Below, one piece after another: positions 1 through 64,000 of a stretch of DNA of 64,000 nt. This stretch comes from Norana najaformis. Lineage: Eukaryota > Annelida > Clitellata > Crassiclitellata > Hormogastridae. The stretch's first letter is position 1. Every line of letters begins with the position of its first letter. The notes under the pieces are model-generated. The model did not search any database and had not been told where the DNA came from. It worked only from the letters and a program-made list of their open reading frames with translations. The stretch is from NCBI GenBank assembly GCA_964023275.1, contig OZ029921.1, positions 15,665,306 to 15,729,305 of the forward strand, read 5' to 3'. The translations under genes were made by a program, and so were the position numbers.

Positions 1-579
1 ATTACAGGCTACTTCAATATACGTGGCAATAATCCTTTCTAAACCATTGCTTCAGTATTCTTCACCCTATTGCATCCACTAATCTGGCCATATCAGATTT
101 CCCACCCACTTTCACAAGCAAATACTCCACCTCATTAAAACATCATTAACTCTTAAGTCTATCATCTGATATCTTTTTCTGTTTTGATACACCATCTGAT
201 CATTATCCCACTGGCCTGTAGCTTCATTTGTTAAAGCGTATGTCAAGGCGCCTTTGGGCGTGGGGATGCCGGTTTGCACACCTGTAAGCTATTTTAATCT
301 CGGGCTAGCACGGTCCGTACAAGGGAACCTTAAATGGCGTGACACACATTCAAATGATACAGCGGTGGTGAAGAACCTTACCCAATAAATTCATTGAAAA
401 ATGAGCAGGTTCGAGACCATGCGGTCGCCATAGAAAGACACGTGCATTGGCATTACATTTTCTTTTTTCCATCTTCAAATGCCTTAACATCTTACCCATT
501 CCAAGTTCTAGTTCTGTCTTTCATACTTTTGCCGCATTAGCTCGATAAACATCGAAGCCTTTATACGGAATATCTGTTC
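1..579. other. AT-rich stretch, no gene seen
   Basis: I see no supported coding exon here. The segment has many in-frame stops on both strands. It may be a decayed upstream part of the LINE fragment that follows, but no motif proves it. Confidence 0.4.
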
Positions 580-1293
580 AGACCTTGTTTAAATCCCACT
601 TCTCCCTTGATGACCTCTCTAGCCACACCAACAGTCTTTGCACGATTATCGACAAAATCTCTCCTACTCTAACCTAATCCTGCTCCAACTCTAACAATCC
701 TTGGTACAATTCCTATCTTCAGGCCTTCAAATCTATTCGTCGATGCCTTGATCGCGCTTAAAAATACACGTGTGGTCCTCGACTCCACTCTGCCATTAAA
801 TCTGCCACGAATAGATACCAGCACCTTCTAGTTACGGATAAAAGAGATTCCACTCCTTACTAGTTAATTCCCAATCCTCTAACACTCGCCTTTCATGGAA
901 ATCCATGAGCCAACTCCTCTATCTGAACTTCTCCAGCCCACTTCCAAATTCTTTCCGTCTTCTTCAATAGCTGATTCCTTATGTTCTTTCTTTTAGGACA
1001 GAATTACTGCCCCCGTTTTACTCTTCAATCTTTCCTATCCAAAACCAGCAACAATCTACATGCTGTTGCTCTCACCACACTAATGACTGTCTACCCTTCC
1101 CATGTTGATCCTCATTATCTTTCTTCTGAGACTTCTGAGATTCAAATGTTATATCTGTTAAAATCTCTTCCACACAAGCAGTGTATACTTGACCCTATGC
1201 CAACCTTCTTACTTAAGGATTTTGCATCTGTCCTTGTTCCCAACACTACCAAAATAATTAAACTCTCTTTGTCTACCAACCAGTGGGATAAGT
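580..1293 (+). mobile_element. CR1/L2-like LINE fragment (entry to reverse transcriptase)
   Basis: The plus strand, read through a few stops, gives the pre-RT linker typical of CR1-type LINEs: a segment like HTNSLCTIIDKISPT, then PWYNSYLQAFKSIRRCLDRA, then an open 104-residue stretch (981-1295) containing CILDPMPTFLLKDF and TKIIKLSLSTNQW. The family signature is an L-D-P-(L/M)-P-T-x-L-L-K motif followed by (I/V)-N/K-L-S-L-x-T. The copy has internal stops and is truncated before the catalytic palm motif, so it is dead. Assignment to CR1 versus a neighbouring LINE clade is inferred from motif style only. Confidence 0.6.
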
Positions 1294-1669
1294 AAGTCAA
1301 AAATGTTTAAATAGACAGCAAAAAACGATCAAACTGTTGCGAGATTAAATTCCTACCTATCACTGAGGCTACAAGTGCCCATTGTGCTGAACTTGTTAGA
1401 TAAAAAAAACTGACGGATCTAAAGCAGAAGTATTTGAAACGCCATACAGTGTGCTCTGCGGATTTCAGTTTAACAATGACAATGAGAAGTGTAAGTCAAA
1501 AATGTTTAAATAGACTGCAAAAACGATCGAACTGTTGCCAGATTAAATTCCTACCTATCACTGAGGCTACAAGTGCCCATTGTGCTGAACTTGTTAGATA
1601 AAAAAACTGACGGATTTAAAGCAGAAGTATTTGAAACGCCATACAGTGTGCTCATCGGATTTCAGTTTA
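1292..1669. repeat. Tandem duplication, unit about 180 bp (two copies)
   Basis: Copy one (1292-1472) and copy two (1491-1669) both start GTAAGTCAAAAATG and run to GATTTCAGTTTA with only a few substitutions and small indels. An 18-bp spacer separates them. The high similarity points to a recent local duplication. It directly follows the LINE fragment. Confidence 0.9.
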
Positions 1670-3109
1670 TACGACGACGCCAAATAATCTTTCAAAGCTA
1701 TTAGACAAACCATATTAAAAATGTGTTTTAGTTTGATACGTGCTTTCAGAACGTATCTTTAATCGCATATTTTCAGTTGTTAGCCTAAGCTTTTTCATAC
1801 TGCTTATTAAAATCACAGCAGGGGACTTACGTGTGGTAAACCAAGTCAAACGATTTCTTTACACGAGCAGCTACTCGACCGATGTACCCTCCAACTGACG
1901 TCTGCTCACTAGAGCGGATATTTAAGATGTGCGAATGTTTACATAGGCCTATACATGTAGCTGCCTGTTGTACTGGGTGGCGCATATTATTCCGGTTTGG
2001 GAGACTCAAGTGTTTTCCTGACTGAAGCAAATCCTGGTTTTAGCTGGCGACTGTAAGTCGTCAGTGTCTACCAATGAACCAGCAGGATTAAGCCTGATGC
2101 GTCACATGATGAGCGCTGCACACTCTGACCGACAATGTACACTGACTCTGATTAATAAGACGTCCATCAAGTGTAAACAGCCATTGACGACCATAGTTCA
2201 GTAGGCCTAAGTCTGGTGGTCAGTGAAGCATGTTTATCCTGAGAGTCATGAGACGCCTCTTTCTTCATCACGCGCTCTCGTCAAGAAGAGAGCAGAGATA
2301 GATAACATATGTGAGACACTAATGACAGCAAAAGACAAGCATACATTGAAAGATAGAAGGACAGTGAGGAATATATACATATATATAAATATATATAGAG
2401 AGAGAAATAGAGAGAGAGAAACAGAGAAACAGAGCAGGAAGCTGTGAAAAATAAGCTGTTTAGACGCTAATTTATTTTCAACTACCCGGTTCTAATTGTA
2501 TACAAAACAGATGAACTAACTACCCTAGACGCTTTAAACAATTATTAGCAGAAGCTGAACTCGGTTCGTAGCCAGTCCATGGGACACATTCACGTGGACC
2601 GGTTGACTTTCGTTGTTACCAGTTAAAGGTTATAGACTGCAATATGAATTTGCTGCTTGAATAGATATTTAAAATTTGATTGTACTAGGCTATCGATTTT
2701 TGAAATACAAAGATGTATAATCTAGAGTACTCATTACTTTAATTTGAGAAGCATTTATGACTAATAGATTAATGGTCGTTACTGTTAAGTATTAACTTGG
2801 CCCTTTCGGGGTGATTTTCCTTGTTAGTGTGTTAAAAAAGTGGTTCGAATGAAATTGACAGCTAATTGCAGAACTTCGGATCAGCCACCGAGGAGAAAAC
2901 ACAAGAACCCAACACTGTCCATGTTCTTTCAGTTATAAATGAAAATCTTTGATGTCCAAACAGCACCAATGTTCACGTCAAACAGTTTTCACAAAAACAA
3001 TTCATCTACACAGCAATCGTGTTTGGCTTGTTCTAGACTAGCCTTACCTAACCCAACATCAGATTACTGATTTGATTTTATGTCTATACCAAAATACCTT
3101 CTTCGTTAG
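1670..3109. other. Intergenic, no gene seen
   Basis: No exon with coding character was found. A purine-rich patch with short AG/AT runs lies at about 2373-2440. The open frames here are short and have no recognisable domain. Confidence 0.4.
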
Positions 3110-3640
3110 CATCCACGAATTGTTTAGGCCACAGACCCCTGGTGCAGAGAGTTCGAAGTCGTACGGATCGGATAATCTTTAACTGTAGGGGTTCTAAGGT
3201 AAAGAATTCTCTTTCGTCTGACGTCTGTAGAATCAGATTGCAATAGTTTCTGATGAACTATCGGCTTTTATGATCCTTCATCTCGCCAAGAGCTCTTCTC
3301 GCTTCGCTGGAGCTGCGTCAAGACTCTGAAGAGCATCGAAGTCTTTCACGTAGCTATTTGACCGAATAACAATCAACCCAAACTCAAGACACGGATTGTC
3401 TGTGGATCACAGGTTATCACCTCTCAGAAGCCACAGCTTGAATTGATATAACCTCGAAGTTTCACTCGCTTCGACCGGTCGAAACTCTTATCGTTCGATC
3501 ACACGGCACAATCGCCGTGAGCAACCGTTCGATAACGTTACAGATCGGTTTTCCTTTCGATCGAACCACCGTTCTCACAGTTCTTTCCCGATTCGATCCG
3601 AAGTTCGCGGATGAACTTTTGCGAGGCGTCTCACGCCTTC
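3110..3640. other. CpG-rich unexplained block
   Basis: This stretch is visibly richer in CG and TCGA words (for example around 3470-3610) than the AT-rich surroundings. No long open frame, tRNA or terminal repeat was found in it. It abuts the 3' tail of the LINE fragment on its right. It could be an inserted element, a remnant exon or a CpG-rich regulatory region; the sequence alone does not decide. Confidence 0.3.
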
Positions 3641-4076
3641 AATGAATTCCGTAAAACTATTCGTAATCGTAATCGTAAACTCGAAATTTCTAAAGCGCTA
3701 CTTAAAAGCTAAGCGCGTGGCACCAGCTTATTCGCGAGCGCTGCGTCAAGTTAGTGGGGCTAATCCAAAGATGTCATGTCAAGAACCAAGTCCGGTTGCC
3801 AGAAAACCAGAGAGAGAAGGGGAGAGGAGCTGTTAGCTGTTAGGTGGGTTGTGTTTAAGCTGAGAGAATGGGAAGGAAGCATATTCAATGGATCAGGGTG
3901 AGGTTTCTTGAAAAGATGAGATTTCAGTTTTGAAAGGAATACCTGAGAAGTAATAGTTAGTGGGAGTTGAGATGGATGATGGTGGGTAAACAACGGAAGG
4001 GATGGAGGAGCAGACAATTTGAGAAATTCAGGATGGATATCGTTCCAGAGTCGAGGTGCAGTGTATAATGTATGGA
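3640..4076 (-). mobile_element. LINE 3'-end fragment (family A, hexanucleotide tail)
   Basis: The minus strand encodes the usual LINE ORF2 C-terminus: PRLWNDIHPEFLKLS, then FLSKLKSHLFKKPHPDP, matching the generic pattern LWN-(S/D)-(L/I)-P ... F-x-x-x-LK-(T/S)-x-LF. It continues through a 3' UTR and ends in a (TTACGA)n tail at about 3655-3680. Related copies occur at 6866, 11440, 20826, 38470 and 51765. A 5'-truncated copy with a short repeated tail is typical of CR1-type retrotransposition. Confidence 0.65.
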
Positions 4077-4580
4077 TCGGTTAGAGAACTGAAGTAGCTG
4101 AGAGAGAGAGGGAGTCGTTGCATTGCATCTTGTCGAGCATCACAGAAATCGTCTGCTTCAGGCCAAACGACCATCAATCAACCGTTAATTCAAATTTCTT
4201 TATCTGACTCCCTGCTCTCCATATTGTTTTCAAGGCATAGTGGACAGTTTCCCCAATGCATAGTATCAATAAATTTATGCCCTCTGATGCTGTCATATTC
4301 AATTATATGTTGGCCTACGTATTTACATCTAACCTAGCATCACATCGGCTCTACAAACAAACACATCTAACGTAGATACATACGATTGTAAGGATAATAA
4401 ATTGTAAAGATAATCGCTACAATTATTTATAGTTTATTTTGGAAACACTGGTTTATTGATGATTGTCTCCATGTGTGGTTCCTCTGAGCTAATATATTCA
4501 GTGACCCGGATATGCATCGGTTTAAATACGTCTGTTTTATGTTACTTCTGAACATACAAGGCCTTTATTTAATGTTATTG

Positions 4581-4588
4581 GTCCTAGA
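4581..4588. repeat. Left target-site duplication of hAT element
   Basis: GTCCTAGA directly precedes the element terminus CAGTGGCG and is repeated perfectly at 6559-6566 after the other terminus. An 8-bp duplication is the hAT hallmark. Confidence 0.85.
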
Positions 4589-6558
4589 CAGTGGCGTAAA
4601 TCACGGGGGGGGGGACAGAGGAGGACTGTCCTCCCCAAAGTTTTGACTGGGGGATCATCCCCCAAAGTTAAAACTTCTAATGGGGAGACAGTAGGGGGGA
4701 CAGTCTTAAACCAAGCACTGTCCCCTCTGCTTCATCAGACTTTTATCATGAAGTACTGTAGAATTAAATTAATTATATGATAACAGACAGGAACTTTAAG
4801 AAAAGTAGGCATGAATCATGCAAAGACGAAAAGACGACACAGAGCGGAAAGGAGATAGACATAGGCACACAGACACGGCAATGTATGACCCCAAAGGCAA
4901 CTCGTTCATCCGAGTATGGGAACTGGTAGGAAGAGTGCAATCTGTAGGACGGACGGTGGAACTCAAGAATGTGAGGGGAGGATGATGCTGCGATGTATGA
5001 TGAGAGAAAATGAAATGCTACTGAAGTCTGCCACCACATCAGGATGACCAAACACGACCGTGTATCGCGATAGGCCTACAAGGAGAGCTATAAAGAATGC
5101 TAAATATGCGGTAAGGCAGCAGAGAAAGACCACCATATGAGGAAAATAGCCAGGGCTAGAGAGGAAGATAAATATAGAAAGACAAAGGGAATCGAGTTTC
5201 ACTATCAGCAAAACGCTATTGAGGAATTTATTGAAATAGTCATTATTCACTACTACTCCTTGCTATTTGTCTCAGAGTTCGGCACATGGTGTAGTAGCAC
5301 CGTGTTGCGTGTTTAGTTGTTAACGATAGTGTAAGTGATCTAGGCTCCGAGCCATGGCTTCTACTTCTGATGCATCTTCGAAGAATGCTTCAATCAAACG
5401 TCTCAGACAGTCATTATTAAGTTTCAGTTCCAATAAAAAGAAAAAATCGGGTACGTATTACAACCTATAAGTTCCCACATAGGCCTATCATTTCTGAATC
5501 CCATATCCCATAATTTATAAATTTCACATGGGCTTCGGAACCTATATCCGTGGGACGGCTTGAGCCGTCCCAGTTTGAAAAGTTGGGACGGCAGGAATAG
5601 GGTTTTACCGTCCCACTTTTAACTTGAAATTGTAGAAATATTTTGGGTATTTAACTGTTTGTATGACTCACATATTGAACGTTGAAAATGGCTCGGGACT
5701 ACTCACTGGTCAGCTTGCGCTATAAATCTGGACAAGTGATTAAGCAGAGGCTGTTTGGCACTGAGGCTGCCGCTCTCGGCATCTTAGCTGTCATCGCGAA
5801 TATCGAACTTCTGTGTAGTTGTAAGAAATGGTAGTCCTGTCAGCAGAATTTATCGCAGTCGACCTATGAAATGGTCAAGCTCTTCTGGTATATAAATTCG
5901 GAAGAAATGTGTGCCAAGTCTACTGGCACCAGCACATTAGACTATAGCTTAGTCGTCTTAGCCATGGTAACTTGATATCATGAAGTTCAGTCTTAGCAAA
6001 CTGCCCAAGTGTGACTCTAGACATTTGGAACGTTGGCTGTAGAAATATTTGAAGCCTAGGCTCCGATCATTTGAGCAGATATATGGTGTAAGTGAGCATT
6101 AGCCTAGAGTTGCCTAAATAATGAAAATAATTGAACGTGGTGCAAGTAAGAAACGGCAAAACGGCCCCAATTACGAAGTTGGAATGTCGAATTCTACATG
6201 GAAGAAGAAGCTGCAACAGTTCGCTTATGAACATTCGCCGTTTAACTATGCAACGCAGAGCAAGTGAGTCTCTCTATTCCAGGATCGAATTGCACATGAA
6301 GCAACTTACGATACTGACCACTGTCATTGCATTGTTTTCGACAAAAAGGAGCGAAAGGAAGGAAGGAACTAAAGATTGAAGGAACCTTAGGAAGGAAAGA
6401 TGGACGGCAGGAAAGACGGAAAGGATATTTGTGTAGTCTCTGTCCCCCATTTATGTTTACTGTCCCCCTCTGTCCCCCCATTACGAACAAAAAATGCCAA
6501 AAACGTTTCGGCGCTATCGCGCCGTCCCCCCAAAATCATGTACAGATTTTCGCCTCTG
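4589..6558 (+). mobile_element. hAT-superfamily DNA transposon, probably non-autonomous
   Basis: The left end reads CAGTGGCGTAAATC and the right end, reverse-complemented, reads CAGAGGCGAAAATC: 12 of 14 positions agree. Both ends are bounded by the same 8-bp sequence GTCCTAGA. Ends of the form CAGnGGCG with an 8-bp duplication are characteristic of hAT elements. Just inside each end are runs of G or C (4602-4700 and 6440-6535) that can pair. At 1.97 kb the element is too short for an intact transposase plus ends and has no long open frame; one first-exon remnant is visible at 5354-5450. I infer an internally deleted copy mobilised in trans. Confidence 0.8.
5354..5450 (+). pseudogene. Remnant first exon of hAT transposase
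   Basis: An ATG opens a 32-codon segment starting MASTSDASSKNASIKRLRQS, continuing LLSFSSNKKKK, and ending at a good donor (TCGG|GTACGT). A short Ser-rich leader followed by a K-R-x-x-x-S-L-L-S-F pattern and a lysine run is what commonly precedes the BED/TTF-type zinc finger in animal hAT transposases. No downstream exon is recognisable inside the element, so the gene is incomplete. The family reading is by pattern, not alignment. Confidence 0.45.
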
Positions 6559-6566
6559 GTCCTAGA
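6559..6566. repeat. Right target-site duplication of hAT element
   Basis: GTCCTAGA, identical to 4581-4588, immediately follows the terminus CGCCTCTG. Confidence 0.85.
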
Positions 6567-6756
6567 CCAGAGTAAATAGTCGAATAGTGCCATCGCCAGA
6601 TACTGTATATATATGTAGGCTAACTGATGGTAATTTTGGTATGTTCGCCTTCGAACAAAACTGATGGTAATTTTATGAATGATGCCTCGTTTATATGCAT
6701 CATTTCGATTCTGACTGCATTTCAGAAGCACGTAAAAGTCATTATATTAACTATCT

Positions 6757-6830
6757 TGATACATACATACATGCATACATACATGTATATACATACATAC
6801 ATGTATACATACAGATATACATACATAGAT
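6757..6830. repeat. (CATA)n microsatellite
   Basis: Interrupted CATA/CATG/TATA tetranucleotides. A much longer array of the same motif lies at 33418-33633. Confidence 0.9.
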
Positions 6831-6865
6831 ATTCAATTACATTGCATAGGCCTGTGTTCATAATA

Positions 6866-7256
6866 TTGTAAACTCTAAATTTATGAAGCGGTACTTAAAG
6901 CTAAGTATAAAGTTACAGCTTATTCACGAATGATGCTTCAAATCAGAGGGATTATCCAAAAATACCGCATGAAGACCACTATAAGATTTCCAGGAGACCA
7001 GAAAGAGAAGGAAACAGAGGAGCTGTTACGGTGGGTTGTGTTTAGATTGAGATAAATGAAAAGGTGGCAGATTGGATGAACGGTGGTAAGACTTCTTGCA
7101 GACGTAGAACTTTAGGTTTGAATGGAAAGCCTGAGGAATGAAAGATAGACCGACTTGAGGCAGATGATGCTGGATTAACGACAGAGGGGTGGAGGAACGG
7201 AGAATTTGCGAAATCCAGGAGGGAAATCGTTCCAGAGGTGAGGTGCACTGAGGGAT
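6866..7256 (-). mobile_element. LINE 3'-end fragment (family A)
   Basis: This segment aligns with 3640-4076 along its whole length, including the AGCGGTACTTAAAGCTAAG region, GGTGGGTTGTGTTTA, and the block before GATATCGTTCCAGAG / GGAAATCGTTCCAGAG. The minus strand keeps traces of the LINE C-terminus (ISLLDFANSPFLHPS and FPFKPKVLRL). It is more decayed than the 3.6-kb copy. The two copies have the same orientation and flank the hAT insertion, but about 0.3 kb separates this copy from the hAT end. Confidence 0.6.
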
Positions 7257-7552
7257 ATGTTGATATATTCAGATCAGGTCGTACAAGTGGCTCCCATTTC
7301 CATATCTCGCTTCTACGGTCAACGTAATTTTCATTCTCAGGATAATTTTAAACGGAGCTTTATGTTATGACACTTAGTTTATAATAGAACATGCAGATAT
7401 TCATATTATATTTTCTGGAGCCGCTGCTTCCTGTACTCTCCCGATAAGAGTTCGCATCCTTTAACTTTTGATCCGTCTTTCAGGTCGTTAGCGGTGATGA
7501 CACATATTTGAACAACTCAACTTTGAGCGAAATTTCACCATTGCAAGCGTCT

Positions 7553-7909
7553 AAACAAACTTACTAAAACTTACTAGAAAAAGAGTTCCTGAGCGGCAGC
7601 GTAAAGTTGTGTGCTAGTGTGTGTGAGGCAGTCAGTTTACAATCATTTCACAAAAAGGCATTGCACATCTACATATAGGCTGCATATAGTGTTATAGGTT
7701 GCCCTAAATTACCGGGATCCTAGCCCCTTTTGGGTAGACCTTTGCATCCAAATAAGTGTTTTTGTTATTTACATTTGCAATGTTTTATTCTGTTTTTGGA
7801 GCAATAAATAAACAAACTTACTAAAACTTACTATAAAAAGAGTTCCTGAGTGGCAGCGTAAAGTTGTGTGTTAGTATGTGTGAGGCAGTCAGTTTACATC
7901 CATTTCACA
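7553..7909. repeat. Direct repeat pair, 100 bp each
   Basis: 7553-7652 and 7810-7909 share AAACAAACTTACTAAAACTT, then AGAGTTCCTGAG, GGCAGCGTAAAGTTGTGTG and GAGGCAGTCAGTTTAC with about five differences. The intervening 157 bp is unrelated to them. No coding content. Confidence 0.85.
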
Positions 7910-8122
7910 GAAATTCTGAAGCTTTACCTTCATAAAACACAAGAAATCGCAAAAAACGCAATCCTGACTCTGTTAGAACAATTTTCCGTTTCCTAAACGC
8001 TAATTCGGCCTCATAAACCGTGTTAACGTTCAAGGCTCATATGGCTGAGGAATCTTTTGCCTAACAGCTACACAACTTTGCACAGCACTGTAAAAGCCTT
8101 TCAATACAGGTTTCCTGTATGA

Positions 8123-8279
8123 ACGATACATAATATACACATAGGTCTTTAAAATAAGCACATCAATTAAAGTCATTACATGCTTGGTGTACTGGAAACT
8201 CACTGAGTCTCAGATTACTGGCTCATGCGGAGATCAATATGCGCTGAAGATTTGCTCCATGGGCAGGCGTTAGAAGTCA
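8123..8279. repeat. Dispersed repeat, copy 1
   Basis: Runs from ACGATACATAA to GAAGTCA and matches 9595-9747 over about 155 bp at roughly 90 percent by eye, in the same orientation. No transposon terminus recognised. Confidence 0.85.
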
Positions 8280-9594
8280 GCGTACGTATGCGCAGATGTA
8301 TGTACGTATGTACACCTTTTCGTACGCATGCATACAGGCATTAACAACTGACAGTGTAAAGCAGCCTAGAAGCAGTTCGTTACTTTTGACAGGTTGCATT
8401 TGTTGCCAAACACTCCTCAAGATCCCGTCATCGCGAACAAGAAAGACACTCGTTCATGTACTGCTGTGATTGAACTGTTCATGTTTTATTCTATTAATAT
8501 ACAATCAAAAGTAAAAGACTGTGTGTGTTTTCTGGAGTTAACGCTATACTACAAATTTGAGTTTCGAAGTTGACAATTTCGAAAGACCGTCGACATATTT
8601 GGAGGTCGGTATCATTATGAGAAATTGGCACCGCAAGCTTAAGAAGCAAGCTTTTAAAACTTAGGTACGGAAAGACATAGACCTAAATGTAGCGTTGCAG
8701 AACAAATAACTAAGCTTAAGGTGCTTACTATAGCTAGAAATTCATAAACTACACAGATGTATGCCTGATTTTAGCAGTTAGATGAGTTGCGGAGGTTAAC
8801 TCATTCAACATGTTCTATAAATTGGATGCGTGCTTAATGTTTTCTGATTATATTTTTTAAATATATTGACTGGGCAGTATGCGAAGTATATGCATCTTTG
8901 GACTACTCTGGCCACATGAGCCGTACGCAAGAATAAATATTATTCATACTCTGAGCTCTTTTACTTCTAGATAGGCCTATCTACTAATTGGCAAAGGTAC
9001 CAAATTAAAAAAATTAGTATGTGCTTCGACCTGAATAAGATTCTTGAGATGCTTCGATCAAGAGACTTCGAACTGCTCAATACGTTCCGCAGAGAATGTG
9101 CACCAGATATCAGTCAACTTCAATATACATATAACCAGCAATTCAGTGCGACGCGGAGCACTTGAAGATATTACTTTGCCGCTTCTGTAACCAATATGAA
9201 ATCTATTTTGTTTGACTTAATGTGATATTGAATATCTAACAAAATCTAACTTAGACTCAGAATGTGAATGCCCGACACGTGCTTTACTGTTGCTATACTG
9301 CCTCTAAATTGACACATAATAAATCCCATTACCGAGGTAGTAATGAACTCGCACCACTTAAGTTTAGTTCTTCATATAAATAGTTTAAAACAAAAAATAT
9401 AAATAAAAACATGACACATACATACGTATACGTTCAGAGGGATGCGATGCATTCTGTGAAATACATGTATACTTTTAGGATGCGAATAATGTAAACTATC
9501 AGCCAGCAGCAACTACTGCGCATTGTAAGTTAGAATTCCTAGAACTAGATACTTTTACACTTAATGCCTACGTACATCCACATTAGCACCTAAA
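8280..9594. other. Intergenic, no gene seen
   Basis: AT-rich. A small palindromic cluster of CGTACG/GTACGTAT words lies at 8280-8335. No exon or RNA gene was found. Confidence 0.4.
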
Positions 9595-9747
9595 ACGATA
9601 CATAACATACACATAGGTCTTTAAAATAAGCACCTCAATTAAAGTCATTAGATGCTTGGTGTCGTAGAAATTCACTGAGTCTCGGATCACTGGCTCATGC
9701 GGAGATCAATGTGCGCTTAAGATTGGCTGGGCAGGCGTTAGAAGTCA
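9595..9747. repeat. Dispersed repeat, copy 2
   Basis: Second copy of the repeat at 8123-8279, about 1.3 kb away, same orientation. Confidence 0.85.
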
Positions 9748-10760
9748 TTGATACAAAGGTCATTGACACGTCTAGCCTAACTTCTTACTATAGCACAGGA
9801 GAATATGAACGAAATACATGTATCATATATAGACATGAAAGATACCATATACATAATATATATACATATATAGTCGAAGGATCTTCCACGGATTTAGAAA
9901 ACCATAATTCAAACTGAGGCAAGTTTTAAATCTCCCTACAGGATTACTTAAACTGGCCCTATGACCGATATGATCAGGCGCTGAAAAGTCCCTTTTTGCA
10001 GATTTGGCTAACTTTATGTCCAGGTTTTAAGCGAGGAAGGCAATAATCGTAAAGTGTTCGACTTAAACATAAGAAAACATTGGCCACTAAGACCATGCTG
10101 CAATGGGAAAGGTTCATAGACAACTTGCAGAATGCAGGTGAACATTCAAAGACAAAAGTAAGGATTCAAAGGCAAAAGTGAGTACTAGGTCAGGTAGACC
10201 TGATAGAAGACTGGTTCGAAACAATAAGGTCTACTCGGCATAATACATGGATATCCTATATGTCTAACCACATTTATAGGATCCCCGGAAAGGGTGATGA
10301 TCGTCATCAAGAAAAATAACCTTATAACATGGAGCGATGACTGCACAAAGACTACAAAAACAAGAATAGCACAGGCAGACAATAGAATGACATGCATCAT
10401 TGACATAATCGAGCACTATACCACCAAGTTAAAAACAATTAAAGCTAGACCAGAACTTCTTTCGCGTGTGTGGTCACTTTCGATGCCATATCAAATCAGG
10501 AGGTCAAACGGGAGAAACAGCATAGTGTTAAGATGGAAAGCGATTGAAAGCGAAAGACTGATGTAAGAAAGGCGTCCATAGCCTAATCGAAAGATTAAAT
10601 GTAGACAACTGCGGGCTATGAGACGGTGTTGGTGGAGATGATACTGATGATGATGACGACGACCGAATTATTGCCTTTGAAAGGTGTTGTTCATTAATAA
10701 GCTTTTTTCTTATCTTACTTTACCTTACAATGAGCCAAAACCCGCAATGTGGGATAGCCG
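9748..10760. other. Region downstream of TSPEAR, no gene seen
   Basis: This lies just past the TSPEAR stop codon (10761-10763, minus) and would hold its 3' UTR. I see no canonical AATAAA on the minus strand near the stop. Open frames at 10185-10566 overlap on both strands and have no recognisable domain. Confidence 0.35.
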
Positions 10761-11088
10761 CTAGACCATCTTGACTTTGAGGACCTGAGAGATGGTCTCC
10801 TTGTCGTTGGCGTAGACCAAATAGACTTCTCCATCCACGGTAAACGTCTCCCAGTCAGAACATGGAAGTGTTTCCATGTAGTGAACGGGTACGAACTTTT
10901 CCACACCCTGCCATCGATAGATGACGCTTCTTGTGGTAGCCGATGGTATCAATGACCCGTATCTTCCTCCCTCTCCGACACCTGCTCCTGGCCGCCCTCC
11001 GCGCAGCCCGAGTAGCCTCCCTCGGTGGGAGTTTGAAACGACGATGTAGTGGTCTTCGCCAATAGAAAACGCCTCCCAGTCCAGAGCA
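10761..11088 (-). CDS. TSPEAR: TSPEAR exon 9 (EAR repeats 6-7, stop)
   Basis: The acceptor TTTTGTTGCCTAG lies just before T-GCT-CTG; with AG from exon 8 it rebuilds Ser, giving YSALDWEAFSIGEDHYIVVS. EAR 6 continues to SVIYRWQGVEKFVPVHYMET, and EAR 7 is DWETFTVDGEVYLVYAND, ending SQVLKVKMV and TAG. The order IIYRWQG, then a DWE(A/T)F segment, then a basic C-terminus is typical of the TSPEAR end. EAR 6 carries an unusual Gly/Arg-rich loop (LLGLRGGRPGAGVGEGG) between its two halves. Confidence 0.92.
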
Positions 11089-14000
11089 CTAGGCAACAAA
11101 AGACAACCACACCAACTAAGCAAACATTGAAGAGATTACTCGCGCAATTGTTGCCTACGGTTGGCTATAGGTTTCTTTCTATATATAGCAGACCAAAGTC
11201 GGGAAGAAAGTAAGTCTCAGAAAACAGCGGTTTGTACTTAAAATTTGTTTAAAGATATTTAAAATGCATAAATATATTTCTTTTCCGTCAAATACATAAC
11301 TATAAAGATTCGAAATTATTTATTTTGTAGCATTCTAAATTGGTAGACTAAAGACATAGCCATGTTGTAGTAAAGTTCAATAATGTTAACTTTTGCTAAA
11401 CTCATTACTAAACCACATCAACCATAATTACAGGGCCGTAGGCATTAATCGTAATCGTAATCGTAATTTCGAAATTTCTACAACGCCCAACGAAAGCAGT
11501 ACCGCGGGGACCAGCTTATTCACAGGCGCTCGGTCAACACAAAATCGATAGGCAAAAGGGTTCGGTTCCAGGTCAAGATCCAAAAGTCAGCTACGGGGGT
11601 GGTGGTGTTTGGGGTTGGAGAGAAGAGAGATATAAGAGGAAGAAGGGGTGTCAGGGTATGATCTGCGAAAGAGGAATGTTTTGAGTTTTGAGTGAAAGGC
11701 CAAAGCAGAAATTGCAAGCGGTGGAGCATCGATGAGTTTGTATGATGGGTCAGAAAACCGTCGCAATTCTGGGGGAGTTTATTCCAGAGTGGTGGGGCAT
11801 TAAGTTAATTATCTATAACAGTTTCTGTTATAAATATTCGACATTAAGCAAATGTCATATAAATAATTCCAGTTAATCTGGAAAGAAATTCATTTTCTTT
11901 ACCTACTTAGTTACAATAAAAAATATCGGTAATCTCTTAAATTTATATTTCCAAAAATCAGCTATATAAATTTATCAGTCTAATCCAGTTGCAATAGCAT
12001 GAATCGTTATTACCTGTATGTTACAATATCCTGATACTTGTCAAAGACCTTCCTGACTTTGTTGAAGATATAGATGGAAGAATTTGTCATGTAAGGGTCA
12101 TCTCTGTCCAGTCCCATAGTGTTGGCCACTGCCAGATAGAAGTCATCTTTGATGGTGAAAAATTCCCAGTCACTTGCTCCACTTGTCTGAAAACAAAAAA
12201 TCACAGGCGTATTTCATCAATTCATGTATTTACTTTTATGTAGCACTTTTATATAGCACTTTTATGTAATATTTTGTACATTTAAGCGTCAGGTTAGTAT
12301 TTTCGGGAAGAGGAGACATATAGTTAACTTACCAACACATTTGATGGCAAAACGTCTAAAAACACTATATGCCTGGAAAAACCTCTAAGCCTAAAAGCCT
12401 CTTTTTAACGCACTATATGTGACTTGGCATTTTTGTAGCGTATTAAGTAGATTTGAAATGCCTTGTTTGCGGTTGTCAGAGAGACAGACAAACAGAGAGA
12501 CACAAAGACAGAACGCCAACCTTCTGGTTTACAGTACACCGCACCAACCACTAGACTACTGTACAACCCCACAACACAATAGCGACGGTTAACCTCAGGA
12601 CAAAAAATGGCTCTTGAGACGACGACGACAGCAAACGACAACGGCGATGACGATGGTGATAATGATGATTATGGTGACGATGATGGCGACGATAACGACG
12701 AAGACGACGACAATGATTATGATAAGGTTTATCAACTGATCTACCTCGATAGTCTGGAAATGTACAAACTCGCTGTTCTGCCAGAAGTAGATGACTGAAC
12801 TGGAAAAGGAAGTGATATCAATAGCTGACCGAAAGCAGGAGCTGGCCAGTGCCAAGAAATGATAACCGTTCAGCTGGAAGTGTGTCCAGTCGTAGGCGCC
12901 AACTGTCGCAATCTCCTGGAAAGAGGTGAACTGACTGGTCGCCTCGTTCCACTGGTAGACCACGGAATTCACGCTGCAATTCGCACCTCGAAGAAAATAA
13001 TACAATTTAGAGTGATGCAATTTCCTACAGTGTAAATTAGTCTGGTGTAAGTTAGAATAATATAATTCAGTGTAGTGTAAGCTAGAATAACGTAATTCAG
13101 TGTAGTGTAAGTAATAATGAATAGAATAATGTAATTCAGTGTAGTGTAAGTTTTAATCCATGGCCAAGATGCATTGCTGTGAGTTGCACAGCAGTGCACT
13201 TAGTGCCATTAGTGCCGTGCAGATTAGTGCAGGGCAGTGCAATGTATGGTAAATGCAGTGGCTGGGCCAGTTACGATGGGGCTAAGGGCTAAAGCCTTCC
13301 CAACTTTCGGCTTAATCTATTGTGATTTCAGTCTGAATTTCGATTCCTGGCAAAATTTTATAAATCCAACTCTTTAAAGTTTTTTAAATTTTAGGTGATG
13401 AGATGTCTTTAGTTAAGTCTCTCGAAAATCTGCTTTTCTCTTGCATCAGAATCAGCTTTTGTCTTACTTATTGCTCTATTTTTGACTTGATCACAACTTT
13501 TCTAAGTTGTATGTGTTCGCTCCTTAAAGGCATAATTTGTTATTTGTCGTATATTGTTCAGATTTATATTTAATTACGAACTCTAATTTGCTTCTAAAAT
13601 CACTTCTTTAAACTGCTCAGACATGTTCCTGCATTAATTAGAATCTCTAAGTTTCCGAGATCTCTACCGAAAGGAATCAAATTCTCTTTGTGTAAATTGT
13701 TCAGATTTATTTCTGATTTAACCAGACTGCGTTAAATTCTTATATCATCACGTAAAATGCCTTAAAATTCTGGTAGCCGGGGTTCTTCCCGAACCTCACT
13801 AGAAGTGTAAAGCCATGCCCTTATTGTATTTGTGAGGCTTCTTAAAAGGCGCTATATAAATAGCCATATATATACTGATACATACAACCATGCACTGTCA
13901 CCGATCACTGTCAACTGATCGTATTCTTCTGGAGAAATTTGCTTTTTATACATATATATGTATTATATATTTACGTATATAGGCCTATACGTAGTCGGCT

Positions 14001-17000
14001 GGACAGACTTCCCGTTGTCACTTTGGCATTCTGGGAGCTTAGCCACCCAACTTAAAATTCTGAATCCGACACAATGTGAATGCAATGTAATAAAAAATCT
14101 GAATTCCTCTTTTTATATCATGTGCTTGTAATTGAATTCAGGTACAGTCTGAATATGATGTAGGCATAGAAATTGCATGATATTTAATTCTTCACAGCAT
14201 CCAGGATGTAGGCCACTATAGAGGTAGCCTACATGCAAGCATGCATAGCCAGGCAGCTTAATTTGTCCTTTACTAGTAATCCGGCTTAATTTGTCCTTTA
14301 CTAGTAATCCGGCTTAATTTGTCCTTTAATAGTAATCCGTGATATATACTCTTAAAAGCTATAGGGCCTCTGCTCGACTACGTGTCAGTTTGTCTAATAA
14401 AGTTCATCTAATGTTAAGTCAAAGATTACAACGCGAAAACGAACTACATAGGTAACATAGTTGTCTTTTCATATGAAGTATAATTATGAGTTTAGTTTTT
14501 GCTAATGGCCTGAATACTACAATGGACAGTATCGGATATTCCAACTGGCTCAACAGTTTTATAACACTTGGCTTAAATAAGACTTTTCTGTTGCCATAAT
14601 CAACAGGGCCATAGAGGGAGCTCTATAAATCACGATGATGCACATATACTGAGCGGCATGATTGACATAGTGGCTTCTGTTTAGGACATTACCAATGGCA
14701 TAGTTGGCGACGGCCAGAAAGTGTTTATCGGCCATTTGAAAGTATTCGAGGTCCCTGGCCGTCCACGTGATCAGTTCCTGGTGGAGTTGGAAGCGTCGAT
14801 GACGCTTGTTCCAGATGTAGATGATCGACTTGGACGGACGGTCACTTCGAGATCCGAGATTGGCAACAGCAAGATATGACTGCACAGCACAACACCAAAT
14901 CATCGTCGTCATCTTCATCAGTGAAACCAATATGATACCTGCATACATTATGCTGTCTGCATCATCGTTGCCGCAATCGTAGTAGTAAATCCTGCATCAT
15001 CACTACCACCGTTATCACCTGTTGCACCTACATGCTGGCAGCTATTACAATCACAGAGGTCAAAACAGCGATGTGATAGTATCAGCAACAGCCTTTAAGC
15101 CAGTATCATTTTCCTCGTCGTATATATACTCATAATAACCAGCTGCATCGTCCATAACCAAGTGGTTGCAATCAATCGCATTCGTACGAGAATAGAAGCC
15201 TGACGAAACGCTGCCCACCTGTTTTCCAATTTGGAAATATTCCCAGCTCTGTGCTCCAAGAGTGTATAGACTCTGGTAAACAGTGAATCGGTTCTTTTCC
15301 CAGCGGAAGATCGTCGTCTGCTGCTTCCTTAACTCACGGCTGTCGAAACTCGCTGTCGCCAAGAAGATGCCCTCATCCATAATCCGGAACACCTCGAGGT
15401 CAATAGTTGGGGCAGCGGTCACTAAATCCTGATGCCAGACGACGTAGTCCATTCTCGGAGAAAACAAATGATCTACAATTTCACAACAGAAGACCAATTT
15501 ACACTGGGTAATACACTATGTCAAGCACTCAAAAAGTAGTGTCGAAATGTCCACACTACTGATTCAACTCAGAATAGTTATTCATCGCGCCCAGCTTGCA
15601 TTATTCAGTAACTAGCAGAGCAGCACAGGTCTACTGAATTTGTTTGCACATGAATGACAAATGCAAAAGTGAAGAATGTTTCCGCTTATCTGCACTCATT
15701 GACACGAGGACGATGACCAAAGCATATCGATCCAACCTTCACTGCATATATCTTCCTGGTGGCAGATGATCTTCGTATATAGCACCATTTTAGTAACTAT
15801 AAAGTTTGTTGCAGTTCCCTCAAGTGAGACGTAGAGAAGGCGCTACTTTCTTGGCCCTTGAGCGGGCAATGGACGAATTCGAATGTCCTGGACACGGGCC
15901 AGTGCATCGCAGTGCTTGACGTTTATTTCCCAGCTTACGCCGGTACCAAAATATACTGTGTGGTGACAGAGGCACGGTTGTGCGCAAACAACTTGCCCAG
16001 GGTCGTTGCAGGTATAGTCGAACGCGAAACGCATGATCATTGACCAAACGTGTTACCGATAGACCACCGTGTCGCATACTTAGGGAAGGCCTAATAAATT
16101 CCTGTCCTTAATGGGAACTGATTCTGTTTGTGTGATGGTTTCAACTATACCGTAGGTGCAAGAAAATCTGGCTAATCATTTGGTCATTACCTATTACGTG
16201 TCTCAACCTCCAGCCGTCCTCTGCATGAACAGCTGATGCCATTCGCATCGTTTAATTGTCTTTGACTAAGTTAAACACGGGGCTACATAACTTCACAATG
16301 AATTACCAATATCACTTTGATTCGAACCCAAACAGAAGACTTTTATCACTTTGATTCGAACCCAAACAGCAGACTTTCTGCATGCAATCACAGATGCTTC
16401 TAAGTTCGAAACCTTAGTCTGTGATTATAGCCAACATTGAAAATAAATTTCAGATATCTCACAGAAATGCATGTTCCTATACTACTATCATTGTGTCGAA
16501 AGCAATTCAAGAATGAAAAGCACGCAAAGGAAATGCAAAGCTGACGAGGCTATTTGTATCAATAGCCTCCTGAGTTCAGGAGTTCAATCAAGAGTACCTT
16601 TGCCGATGAAACTATCGTCTCTTCCAGCGCCAATAGCTGCAGTACAACTCATCTATTTTTGCGACAAGATAGCACGCACGCATAGATGTCCTCCGCTGCC
16701 GATCTCAGACACAGATTTTATCTTCCTTTATGGACAGTCGCTTTCTCATCAGCAGAGAACGTGCCCATAATGCTGACACTTCAACAGCAGAAGCAGTAGC
16801 AGCGACAGCAGCAGCAGAATTACGCTAGAAATGCATCAGGCATCAGCGACCTCGGCATTTTATGGGCGACCGGCCTTTGAAGCATAGCACTCGAACGTAC
16901 AATGATGGTCCGCTTATCGCGATTTCCCGGACACAAAATTGAGAAGTTCCCCTTGTGAACGATGGCTTGCAGAATATTCACACAAAACTCACGACATTCT

Positions 17001-20000
17001 GCGTATTACCTTCCAACGATACCATCTAATGATATATAACCCCCTATAATACCTTTCGATGATACCCCTTTCGACAATATTCTCTGCTACTATTCTCGGA
17101 TGATATCCTCCTGAAATATCTTTTGACGATTATTCTTGGAAGATATTCTCCAATAATATTCGTTGATGATACAATATGATTAAAATCCTTTATGTTAGCA
17201 ACTGGCTGTATTCTCCACCGATATTCTCCGATGATACCCTCTACAAAATCTTCCGACGATATCCACCTTTAGCTTACATATTGGGTATTTTATAGTTCAA
17301 TTTCAGCAAACACTTGTAAGCTCGATGCCATTCATCAGTGGTGCCTTAGGAGAATCCTGTACATTCCCTTTACGGCTCACATCACCAACACGGAAGTCTA
17401 TCGACGCACGATGTACATCCCTGTCTTGGAGATGATCAAATCATGGAGGAATTAAAAGATTTACTGACCCGTTCTCTTTCAACAGGTAGGACTAGACCTT
17501 CATGTAGATATGCTAGAAAAGATGCTAGAAAATTACAATAAGTTATATTACTTTACCTGGTTCCGCAAACATTGCGATATTGGTGTATTTTAAAACGTTT
17601 AATAGGTATATTAATCATCCAAACCTATGAATCTTTAAACGGAATGACCTACCATTTGGGACGATGATCTGCTGCCAAATGCCACTAAAACACACCTGAA
17701 GACTGCGTCTGTGGACGTCGTAGGCTATCTTCCCCGTATCCATCCAAGTGCAACTAGCATCCGGATAAAATGGAGAGTTAATACCTGTCTCAACGAAGCC
17801 ACAACGACTCCTATCACTTTAGCGCGTTGCAAAGATTTGTGGCAAAGGCTGGTGCGATATTAGTATCGATGACAACAGAGACAGGCTTGGAAATAACACT
17901 AGGTCTACCATATGCACGAGCAGAATCTATGCTAAATACATGCAGTCGGAGTAAAATGGCTGTAGGGGTAATAGTAATAAAACTAGTAATATCAGCAACT
18001 ACAACAGCAGTAGTAATAAGAAAAAACTAGTGTAGGCACAAGGGGGCAGAGAAGACATGGCCTCCCACTCTAAATTGTGGGAGCTTCAACTTTTGATCCT
18101 AAAAGTCAAATTTTGGGGTGACTAATTTCGGGTTCATCTAAAAGCGTGGCGACGTGTAGGTAGGAAAGGAAGTTAATAGGCGGACGTCTGCTATGATGGC
18201 TATGGTCAGTAAATCAGGGAGAACAGAGGTTATCAGTTGGAAATTTTGAAAACTTAGAAGTGGTACTCTAAACCTGATGATGAAAATATTCGTTAAAATT
18301 ATTGGGAAGATAAAAGAAAACTCTACCACTCTGCTTGCTTGCTCCCCTTCAATACTTCTAGATCAGCAAATGCCCCTCCTATTTTCTAAACCATGCCTAT
18401 GCATAAAAATAACAGTAGTTATTTATATAGTCACGATAGCAGAAGGAATCATGATAGTCTTAGTAGTGATGATAACAAGATCTTTGACATCCTTCCCCGT
18501 GCATGAGCAGAACCTGAGTCATCTCGTTTAAGATTAAGAATATGAAATAGCCTACCATCTTTAAGGCCAAGAACGGTTGGACGTGGTAAGTCGATTTCTG
18601 GCAGAGCATGTGATTTAGATGTGCAAGCCAGCGATGATATGTCGGATCCTGGCAGAAGAATCAAGTCTCTGATAAGACCCTGTATACACAAAAACACATA
18701 ACATTATGTGTAGAAGACAAAACACTTTAGCTCGCTTCAACGGGTAGGGGAATGGACGATCATACACGTTTCAAGGACTGCAGCTCTAAAGAGGTGCCTT
18801 TGCTTTAAAATTAGCATTTGTTTAACCTAATAATAAGTAAGTGTATTCTTTATTAACCAATAGCTAATCGCACGTCGGCACACTACAGTGTTGGCTTATA
18901 GGCGGATCACTAAAGTAGCAGGTAACTTATTCCATCTTCCAATCAGCGCACTTGTAATTATGCATGCATGATGAATTATGATCTGCTGATTGGACGGCCT
19001 AAGACCATGAAATTACACACTAGCCCAAAACATAATATGATAGCTGTCAATGATCTTTCGTAGTTGCCAATGATCGGGTTTCGAACCGTCGACTTGCCCG
19101 ATTCGTAGCCAGTTAAGACACGCGATCTCTGATTTTAGAAATAACCATGAAACGAACAGTTCAATCACAACAGTATTTGAATCGTCACGGTTTCGAAAAA
19201 CACAAATCAATCAATCCTAACCCAACCTCACATCGCCTTACCTCACCTCAACTGACCTCATTTCATCTGCCTTGCTTTACCTTACCTTATAATTATTTAC
19301 CATACCTTACCCTAGGAGCATACGAATTAAGACCGATTCGCACTCGATATCGCAATCAGTCGGGAAATTTCTTCTTAGACTGATATATGATTAGCAGTGG
19401 CTTCATTTGCTGTGTCCAGGTGGCGCCGCTTTCGCACCTGACCCTACCTCACATCGCACGTCACGTTGAAGCAGTTGTATTAAGTCCGCCTTTCACGAAC
19501 TAATTTCTGTTGGAACATGTGTGAGTGAATGACGGCAAAGATATTCGTCTCCAACCCAGAAAGCCGATGGACATACAGCGTGTTAACAAATGCATTACTT
19601 ACTTACTGTACTTACTTACTTACTTACTTTCATCGACTAACACGTTCTAGATTAGACTTGTATATCAGGAGGCCTACTTCGGAAGCTGGCTGATGATAGT
19701 GACGGTATTAGTAATGCTATTCTGACACAAATGCAACAATAGAAAGAGGCTGTAGTTTGGGCCGTTTAATCGGGCTCGGAGGATGGGTGGTGAGGTGCAT
19801 AGCTTCGACAAACACCCCACCAGATGCCCTGCGATTTAATCTGAAGAAGTCGGAACTTGCAATTACTTGACTTTTCTCGCTCAAGCCGTTGTCTACACCG
19901 GCTATAGATAGATCCACTGCGAAGAACACTCACCCACAATAAGTTATGTAGGGTAAAGTAATTTAATAACCCATTACAAACTGTTCTTCAAATTTATGGT

Positions 20001-23000
20001 GCTTTATGGATGTTGAAGAAGTTAGACGAAACGCAAACTAGCAAATGAACCAACGAATATGTTGTAAATTGCTGTAAAGTAAAAGATTATGGGATTAAAT
20101 GCGCTCCTACGAAACTTGGGCACGGACGCTGTAGATATGACAACAATGTGATTTATATAGCGCCATTGAGGCAGAGATCCGGTTGATTAATGATGCTTAC
20201 TGTAAACAGGCCTCGCTTGAGACTGTTGCAGTTTCCTATGTGGAGATTGTCCTCTTTGGTGTTGATAAGAGACGGGAATCGCCGTCTCAGACGACGATAC
20301 TTGCGCTTGCCACAGTCTATCCTCAGCCCAATCCTGTCGGCAGTCACGACGAGCACTATGGTGTGCCAGGCTCCGTCGAAGACGCGCACGCTTTTGAATT
20401 CCGTCATCCTTCGACGCTTCCCTGACCGTTCCATGTAGTCCACCTGAAGTAGACCTTTGCGGAGTTGGACGCCGACCTTGACCTTAGTCGTTCCAGCGGC
20501 GATAAGAGCGAAGACGCACTCGTTGCGTCTGGACGTGGCCTTGGACATCTTCAGCGTCATGAGGACGGAGAACTCTTCAGGAAAGAAGTCGCACTGTGTG
20601 AAGAGGGAGGCAGCCTGGAAACGGTAGGTCTGGACTCCGGGCAAAAGCCGGAAGGCGTGAACTCCTCCCGCCTCGTCATAGACTATTTCAATGCCAGCTG
20701 GCAGATGATTGCGGTCTGGAACGAGATATTGCAGCAGAGACAGCGGCTTCAACTCTACAAGAAACATCACCCAATAAGCACCAATATCTTGAATGACGTG
20801 CAAAACTAATAATGCATGAGACTCTCTACTCTACTTTTGGATCTTGACCTGAAACCGAACCTCTTTTGCCTATAGATTTGGTTTTGACTGAGCGTCTGTA
20901 AATAAGCTGGTTCCCGCGACATGGCTTCGTTGGGCGATTACGATTACGATACTGTGTAATGCAAACTCTATTATACAATGCATTAGTACTGACAGTCAAT
21001 CGACAGCTGAAATGATCCCAAGCCAAAATTAGACTATGATAATTGTTTAAATGGTCTAGTAGTTGTTGCTGTTGTTGTCCTCGATGGTGGTGATGATGAT
21101 GATGATCACTTTGAAGCAGTTGTATTAAGTCCGCATTTCACGAAATAATTTCTATGTGAGTGAAAGACGACAAAGATATTCGTCTCTAACCCAGACAGCC
21201 GATGGACAAATGCATTACGTACTTTATTTACTTACTTTATTTACTTACTTACTTTCATCGACTAACACGTTCTAGATTGCACATGTATGTCAGGAGGCCT
21301 ACTTCGGAAGTTGACTGATGATAGTGACGGTATTAGTAATGGCATTCTGACACAAATGCAACTGCAGAGAGTAATATTAGAAATATATATTCGCATTGAA
21401 AATCTCACTAGCAAAAACAAATAAATGAAATTATACAACACTAATTAGATTAAACTGTACGAAATACTGGGAACCCAGAACCCTCCTGCAATCGCATTTT
21501 ATTTCTAGAAAATTGTCTGCCTCCTAAACACACCAAGCTTTACGTTTTCATAAGTTACAACATGATACTGTTGGAACATAAGGCGAATGTTCGAACCGTA
21601 TGCAGTGGTAGCCTAATGACTGATACGGATCTTCAATATCGAATTGGTATGTGCTTGTTTTGCAAGCCATCTGGTTCGAAGGCCAAGTGCTTCCTTGGCC
21701 TCTGTCCACGTGTGTAAACAAGGCCTATCTTGAGCGGGGCGACCGGGGATGAACTTACACGGTTTGACCGCCATTTTATTGGTCTTGGCGTGTGGGCGAT
21801 ATGTCTGCAGTTCTAATATCGCAGAGAATTACGCTTGCAGATTTGTCGAATTAATTAGCTGACGATTTCAATGGACGTGGCAAGTTTTGCCGAACGGGCT
21901 TTGCGATGATACCTTTCGTGTCCCGCTGGCTCCCCAAATGTCTTCACCCCACGCGCTTTAACACTTTCTCCCTCCGCCACTCTCCTCGTGTGGGTTACCG
22001 GCGCAGGCAAGACACCTTCAGTGGTGGGTGATATATGATCAGTGGACGGTAGAGAGCGAAGTGTCAGCCATTCAATCCGAAGAGAAGTTCAATTGCGCTG
22101 AACAAGGGAAGAACGGCGAAGCGAACGACAATGACCGTTAATTACTCAGTCCTAACCTGCTATTAGTTCGTCAAACTTCAGACTCAATTTCGACCGCAGT
22201 CGGTCGGTCTTTTCGCCTTGCTTTTGTCTGCCTCTGTCCCATAGCGTTGTTTGTGTCCGTACGTCTCTGAGATGCTGCTTAGTATGTCCTCTTATCTGTT
22301 CGTCTTTCTGTCTCTTATCCTGTAGTATTCTCGTGTCTTTGTTTGGTTATCAGTCTACGTGCACAAATCTATCTGTTTCACTTTCATTTACCTGACTGAC
22401 TTTCTATCCTTCGGCTTATCTTAGCCAACTCATTATTTCAAATTCAGTTGCCTGTCTGCTTTTTCATCAGCTTACCAGATAGCTTTTATAGATTTCTATA
22501 TGTATGACTGTTTTTGTTGTTATTATATGAACGGGTTATACGAGCAGAAACAAGACTTGAAACGTCTTTGAACAATGTCTGATTTTCAAGTGATGCTATA
22601 GGGTGCATTGTCCCAAATGATTGTAAAGTTAATCACAAAGTGGACATTTCAGTTTCGCAATATATACTACATTCCAGTCGTCTATGGGTTGAAGCACAAA
22701 GGCGACCGCTGCATTTCAGTAACAGTAACTGTAGAGCATTTATGTAATGGGCAACATAACATAACATAACAAAACATCGCATAACATAACATAGCATAAC
22801 ATAGCATAGCACAGCATGACATGGGTTTTAGCCACTGCAAATTACACGGACTATTCAATAGCCAATTCTTCTTAGCTCCTCTTAAAAGCTATAATGCAAA
22901 GTGTTCCTCAAATCTACAAGTCCTGCAATGAAGAATTTCTCCCATCACGGACTTGTAGGTTCCTAAAATGACTTGTGCCCTTGGGTCACCTTGTTTGCGG

Positions 23001-23210
23001 CTAGCTAATTCAAGAAACCTCCTTGCTTCTTTTTAATATTAGTAACATCAAGCGCGGGAGTAATGGAAAAATGGCTGCCTTACCTGTGCACGGGCGAGAG
23101 AATTGTGCCATAATTCCACCGAAGCAGATACTGGTCATAAACAGAACAGGCAGTGAAATCGACCTCATGCATCTGAGCGATTTCATCGTTCCAAAACTCC
23201 ACGTAATCAT
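10761..23210 (-). CDS. TSPEAR: TSPEAR orthologue (whole gene, nine coding exons)
   Basis: TSPEAR (thrombospondin-type laminin G domain and EAR repeats) is a secreted protein; vertebrate work links it to hair follicle, tooth and inner-ear development. Nine exons on the minus strand (23210-23084, 20754-20201, 18679-18556, 17784-17653, 15472-15219, 14879-14693, 12986-12745, 12186-12014, 11088-10761) join with matching phases into 2121 nt: 706 codons plus a stop, close to the roughly 670 residues of the mammalian protein. Predicted order: signal peptide, TSP-N/laminin-G-like domain (about residues 45-245), linker with a C-x5-W pattern, then seven EAR repeats to the C-terminus. All borders are GT..AG. 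Exon 4 and the exact start ATG are the least certain parts. No frameshift or internal stop was seen, so the gene looks intact. Confidence 0.88.
11438..11800 (-). mobile_element. LINE 3'-end fragment in TSPEAR intron 8 (family A)
   Basis: Matches the 38470-38775 and 51765-52050 copies in blocks such as CCAGCTTATTCACAGGCGCT and GGCAAAAGGGTTCGGTTCC (shown on the plus strand). On the minus strand it runs GINSPRIATVF, then the ORF2 tail, then a (TTACGA)n end at about 11448-11466. It sits wholly within the intron and leaves the flanking exons intact. Confidence 0.65.
12014..12186 (-). CDS. TSPEAR: TSPEAR exon 8 (EAR 4/5)
   Basis: A strong acceptor (TTTTTTGTTTTCAG) precedes ACA-AGT, giving TSGASDWEFFTIKDDFYLAV, then ANTMG and SSIYIFNKVRKVFDKYQDI. 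The exon ends ACATACAG|GTAATA in phase 2. The DWEFF...YLAVAN...SIYIFN order is one complete EAR unit. Confidence 0.93.
12548..12558 (-). other. tRNA-like A box in TSPEAR intron 7
   Basis: The minus strand contains TAGTCTAGTGG, a full match to the pol III A-box consensus TRGYNNANNGG, followed by GTTGGTGCGGTGTACTG. The B box downstream is degenerate (GGTTGGCGTTC). This is probably the decayed head of a tRNA-derived SINE. Confidence 0.4.
12605..12725. repeat. (GAY)n-rich microsatellite in TSPEAR intron 7
   Basis: Interrupted GAT/GAC/AAC triplets on the plus strand, ending about 20 bp from the exon 7 donor. On the minus strand this gives runs of ATC/GTC. It is not coding. Confidence 0.8.
12745..12986 (-). 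CDS. TSPEAR: TSPEAR exon 7 (EAR 3/4)
   Basis: The acceptor (TATTATTTTCTTCGAG) precedes GT-GCG; with G from exon 6 it gives GANCSVNSVVYQWNEATSQF, then FQEIATVGAYDWTHFQLNGY and HFLALASSCF, SSVIYFWQNSEFVHFQTIE. The donor is ATCGAG|GTAGAT in phase 0. It holds the second half of EAR 3 and most of EAR 4. Confidence 0.93.
13026..13155. repeat. Tandem repeat, about 40 bp, in TSPEAR intron 6
   Basis: Three to four imperfect copies of a unit with AATTCAGTGTAGTGTAAG and a TAGAATAA spacer. It lies about 40 bp upstream (minus sense) of the exon 7 acceptor, where the branch point would normally be. Confidence 0.75.
14256..14339. repeat. 28-bp tandem repeat, three copies, TSPEAR intron 6
   Basis: Three copies of a 28-bp unit beginning GCTTAATTTGTCCTTTA; the third has one C-to-A change. 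The near identity indicates recent expansion. Confidence 0.9.
14693..14879 (-). CDS. TSPEAR: TSPEAR exon 6 (EAR 2/3)
   Basis: The acceptor GTTGTGCTGTGCAG precedes TCA-TAT-CTT, giving SYLAVANLGSRSDRPSKSII, YIWNKRHRRFQLHQELITWT, then ARDLEYFQMADKHFLAVANY. The donor is CCATTG|GTAATG in phase 1, matching exon 7. Confidence 0.93.
15219..15472 (-). CDS. TSPEAR: TSPEAR exon 5 (EAR 1/2)
   Basis: Two acceptors are possible. GAAATTGTAG before AT-CAT-TTG (15472) fits the phase-1 end of exon 4; TTTTCTCCGAG (15453) does not. The product reads HLFSPRMDYVVWHQDLVTAA, then IDLEVFRIMDEGIFLATASF, TTIFRWEKNRFTVYQSLYTL and GAQSWEYFQIGKQ before the donor AAACAG|GTGGGC. The RMDYV..HQ segment entering the first EAR repeat matches the arrangement in vertebrate TSPEAR (RLDYV..HQ). 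Confidence 0.9.
16311..16378. repeat. 34-bp tandem duplication in TSPEAR intron 4
   Basis: Two copies starting ATCACTTTGATTCGAACCCA, differing at only two positions (AACAGAAG versus AACAGCAG, and the last base). Confidence 0.9.
17316..17455 (+). mobile_element. LINE reverse-transcriptase C-terminal fragment, TSPEAR intron 4
   Basis: Plus-strand translation gives CKLDAIHQWCLRRILYIPFT, then AHITNTEVYRRT, then a stop after KSWRN. The pattern LD-x-F/I-H-Q-x-C-L-R-x-I-L ... T-N-x-E-V-x-R-R-T is the thumb region of many non-LTR reverse transcriptases. It lies antisense to TSPEAR. No catalytic motif is present, so this is a short dead piece. Confidence 0.6.
17653..17784 (-). CDS. TSPEAR: TSPEAR exon 4 (Cys-containing linker)
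   Basis: This short exon was found by eye from phase and motif. The acceptor GTTGAGACAG precedes GT-ATT-AAC, giving GINSPFYPDASCTWMDTGKI, AYDVHRRSLQVCFSGIWQQI and IVPN before the donor CCAAATG|GTAGGT. Vertebrate TSPEAR has C-T...FWFD-x-x-R-K-x-L-Y-x-C-x-x-x-x-W at this place; here AYDVHRRSLQVCFSGIW keeps the spacing. It enters and leaves in phase 1, matching exons 3 and 5. The 5' border is the least certain of the gene, because the AG sits behind only a moderate pyrimidine tract. Confidence 0.7.
18556..18679 (-). CDS. TSPEAR: TSPEAR exon 3 (end of TSP-N domain)
   Basis: The acceptor TGTGTATACAG precedes GGT-CTT-ATC, giving GLIRDLILLPGSDISSLACT, then SKSHALPEIDLPRPTVLGLK. The donor is AAGATG|GTAGGC in phase 1. 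The GL(I/V)R-x-L-(I/V)-LLPGSD string directly after the laminin-G-like fold is diagnostic for this family. Confidence 0.93.
19461..19738. repeat. 260-bp repeat, copy 1 (TSPEAR intron 2)
   Basis: Starts TCACGTTGAAGCAGTTGTAT and ends TGACACAAATGCAAC. It contains a (CTTA)n run. The second copy at 21106-21362 is in the same orientation and about 90 percent similar by eye. Confidence 0.9.
20201..20754 (-). CDS. TSPEAR: TSPEAR exon 2 (TSP-N / laminin-G-like domain)
   Basis: The acceptor TTTCTTGTAG precedes AG-TTG-AAG; with G from exon 1 it gives ELKPLSLLQYLVPDRNHLPA. The body holds the TSP-N core: TYRFQAASLFTQCDFFPEEF, SVLMTLKMSKATSRRNECVF, FDGAWHTIVLVVTADRIGLR and IDCGKRKY, ending NSLKRGLFT before the donor TTTACA|GTAAGC in phase 0. 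FPEEFS, the W-H-T strand and the paired cysteines are the family marks. A basic patch (GKRRRM and KRKYRRLRRRF) is notable. Confidence 0.95.
20826..20960 (+). mobile_element. LINE 3'-end fragment in TSPEAR intron 1 (family A)
   Basis: Matches the last 130 bp of the 38470-38775 copy (for example AATAAGCTGGTTCCCGCGAC) and ends in (GATTAC)n at 20937-20950. It lies 70 bp upstream of exon 2 in the minus sense. Confidence 0.65.
21106..21362. repeat. 260-bp repeat, copy 2 (TSPEAR intron 1)
   Basis: Partner of 19461-19738. Together the two copies flank exon 2 as direct repeats. Confidence 0.9.
22745..22822. repeat. (ATAAC)n / (ATAGC)n pentanucleotide array, TSPEAR intron 1
   Basis: About fourteen imperfect CATAA / CATAG units in a row. 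Confidence 0.9.
23084..23210 (-). CDS. TSPEAR: TSPEAR exon 1 (signal peptide)
   Basis: ATG codons at 23210, 23186 and 23168 share one frame. The hydrophobic stretch SISLPVLFMTSICFGGIMAQ followed by FSRPCT is a good signal peptide, and the start at 23186 or 23168 gives the more usual length. The donor TGCACAG|GTAAGG is in phase 1; joined to exon 2 it makes PCTELKPLSLL, which corresponds to the mature N-terminus PCT-(D)-L-(R)-PL of vertebrate TSPEAR. An upstream 5' UTR exon is not visible. Confidence 0.8.
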
Positions 23211-24713
23211 CAGCCGCCAAGCACCACATCTTTAATCACCATGGCAACATTCTGCTGCTGGTGTCGTCAGCATCGAAAGTGCATGGACTGCTCAGCTTTT
23301 CATCACAGTCTTGATTAGGGATATGATCACCGAGTTTCTGGAATCGCCATCAGTGTGCGTTTATCCATCCTATAAAACGGAATTCCAATGTCGATATAAG
23401 TGCAGAAATTTGAACATACAAATTCAATGCAAAACGATTATAGCACAGGCCTAAGCCATGATGTCAGATTTAATTTACTACATTAGATCATTTAATTTTT
23501 AATACTCTGTGTACCTTTAAATGGCAAACATACACTCATTGCTGAATAAAACAAAGTTATCATTCATCATCTTCAAAGTTATTATAAAATTCAGATTTCA
23601 GCCTATAGTCTTGTATCTTCTTAATTCTATGTCGCTCTTGCATCCATTCTTATCATATATTTGCAGTATATCTGTCTAAGTAAGTATATGTCTGTCTACC
23701 TCTCTGTTTAACCGTCTATCTATGCTTATGTCAACCTGGCGATTTTACTATCAAATTACCTGTGCATTTCTGCATATCCTGCTTCTTACCTTTTAACCTA
23801 TGACATGACTAACTTTCTTCGTCAGCACTTGTGAACTTAGCGCTTCGTCGCTTCATTAAATCTGACCAAGTTTTCTATTCTTGGCTACCGGCTCAATTAA
23901 TTTACCGCATATTATTATGGCTTGTAAGGAGCATTAGCACTTCTCATTCCTGTCCGGTATCTTCCCCAATCTTTCTTCAGCTTCGTTGATTTTCCTTTCA
24001 GCGCCTTTCATCAGCTGCCACCCTGACCTTGCCACTGATTCGTGTCTTCAGCCAGTCATCCGTGTGTACAGGTGCCCCGGCTCTTGTCATATTCCCCCTC
24101 CACCCTGCAGCGTGCCTCAGTCGGGGGGGGGGGGGGTCGTATAATATGCTAGCGCAAAGAGACAGAACAAAAAGGCGTCAGTCTACAAGCCTTCAGTGGC
24201 CCTTCATTCGCCATTTTGAGCCATCCAAAAGTCATGTTCCAGAGTTGCAGAGAACCATAACCGCCTGCTAAATTCGGAGGAATTCATATAGGCATTCATA
24301 TAAATGAAACTTATTCATGTATCTCTTATATGTTCACCATATAACCTATATATATAATATATATTATACATATACATAAACGACATGATATAAATACACG
24401 TGTGCATTCGAAAATCATTATAAAGACATCAAAGGACGCCGACAGCTAATAGATATTTTGTATTCACTTAACAGCCTCTGTAATTGTAAAGCCGCTTTGA
24501 GGCAAACGTCGTAGGTCAGTAGTCTGTTAGGTCTAAACGATTAATAGGCCGCGATATACGCAGGTTTGTCCTGGTGCGAGCGCTATATATATTTATGATT
24601 CGAACCCTATAATCAAGAACTGACTTCATAGTTGATGCCCATCATTTCCCGCCGTTAACAGTAAATCTTCCCATGACGCTTCAACAATTAGACTTCAAAA
24701 CGTTTATCGAGTT
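23211..24713. other. Region upstream of TSPEAR, no gene seen
   Basis: Expected to hold the TSPEAR promoter (minus sense). I see no clear TATA box at a sensible distance. A G13 run lies at 24123-24136. No supported exon. Confidence 0.4.
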
Positions 24714-24841
24714 TAACAGGTTAACCTCGTAGGTTTATGTAGGCTCTCATATATATATATACATACTTATATATAAGTATTTAAGTATATAAGTATACAT
24801 ATATATGAGCGCCTACATGAGCCTACGCGTTTAACCTGTTA
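24714..24841. mobile_element. 128-bp foldback (MITE-like) element
   Basis: The ends TAACAGGTTAA (24714-24724) and TTAACCTGTTA (24831-24841) are perfect inverted repeats. The arms continue pairing inward (CGTAGG..TATGTAGGC against GCCTACATGAGCCTACG) into an AT-rich loop. It is a full-length imperfect hairpin. Target duplication, if any, would be the dinucleotide TA, which is part of the ends. No coding capacity. Confidence 0.65.
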
Positions 24842-25132
24842 CATTATCGGATAGGTGTCTGAAACCGGGTGTGTGGGACATATATTCCTGTCCTTAGGTG
24901 GATCTGAATCTTTCATTGTCGGCCCAGATTAACCTAAATAGCCTATTACGCTCTTGTGTCGATGTCACTCCCCTAGTTAACAGGCTGATCTTTGCGCTAT
25001 GATATTTCCGATAACTGACAAAATTGCCGCCTAAACACAAAAACATGTCATCGCATTATACTTTAAGAGCGATGTACCATTTACAACTATGCATAATGTA
25101 GGTGCACTGCATGCACAGGCGACTGTCTGCAT

Positions 25133-25135
25133 ATA

Positions 25136-25166
<31 letters not shown>
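25133..25166. repeat. (TG)n microsatellite
   Basis: TG dinucleotide run passing into CG-containing GTGCGCGCG and GTGTGGGTGGG. Confidence 0.9.
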
Positions 25167-25169
<3 letters not shown>

Positions 25170-25791
25170 GGTGGGTAGGTGGATAGGGGTGAGGGTGTGC
25201 GTGTGTGTGTCTATGTATCAAAATAATGAAGTTGATATTCAAGGCCGTGTTTGAATACACTGCAATGAGGATTGTTTTTAAGAGCCTATAGTTGCAATTG
25301 AAATTTAATGTATTATTACCTTACGCAAAGCTAAACAAACAGGCCAGAATCCACCACTGGTGCCACACATGGGGACACGAGTGGTATAGAGTCGGACCTG
25401 CACCCACTAAATCGGACTATTTACAGGCTGGAGACTCGCCCTGGCAAAGTTTTGTGGAAACGGTAACGCTCCAGAAAGGGGCAAGATCATGAAACATGAT
25501 TATGAAAATAAGCACGATCATGAAATTGAATAGGTTTCACTGGTCAACATAGAAATCGTTACTGACTGGAAAAGGCCCCAATGTGTAGCATCTTGGTGTG
25601 CTGAACACGAATATAACCATAAACATTTTTTATTGGCTCTCGTTTTGAAAATATTTCATATAGTTCATTTTTTATGTTTCACCATGTAAATTTATGCAGT
25701 AGGACTGCGACAATATCCTAAATAAGTCTAGAATGATGTAATATTCCACCTCATTGCATAATCCCATCATGGACACATCATGCACAGTTGA

Positions 25792-25873
25792 TTACGTCAT
25801 TTTCTGATGCAATGTAAAACTACAGCCAGTCGGCTGCTGACGTAAGATGACATCAGCAGTGTACTATATAAAG
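25792..25873 (+). promoter_or_regulatory. Transposon promoter: paired CRE-like sites and TATA box
   Basis: TTACGTCA (25792-25799) and TGACGTAA (25838-25845) are an inverted pair of CREB/ATF-type sites. TATATAAAG (25865-25873) is a canonical TATA box 115 nt before the ATG at 25988. Transcription would start near 25895-25905. Confidence 0.6.
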
Positions 25874-25987
25874 CGAGTCGGAACGGTTGAGCATTTACAA
25901 TATTACAGACTTTGTGCGAGACAGTTTAAGTTACTGTTTTATAAAACTATTATTACTTTATCCATTTAGATACAATACAGAACAGTA

Positions 25988-27683
25988 ATGCCTCGGAAGT
26001 GCGTAAATACTGTGGACAACTTTTGTTACATTTTTGGGGAAGTGACATTTGCCAACCAGAAGAAAAGTATCACTTATCAAGTCAAGAAGGCATATCATGC
26101 TTACTTCGAATGCAAGGTTGGTGACCAAGACAAGCCATGGGCCCCGCATATACGTATGCTGTGCTACATGTACAACACAGCTTTCACAGTGGTTGAATGG
26201 CAAAAGACCATCAATGCCGTTTGCAGTTCCCATGGTGTGGAGAGAGCAAAGCAACCACGTAGATGACTGTTACTTCTGCTTGGTTCCTCCTCTTTCCGGT
26301 GGAATAACGAAGCAAAAGAAGTCGACAATAGTCTACCCAAACATTCCGTCAGCATTGAGACCAGTTCCACATGGTGATGGACTTCCTATTCCAGAACCTC
26401 CAGCAGAATATATTTTCCTTGATTCATCTGATGAGGACAAGGGTGAGCCGACATGTTCTTCTCCTGGTCCGTCAGCGTGCAGTGATCCCGATTTTCACTG
26501 TGGTGCATCATCAACCCCACACAGAATAACACAGGAAGAACTAAATGACCTTGTTCGTGATTTGGACTTATCCAAAAACAAGGCAGAATTGCTAGGATCA
26601 AGACTCCAACAATGGAATCTTCTAGAAGAAGATGTCACAATTACTTCATATAGAAAGCGCCATCAGCAGTTGGAACCTTTCTTTATGAAGGAAGGTAATC
26701 TGGTATTCTGTTCCAATATTGACGACCTCATGAATGCCTTACAGATCACTCATGACCCACAAGAATGGAGACTCTTTGTAGACTCTTCAACACTGAGTCT
26801 TAAGGCTGTGCTTTTGCACAATGGAAACCGTCTTCCATCTATTCCATTAGCGCATGCTGTCCACATGAAAGAGACATACGATAACCTAAAACAGCTACTG
26901 CATTCCATTGACTATAACAGGTACAAATGGCACCTGTGTGGTGATTTGAAGGTAGTTGCCATTTTAATGGGACTGCAGCAAGGATATACAAAATATATGT
27001 GTTTCTTGTGTGAGTGGGATAGCCGAGCAAGAGAGTTGCACTACGTGCGGAAGGAATGGACTCCCAGACAAAACATGGCAGTTGGACAGAAGAATATCCA
27101 GCACCCAGCTCTGGTCGAGGCTCACAAAATCCTACTACCACCCCTTCACATCAAACTAGGTTTGGTGAAGAACTTCGTGAAAGCCATGGACCGCACTTCG
27201 CCAGCTTTCCGATACCTGCATGAAAAATTCCCTCGACTCAGCGAAGCAAAGATTAAAGAGGGAGTTTTTGTGGGTCCTCAGATTAGAGAACTCTTCAAAG
27301 ATGACCGCTTCAACAACTTGCTGGAGGGTGATGCGAAACAAGCATGGAATGCTTTTCGTCTAGTGTCTACAGACTTTCTGGGGAATGTTAGGGCAGAAAA
27401 CTACAAGGAACTAGTAGAAGACATGCTCAAGCAGTACCAGAAATTTCGCTGCAATATGTCTCTGAAGATGCATTTCCTTCATTCCCATCTGGATTTCTTC
27501 CCTGACAACTGTGGTATGGTTAGTGACGAACATGGCGAACGTTTTCATCAAGATATCGCAACAATGGAGCAAAGGTACCAGGGAAAATGGCCCACTACAA
27601 TGTTGGCTGACTACTGCTGGACACTCCGCAGAGATGCTCCCGAACAGCTGTACAAGAGACAGGCAAAAAAATCTAAGAACTAG
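25988..27683 (+). pseudogene. Transposase-like protein, one 4-nt frameshift
   Basis: ATG at 25988 opens MPRKCVNTVDNFCYIFGEVT, followed by VGDQDKPWAPHI. Then a 4-nt insertion near 26150-26158 shifts the frame; after it, CCATCTTQLSQWLNG, MPFAVPMVWREQ and the rest stay open to TAG at 27681. Ignoring those four bases the length is 563 codons. The N-terminus has a Cys pattern (C-x7-C ... C-C-x2-C) that looks metal-binding. Downstream, VDSSTLSLKAVLLHNG, WHLCGDLKVVAILMGLQQGY, CFLCEWDSRA and SDEHGERFHQDIATMEQRY offer spaced acidic residues suited to an RNase-H-like (DDE) fold. I recognise this as a widely multiplied, usually unnamed invertebrate protein family. Its transposase role is inferred from the flanking inverted ends. 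Confidence 0.75.
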
Positions 27684-27952
27684 TCTATGACCTGGTTTTT
27701 ACAAATATTAACTGTAAGTGTATCACTATTGGCATGCATTGTGCGATATAAAATTACTTCATTTCAGATTACAAAAAAACTAGAGCCAATTCGGCATTTT
27801 CACTGTCATATTTGTGTTCAGCACATACAAATTGATAAGAACTGACTAATTTCATTTCAGTAACATGACTTTTGTAAAAATTTGTTGTCCAGTGTTTCCT
27901 GCGGGGGCACGATGTAAATCTTGTGATTTGTATGGTTGCATTATATTACATC

Positions 27953-27962
27953 AATAAATAAA
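27953..27962 (+). terminator. Polyadenylation signal AATAAATAAA
   Basis: Overlapping AATAAA hexamers 270 nt after the transposase stop. They lie about 60 bp outside the right transposon end, so transcripts may read into flanking DNA. Confidence 0.5.
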
Positions 27963-29841
27963 GGTCACACGTAGTCTTTAATAATTTAGGCTCATGATTT
28001 CAATTTCTTTTTACAATAATTTTTGCAATCTGTAGCGTTGCAAGTTCGCATTCCACTGTTGCAGAAGTTAATTCATCCACACCCAAGAACAACAGGAGAT
28101 AGTAACGTTTTCAATAATTTCCAAGTTGATTCTTTCCACTGTCCGAAAAATTCACAACCGGTTAAAGTATGAATATAACCAGAGAGCGTTATGCATACGT
28201 CAGGATTTAAATTTCTTACAACTTAATATATAAGTATGCTCCGAATTATAAATTTTGTCCTGATTCATACCATAACTCTTTGGCTGAAAGTAAGCTGAAA
28301 GTATGCATTAAAGACACAAGGATATCCGTATTTCTGCACATAACAACTATTTCTTCAAATTTACATGTTGGTGCATCTTTAGCGTACAGCAAATTACAAT
28401 TGCTTGCTTATGACTTGAAACCAAATGAGTGCATATGTCTTCACGCTGATTCCGCTGCTACCTCAAAGTTTGTAAAAGATCCAGGTGTACAAACCAAGTA
28501 ATTTCCACCAAGTTTGCACTTTGTTGTAGAAGTTCACGGCTAAGAAAAGTCACAAGATGACTTATTTTCACCCAAGTTCAAGTAGCTTTCCAATGTGTTG
28601 GCAAAGGGACCTCTCTCCGTGATGGATTTCTCTTCAAATTGGTCATTTATTGTTCGATTTTATAGCTTATATTTTACAGAATTCTCAAATAATTTGAAGA
28701 CGCATCTTTTATCGATTAAACACGATCACAGTAAAACCAATATCAAGTTAATCTGTGAGTTCACAAAAACTGTCATGATGCTCTTTTCTGCAAGTACATC
28801 ATTGAATCATTGCCTAACACTGGTATGTTACCTCATGTGAAGTTAGATTCATTCTGCAGCAGTAAAACACTGGTTTGCTTCATCATCTTAAGCCATATAC
28901 GTTTAATATTCATTTCAACAATATCTATCATGACTAAGTGTAGATCAACTTCACTTCTTTTCGTTTTTTAAACAAAAAATGCATTTCTTGAAATCTTTAC
29001 GTGGTATACTGCTTTATGATAAAAATTGTCTTTCACGTTGTCTTTCACCTCTAGCTGCCTAAGCATTGCCGCATGTGCTGGGTTCTAAGTCGCTGTGTTC
29101 CATTATAGTTTCTTTATTATGGCGGGCTTCAACGCTCTTAATATCGCCGCTATAATAAAAGGACGAATGACAACTTTTTACTGTATATGCCATTTAGGGC
29201 TATAGTTGTCTATGTGGATTACGTCGTAATCCAGTCGACCAATAACACATTTTAAATAGGCTGTCATTACACTTGTGACGTCTAGAGTAGGAATCCCTCA
29301 ACCTTTCAATTCCTCACTTAATTCCATGCATCAGCGCTTTTGAAAGGTACTTAAAGCTGCTATATAAAATATCGATGCATTTGTCACCTGAATGCGCCAC
29401 ACTCGACTGTTTTATGCAATCAGACCCCGTAAGAAAATCTATAGTACGTCATTAGAATTTAATAGATGCTGTAAATCATCACTTTTCACTCTGGAATACC
29501 TACATATACCTATAAGCGATATCATATTTGATCGGATGATGCCAGACTACTCGGACGTGAAACTAGGGAAGTATTCAATTTCAGATGTCAACATAAGAAG
29601 TTCTTTGACTCGATTTATGCGTCTTGATAGGATGTGATTGAAAGAGAAAGAAACTTACTCAACGGTTAATTTCGATTACGCGCAAAATGAGATGATCGCT
29701 CAAGTGACAACGACTCGAAATCAAGCGCGGAATTTGGAAGATATATCAGACGAATGTTTTCTATTTAGACCTATAGCTGCAACCAAACGACTTTTGCAGG
29801 ATTGCCGGAGCTATTTCTCCAGGTCGAATGCTATCGACTAG
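27963..29841. other. Intergenic, no gene seen
   Basis: AT-rich. The open frames at 28280-28840 and 29392-29841 lack domains, signal peptides and neighbouring splice logic. A CTGCTATATAAAAT string at 29354 resembles the tail motif of LINE family B. Confidence 0.4.
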
Positions 29842-30010
29842 CAATAAATTTATTATTATTTCTGCATTTGTTAAGCGCCATTATCTAATGAATAAGAATC
29901 AAGTGATGGCTTTGAGCAATTGTGAATGAAGGATTTGCTCAGAGGAGGCTCGAACCCGTACTCTACGCGTTACAAGCCGAGCGCTCTAACCAATCGGCTA
30001 CCGTGCCCCA
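29842..30010 (-). mobile_element. tRNA-derived SINE
   Basis: On the minus strand a tRNA-like head starts near 30009 (GGGGCACGGTAGCCGATTGG). The A box TAGCCGATTGG (29990-30000) and B box GGTTCGAGCCT (29946-29956) are near-perfect and correctly spaced. The anticodon stem does not pair, so it is not a functional tRNA. A short body follows and ends in an AATAATAATAAATTTATT tail, as SINEs do. Confidence 0.65.
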
Positions 30011-31640
30011 AAATTTAGCATATACATCTCACCGCACAGATGACAGAACACATCAAAATCACAAACTTACATACGCAAACGAAATTACTTCTACACACAT
30101 GTATTATGTACACTTAAATAGACCAAATAATTTATGTTCCAAAGCAGTCCTATAAACCTGGATTCATACCTACCTGCCAGATTGACTGCCTGACTGCCTA
30201 CTTACCTACTTGTGTATCTACCTACCTATTAGATGGGTATGTATGGATATATACCTATATATTGACTTAATTAACTACATATATACTGACTTAATTAACT
30301 ACATTCATGCATACATACATGCACACATACAAACAAACACACACGTACATACATACCCATTCTTTCTTTCTGCATTGTTAACTGTGCTGAATTATACTGT
30401 ACTGCATTGTACCGTTTCGCGTTGCGGTTCTTTTAATCACAGCACTGTTTTATGATGTAGCCCTCATGACCATGCCATGATCATCGGACGGAAAAGGCAA
30501 ACAATCTTCAGTCGATCAACACTATACCTAGGCATGCATCTTCATTGAATCCGATATATAGGTCACACACATACACACACATACACACACATACACACAC
30601 ATTCACACAAACATGCAATGCAATTACGTCTGTCAATATTAGTCATAAGTAACTTATTTTCAGATGGAGGGAGGTCTTGTATAATTTTTAGAATTTGAGC
30701 AATTATTATTTCCTGCATTTTTCTCAACCTAGAGATACGGTCTAGTATGTAAATAGCCTAAACGCAAGTTCACTTACCTGAAAAAGTTTGGCTCTTTTAT
30801 CTTAGATAGCCAATTTCTTGATTCAGTCTGAGTAAACTGTGTAATTTCTCTGTCCAGGACAAGTTCTCTTAATCCAATTCTGACCGGTTGCGAATCAGTC
30901 GTTTCTTTCGACCGGTCAGTAACGTGAATGGCTGCTCTGAGCTGTTACATCCCGCACTTACAGTCTCGCTTTCTTGTGGTCGAAGAGGATTATTTCCTTC
31001 CTGGGGAGTAGACAGAGGGGCGAACAGAAAGACCGAACGACGGACGGACAGACAGGTAGGGTTGGACGGACAGACAGAAAGAAAGACACGGATCATGCCT
31101 GAGTATCCAGTAGAATCCGTTGTGGGTGTGCTATACACGCCGTCAACAAACTCGATTCAAAGACCCGAAACGCCATTGGACATCGCCTTGAACGCAGTCG
31201 TCGATTTGTGGCCTATGGTAGGCCTGTTTTGGCAACTCGGTTGCCGAGCACCACTGATAGCTTAGTACAGCCCTATAAACTGCCAACTGATGCCGTCTTT
31301 CAAGTGATCATCTGGCAACTAATGCAACCTTGTATTGTATCACCTGACAAATAGCATAGGTATGATACTACAATTCTAACAAGTGAAGCCTTATGCTACT
31401 TCATTCGACAATTATTGGTGACCTATGTAATAGCCCCACTGAATGATCTCACAGTTAGCACAAGTCGGGCACTGCCTCTGACAGCTAACACACAGGTAAA
31501 TTCTGATAGGTGGTAACGTGGACTGTTACATGTATTAAGCTGTTGCAGGTTTCGTAATAACTAGAAGTTCAAACGGACCCAACGGGATTCGAATATCAGA
31601 TGCAGCTGTGACAAACCTCAGCTCTGTCATGAGCGACAGA
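30011..31640. other. Intergenic with CACATA repeat, no gene seen
   Basis: Interrupted TACATA runs at 30300-30355 and a (CACATA)n array at 30567-30606. A GC-richer part at 30880-31265 is open on both strands but has no recognisable domain. At 31590-31620 a string with ATTCGAATCC on the minus strand is a possible decayed pol III B box. Confidence 0.35.
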
Positions 31641-31870
31641 TGTGAGGACAACGACAATAATAACGATAATGACAATCGTGACAAAGAAAGTACTGGTGAG
31701 AATAAGAAGGAAAATTATAAAAATGATAATGAACGATAATAATGATAATGACAATCATGACAACGGTAATAATTGCGGAGGAAGACGACATAAATGACGA
31801 CGACGACGATGATGATGAAGATGATGATGACAAGGTGGAAAGGAGAGGAGGACAACGATGATGACAATCA
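31641..31870. repeat. (GAY/AAT)n triplet-rich region
   Basis: Interrupted ATAATGATAATGACAAT and GACGACGACGATGATGATGA runs. The minus strand reads as poly-Ser only because of this composition. Confidence 0.8.
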
Positions 31871-33417
31871 TGAAACTTGTCATCTTTTTACCATGACGAT
31901 TGGGACGATGATGCAGGCCTCACTGCTTGATTCGGAAACGTAAAGGCTTTGATGACGTCATTAGCGATAATTTCAATTATTGTGAATGGCGTCATTTCAG
32001 AATGATCTTCTGCAGTTGGGCTTGCGTTCAGCTGATTAATGGGTTATTCATTTTGATGAAATAAGAAGATAAACGAATTTAATTGTGACCTAAGTTTTTT
32101 CTACAGGTGAATCATGACGTGTTGACAGTAATCTCCGTGATCTACCGTTATCATTCGTTGTCATTAATTACCGTTATCTAATTATTTTCTGGTAAGATCC
32201 ATTCACGCTTTTTGTTTTACTTAAGTTAATCCAAGGCACAATTACCCATAAATCATTTTTGCTTAGAGTTCAGTCAGCTTTTAGGCTATTCCTGCCGAAG
32301 CTACAATATTAAAGCAATTCGACTGCTTACCATACTTCATCGAATGGAACGGAATGTAAGTGGCATATCGTAGCTAGAACTTGATGATTCGGCCAAAAGC
32401 CCGTGAATTTGAATTAAGCCCGTTCCGGGGTTGCCTCCAATACTTAACCCTAATGCAGGTTAGGTAAAGAAAAACCTGTTGATGGGCAACACAAGTTGTA
32501 TTGCGAGACCCCAGCTTTTTCTTCTCAGCCTGTAACGCAGGAAAGTGTTAGGGACTCGCCTTGCAGGGTCCGCTTAGTCGCCGATTGTTCAGTCAGCCTC
32601 AAAAGCACGACCTGGGAAATACCCTTCCTCATGTCATCAACTTACAAAGTGAAAGCTAAGCCAAAGTTTTTGTTAGAATAGTTTTCCGTAGCGAACTCAG
32701 CTAGAAAATGAGTACATTAACCGTACACTGCCGGTGGAAAGATCCGGCAGCTAATAAAAAGCAAACCGCCCTCATAAACCGAAGCCAAGCAAAATGAAGT
32801 CGCCAAGACTTCACGCCTCCCTGGGTTGGCTGAAGAGGCGGCCCTTACTGACCCCTGTACCAGTTCAGAGTAGATTAAAGCTGTCCGTCAAAACCTAACA
32901 CGGCGCTTTGAAATTGAATAAACTTAAGACAAACTTCCCGAACCGCCGTCAAAATCCCAGGGACTTATGGTATCATAGTGTTTGCTGCCTCTGAGTAAAA
33001 TGTGACACTAAAGCAATAACTACAATTCAAGTAGGAAAACCCAGACCGTATAGACAAAATCTAAAAGTTAAATGTTGTAATATGTAAAGTTGAGTCCATT
33101 TTAATAAGATTCACCCGCATCGCGGTGCAGCAGAGGCTCTAGTCACACGACTGATAACAACAAAAGCACTTGTGTAAGTGGCAAATGAACCAGACGACGT
33201 ATACTTGGCACTTCCTGTCTCACGTTGACAGTCGACTCGTGTTGCTGCTCACTGGAAGTGCAAGAAAAATTAAATGTCTTATTGTTTCATAATGCATTAC
33301 ATTGTATTTTATTGAGCCGAATGTTGGCGCGTTTTATACCATCGCTTTGAAAAGACCTTTGAACGGCGCTATATAAATGTCTACATGCACAAGCTTTGAT
33401 CTGCAGGCCTCACTCTA
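31871..33417. other. Intergenic; unexplained GC-richer block 32380-32960
   Basis: 32380-32960 has higher GC, few simple repeats and an atypical word content (for example CCGGTGGAAAGATCCGGCAG at about 32730). It could be the 5' part of a retroelement or a lost exon cluster; no motif settles this. The string GGCGCTATATAAAT near 33366 matches the tail motif of LINE family B at 59.76 kb. Confidence 0.3.
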
Positions 33418-33633
33418 TACATTCATATATATACAAATACATACATATACACATACATACATATATGCATACATACATACATACATGCAACATGCATACA
33501 TGCATACATGCATACATGCATACATACATACATACATAAATACATACATACATACATGCAAGCATACATACATAAATACATACATACAAGCATACATACA
33601 TATATACATACATACATACATACATACAGGCCT
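33418..33633. repeat. Long (CATA)n microsatellite
   Basis: About 215 bp of CATA with CATG and AATA variants. It is open in all frames, giving meaningless Y/M/C/H/T polymers. It ends about 110 bp before the coding start of the charged-repeat gene. Confidence 0.95.
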
Positions 33634-33742
33634 ATACATACGTTACCGATGATGCTATGTAAATTGAATTATATTGTATTTTCTTTGCATTTGTGTTTCT
33701 AATGTTATCTCACTGCAATGCTTTCGCAGTGGCACCGTGAAG

Positions 33743-36199
33743 ATGCAGACAGACGTTTCTCGTTTCCTAGTGATGGTCTTCTGCTGCTTGGGTCTTGCTG
33801 CTAAGTCGACTTCTTCCTTCAGCATTGCTGGTTTAGCAGCAACAAAGGCACCGCCATCTGCGCCGGAGGTGGCTAAAGGCGCCGCCTTGGCTGCTGCAGT
33901 CGGTGAAAGAAAAGCAGATAATGACTCGACACTGATGGCAATTGATGTTTCTCGCATAGCTGAACAAGAAGCTCACGAAGGAGTGGACAGGAGGACGAAC
34001 GAAAAGACAGTGGAAGACGTGAAATACAAAAGAGAATTCTCTGAAACAGATGGGGAGCCGGAGAAGCGGGACAAATTGCTGATCGAGGCTCCAGTGAAGA
34101 CTGAAAAGGAGGATTTCCGAAGATTGCGAAGAGAAACAGAGGAGAAGGCATCATTGGAACAGACGAACGAAATGCTGCAGAGGAAGCAGGTAAACGAGAA
34201 GAGAAGAATTGCCGAGAAAGACGTAGGAGCCGAGGAGGAAAGGAAAGCAGAAGTCAACAGAGATGTCCAGGACTTGGCCAAGGACCTCAAGGGCAATCTG
34301 ATGGAGAAGAAGGTCCGCAGAGAATTCGAATACAGGCCCATCTTAGAAGAAGCCGAGGAGGAGGAGGAAAAGGAAGAGGCGAAGACGAGGAGAAACAGCG
34401 ACTCGAAAATGGCAGCCATCAAGAAGAAAAAGCTAAAGCGGGTCGAGAAAGAGCAGGATGAAGAGGAAGAGGAAGAGGAAAAGAAGAAGGAGGAGGAGGA
34501 GGAAGAGCAACAGCTGCTGGAAGAGATGATGAAGAAGCAGGACTTCAATGCCCGATTGAAGCGCCGATCTCTTCAGAATCGCCTAAGAAAACGTCACTCT
34601 GACGTTGATGACGATTATCGCGGCCGACGCTTTGCCAATGACGACAGTGACGACTTTCGTGCACGAAGATATTCGGCCGACGAAGATTTCCTCAGAAGAT
34701 ATTCTCGTGATGACGAGGACGAAGACAACAATGAAGATTATCGTCAGAGAAGATACTACGTGGACGACGATAGCTACTACCGGATTGGACGAGATCACCA
34801 GCGTAGACACTACAAAAACGACTACCGCGACAGACGATACGCTCACGGCGGAGATGAAGGTAAGACGCGGTTCTGGAGATATGCAGATGATGACGAAGAC
34901 GATGAAGACTTGAATCGTGCCATTAGATATGCTAACGATGACGCTTATAACGACTATCTGGCCAGAGTCATACGATATGCCGATGATGACGAATATCAGA
35001 ATGCAGCTAGGGCACTCAGAAACGCCGATGAAGATGATGAAGATATTGTACGAGGTATGAGGTATTCTAGTGACGATAATGAAGACCTGTTAGCACGAAG
35101 GATGAGGAATTCATATGATGATGGTAAAGATATGCTGGCCCAAAACATGAAGTACGCAGATGATGATGTGCTAGCACGAAACATGAGGTATTCGGACGAT
35201 GATAGACAAGATATATTGGCACGAAACATGAGGTATGCCACAGACGATAACAGAGATATTTCAGCACGAGCCTTGAGGTCCGCAAGTGACTCCAGTAAAG
35301 AGGCACTCGCTCGAATCAAGAGATATCCAAATAGCGATGAGAAAGATTACCTTGCGAGAAGCATGAGGTATGCAAGCGACGATTATGACGATGACATGGC
35401 TCGACGCCTCAGACATGCGGCTGACGATGTTAAAAATAAAGTGTCGAGAGACATGAAGCATGCAAGCGATGATAGTAAAGATGACGTAGCACGAGGGATG
35501 AGACATGCCAAGGATAACAGCAAAGGTGACCTTGCAAGGGCCATGCGGCGTGCAAAGGATAACAGCAGAGATGATGCAGCACAAGACATGAAGTACGCAA
35601 ACGATGAGAGCAAAGACGACAAAGCTCGAAGCATGAAACATGCAGCAGAAGACGCCAGAGGCGAACAAGCGAGAGGCATGAGCAATGCGGCTGAGGAAGA
35701 GGACGTTAAACGAGGCAGCAGGTATTCAGGCGACAACAGGAAGGCGAGAGAAAAAGAAGGCTCCTCTTCGGCCTCCTCATCTTCATCGGCAGCCTACGAA
35801 GCAGCTCGCAAGATCAGACACACGGATGACGGCGAAGAAAAGGGCGCATTCCAAGAAACGAACGAAAGACAGAGACGAATTTTCGGCATCCTTGACGATT
35901 ACATCCCTGGATGGAAGCGGTCGGCAGGCGACGAGACAGGAGTGGCAAAAGCTGACGTCATCAGCCGGAAGAAACGGTTCGTGCCCGCCTTCGACCAGTT
36001 TGGACAGCGCACCCACGTGATCAATTACGGTCCTGGTTCCTCTACCAGCAAGGTCCTCGATGACACCGTTGAAGTGTCTCGAAGGGATGCAGATAAGAAA
36101 CAAGCCAGGGACCGTCAAAAGCGCAGGCCAGCAGGCCAGGCCCGACGTCCAGTGAAGGTCAACAAGAAGCCGAAGGAGGCAAGAAGTGGGAGAAAGTGA
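33743..36199 (+). CDS. Secreted charged 15-residue-repeat protein A
   Basis: Not a family I recognise. ATG at 33743 (818 codons) is preferred over upstream readthrough because MQTDVSRFLVMVFCCLGLAA is a clean signal peptide, and an acceptor-like TGCTTTCGCAG ends 13 nt earlier. After an Ala-rich stretch comes a Lys/Glu-rich, coiled-coil-like part with poly-Glu (34345-34510), then dibasic-rich Asp/Tyr blocks (RRFANDDS, RRYSADED, RFWRYADDDEDDED). About eighteen 15-residue units of the form R-x-M-R-(Y/H)-A-x-D-D-x4-A follow (34910-35740). A poly-Ser patch precedes a distinct C-terminus with NERQRRIFGILDDYIPGWKR and RKKRFVPAFDQFGQ. A related gene lies at 53234-55993. A disordered extracellular matrix or mineral-binding protein, or a prohormone cut at dibasic sites, are both possible. 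Confidence 0.85.
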   Translation: MQTDVSRFLVMVFCCLGLAAKSTSSFSIAGLAATKAPPSAPEVAKGAALAAAVGERKADNDSTLMAIDVSRIAEQEAHEGVDRRTNEKTVEDVKYKREFSETDGEPEKRDKLLIEAPVKTEKEDFRRLRRETEEKASLEQTNEMLQRKQVNEKRRIAEKDVGAEEERKAEVNRDVQDLAKDLKGNLMEKKVRREFEYRPILEEAEEEEEKEEAKTRRNSDSKMAAIKKKKLKRVEKEQDEEEEEEEKKKEEEEEEQQLLEEMMKKQDFNARLKRRSLQNRLRKRHSDVDDDYRGRRFANDDSDDFRARRYSADEDFLRRYSRDDEDEDNNEDYRQRRYYVDDDSYYRIGRDHQRRHYKNDYRDRRYAHGGDEGKTRFWRYADDDEDDEDLNRAIRYANDDAYNDYLARVIRYADDDEYQNAARALRNADEDDEDIVRGMRYSSDDNEDLLARRMRNSYDDGKDMLAQNMKYADDDVLARNMRYSDDDRQDILARNMRYATDDNRDISARALRSASDSSKEALARIKRYPNSDEKDYLARSMRYASDDYDDDMARRLRHAADDVKNKVSRDMKHASDDSKDDVARGMRHAKDNSKGDLARAMRRAKDNSRDDAAQDMKYANDESKDDKARSMKHAAEDARGEQARGMSNAAEEEDVKRGSRYSGDNRKAREKEGSSSASSSSSAAYEAARKIRHTDDGEEKGAFQETNERQRRIFGILDDYIPGWKRSAGDETGVAKADVISRKKRFVPAFDQFGQRTHVINYGPGSSTSKVLDDTVEVSRRDADKKQARDRQKRRPAGQARRPVKVNKKPKEARSGRK

Positions 36200-36309
36200 G
36201 CAGGAGACCAGCGCACAGCAACGAGCTCTTGACGGAACTCAGTAAAATGTCGGCCGATGCTGGAACTCACCAAATTCTGAACCATTTTTCAAAATGAATT
36301 ATTGTCTAT

Positions 36310-36315
36310 ATTAAA
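36310..36315 (+). terminator. Possible polyadenylation signal ATTAAA
   Basis: The variant hexamer ATTAAA lies 110 nt after the stop of repeat protein A. No AATAAA is closer. Confidence 0.35.
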
Positions 36316-36733
36316 ATCACTTTTCTTGCATGCTGTTAAATCGAGTTGAGTGTGTTCGGTGTTACAAATTAAAATTTTAACTGCTTATTGATGCGAAATT
36401 TAGTACAATGTATCTACTAGTGAGTTGATCGGTTTACCTAATGTGGCTCCTTAGTAAGTGGCTTCTAGTAAGATTAGGTTAGGCCACTTTTATTTTTCGT
36501 GAATTGCTTAGTAACTTGTTACTAGCTTCTTGGCCTTTCTTTGCCTTTATTCCGTCAACGGTTGAAAATCATTTTGTTAGACTGTGGTTTCGTGCCGTCA
36601 GTTTAAGAAGCCATCGAATTTTCTTTAGCAGGACCTTTGGCGGAAGACAGGAAGAAACGTGGTAATTATATGCAAGTTTGCGATAAGGCAAAGGTGATAT
36701 TAGCATGAGAAAAACAACAGAGTTGGATAGTAG

Positions 36734-37119
36734 TTATTCGGTCGTCGTTCAGCCGGCCCTTTGTGTAGACCACTTCCTGATTGAAGCTGCTGAAGTCGAG
36801 GTTCATCGCCATGCAGAACCACTTGTCCATCGTCAGCACTCCACCACGCCTCCGTCATCTTCGTTTCGTCAAAGCGATACGAAGCCGAGTTCTTTACTCG
36901 TCTCCAGCTGATGGTTTTCGACGCCACCCATATCGTTTCATCAAACGCCTCCGTGAGGTCACTTCCGTCCAGGCCGAGGCTGTAGGCGGTGTCGGTGATC
37001 GGATTCGACAGACGGTTGTACTTCTTCGTGGCCTTTATGTAGACGCGAAGAACAGCCGACTTCACGCGGTGCGTCTTGGCGTACAGTTGCAACAGGAAGA
37101 AACAGTACTCCGTGGGTGC
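36734..37119 (-). pseudogene. Orphan terminal coding exon, frameshifted
   Basis: Strong coding character on the minus strand with GC-rich third positions. Reading from 37119: APTEYCFFLLQLYAKTHRVK, VYIKATKKYNRLSNPITDTA, YSLGLDGSDLTEAFDETIWV, TKMTEAWWSADDG. There the good frame shifts by one base (extra C near 36825) and goes on as KWFCMAMNLDFSSFNQEVVY and TKGRLNDE to TAA at 36734-36736. The AAAAG before GCA is a weak acceptor in a very AT-rich repeat. I do not recognise the domain and see no other exon of this gene. Either a one-base error in the sequence or a recent pseudogene would explain the break. Confidence 0.55.
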
Positions 37120-38469
37120 CTTTTATAATTTATATAATTCATATAATTTATATAGTTTATATAATTCTAGGTCGACCTATGCGCCGACAGACAAGTTAAC
37201 TGAACAGTTTTTAATATTCAAGATTTTTAAGATTCAAAGCCATCAACTGAATCACCAAAAACAATCAAATTACTTGGGAACACTGTAAGCTTAATAGCCG
37301 ATGCTAATGCTCAAAAAAGCACCCACAAGGAATATGATGCAAGCTCTGTTACAAGCATGGTTACCATAAAAAAAATTTGTCGGAAGGAAAAGTATTTACT
37401 TAGCAAATGTAACCAGTACTATTTTGTTCTGTTCTTTATGGAACAAAGGATAAAAGCATAAAGCAAATGAACCTAGACTCATTCTCCTCTCGATTGAGTT
37501 GTCTACTAACCAATGAATTAATTCAGGTGGCACTCGGCAAATTAGGGCTATTATTTTAAGTGCTACCGTTCGATAACTTCATGAAACAAAACAAAAACTT
37601 GACCACAACTCAAAAAATGGAATGTTGACCTACCTATAGAGGCCAAATTAGGCCTATAAGTGTTTGAAAAATATCACATAAACTTGCACGGAAAATGTCA
37701 TTGAGGCCGACTTACCGGGCATAGTACATAAAACAGCAAGGAAGCCGTTTAGGCTAATTACGACAAGGCTAATAAATGTTGGCCAGTGACCATGATCAAA
37801 AAATAAACTTAAAATGCAGTTACAGCGGCTATAAACAAATGATTCAACACTTTCTTTATACTATTCGTTAGGTTCACTGAAAACTTTGGGTGAAGATGCA
37901 CTGACTGAACAGTGACGAACTGATTTGGCACTTTTCCTATATATTGTTTTTAGAGATATTGAAACATTTTGGCTGCATACATGTACAGCAACGTAGATTT
38001 GAGCGAGAAACCAGTAACCCGTCTTGATGTGTATTTACAGTATACTATAGGCGCTTGAGATAAGGGAGAGTTTCAGTCAAAGTTTGTTGAAAGAGAACAA
38101 TTACAGTAGGTCTATAGCTCGGATTTAGCACTGTGCGCAAGGCAAGGTTTGGCCAGCGTGGTATATAGTTCCGGGTAAGGAGACAAGGAGCCCAATATAG
38201 CAGCTGTCGAGGCAAGGAAAGTTACAGCAGAATCACGATGCTTGGTCGTGCAGGCTTAGGCGCCTGTATCTCATATATATCCGGTAGAACCACCTGTTCA
38301 ACACGGACGACAGGACTCCTGGCGCCACGCGTACTTGAGTGCATGTCCTATTTCGGCAGTGGTTACTTAATTAAGAACAGCTACGGAAGGAGACAGATAT
38401 AGAGATGGCAGACAGAAGAAAAGAGAAAGAGAATACTAGACAATTAGTTATTAATTATGAAAATTATCT
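37120..38469. other. Intergenic, AT-rich; no gene seen
   Basis: 37124-37172 is an imperfect TATAATTTATATAATTCATA array. 38050-38400 is less AT-rich but shows no exon. Confidence 0.4.
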
Positions 38470-38775
38470 GACCCATCATACGAACTCACCAACACTTCAC
38501 CTCTTGCAATTTCTGCATTGGCCTTTCACCCAAACTGAGGACATTACTTTTCCAAAAATTATCCTGATTCTTTCTCTTCCTCTTATCTCTCGTCCCTCTT
38601 CAATTTCAAGCACCATCCACCTTAGCCGTCCGACTGTCTGCCGGCCTGATTCCTGGATCTTGATCTGGAACCGAACCCTTTTGCCTATCGATTTTGTTTT
38701 TTCTGAGCGACTGTTAATAAGCTGGTTCCCGCAACCTAGCTTTCGCTGGGCGCTGTAGAAATCTCGAGATTACTA
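38470..38775 (+). mobile_element. LINE 3'-end fragment (family A)
   Basis: Plus-strand copy of the same 3' end as 11438-11800 and 51765-52050. It carries the ORF2 tail (LQFLHWPFTQTEDITFPKII) and the shared block GGAACCGAACCCTTTTGCCT, and ends near ATTACTATTCTCC in place of the usual (GATTAC)n. Confidence 0.65.
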
Positions 38776-41510
38776 TTCTCCAATCAGTCATTCTACGGCC
38801 AAGTAGAATGGCGCTGTTCTGTAATCTGCAGTCTCTTGGTCGAGAATGGACTCAGATTAAACTTTAAGGTAGTCGTTTGAATAGATTAGGTTATATAATT
38901 GTCGGGACTCTTTAAAAGTCGTAACGTTCTTGTTCAATGTAATGTAACTCAGGTGAAATCTAACCTCAACTTTAGGACATTCGTATTTGAACCACAATAC
39001 AGAATCCATCTACAATCATTCAATCCGATACATATATTAACTGGTAACACGTAAGCCTAATGATTAGTCGACTTGCCAGGTGAGAGTTTTGCAAAACACC
39101 GATCGTTCGCGGTTTCCTCGATTCGTCTGCCCTAGAAATCCTCCTTCTTTTGCCGTCTAGAAAGTAAAGTTCACAAGTGTCTAGCTCTCAAATTCCGGTG
39201 GAGTTTTAAGTTTCCGTTCAGGTGGAAAAGGCGAAATGCCGAGTTCGTGCAAGACGTGCATTTTTAGGTACAACTGGAAGAATAGTCTCCTTTCATCAAC
39301 CGTCCAAAAGACCGGGGCCTAGAAAGGTTTCAGTGATCATAATTGAAGTAGTGTTGTCTCTTGAAAATTATTTAAATGAATCTTTCAAGATGAGGTTACC
39401 ATTGAAGAAATCACGATCGAAGCCAGCTGTAATTTGTGAATAGCGTCTTTTAGCTGCAATATTCTATTATGAGCAATTTGAATTTTAAAGTCACAAACAA
39501 CAAACGGCTAATAGAGAAATTAGATTTTCACGCAGAGCGGCCAAAGAATCCACAGGACTATTTTCTAGAAAAAAAGTCGACACGTTCAAGCGATCTGTGA
39601 ACTGAGAAGTTACAAAAACAGTAGCGGTTGAAAGATATATTGCAGGTAAGCATCGAAAAACCCCGATTTATACTCGGATGGGTGACTGTCTATGGAATAC
39701 CAGGCCACCTTATGCCAACATCGACCCTATATTCTCTTGGGCCGGTTTATAAATAATAGGCATGCTTGGAGGTTAATAAGTGTCCTTTCTCACAATCACG
39801 CTCGTTGGGCCTACGCTGGGCCTATAGTTGGCCACCAGTAGCACATGGTGAGCTATGAACCCGATGAAAGTGGCCGCTTGGAAGCTGTTGCTAGAAAACA
39901 TTTCGATCGAGAGATTTTTCAAAAGGTGGAATCGCGCGGTTCTGAAACATTTCTAGTCGGGCGAACAATTGCGTTACGTACTTTTTACTTTATTACAGGC
40001 TTCTCAATATTTTATTTTTCTTTCTAAAATTGTTATAGGCTATGCAAAACCCTTATATTCTTCTTTTGATAAAAATTGCCACGGTAAAATATCTTACTTC
40101 TTCTACGTGGAACTTTGCTGAAGAGCAGAACTATCGTTTATAATCTGAAAACCTCTTAAACCAAGGGTTTTAATCAGATGTCACGATTAAGAGTCTCGTA
40201 ACTTGCTTAATTCATTTTCTTACCGGAGTTGTCGAGATGACTCAACTCAACGTGTTTTCGCAGTTTTCATCACGTCCTGCGCTGGAATCTGCTTCGGTTC
40301 TACGCTGTCTACACCCCCCTGGTCTCTTACATGGACCCGCCAGTTGTTCTGGCGCCGTCACCAATAACAACAGCATTAGCAACCACTTAGACCACCTGAC
40401 CGCAGGAAGACGTAAAGTTGAACCATAACCTAAAACGACTCTAAAAACACTTTTTCGTCGTCTGCTCTCTTCACTTCCTCTAAGCAGCTGACTCAAGATT
40501 TGACTCTTCCAAGCAACTTCATTCTCAGGTTCAACTCGTATAACATTACCTATCACTCCTTGCTAACACTCAAAGAAAGTGCGTACACAATAGCCACCTA
40601 TGTAGTGTTTCTGGAAACCAAGAATCCAACCTGTAGCACTGTGTACAGTAGCAAGATCCGCCGTATATGAGGCATATACATATATATATATAGCATTTTT
40701 GGCTCTGTATCGTACAGAGTCCTTTAATTTCTATTATAATAGCAACAGCAAATATGTAGGCGTATTGCGCCAATTAACTTCTTCCGGCGTGGAATGGCTC
40801 TTTCGGACTTTGCACGTCCTGGGTATGTCTCAGGCATGTAACTGAGTAAGGAAAAGCTTCCTGTTAAGGAGTATCTGCCCTATTTGCGCTTCAGCCAATA
40901 AGCCAAGTAGCTGCCTAAGATAAGATGGAGCGCAGCCTACAAGACAATTGCGCTTAAGCACTAGTACACGAAGAAGCCTACTAATGCTTAGCTTAGCAGC
41001 AAATGCCGCCGCAGTTTCATGCATGTCTAACTAAACCGATCGGATGTATTCTCATATAAGCTAAGCTACTGTAAGTTAGTCCAATCCCATCCAACTGATT
41101 CGAATCCAAACTAATCTAATCGAATCAAATACAGTGGAATACAGTCTAATCCAATTTAGATATTTTTACAGCGCCTGTATGTTTATATGTTCATTCATAC
41201 AATCACCATCATCACCGTCATTATAAATTCCTGAAGCCAGCCACGTGGTGGCAATAGGAGCGAAATAATTGCCTCCAATCATTTGGCCGTTCGTCAGATG
41301 CAATGCTTTTCTCATACATAGTCTGAGCCTTGTTATGTCCTAATTTGTATATTGTCCTCCAGTACAGTCTGGGTCATTCTTTGCTTCTCTTTTCTCCAAA
41401 TTTTGACTGAATTTGAATCCGGTGGCCAGGCATTCTTTCCACATGACGAAGCCATCAGAGCCTTCACAAGTACTTTATCGAGCAGAGCTTTATTTGGCTC
41501 ATGAATTGAA
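38776..41510. other. Intergenic; no supported gene
   Basis: At 40242-40440 (minus) a short open stretch has a hydrophobic core (WLLMLLLLVTAPEQLAG) followed by a Cys/Arg-rich tail (PCKRPGGCRQRR). It lacks a good ATG and splice context, so I do not call it. Nothing else is convincing. Confidence 0.35.
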
Positions 41511-41930
41511 TAGAACAAGAACATCTTCAGTGACCAGAATACGAAACGTCTTAAGTGAAGAGAAAAAGAAACATCTTCAATGTTGAGAATAAGAGACATC
41601 TTCAGAGAACATTTAAAGAAACAACGTAAGTGAAAAAGCAGAGAATTATCTTCAAAGAACAGAAGAAAAAAAGAAGAAACATTTTCTAAAAATGAAGAAA
41701 CATTTTCTAAAAATGAAGAAACATTTTCTATATACAGAATAAGAAACATCTTCAGTGTAGAGAACTAGGAACATCTTCAGTGAAAAGAGGAAACATGATC
41801 TTCATTGAATAACAGGGGAAACATCTTCAGTGAATAGATAAAACATAATCTTTGTTGGACAAAAAGAGAAACATCCTGAGCGAAGGAAGAAAACATATTC
41901 ATTGTACATATAGCGATTTGTGCCTAGCCA
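41511..41930. repeat. Degenerate minisatellite, about 25-26 bp unit
   Basis: Around fourteen diverged copies of a unit like GAAACATCTTCAGTGAAAAG, interrupted by a nearly perfect 21-bp triplicate (GAAGAAACATTTTCTAAAAAT) at 41679-41735. The minus strand shows the matching peptide repeat SSFLENV but with stops, so it is not treated as coding. Confidence 0.8.
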
Positions 41931-42539
41931 AAGCAAAGGTATCTGTTGAAACATCCTTCTAGGAGAATGAGACAGAGTTGGAGCAGTTCTTGATACTTCT
42001 ACTATCACTGATCGACTATTCTGTTCAACGAAGATGTCTTCATCCTTGACCTTCTGTTCTTAAGTGTGCCTATCTTCAATAAGTAGATCGGCGGCTTTGT
42101 CTGCCCCACAACGACCACAAGTCCCTTGTTGTCGATGACCTTTGGAAACGATTTCCGTTTAAGCTGAGTACTGTCACACGAGATGCGGCTTGTTGAGCAG
42201 TTGATATGCATAATGTCTGCTGGTTGGGCTTTGCGTTTGGACGGGAACCTACCAGTTGTAAATTTTCTACTTATCTGAGCACCTTTTGCTCATTGATGAT
42301 TATTTGCTCTTACTTACCTTGGCACCATTTAGGCTGACGTAGTCAGCATATACCGCCTTTTAAGTGCCCCTCAGAAGGCACTTTCTCTTGACTACGTTGA
42401 CCTGTTTACTTACAGACTCACCTCAACTTTGACTTTTGTATATAACAAATTCTTGAGAGTATAGTCATGAATCGTATGCAAATTCACCTCTTTCCAACTC
42501 ACTAATCTTGCCATTTGGGTATGCATAACGTAAGCTTCA

Positions 42540-43850
42540 TTCAACAAAATCCGCTCTTTTTGCTGTTCATAAGGTTATCATGGGCAAATGAATAAGAGTA
42601 GAGTGACAACACTTGTTCTTCTTGACTTGTATTCTGTTTTTGATTCTGTGGACCATTCTCTTCTTTTTTCATCATCTCCAGCACTGATTTGGGTTTCTGG
42701 TCCCAACCTGCATTGGCTTGCTACTTATCTTAGTCCACGCACCCAATCAGTATATTGAATGGTGATATTTGTCTAATGCTTTGTCAGCATGTGGCGTTCC
42801 GCAGAGTTCTGTGTTTGGTCCATTTTTGTTTACGCTATACAACAAGCCATTAGGTACATTGCTCGACAATCATTCACTGGAATATCATTTCTATGCTGAC
42901 TATACTCAAATCTGTATTTCGTTTGACAATTTGTTTTGCCAGTCGTCTGTGCAGCAGCGGTTCATTGTCTTTGAGGAAGTGCAGTCTCGGATGGCAGTAA
43001 TAAACTCCTTCTTAACCCATCGAAAACTGAATTTCTACTAATGGGCAACCCTCAGCAACTCAAGAAATTTGAATGGCTTAAATCCTTAAAACTGGGTGAC
43101 TCACGTGTTGAGTTGGCTGATGCTGCTCGTAAATTGTGCGTTGCTTTTGGTTCTACCATGTCTCTTACTGGCTCTGTAAATGGTATTTATATATCATCAT
43201 ACATGTATATTCATGACATGTGTAGAATTAGTCGTTATATTCTCATGTCTTCTAGGATATCATTGTCAAACGCATTGATATCCAGTCGCCTTGACTACTG
43301 TAACTCGCTTCTGGTTGACATAACAAACTCAACATGCAAACTCGTAAAACTTCGGAACTTCTTGGCTAAAGCCATAACAAATATGTAAAAATATTAGCAT
43401 ATAATCCCTTTGCTTCGATATTTACATTGAATTCATGTTCAGCAAAGCATTTATTTCAAATTGCGCTTATAGTTTAAAAAAACAGTGAACAGTGGCTAAC
43501 CACAATACTTAAAATCAGTCCTCATTCCACCGACTCCTCGTTTTTAAACCAGGCCACCTGATTGTCTTTCTCTGGTCATACCTAAGACTAGAACTTTCAT
43601 GGTGCACCAGGTTTTTCGGTTGCTGGACCTAGATTTTGGAATTCTCTTTCTGTATCTGTTCTTCTGCTCAGTCGCTTTTGGTTTTTTCCCAACTTAAAAC
43701 TTACCTGCTACAAATTGCATATCCACCGTGGGGTGCCTCTTTGTGTTATTGGACTGACCTTCTGGATATTGACCTGATTGCGGCTTGGCTTTTGGTGCGT
43801 CAGTTGATGCCTTGTGCATTAGACACCAGCGCGATAGAAGTTACTAATTA
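42540..43850 (+). mobile_element. CR1-like LINE, reverse transcriptase C-terminal half (dead)
   Basis: Across all three frames one follows the RT order: VLLDLYSVFDSVDHSLL, then GVPQSSVFGPFLFTLYNKPL, then the catalytic box as YADY where active copies have YADD. Later come NPQQLKKFEWLKSLKLGDSR, ISSRLDYCNSLLVDI and the C-terminal VAGPRFWNSLSVSV. The lost second Asp plus several frameshifts show that it is inactive. The GVPQGSVLGP-like and LDYCNALL-like blocks are typical of the CR1/Rex group. Confidence 0.75.
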
Positions 43851-46800
43851 ATTAATTAATTCGATATGCTAACATCAAACATCATGCTTTATAAAAAATA
43901 CTTTGTACAATTACAGTTACAGTATATGTGACTGTGTGTGTAAAAACGAATTTGTGACGTCAGCGATCTTTTGAATAAATTCTTAACAATCCTGTTACAG
44001 CCTATAGCTTTCGAATCCGAAGAATCCTTTGAAAAGTAGTCGTGCGTTGATTTAACCAATACCAATCCAATATCGCTACATTAAGAAAAACAGAAAACGA
44101 CATCAAAGTCCGAAAGATAACTGAAAAATACAAAAAGCAGTAGATAGCAACACCGAAGTCACAAGAGTCGGTAAGCAGAAGGAAGAAGAAGGCACCAAAA
44201 TGCTCTTCAGGAGCGACGTCATATGTCGGTATAATATATGCAGCCCATAAGACAATATTCCAATTATGGGCTCCATATGCCCTACATATTGTCCATATGT
44301 ATGAATATAATTAGACACTCACTATTGCACCCCTTAAGGATCTCATAAAATAGTTGCCCCCACTAGCCTAAATGGTGCTTAAGTCATTAGGAACTATAAA
44401 TTATCAAAAATAGTCATTCTCAGATAACTAGAAAAGTCACCTCTGATGGACTCCTGCAGACACGCATATGAAACACATATGGGACTATTTTACATATGAT
44501 GTTCATGTTAGAGTCAGTGTCGCTCACGAAATTTACTTTTCGTCCACAGAACATTAACACTGCTGACAGTTTTAAAGTTGACTGGCACACTTGTATCTGG
44601 TCACTGAAAAAATAATAGTAATGTTCCATTTCTATTTTACATATAGTAAATATAGTAAATGACGTACTACGTAGCGGAAGTTGCGATGTTGTACTTGCAC
44701 TGCACTTGAGCCAGAAGACAGCAATTGATTCCAGTGTCACCAACCAATCGAATTTTTCTAACTGTAGCCCGGGTCGCTACATCGTATTTGGAAATGCCAG
44801 ACAAACTTGAAGCTAAGTGACATAGTGTTTTCTAAGTGCATGCTATTGTGCTTTTATAGACGCTCAGTTCACAGTACTTTGAAGAATTAGTGTTCCTAGC
44901 GCAAACTTTGCCGAATGACGAATACACCAAGATCGAACTTGTTGCACAAATACTGGACATTCCGATTGCATTCTGTAGTCCAAGGATGGCACTTCAATTA
45001 ATTGCTTCATTCCTTCATCCCAACTACAGACAGTCTAAGAAATGATAATCATACCTGAACATTTAAACTCCGATTTTATTTCTTGACATGTAATTTTGTT
45101 ATAGTAAGCAACACTGCTCACTGAGCAGTTGCAAATTGTACACTGCGCAACTGAAAAGCCTGAATAAAAAGTTAAAGTAAAAAGAACACATAAAACGAAA
45201 AACTATACCGATATTGTAATATTTAGCCATACCAAAACCGATAACGAACCGCCTTTGAAAAAAACGAGAAAAAACCGACAACAGATACCGATTTAAGAAT
45301 ACCGATACCGACCCAGCTGTAGTGAAAAGCACATTTCTTAGTAAGTTCATGGCGTACGATTGGTAGTAAGGCGAGGTAATAAGATGCAATCGCTCTGCTA
45401 TTAGCTATCATCATCAGAGGAGGTTTTCTGATGAGCGATGTCGTTGTCATTATCTTTTCAGCGACTACAATGACAGAATTAAAGAGACTGCACCAGAAGA
45501 AATGCTCCTAATTTTCTTTTTTGACAGTAATTTGATCCATAATCATAGCGAGTTTTATGAAAGATTCAAAGTACGTGTCATCGAAAAGCTGATCTTCAGC
45601 TATGCGTTTCGGCATGGAAAAGACATTCGTGTCCACATTTGTACCAGCAAAATGACCTGTTACTTATGATTAATCTATTAAAAACCAACGAAATTTCCTT
45701 GCAATAAGAAAGTTAGCTCATTATCAAAGGCCAGAATGCAGTTTCAATTTTCATGAAAAAATGTAGTGTAGTCGACATATATTTAACAATCTATACCCTA
45801 TTCATTTAAGATAAGTTATTCGTCAGCTTAATTAATCTGTAAAAGAGGTATTATATCCAATTTATTTAAAACTGTAAACATGTCTAATTTTAAACTGTGG
45901 TCAGTTAGTACACTTAGCGGAGAAACATTTCTTCAAAGGCAATAAGGTGCAACGAAGGTGAGGCAAATAAGTATTTCTCATTGTGATGCAGTCCAAATTC
46001 TGATGTTAAAAGGCACTAATCGAGTAATTTCGTATTACGGACTTGTTGGAGTGTAAAGTACTTCATATAAATTAGAAACAGTATCTTGATGATTTACTAA
46101 AATTGAACTTTTGATAATCCACTAATAGAATTTCTGATTAGAAAAATCATTGATAGCGCTATCGCTGTACAATTGATAATTCGCTTCTGTAATGATATAT
46201 ATCCGGTTACCGGTAGTGCCGATATGGTAACGTTAATATGACTGCGGCTTCAGTCACTGTCGTTCATAAAATTAAATACGTTGCGTTGTGTGCGATAAAG
46301 TGACGAGGTCATTCGTGCGCTGATCCACTGAAAGCATCTGGACTTGTTTGAAATTTCGTCTATCTTCAGCAGCTTCACCAGCCGATTAGGGAGTCGGCAG
46401 CAGTCGTCATCTCCTACAGGTATTAACTGATGTTGGCAGATTTAGCGCCATTCTCTCATCGTCAATAAGATGCGCAATCCACAGTGCAATCTAGTGCAAT
46501 GGAAGACAGTCTTCTCTTAAATCTAAAGAATTGGCTTTATCGTTAATGGTGTACTTATTACTGGGATGTGACATAGGCAACGCTGTCTTAAACAAGTAAG
46601 TGGGGCTTATATAGATTTCTTTTGATATCAACGAACTAACACTCACTGGATGGTTCTTATAATGTAATCTTGATTATACTACACTGATAATTCACCTTCT
46701 AACTTAACTACTTAAACATTTAAACTTTTAAATAAAATTAAAACTGTTTTAATCAAGACTTTAGTAGCAACTATATTAAAATTATAAAGAGACCCTGTTA

Positions 46801-47575
46801 ACGTCACAGTGACGTCATTTAAAAATACCCTAGAAAAATGGAGATCAATTGATAATCGTCACTTTCATAAGTCAGTGGCATGAGCCCTTGAAGCCTGTGT
46901 TAAGGCCAAAAAAATTTAAAATATAAATTATAGTTAAATATATAGTTCAATTAAATCTGAAATCATTTAACTAAAAGTTTTCTAGTTTGAATTTACCTAG
47001 AATAATAATTTTCATTAGTCATTGGAATAATTAGGGGTTCTTTCTCACGTTCACAGTGTATTTTGGATTTAAGGCCTCGCTATAGAAATAATAGTTTCCT
47101 GCCATAACGAAAAGCGCTCTCTTCCTGAGAAAAACACCTGTGAATTAGAATTTAATCACAAGTTAAAGTCTCAGGGAAGGAGCGAATTTCTGATCACTTT
47201 ATTCCTTTGTGGTTTCTCAGATTTCTTCCACTTGGTCTCCGGTTACTTCGAACGTCTGTGCGAACTTTTATCGCTGTCACTGCTGAAATTATCATAGCCA
47301 TTGCTCGTTGAAAATTCGTATAATGCACCTATGTTACCAATTACCAATAAGTTTCACGCATTACCTTGTGCTAGAATGAAGTAAAGATGTGAGCCAATAA
47401 CATTGGAAAGGAGACGAAGAAGCACAGAAGACATGACTGAGGTATATAAATTATCACCAGAGAAGAGAAAGTACCGCGGGCCGTGTTCTTTGTATTAAAC
47501 ACGAAACACTGCTACCTGAGGCCACAGGTGTGAATTATTTAAGAAACCGACATGAAAGTTATGGCAGAAATTCTC
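43851..47575. other. Intergenic, AT-rich; no gene seen
   Basis: A short (TTAA)n at 43848-43860. Nothing in this stretch shows codon bias, splice logic or RNA-gene boxes that I can support. Confidence 0.4.
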
Positions 47576-47965
47576 CAGAGCAGGTCTTGTAGACTTTTTG
47601 AATAGGTTAAATGATGGTACTGTCTCTGTGGACACTTTCATAACTTCTAAGAGGCTGTTAGGAAGAAATGGACTGCTGGTCTATTGGACTAGTGCCCGTA
47701 ATATAAAGTTGTTCTAAAACGGAAGAAATGTTGTCTGAACCACTTAAATCCATGTTATATTATGTGGTATTATGTTATTTTGCCGTGAAATAGAAAAGTT
47801 TAGATGACAGTAGTCTCTGTGGGCACCATCAGCTTATAAGAGGGAGCTAGGTTGAACTGGCTTTTGAGTATTCCCTATAGTAATTTTCAGTAGTTCTAAA
47901 ACAGTTAAAGTCTTCTGAACCACTTAACTTCTCATGTTATGTTACTCTGTGCAGTTTTATATTAT
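47576..47965. repeat. Diverged tandem duplication, about 200 bp
   Basis: The halves share GTCTCTGTGG, a TTCTAAAAC block and TCTGAACCACTTAA followed by CATGTTAT, in the same order (about 47600-47755 and 47810-47945). Much older than the 1.3-kb duplication. Confidence 0.6.
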
Positions 47966-50819
47966 GTTATATTATATGTCAACCACAAAATTGTGGTGGA
48001 AGTATCACCACACAAATGTAGGCTGCAAAGCACAAGGGATCCCTAGGCGTACAGTATAGTAGCTGTCGGCAGACCAATGCATACTTGTGAAGAAATGACA
48101 ACAATCAAGAGCTCATTGTTAACTCGTGGACCGGATAGGAGTCGTTCTTTGCATATCAACCGTTGTAAAAGAGTCGTTGTTGTATGTGGATGTCGCAACT
48201 GGATCACCACGGATATTCGTTATCATTTAGTAAGAACCGCTGATTTTAAGGAAGCGATACATGTTTCTCTTTTCGTAAGAATCCATACTTATATATGAGT
48301 ATATGTAGGCCCTATAGCACATTTAAGAAACTTCTGAAATGCGCCGAACCATGGTAGTCTGAAAGATCGGAAAAGGTGCAATTCTTAAGAAAGAGGCGAA
48401 CTAAAGTCTTCGCGGATAAAGAGAGACCAACGCATTTAAATGTTCACTGAATAGAATTAAATGTCATTCACCTGTGGAAACTTTCCTTTAAACGTTGCAG
48501 TAGTCACGAACACAGATAGCTCGCACGACAAACACAGTTAACCGAACTGCAGTGTTCTTTACGCACTCCTTTTAAAGTGGAACCCAGCATGAGCGCCAAC
48601 ACTCGATTTACTGGATGTCCCTTTGAAACTTCAAAGCTTTTTTGGTTTCGATACAAGCAACAAATGTCAGCCAGTATTTAAGTTTGTTCCAGAGTCTTAA
48701 CACACATATGTAGGTTGGTTATCGTTTCAATTCAAACCATTTGTCGGTAGAAGGTTGAAAGTTTACTTTGCTAGGCCAGAGATGAATCCTGCATCGAAAT
48801 AGTAGAAGATTTGAAGTGGTGTTAATTCAACACTCAAGAAATTCGAAAACAAGATCTACATCAACAGTCAACTGTGGAAAACTAAAGGCCGATGGTTTGA
48901 CAATAAGCATTGCGAGAAATAGTGGAAAATCTGGTCCCAATTGCACAGTTGAAACCTAATAGTTTCAAGAACAGATTGTGATCTGCTAAAATAAATGTTG
49001 GTTCTGTCATTTGGTATTCTTGTCTTTAAAAAACATATGCCACTTCAAGAATATACAAAATTTGTTCTCTAAAAGCAGTATCGGAATTGCTTTATGTTTA
49101 AGGCATTTGATCGAATTTAATAACCAATGGCCAAAGCATTGGCGCAAAATATTCCAGTAGTTTCATTTGCGTTTGTGCCTAATATTATCTAGTGTTTATG
49201 CATTAGTCTTGAATACAAAAAATCTACTATTAATTATTTTAGCTTAATGACGTGTCTTAATCATTAAATGACACTCTTTTGACCTGCGTCTAAAATTCAA
49301 CCTGTAAATTTAAATGTTCACTGAATAGAATTAAATGCCATTAGTCTTATCGATAATTTATAATTACAGCAGTACATGTCTTTTCATAAAATGTAATCAA
49401 ACATTTCAGCAGCGTCTTTAAAAGCGTCTTTAAAATACATTCATAGCCTAGAAGCATATGTGATACGGTGGGTGGTAAATGGATTCATCTAAGTGCGTCC
49501 GGTTTTTGAAAGCAAGTGCGCCAAGTGAAATAAAAAAAAACTCGCTGCCGTTCCATGCAATCTGATACAGCGGTTCTATAGTCGTTTGATTGCTACTGTC
49601 ATTTGTGTCCTTCACTTGAAGGTTCTATAGCACTCAGTGCCAGACACTGGAGGACTATTCTTGATCTAGGCATATTGAATTAAAGAGCAATCAACCAATC
49701 TTGCCTTAACAGTCTATAAGCGTCCCTTTTACAAACAGTTGTGCTATTTGAAACATCTTGATTAGAATTAGAACGTGCGTCAGGGATCAAGTATTCAAAT
49801 GGTGAGTGTGAATTTTAAATATTATTGTCTTAAAATACATTAGAAAGTCTTTAACTGTGTACTAAAACTGAACTAGTTTTTATGTTGATTTTTATTTTCA
49901 TGTGAATTTTGTCAGATGACTGAACCTCACGGTTGCTTATCTAATTGTTGTTTTTTTTTCTTATCTATAAATTTTCAAAACAAAATAGGAATAAGTATGT
50001 TACATACGCAGCAGAGTATGGCACAACGACGCCATCTGTGATTAAGTGGTCATGATGAACACCATATAGTGCACTGCAACGAGACTCACTTGTGGTAGAG
50101 TTAAACTGGATTGTTTGCATCAACCAAGCAACAAGGCTTACTATTACTAACTCCATTCAAACCAGTCGAACGTACTTCACTGAGCCCAACTTCTGCATCC
50201 AACTTGCAGACAGTCACCAGTCATCGATGAAACGATATCGCTCTGCTAATTTAATTACGCCGCTTTGTAATTAATAAGTAATGAACGGCAGAATGACAGA
50301 CGGCAGACAGAACCCGTTCCTGCCAAGTTCAGACAGACAGACAGACGTCTATACAGACCGGAAGCAGATCAGCACCCGCCACCGCCACCGTCATCTTGAG
50401 AATGGGACAGTTCCACGGCTGGCTCTCTCTGTCTGGCTTTCATGTCTACGCGTGTCATGCTCTCATGCTGTAAGACACGCATGGTGGGTGTCCACCGAAG
50501 CTGATCATCCGTGAATGCGTTAGTTAGTTAGCCATCTAAAACGCAGCAAAGAGAATAGTTGTGCAATGTCGAAGGCATCGACCTAACCTCTGCGCACCTC
50601 GTTCTGCGCTGCCAGACTTCCGCAGCATCCTCCATCCAGCCTGAGCGCCTGTCCTGCTTCTACATCCAGACAGGCGTCTGCTAATGCTGCTGCTGCTGGC
50701 TCAGGTCCAGTGCCGACGAAGCTAGCTGGCGGTGCATAATAACCTTCCATTCATCCGTCCGTCCATCCAGCGTTCGCTGCAGTTGGACGCTGCAGCCTCG
50801 GGCACCATGTACTGCACCG
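47966..50819. other. Intergenic; no supported gene
   Basis: A 35-bp direct repeat (TTTAAATGTTCACTGAATAG...) occurs at 48437-48471 and 49311-49345. From about 50280 the sequence becomes GC-richer, leading into the small reading frame at 50820. Confidence 0.4.
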
Positions 50820-50963
50820 ATGCCGTCTCTGAGGCTGCCTGCGCTGAAGCCGCTGTTGGTTCTGCTGGTGGTGATGGTGGTCTTTATAGGAAGCAACGAA
50901 GTTCGAACATGTGTTTCAGCAGAGAGCCATCAAACTTATTTGGAGAGGCTTATCACTTATTAG
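50820..50963 (+). CDS. Candidate small secreted peptide (47 codons)
   Basis: ATG at 50820 opens MPSLRLPALKPLLVLLVVMV, then VFIGSNEVRTCVSAESH and a short tail to TAG at 50961. The first 25 residues are a textbook signal peptide: basic-flanked, Leu/Val core, small residues before the predicted cut at GS/N. It lies at the end of a GC-richer 600-bp stretch, as first exons often do. TAG is followed by GTATTG, so splicing past the stop is not obvious. It may be a first exon whose true donor I have misplaced, or chance. No homologue recognised. Confidence 0.3.
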   Translation: MPSLRLPALKPLLVLLVVMVVFIGSNEVRTCVSAESHQTYLERLITY

Positions 50964-51764
50964 GTATTGTTATATCAATCAGCTAAATCTTGGCCCAATC
51001 ACTTAAAGACCTGCAGGTTTATTTCGCCTCAGGCATCTTCCTAAGCAGTCCCTCGGATTTGACTTGCTATTAAACTCAGATAATTTTCGAACTGTAGGCC
51101 ATATTTAATTCCAAAAACAGAGGCTTTCCAATCATTAAGTGGCCCGGGCCACTCACATCTAAAGCGGCTTTAAAAATATTTGCAGGCGAAATATTGCTAC
51201 TCGATAGAATAGAACTTCAATCATCTTCAATCAACACAATGAGTCGCTGTTGCGGCTCGATTCCCGGTGCGAGTTTTATCTTTATTTTTAAAAATGTTCA
51301 GAAAAGCTGCCCGTCTTTTAGACAACTGCCTTTGGTTTGGACAGATAGAAGATGTTCCGCAGACTGCAACTGACTCTTGCATTGACTCCTACTTTGCCTC
51401 TGTAAAAATACCCTATGCGAAATGTTGCAGAGTCCTTGGATGATGACCTAAGCTGCAGTCTAAAGAACAAGGCAATGGCGCTTCCCCCCAGTTGCATCTG
51501 ACTGCGAGCACTGCATCTATCTGTAAATCAATACAGATTCGTCTGCTCTGATGACTCTCTATGTCTACTCTAAGGATATAATTTGCTTACGAATTTTCAC
51601 CAATTTCTTTTTAATTTGTAGTCCTCGGCTCCATATAAGAATATTTCTAATAATATAGCATCGTTTGCATTTTTCAATTCTCACTTCCGATGGCAAAGTA
51701 AACGAAGCCAAGAAGTGAAAGTAGAGTTATCACTTTTCAAGCTCCTCTGTAGACACTCCGCAGC
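50964..51764. other. Intergenic, no gene seen
   Basis: GGCTCGATTCCCGGTGCGAG at 51256-51275 resembles a pol III B box on the plus strand, but no A box is found at the proper distance. Confidence 0.35.
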
Positions 51765-52050
51765 ATCCTCAGTAATCATAATCGTAATCTTGAGATTTCT
51801 ACAGCGACCAGCGAAATATAAGTCGCGGAAACCAGTTTATTCACAGGCGCTCATTGAAAACAAAATCTATAGACAGAGGGGGTTCGGTTGTCCAGGTCAG
51901 GATCTAGGAGTCAGGCAGACAGTCGGACGGCTATGGTGGATGGTGTTAGAAATTGGAACGAGAAGAGAGATAAGGGGATTAGGACGAATAAAGATAAGAT
52001 TTTTCGAAAAGTAATGTTTCCAGTTTTTAGTGAAAGACAAGCGCTCTAAC
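51765..52050 (-). mobile_element. LINE 3'-end fragment (family A)
   Basis: Reverse-oriented copy of the 38470-38775 3' end, sharing GATTTTGTTTTCAATGAGCG-type blocks on the minus strand and ending in a short (GATTAC)n-like tail at 51775-51790. Confidence 0.65.
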
Positions 52051-53233
52051 ACTGGAAGACCACAACCATACAGTCGGTAACAGACCCGATGAAACAGACA
52101 GGCGAAAACGAAAGCAACTGGAGACTGAACTAAGGTTTGAATAGGCAGGCTGATTATAACTGATAAATACAGATTCTATTCATGAACTCTTGAGTCTTCT
52201 GAAAACCGTTGAGTCTAGCTATGTCCTAAGTGTTTCTTATCTAAACTGCTCTTAAAGCTGTCTTTAGGAACATGGCAGATAAGCTACATTTCTTGATGGT
52301 GTGCAACAAGGCCTACTGATGTAAACAGTGATGCTAATATTAATGTTAGGCCAAATAATATTGTCATTATAACGGCCTTCTCGGAGGCTTTGAGGCAGAA
52401 ATGTGTATAGGCCTATTACTGATACAAATATCTTAGGCCTACAAACACGTAAATTTGTGAAAAATACAGAATACTAGTAATAATATTAATATTCTGTAAT
52501 AAATGAGCTGATTATCTAATTGATCAACAATTGATGAATTCTTGTGCAACATAGTTTTCAGATGATCTAGGAAGCAAAAGGGACCATTGACCGACGATGG
52601 ATTTTCGTCTTGGCCCAGAAAGTAGATTTTAAAACCGTACATTTAAATGAAATCGGGTAGTAGCAGCAAAGGCGCAGTAAATACAGCATATTTTATTAAT
52701 CTCAGTACTATTTTAATTTTAATTCGTTGTTCACTGATAATATCTGAGTCAATGTGAGGTTATTATTATTGGGAAATCTTAGTCATAAAAGAATCATCAA
52801 ATTGATAACAGTAAAGATAGACAGATTTCTGTATAAACACTACTTCATAGGCATGCGTTTATGCACAAAAATTTCTTTGTATGTAATATCTTTGCAACTA
52901 TTACTTTACAAAAAAATAAAGTTAAGTATGTAATAAACAAACTGGCAACATAACTTTTAAACAGATATATACAATATAATGCAATATTTAAAAAAATTTA
53001 ATTGCTGTAATATTTTTTATAAAGTTTCATATAAAAATCAAGCGACTTGCTCAGTTTTATTGTTTTATTTGTATAATTAAATTTTGGAAACAGTACTAAC
53101 GCAGAGAAAGTTAAACAGTAAGGCCTAAATGGTTGAACAATCGCCCGTGAGGCCGGACTTAGGCACCGATGTAATTAGGCCTTGTGAAGAAGAGTCATTG
53201 TCCAAAGGCATTTGTTTTTCAGCGATATACTGG
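52051..53233. other. 3' flank of repeat gene B, AT-rich
   Basis: The segment just below 53234 should hold the 3' UTR of the minus-strand gene. AATAAA hexamers (minus) occur at 53056-53061 and 53064-53069, about 170 nt after the stop, and are good polyadenylation candidates. No other gene seen. Confidence 0.5.
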
Positions 53234-55993
53234 TCATTCAAGGAGCAGGCGTTTACCCTGGTCTTCAGAAGGGGTCACTGGTGACTGTAAGTCATAAACC
53301 TTAGATCCTGTCCCTGAGTTTTGACTAGTGCCCTCTGCCTTCGTGTAATTTTCGGATTCAGTTGCATTCAAGCCTTTATCTTCGTCGTGCGGATTCTCGT
53401 GATTTGATACGTGAACGTGCTTTTCATTAAGCTGCATTCCAACCTCGGTTCCGTTGTCAGCTTCGGTGCCTGGCATTATGCGCTCACTGGAAATTTCTCC
53501 AGTTTCCAATTCCATTTTACCAGTCGCGTTTTCAGAAGCTGGATGTTTCTCATCTTCGATGCTGGTTGGACTCTGACGAATTTTAGCAAGACGAGGCACT
53601 AGACCAGATATCAGGAGACCGTAGGCTGCAGATCCTCTTCTGGACCTGGCTTTCCTTCTGTATGTCTGCTCGTCAGTCGACCTCTTTCCCTGCGGAAGGT
53701 CGCTGTCCCAGTGACTCCTCGCAATCCACCGCTTCACATGACTTCTGTCTTCATCCAGGTCGGATTCATCCACTGCACCCATCAACTTGCGTTCGTTCTC
53801 ATCCGCTTCATTCTCGGTGCTACGTTTACGGTCGTCGTCCACGAGTCTCCGTCTGCGAGTTTCTTCTACCCTGGCATCATCGTCTGCTTTTCTCATTTTG
53901 CGTTCCTCTTCCCTATCCATATTTTTACCGTCATCTTCTGCATACCTCATATTTCGTTCTTTGTCGTTATCATCGTCCGCGTGTCTCCTTTTATCATCAT
54001 CCAAGTGTCTTATTCTGCGCCCTTTGTATTCCGTTATTTTTTCATCATCATCATCAGCAGCAGCAGCAGCATCAGCAGCATCAGCATCAGCAGCATCAGC
54101 ATCAGCATCAGCATGTCTCACCCTGCGTTCTTCCTCCTTTTCGCCCGTTCTTCCGGAGTCAGTCTCCGCCTGCTTCAGCTGCTTATGTTCCGCTGCATCA
54201 TCTTCGAATTTATAGCCCTTGTCAACAGTGTTTCTCCTCTCATGAACTTCATCCTCGTTGGTTCGATCGTCATCAACTGCTAATCTCCTTTCCCGATCTT
54301 CGTCCTCTTCACTGGCTTTATCTTCATCACCAGCGTATCTAATACTGCGTAGTCTATTATAGAACCTCTTACGGTCATCGTCTGCGTGCCTCATCTTACG
54401 CCCTTCATACTCCGAGCTCTCTCCTTCGTCGTCCGCATGTCTGATCCGACGAGCTTCGTTACCTCGAAATTCTTCGTCTTCGCCCGTTTTCACGTCATCG
54501 TACGCGTGTCTTACCTTGCGATAGTCATAATCGCTTCTTTTTTCGTTGTCCGCGTATCTGGCCAAGTTTTCTTCTTCTCTCGATTTACCGTGGTCGACTG
54601 CTTTTCTTAGATTGCGAATGATATCGTAGTTATTAGCGGCATTAACATCAGCGTGTCTATCTGCACGCATCACTTCGTCGTGATCGTACCTGGCGACGTC
54701 CGCATTTCTTATGTCACGAAGGAGGCCGATGTCTCCTTCGTAGTTACTGTCGTCTTCGGCATATCTCCAGAATCTTCTTCGATTATCGTCGTCGAATCGA
54801 TGCCGTCGTTGACGGTAATTGCCTTCATCACTGAGATCACGGTAAACGCTGCGCCGATAGTCATTGCTCTCTTTATTAAACGCTTTGGGGCCTCTGTAAT
54901 TGCGCCGGTAGTTATTATTAAAGCGATGTTTTCCTTTGGACTGCTGTGGGTAGAGATACTTTTTACCGGCTTTGTGAGGAGTACGTTGAGAGCGACCTCT
55001 ATACAATTCGTTATAGGTCCTCTTCTGTTTGCTGTATCTTCGCTGCTTCAGCGCTTCCTGCTCCTCTTCCTCTTGCTCCTCGTCTTGGTCCTCCTCTTCC
55101 TCGTCCTCCTTCTCCTCCTCCTCCTCTTCCTCCTCCTGTACGTCATCGTGACGCTTGGTTTTGGATTCTTCGTCTTTTTCGAAGTCCGACTCGTCCATAC
55201 CTGCGTCCTTGTATTGGTAGTGACGTTTCTTCTTCTCAGCAACGCCAGTCTTCTCCTTCTTCTGCTCTTCCTTCTGCTCCTCTTCCTGTTCCTCCTCCTC
55301 TTCCTCCTCTTCAGCCTCCGCCTCCTCCGCAGCCGCTGCTGCTTCTGCGTCGGCGGCGCCAACTGCGCTGGCTGCTTCTCGTCTACCTTCCGCATCCTGG
55401 TTGCTGCGCTTGTCTTTCTCTTTGTCCTCTGCAGCCGCCTTCTTGGCCATCTTCTTTTCATCGGTCGCTGACAACCTTTCTGATTTCTTCTCTGTACCTA
55501 TTTCCTCTTTCTTTTCTGCATCTCTCTTGACCTTTCGAACTCTCTCTACGCTGTCTTCTCCACTCTCCACGCTGTCTTCTCCACTCTCCACGCTGTCTTC
55601 TCCACTCTCTGCTCCCTGTTCATCCTCTTCCTCCTCCTCTTCCTCCTCTTCTTCATCAGCTTGATGTAGCTCCTTAAGCAAGTTCTTCCACTTTTCCAGC
55701 ATCCTTCTTGCTGTTGAGAATCTCGCCACCTCCATCGACCCAGCCTCCTCAGAATCCGGAAGCAAAATGGAGGGCACTTCAGTTGAATTGAAGTCTGGTT
55801 CGTGATCAATCGACTGCGTCGTTTGGGGCATGTGGTTGTCCATCGTTTCAGCTGTCCCTTCCGGTCGAATACGGCGGATAGTGCGAGCATCAGCAAAGCG
55901 TTGAAGGCTGAGCATCATCATCATCATCATCAGACCAACTGTCAGCAACCACATACTGCTCACTCTGCGTAACAGGCACACATACAACGTCAT
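53234..55993 (-). CDS. Secreted charged-repeat protein B (paralogue of A)
   Basis: 919 codons from ATG at 55993. A signal peptide is clear (MWLLTVGLMMMMMMLSLQ then RFADA; M14 may be the true start). Next come three perfect SGEDSVE heptads (about 55546-55611), Lys/Glu-rich and poly-Glu blocks, and an Arg/Tyr/Asn-rich stretch (KHRFNNNYRRNYRG). RRFWRYAEDDS opens the repeat part, with variable 15-20-residue units such as RKMRHADDDRKR and RSIRYAGDEDK, and an ADADAADADAAD run encoded by GCA/TCA-type triplets on the plus strand. The end contains HVKRWIARSHWDSDLPQGKR, then RRKARSRRGSAAYGLL and a tail with four N-glycosylation sequons (NAT, NGT, NAT, NYT). RFWRYA(D/E)DD, the dibasic density and the architecture are shared with protein A. 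Function unknown; extracellular. Confidence 0.85.
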   Translation of the reverse strand: MTLYVCLLRRVSSMWLLTVGLMMMMMMLSLQRFADARTIRRIRPEGTAETMDNHMPQTTQSIDHEPDFNSTEVPSILLPDSEEAGSMEVARFSTARRMLEKWKNLLKELHQADEEEEEEEEEEDEQGAESGEDSVESGEDSVESGEDSVERVRKVKRDAEKKEEIGTEKKSERLSATDEKKMAKKAAAEDKEKDKRSNQDAEGRREAASAVGAADAEAAAAAEEAEAEEEEEEEEQEEEQKEEQKKEKTGVAEKKKRHYQYKDAGMDESDFEKDEESKTKRHDDVQEEEEEEEEKEDEEEEDQDEEQEEEEQEALKQRRYSKQKRTYNELYRGRSQRTPHKAGKKYLYPQQSKGKHRFNNNYRRNYRGPKAFNKESNDYRRSVYRDLSDEGNYRQRRHRFDDDNRRRFWRYAEDDSNYEGDIGLLRDIRNADVARYDHDEVMRADRHADVNAANNYDIIRNLRKAVDHGKSREEENLARYADNEKRSDYDYRKVRHAYDDVKTGEDEEFRGNEARRIRHADDEGESSEYEGRKMRHADDDRKRFYNRLRSIRYAGDEDKASEEDEDRERRLAVDDDRTNEDEVHERRNTVDKGYKFEDDAAEHKQLKQAETDSGRTGEKEEERRVRHADADADAADADAADAAAAADDDDEKITEYKGRRIRHLDDDKRRHADDDNDKERNMRYAEDDGKNMDREEERKMRKADDDARVEETRRRRLVDDDRKRSTENEADENERKLMGAVDESDLDEDRSHVKRWIARSHWDSDLPQGKRSTDEQTYRRKARSRRGSAAYGLLISGLVPRLAKIRQSPTSIEDEKHPASENATGKMELETGEISSERIMPGTEADNGTEVGMQLNEKHVHVSNHENPHDEDKGLNATESENYTKAEGTSQNSGTGSKVYDLQSPVTPSEDQGKRLLLE

Positions 55994-57254
55994 ATGTAAA
56001 CGCAGTAGTCACACGGTTGTTTGCTGCCACCTATAGAAACTACTTCTAAGGTCGAAGGACCATTTGGCTGAGGCGCAAACGTGAAGACAGTAATCGAACG
56101 ACAGAGAACATTTTCCAAAGTTGGGAGTCTAAAAATTAGTAATATTAACCAGCTTTTTCGTCTGTTCGTCTGTATGTATGTGTGCTTTGTGTGTTTGTTT
56201 GCCCGCCTGAATGGCTGCCTGCGTATGTGTGCTTATAGCACGTCTTATGAAATATCCGTTCGTTCGATTGGCCACCTTGTCCGTCTGTCCGCCATTACAT
56301 CAGTCACTGCGTGGGTTGGTCACTCCTTTCAGTCACTCTCTTTGTCACTCACAGAAAGAGTCCCTCGCCGCTCGGTCATTACTCGGTCATTCATTCACTT
56401 GGTTAGGTCAGCTGAGTGGTTCTGTCCTTTTGTCGAAAGGAATGCTCGAGATTAACTGGCGGCTTAAGTCTTCATCGATGGTCTATTTTAATCGCTAGAC
56501 GGCGGCAGAATGCAACATTGTTAAACACGTAATCTCGTTAAAATGGAAAAGTCCTTTATGTGGGCAGCCACGAAATCCCTAATCTAGAAGCTTTTACAAA
56601 AACAGTTTATAAAATAGATTGACTGGTGTAGTTAATAGTAAGTTGATAGTAACTTATTGTTAACTACTGTACATCAGCTGTCCATTTGGAAAAACATGCG
56701 TGATTTTCTTATATTAATAAATGGCTGCTTACCTACTTATTTTCCAAATTAATCATCAGCAGAAACAAGTCTACAACGGTTTTATTGCCTTATTAAATTT
56801 ATCGGATATTCGTCAATTTATATTTGCTAAATCAAAAAAATGTAGCTTCAATTTTTCTGTCACGCAAAGTTTTTCACAAACATAAATTTATAGGGTTAAA
56901 TGTTGATTTTAGTAAGCAAATCCTATTACGAAATTAAATTACCAATTTTGGTGAAAGCAAACAACAAATACTGGCTTTGATCATCCTTTTTAATATTGGT
57001 TTGTCAGAACAAAATAAATAAACAATGAGAAATCATCTGGCCAAGACATTATAATAACTTGGCAAAAGTGTAAACACGAGATGATGTAGTAGGTGGGGGT
57101 GAGCCACCTGATGTCTTTTTCTGAATCCACCACTTGACTACAAAGAACTGGCAAGGTGCAGACAGCTCAATCTGACTGAAACTGTTCATTGATGCGCACA
57201 ATGCAGTTAATTAATAAGTGTAAAAGTACATCGTCTCTATAGGTTTGTGTTAAA
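55994..57254. other. 5' flank of repeat gene B, no other gene seen
   Basis: On the minus strand TTTCTATAG|GTGGCAGC lies about 45 nt before the ATG and looks like an acceptor of a 5' UTR exon. Nothing else is supported; the open frames at 56081-56498 are on the plus strand and featureless. Confidence 0.4.
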
Positions 57255-58385
57255 CGTATTTTTTTCTGAGTAATTTCTTAGTTTCAATTTCGTGAAAAAG
57301 GCGTATTATGTCCACTTTGGTGCTAAGATTGGTGACCAGGACAAATCTTGGGCTCCCGTAGTTTGCTCCATGTGAGTTGAAGTACTGAGGCATAAGACAG
57401 AAAAGGGCAAAAGAAAACTTTTGCTCTTGATGTGCCAGTGGTATGGAGAGAGCCAAAAAAGTCACAGTGATGACTAATATTTTTGCTCATAAAAGGTTAA
57501 AACAGCAAAAATAGAAATTTCTTATTCTAACATTTCTTCTGCTATGAGAGCTGTACCACGTGAACTGTATACCTGTAACTATTCCACCAGGAAATCTTGA
57601 GATTACTCCAGCTAGCGCTTATCATGAATTCAGCAACCTAAAAGCATGTAAATTAGCCAACAGTCAGGTTATATGAAGTTTTCATGTTTTCTTTTAGATG
57701 AACGGAATGTGCAACAGAAATTCATGTATATTTATGTGTGAATTGGACAGAAGAGCAGAAACAATGGCCGAGCCGAATCCGATTGCAACCAGGAACCAAG
57801 ATTGTATTTAGGAATAGCTTGGTTGACACACAGAAAATTCTGTTGCCGCCTCTTCACATAAAGCTGGGATAAGTGAAGCAATCTGTAAAAGCTTATTTAC
57901 AAGAAAGATGATAATTGTTTTGAGTACCTATGCAATTAGTTTTCAGGTCTGTCAGAGTCTAAACTTGAATGAGGCTAAATGACAGATCCCGATATAAGGA
58001 AGTTGATTTCGGATGCGGAAAATGCAGTGACTAATTTCGAAAGAGAAACATGGGTTTTTTCAAAGCTATTATTACAAAATTCTTAGGGAACAAAACGGAT
58101 CAAAAATGCAAACGAAATGTACAGAATATGTTACGTATACGTTCAAGAAGCTAGGTTGCAAAGTGAGTCTAAGGCTGCATTTCTTTAACTCCCATTTGGG
58201 CTATATTCTTGATAATCTTGGCACTGTTATTAGTGAAAAACAAGGGGAAGGATTCCATCAGGACATAAAGGAAATGGAGTGAGGTAAAAAGGGAAGTGGA
58301 ATGTTAGTATGATGAGTTCCTACTGCTGGACATTACATATGAAAATTCCGGAAAATATCTACAATCGAAAGACAAGCATACATAA
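57255..58385 (+). pseudogene. Decayed relative of the 25.5-kb transposase
   Basis: Read across frames, it keeps the same order of blocks as 25988-27683: VKKAYYVHFGAKIGDQDKSW then APVVCSM; VWREPKKSHSDD; HKILLPPLHIKLG seen as KFCCRLFT..SWD in shifted frames; FNSHLGYILDNLGTVISE then EGFHQDIKEME; and YCWTLHMKIPENIYNRKTS. Many stops and frameshifts and several missing segments show an old, dead copy. I could not find inverted ends around it. Confidence 0.75.
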
Positions 58386-59739
58386 TTTTGGAGCTAAAGA
58401 ACTTAGATACCATAAAAAGAATATCGATTGTAATCAGTAAATGGATATAATATGTTTTTCTTTGCAATTTTTATGCATGGGAGGCTTAAAATGTTTTCAT
58501 TGTGTCTAAGATTTAATTTTAGACGTAAAAAGCTACAGTTTTATGCATTTTGACAAAATCTTCCATCGTTCTGTCAGAATACTTGAATATTTCGATTCTA
58601 CATGTGAATGTTGCTTGAAGTAACCTCAAACAACCCAGACATCTTTTAACATTAATATATTACAGACCTGTTGAATTAATAAGACACAAGAGCTAGAAGT
58701 AACTGATTAGCAAGAAGTGTTAAGTTAGTTTTATTAAGCCTACACATGAATTATGTCGATAACAGCTTTTGTCTAGTAAGAAAGCTCATCTGTCGTAATC
58801 CACAGTCTGGGACTTTTCTCTAGAGGACATCTACATCCTAGAAGGTATAGACCATACGAATAACCCTTCAAAATTGTCAAATTCGTTCGCTAGTTGCACG
58901 CCTCTTTCAGCCGTTGTCCCTATAGAGATGGGATCTTGGGGTGTAAGGAAATTTTGCCAAAATCGCAAATCATAACAGCTGCAGAAACAAAAACCAAACC
59001 ACTTTCCTTAGGGGTTCGTGGCTTGACAGCAAATTATTGCTAATCTGATATGATCACGGCGGCACAACACGTCGAACACCAGACGCAGAGGTGGTAGGCA
59101 AAAGCTTTAGCAAACTGCCGCTAGTAGATTAGTTAAGGTTACACCTGCAACCTGACATGTTCAGACACTCGAATCAGATGCTAAGACTGTTGCAAAAAAT
59201 AAAGTATAGAGCATCGCGCGCATTGAACTAAAGACCTTTTCGGCCAAGCATGAGTAATTCAACCACAAGCCTTGAGCAATGGGCGTCTGTGTCTATAGCG
59301 GGCTTTTTAAAAGATATCTACAATTAATTAGCTTCCTGGGCTAAAACTGGAAGTTTTATTTCTATTGGGACAGAAAGCAGACTCACCGCAAGCACAACGA
59401 CTTAGAGAAACATGGACAAAAACTTAAGCCAGAGGCTTAGTACTGTATGCCTTCGAAAAGCCACAGACTCAAACACAGGCCTTAATTTAACGAAAGCCTC
59501 GGCTACACAGAAAAAGCTCAAGATAAAGCATTTTCCTTCAACTAGATTTGACGAATTTGGTTTCGATGACACAACTTTTTTCTAGGCTGAGAAAGTGTGA
59601 GAGCTTACACTGCATCTTATTATGGACCTCCTGTAGTTGCCGATTCCCATTGCAAGGGTACAACTGTTTTGTCTTACCCTAAATATATGATCCTTTGGGT
59701 TTTTTACTACTGCCACTGCAACTGCTACTGCTGTGCTAC
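58386..59739. other. Intergenic, no gene seen
   Basis: No coding exon or element end was recognised. Confidence 0.4.
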
Positions 59740-60060
59740 TACTAATAATAATGATAATACGATTTATATAGCGCCGTAACACGACCGAGGCCGAAAAAGG
59801 ACGCTGTACTTGCGTTCAGAATCAACTACAGTCAAATGACATATTAAAAAGACAGGTCTTGAGCCGTGACCTGAACGTGTCCAGAGATGAGTTATTCTTC
59901 ATATGGTCGTGAAGACTGTTCCGCGCAGTGGGTCCTGCGACAGAGGACTATTCGCCAGAGCTCGTGAAAGACAGCGGCACGAGCAGTTGATTCCTCGAAG
60001 AGGAGCGCATCGAAATCTCTTCCAAGAATGTCTACGAACGCTGGCCATAAGGCCGCGGTT
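59740..60060 (-). mobile_element. LINE 3'-end fragment (family B, (ATT)n tail)
   Basis: The minus strand encodes VAGPTARNSLHDHMKNNSSL, then DTFRSRLKTCLFNMSFDCS and a stop: the ORF2 C-terminus pattern VAGPxxWN-S-L ... F-x-S-x-LKT-x-LF, with W lost. It then runs to a 3' end GGCGCTATATAAATCG followed by ATTATCATTATTATTAG. The same GGCGCTATATAAAT tail motif appears alone at about 13850 and 33366. Confidence 0.7.
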
Positions 60061-61356
60061 ATCAGTTCAGAGTTGAACTAATTAGCTTCAGCTACTAAAA
60101 GGCTATACTTTGAAACCATTTAAAGTCGACTTACCCGCGAAAGAACAATTACCTCGAGAACTTTGCACGCTTTTAATTGTATGAAAGACGTTTACGATTC
60201 TCGCGGACGGCCCGAAGCAAACACAAGAATGCGACTGAAATAAAAATGACGTCATGGGGATAATTAGATTTTGTAAAACGCTGACGTAATCTGGCCATTT
60301 CTTGCGAAGAACTTAAGCACTGCAAGGAACAAATAGAGTGGGCGATATTAGCGGAGTTCGGCTATGAGCACTACATATGGCATCCGTTAATTCTTGCTCT
60401 GCCCACACGACTGTCGCTTGGCCTGCTTGGCTATTAAGGTCTACACGAATGCCACAGATAGACATAGACCTTCACCGAGTTTTTTTTTATTCAGTTTATA
60501 GTTGAACAATTATATTGAACAATTTATTCCGGTTATCTACTCACTGATGAAAAACGTTTTAGAAATGGTTGTTTCTATACTGTAGGAGGAATCGGACTTC
60601 ATGCCTTAACTTAAATGAAATCTAAATGATTAAGTGTAGATTCAGACTTATTCCAGGCAGCATACAAACGTTAATGAAACACTGAAATAAGGTTTGCAGA
60701 CATTGTGACCTAACGTTTGCATAAAACATCTATTAAACATTTTGTCAGTTGCTGTAACGTTGATTAAACGCTTACATGCAGATGTTAGAGAAACGTTAAA
60801 ATAACGATAGCATAAGGCTGAAAAGGGGTTTTAAGCATTAGCGTAATGGTTGATATCACGTTCGTGTAAAACGTTTACTTGATGACGAACAGAGTCCCGA
60901 CAGCGTCCCAAAACTTGGTCATCAAAGACCTCAGGGCTCAGCTACAATCAGCACTGATCTGGCGTCTCTCCAAGACTTCTCAGCGCGTATCTTTGTAGGC
61001 TTATATAGACCCTTGGACTCTCAGGTCGCCTGAACTCCGTATCTCGCAGTCAGACCACCCACGAACTAAGCTTCAAACTACACTGTTCGGTTAACTGAGA
61101 CTGTGTCCGGACTCCAACTTGAACTCAGAAAAAACTCTCCACTTACATGTCGTCCTGCGCTTACTTGTGCTTCGTTGTCCATAGCTCCCATTCTAAGTTT
61201 GATTCAAGACCTGTATTTTTATCGTGCGCGGCCTTGTTCGCTGAAGAAGTCACAGGTGTTGCGAGAATTACTCGAAGCTGACGTCACTCTGCTCCGCATC
61301 AATCGGAGGAAAAGGGAACACTTCGCCTGAAGGGTTCGGGTTACAGAGGTCATAAT
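60061..61356. other. Intergenic, no gene seen
   Basis: No supported feature. 61100-61350 is somewhat GC-richer but without a recognisable domain. Confidence 0.4.
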
Positions 61357-62205
61357 TAGAGGCCGACCGAAAGTGAATTTCTGGTTTCGGCCGAAACCGA
61401 AACCGAAAGATATAAACTTACATAGTTTGTGTGTGTCCGTGTAGACCAAATCGTGACCTTTCTAAGCATGTATAACATTGATGCCTTTCACTGAGGCGAC
61501 TCTAAATGATACCCTTTGAAAAACGGTCAAAGTTGTTTGGATTTCCGCATCTTTTTCACTGAGCCATAATCAAAGCTCTCTCTCAATTTTATCGATAAAC
61601 AAATAATTTTAAGTTTCGTTTTGGTATCTATTTTGTTGTAAAGATATAATATAGCCTAAATTTGATGAAACGGATTTTGCATGATATAGTCAAAATTCGC
61701 CGTTCTCTGATTATTGCTCGTAAATTAACGTTGCCGACAAGCGCCTAGTTTTGGGATGGCGGGTCACATATAACAAATCCTCCACCCATCCCTATATAAC
61801 GCATATAACAAAACCGGAACCCAACTCTACCCCAGAGCGTTATATAACACGAGAACGGCCCATACTTCGTTTAATTTACTACATGTCAATATAAATATTA
61901 TCCGATTCTCAGCATCAACACGTGGAAACGTCGTGTATAGATTGATCACTGAAGCGAATGCACAGAACATACACAGGCCGCTACTACCGCTAGTTACATA
62001 TATTAGCTACAGCAGCAGACAGACCACCTGTGAGCGTAACAATAGACTTTCGGTTGGCGACCGAAAGCCAAGATCACTTTCGGCCGAAATCGAAAGTAAA
62101 CCGAAAGTTAGCTTTTCTCTTTCGGCCGAAACCGAAACTATGCCGAAAGTCGCCATATGGACACTTTCGGCGCCGAAACCGAAACCGAATTTCGGTCGGC
62201 CTCTA
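61357..62205. mobile_element. Non-autonomous hAT-type element with 16-bp inverted ends
   Basis: The left end TAGAGGCCGACCGAAA (61357-61372) is a perfect inverted copy of the right end (TTTCGGTCGGCCTCTA, 62190-62205). The flanks GTCATAAT (61349-61356) and GTTATAAT (62206-62213) form an 8-bp target duplication with one change. Subterminal CCGAAA/TTTCGG words are repeated many times at both ends. Nothing inside looks like a transposase. The 8-bp duplication and TAGAGG-type ends fit hAT. Confidence 0.8.
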
Positions 62206-62757
62206 GTTATAATCATATATTACTGTATACTACAACTGTAACTAAACTATACATCAGTAGATATACAAGAGAAAACAAATACTACGCTAAATCATTTGTA
62301 TTCAAACGTAATCTATGTACAATTCAGTACAATTCCAACGGCTGTAAAACGTTTAGTCATTGCACTGACACATTAATGCCTACATAAGCAAAAGGTACTG
62401 ACTAGACTACAACAGCAGTAAACTGAGTAAATGGTTCATAGTGAGTAAATAGGTGATTGAGTGAGTTAGGGAGTGATCTAATCTAATCTTGGACATTATA
62501 GCTCCGTTATCATAACACCCAAGGCATCCGTCGATTGTCGCTTCAGGTGAAATTGTAATCAAAAATTGCAATCCGTTTCAGAAGCCCGGTCGAAATTCCA
62601 TAGGTCAGTGAATTAGCTGTCAAGCTACAGTGAGTAAGCAAGTTGAAAGAGACGAGTCTTAAGTTTGGCATAAAAGAACTGACAGAACTTGACCCCGAAT
62701 TCCAAAACCTTTGATCACCTACCAAGAACGCTCTAGAACCCAACAATGTCCATGTGC
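62206..62757. other. Intergenic, no gene seen
   Basis: Nothing supported beyond the right target duplication at 62206-62213. On the minus strand 62690-62745 reads RTWTLLGSRAFLVGDQRFWNSGSS in part, vaguely like a LINE C-terminus (F-W-N-S), but it is too short to call. Confidence 0.35.
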
Positions 62758-62935
62758 GAGGAGTGAGTGAGTGACTGACTGTCTGACTGATTGACTGACT
62801 GACAGACTGATTGAGTGACTGAATGACTGACTGAATGACTGACTGAATGACTGACTGAATGACTGAATGAATGAATGAATGAATGAATGAGTGACTGAAT
62901 GGGTGAATGAATGACTGCCTCAATGATTGATTCAC
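62758..62935. repeat. (GACT)n / (GAAT)n tetranucleotide array
   Basis: About 44 units of GAGT, GACT and GAAT with occasional TGCC/TGTC variants, the purest part being GAATGAATGAATGAATGAAT at 62869-62890. Confidence 0.95.
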
Positions 62936-63467
62936 TAACTGACTGGTTGACTCGCTTTTTAATCGGTGGAGATTTTTAAGATTAATTCATAGACTGGTTG
63001 GATTGATAAAAGTCAATTATAAAGTTCGCTTTCGTTTCTGCATGCTTGATTCAATCATTCATTCATTCACCATGACATCCGTCCTGGTCCGAGAAGTGAC
63101 CTAACTAACGAGTCATGGAAAGCGAGGGTCTTCATGTGATAGTGGCTCCACCCAGCGACCAGCATGCGAAACAAGCACTTCGACGTCATCAGACAGGTGG
63201 TTGTTGTCAGCGCCTGGTCGACTCGCTCGAGCCGCGATTGACTTATCAAGACCTTGTAGGGTCTGCGTTGCAAACAGCGGGCCTGCGATGCAGTGTGCCA
63301 GCAGTCGAGCCTGCTGCTTGTCTCATAACATGGACTGCGTAGTACTACGAGAATTAAACGGCCAGTCTTGGAATCAGAAGGCCAGTCTCAGCCGTCACTG
63401 CAGTCATTCACGTGCCTTTCCACGACGCTTCCACTAACGGTCGCTGGTTGCCGTAGTATTAGACAGA
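62936..63467. other. GC-richer flank, no gene called
   Basis: 63070-63460 is open on both strands and relatively GC-rich, but no domain or codon signature lets me call a gene. It precedes a possible first exon. Confidence 0.3.
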
Positions 63468-63510
63468 ATGACAAATCATCTAGTCATGCAGTTAAGAGTC
63501 CTCGCATTCG
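63468..63510 (+). CDS. Possible first coding exon (weak)
   Basis: ATG at 63468 is followed by MTNHLVMQLRVLAF and a near-perfect donor (CATTCG|GTAAGT) at 63511. A short hydrophobic N-terminus and a strong donor in a GC-richer region are suggestive, but the rest of the gene would lie beyond the window. Confidence 0.2.
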
Positions 63511-64000
63511 GTAAGTGTCGTTTTCTCAGTATTCATAATTAGAAGTCGAATGTTAATTTGGTGCTTTGTTATTGCTTCTTCTTTCCAATGTCCCAGTCTT
63601 CCTTTGCCGTCACTGCGAGTTTCTTCAGTGTTTGTCTTATGCTTGGCTTCCATTTTACATCACTTAACCTTAATTGTGTTACCTGATCTTTGTCACGTGG
63701 TACCATGTTGCACATCATTTTCTACTGATTACTAGAAACAGGGTAAACCTTATTGCAAGACGATCGTTAAAGTAATGTATGGATATAGCAGACACATACA
63801 TAGTGTAGCCGGAACGCTCATAGATGTAAACTGTTACTGTGGTCTTTAGCCAAACATCATTCTGGATTTTTGAAATTATTAGACTATTGGAAAATATGAA
63901 AGGACGATCGGACGGACGGATGAGTGGACGAATGGATGAATAGATGGCACCGATATTAACGTTATTCTCTTACTCTAGACATCTAATATATGATAGGTCA
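63511..64000. other. Right edge, no gene seen
   Basis: A short interrupted GGAC/GGAT run lies at 63901-63945. Nothing else supported. Confidence 0.4.

Follow-up and report, generated by a model that had tools for sequence, protein, structure and literature searches.

The window analysed here, a stretch of 64,000 nucleotides of the Norana najaformis genome (C9:15665306-15729305; genome of 608,420,607 bases in 17 contigs), holds two convergent genes, here called A and B, which lie 17 kb apart. Protein A (818 aa) is read from one open frame on the plus strand (33743..36199) and protein B (919 aa) from one open frame on the minus strand (53234..55993), and each finds itself in its own genome as a 100% match. 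Measured from stop to stop, the frames stay open over 843 and 924 codons, respectively, which makes them the longest two in the window. Both frames, as well as their convergent orientation, lie where the initial annotation had placed them.

Judging from the letters around and within the frames, A and B are each likely to be encoded in a single coding exon. A candidate splice acceptor AG lies 15 bases before the ATG of A (33728..33729, plus strand), recognised by consensus only and with 10 pyrimidines among the 15 preceding bases, and suggests an upstream noncoding exon; the simplest model for A would be one coding exon after this noncoding one. Four weaker candidate acceptors are found within 140 bases upstream of the ATG of B. 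Past the stop codons, A is followed by two ATTAAA polyadenylation-like signals (36310..36373, plus strand; 110 and 168 bases past the stop) and B by two AATAAA polyadenylation signals (53056..53069, minus strand; 164 and 172 bases past the stop). Donor-like GTRAG sequences occur inside both frames, two in A (counting one at the stop) and six in B. Those in A are a GTAAGA at 34860-34865 on the plus strand (frame base 1117, AAG/GTAAGA), just 5' of the RFWRYA block described below, and a GTGAGC at 36196-36201 on the same strand, which spans the stop codon. The donor-like sequences of the two genes are ordinary Lys, Arg, Ser and Val codons and may be due to chance, but they may also be used for splicing in either gene; A could thus be spliced differently from the single-exon model, using the GTAAGA and GTGAGC sites.

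The two proteins share a general layout. Both N-termini carry a hydrophobic, signal-like segment, in line with the signal peptides claimed for them earlier: the putative signal peptide of A (33743..33820, plus strand) comprises approximately residues 1-26, with an uncertain cleavage point and a hydrophobic peak at residues 8-19, while that of B (55886..55993, minus strand) ends in ...RFADA and peaks at residues 15-30 (best 12-residue Kyte-Doolittle means near the N-terminus of 2.8 for A and 2.2 for B). The Lys/Glu-rich and poly-Glu blocks that had been described are likewise present, as a Glu/Lys-rich block in A (34100..34642, plus strand; approximately residues 120-300) and as poly-Glu and Lys-Glu blocks in B (55034..55660, minus strand; approximately residues 112-320). 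The net charge of A is nearly neutral (-12) and that of B is acidic (-76). An AlphaFold model of A alone, built without an alignment and of low confidence (mean pLDDT 50.8), renders the Glu/Lys-rich block as two long helices reaching up to 82 per 10-residue block. Outside these helices the values are mostly below 50 to 70, and further helices are modelled at residues 532-572 and 579-657 (pLDDT approximately 50-71 per 10-residue block).

The central feature of both proteins is a repeat part built on a common unit, R-x-[MILV]-R-[YHN]-[AS]-x-D-D. In A (34658..35821, plus strand), 10 of 16 spacings between units are exactly 15 residues, and in B (53864..54814, minus strand) the spacing is irregular, ranging from 17 to 74 residues. 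A shared block reads RFWRYADDD in A (34868..34894, plus strand; starting at residue 376) and RFWRYAEDD in B (54749..54775, minus strand; starting at residue 407). This block had been said to open the repeats; it is present in both proteins, but it is not strictly a repeat opener, because R-x-x-R units occur N-terminal to it, at residues 306, 334 and 362 of A and at residue 394 of B. A dibasic-rich C-terminus had also been proposed, and this stands for the dibasic-flanked segment that follows the repeats in both proteins, but not for the very end of B, where the final 133 residues contain just one basic pair, along with four N-glycosylation sequons. Within the segment after the repeats, a candidate C-terminal peptide of A, IFGILDDYIPGW, is flanked by RQRR and KR (35879..35914, plus strand), and B has a candidate peptide WIARSHWDSDLPQG, with an amidation Gly present and KR following (53687..53728, minus strand). 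By eye, we judge that IFGILDDYIPGW-KR in A and WIARSHWDSDLPQG-KR in B (12 to 14 residues, after the repeats) correspond to each other. Over the full proteins, the number of basic pairs is only mildly above that in local shuffles for A (49 vs 40.7, s.d. 4.9), and amounts to 51 vs 37.8 (s.d. 4.7) for B.

The proposal that A and B are paralogues is supported at the sequence level by two comparisons. An unmasked local alignment of A and B scored 449, compared to maxima of 363, 357, 353 and 240 when B was shuffled in blocks of 10, 20 or 40 residues or over all residues (200 trials each). As poly-Glu can inflate such a local alignment, a stricter profile test was made. Its units were all R-x-x-[RK] occurrences in the repeat part that are spaced by 8 residues or more from the preceding one, which gave 25 units for A and 15 for B. 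The profile excluded the Arg columns, and the controls kept Arg and Lys fixed while shuffling the remaining residues within 20 residues. The profile trained on A recognised the B units with a z of 10.4 and the profile trained on B recognised the A units with a z of 12.6, in both cases with 0 of 2000 controls reaching the score. The earlier argument that acidic bias is insufficient to account for the resemblance is thus borne out, given that the similarity persists when Arg and Lys are fixed and the other residues shuffled locally, and that exact RFWRYA(D/E)DD is found only in A and B. BLASTP with compositional adjustment gave no A-B match (best E 25), the own-genome search with A scored 55 of 72 candidates and did not report B, and that with B, with 50 of 555 candidates scored, reported only the self match and not A. 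In six frames of the window, the nine-residue motif [RK].[MLIVWF][RK][YHNSK][AS].[DE][DE] occurs 12 times in A, seven times in B and nowhere else; the shuffle numbers for this motif are descriptive, as it was written after seeing the A and B sequences.

The retention of the unit was assessed from substitutions between its copies. Across all nine columns, pS was 0.79 for A-A, 0.78 for B-B and 0.88 for A-B pairs, values close to saturation of the silent sites. For the R, R, A, D and D columns, pN/pS was nevertheless 0.22, 0.20 and 0.21 for A-A, B-B and A-B, respectively, and at the two x columns it was 1.0, 0.55 and 0.71, with a column grouping that was set after the variable columns had been seen and with units that are not independent lineages. 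That Arg, Ala and Asp are held against near-saturated silent sites implies that selection keeps the protein motif, and the saturation itself that the unit array is not a recent expansion. Some of the 19 A units used here are degenerate, with Gln, Lys or Ser in Arg columns, and Arg occupies P4 in 17 and P1 in 14 of the 19, with Lys at P1 in four. The 12 B units were chosen with basic residues required at columns 0 and 3 and with columns 4 and 5 restricted, and their conservation is inflated because the selecting pattern demands basic columns; the silent-site saturation is unaffected by this. A shifted-frame control was set aside, as just 21 and 1 of its 171 pairs could be used (ratios 0.78 and 0.38). 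The search pattern placed unit sites at 21 positions in A and 12 in B. Since the Arg-rich composition of the two proteins makes R-x-x-R common by chance, its frequency was compared with shuffled sequences: the 30 occurrences in A are more than in any of 2000 shuffles for each of three block sizes, while the 22 in B are a modest excess over means of 14.6 and 14.3 in local-block shuffles (reached by 39 and 21 of 2000) and compare to a mean of 11.7 in whole-protein shuffles (reached by 1 of 2000).

The shared sequences are also rare in the genome as a whole. RFWRYA(D/E)DD without mismatch occurs at two places, one in A and one in B, and a third place, on C11 and with two mismatches, does not rise above the control, which likewise gave one. 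A 27-base pattern for R-x-M-R-[YH]-A-x-D-D matched exactly at four places, two in A and two in B (reversed control: 0), and one for R-x-(middle base T)-R-[YH]-A-D-D-[DE] matched at five, three of them in A or B (controls: 0). These counts can be lower bounds, with some stretches given as N, and would miss a third member that had diverged strongly. They thus leave two recognisable family members and, as far as such patterns reach, support an orphan family in which two genes can be recognised. The single pattern matches on C11 (two) and C1 (one) have stops close to them and lack a repeated unit, and the two places of the middle-base-T pattern outside A and B also read Ser where the unit has Arg; all were set aside. 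Five matches to A on C12 fall in a satellite-like frame with a regular repeat of 15 residues, NQSLGESKDVLSHSV, that is unrelated by eye. This very regular tandem array (L007:2477-5404, minus strand) occupies a 975-codon frame and may be a satellite or a repeat protein. In the 200 kb past the window (of which 5 kb reads N), a motif scan gave one match, RGLRKSDEE, which is not flanked by repeats, and neither A nor B had a tblastn match at E 1e-3.

Searches for relatives further afield gave no named family for either protein in Pfam, NCBIfam, PDB sequences and three protein searches, and in this respect the initial annotation holds. Pfam yielded 0 families for both proteins at E up to 1, NCBIfam, whose library is prokaryotic, yielded none at E up to 0.1, and the PDB sequence search found no relative of A or B at E 0.001. 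Weaker PDB sequence matches (one for A with E 0.74; four for B with E 0.097-0.28) were rejected as charged-segment or chance matches, and a fold search with the low-confidence model of A gave 0 PDB matches. Protein searches with residues 685-818 of A (303 candidates, E<=10), residues 270-818 of A (7984 candidates scored, E<=0.001) and residues 325-919 of B (7996 candidates, E<=1) gave none, the latter two having scored the top word-sharing candidates, which low-complexity words can crowd. Searches of prokaryote and virus contigs for similar loci produced 36 and 9 pattern stretches for A and 63 (viral) for B, of which 0 were confirmed; as these collections are prokaryotic and viral, the result says little about relatives of A and B. 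Neither protein had a Pfam or protein-search match to a named neuropeptide family, though short peptides can escape such searches. When peptide strings from A and B were sought in the literature, the matches listed held accidental occurrences of irhad and mryad, and the other four strings had 0 occurrences. Among the open-access papers listed on R-x-x-R repeat polyproteins, invertebrate granins and orphan precursors, none had a title or abstract that pointed to a plan like that of A and B. Going by sequence, we place the pair as a new family of two genes in the wider group of convertase-processed or charged-repeat secreted proteins.

The reading that we prefer, and to which we give an even chance, is that A and B belong, as paralogues, to an orphan and probably lineage-restricted family of secreted proproteins and are cut by proprotein convertases. 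Their secretion, cleavage, peptide ends, expression, tissue and signalling role are what we infer under it. The signal peptides would route both proteins into the secretory pathway, where proprotein convertases would cut after the second Arg in each R-x-[MILV]-R unit and turn the repeat part into peptides of roughly 14-19 residues. The dibasic-flanked C-terminal peptides would also be freed, as IFGILDDYIPGW from A and WIARSHWDSDLPQ-amide from B, and the Glu/Lys-rich N-terminal half would serve as a charged spacer that may aid packing of the precursor into granules. If every unit were cut, 27 intervals are predicted (16 in A and 11 in B; for example YANDDAYNDYLARVIR, YSSDDNEDLLARRMR and HADDEGESSEYEGRKMR), 19 of which are 14-19 residues long, 24 of which begin with Tyr, His or Asn and 17 of which are net negative. 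The predicted products are not uniform, since 10 of the 27 are not net negative and eight fall outside 14-19 residues, with lengths up to 74. An amidation Gly is absent after the repeat peptides. Tyr or His at P1-prime is not a favourite of furin, and some of the pattern common to A and B may reflect a different constraint.

Both A and B have repeated segments that lie between basic cleavage-consensus sites, a feature by which a convertase-processed precursor can be recognised, and the R-x-x-R of the repeat unit, a minimal furin-type consensus, is probably a convertase site, an interpretation absent from the initial annotation. Enzymes of this type are encoded in the same genome, where the proprotein-convertase P domain (P_proprotein) has 10 matches on 8 contigs, all 10 over the cut-off and some of them fragments. 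Published work gives R-x-x-R as a furin consensus (PMC9395820) and as a site type for predicting peptides from bilaterian precursors (PMC6756747). In pig prohormones, R-x-x-R ranks among the motifs most often cleaved (34%), though only 14.6% of all possible sites are cleaved (PMC3499383), and a paper on nemertean, brachiopod and phoronid neuropeptides describes monobasic Arg sites, deduced from mass spectrometry, that are preceded by another basic residue 3-6 positions upstream (PMC8557429). Compared to invertebrate multi-copy neuropeptide and peptide-hormone precursors, A and B are alike in their signal-like start, in repeats split by basic cleavage-type sites and in the candidate amidated C-terminal peptide of B, but they differ in that the repeats use R-x-x-R rather than KR or GKR and lack the amidation Gly, in their long Glu/Lys spacer and in matching no known peptide family. 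A more specific form of the reading, which we put forward only tentatively, is that A and B make up an orphan prohormone family with every tandem R-x-[MILV]-R/[YH]-A-x-D-D unit as a processing site and approximately 11-16 different peptides per precursor, mostly starting with Tyr, His or Asn, and that this family would act as a peptide-signalling or peptide-effector system with two recognisable genes and no outside relative known.

It is possible, though in our view unlikely, that A and B are instead granin-like granule proteins, i.e. charged, largely unstructured secreted proteins whose condensation in the trans-Golgi packs other cargo, with cleavage as a side effect. Granins (chromogranin/secretogranin) are stored in dense-core granules and aggregate at low pH with calcium. 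A and B resemble them in their signal-like N-termini, Glu-rich (poly-Glu) blocks and basic pairs (49 in A and 51 in B), and the low-confidence fold of A (mean pLDDT 50.8) is consistent with a lack of structure; the liquid scaffold that chromogranins build in the TGN (PMC9526250) offers a precedent. On the other hand, neither protein has a Granin match in Pfam, A is nearly neutral rather than strongly acidic (only B, at -76, is acidic), and the R-x-x-R array sets the pair apart, its residue-by-residue retention as R-x-x-R-Y-A-x-D-D being left unexplained by granule packing.

We are similarly doubtful that the two proteins are uncut structural extracellular polyampholytes of a mineral-binding, mucus or adhesive matrix, comparable to Pif80 of the pearl oyster shell matrix. 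Their charged Asp/Arg repeats in a probably secreted protein recall the Asp/Arg/Lys-charged repeats of Pif80, whose DDRK-repeat fragments bind aragonite (PMC4971512) and thereby supply a precedent. The kept motif goes beyond charge, however, with a mostly hydrophobic P2 and Tyr/His-Ala, and R-x-[MILV]-R-[YH]-A-x-D-D is distinct from DDRK. The VWA and chitin-binding domains that together define Pif/BMSP proteins are absent from A and B by Pfam, which had no match in either. By the domain test, A and B are neither granins nor Pif, although they may act like either.

A poorer fit is obtained if the repeats are taken as helical, LEA-like modules of 15 residues that act as spacer or protectant, with the Arg pair as a feature of the helix surface, and we regard this as improbable. 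The 10 of 16 spacings of exactly 15 in A speak for such modules, as do the AlphaFold helices at residues 532-572 and 579-657 (pLDDT approximately 50-71), and the short charged repeats in the later units of A, with some predicted helix, recall LEA-type helical polyampholytes. That model is alignment-free and of low confidence, however, Asp runs are poor in helix, and the signal-like start is unlike LEA-type proteins. An LEA Pfam domain together with a regular period, as expected of LEA proteins, is not found, as Pfam gave no match and the period of B is not fixed: B retains the motif at spacings of 17-74 residues. With the short motif kept and the period (mostly 15 in A) not, a processing site fits better than a helical module. 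Finally, that the A-B similarity is convergent low-complexity bias, or that the frames are translated otherwise than read, is very improbable: composition-adjusted BLASTP (best E 25) and the genome searches fail to connect A with B and donor-like sequences lie within both frames, but the profile cross-test is positive in both directions (z 10.4 and 12.6), the exact shared block occurs only twice in the genome, residues are held against near-saturated silent sites, and the frames of 843 and 924 codons are the two longest in the window.

Homology searches readily overlook peptide precursors, which change quickly in evolution. Recognising a family by its conserved cleavage-type unit rather than by its peptides offers a route to such orphans from the genome alone, and the A/B unit yields a clear prediction for peptidomics. 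If the peptides expected from convertase processing exist, they form a peptide system of this animal that has no known relatives, and if they do not, an unusually strong constraint acts on a pair of charged-repeat secreted proteins.

Elsewhere in the window, the minus strand between 10761 and 20830 carries exons of a laminin-G and EPTP (EAR repeat) gene, with four exon-sized frames matching EPTP and one matching Laminin_G_2, which we take to resemble TSPEAR-type proteins; these EPTP and laminin-G exons are themselves a sign of animal DNA. A reverse-transcriptase fragment on the plus strand (42766-43041) is indicated by a weak Pfam match below the cut-off (E 0.011). An intronless frame of 545 codons on the plus strand (26046-27683) has no Pfam match and is probably a mobile element, because a look-alike frame of 554 codons, similar by eye, lies approximately 115 kb past the end of the window.
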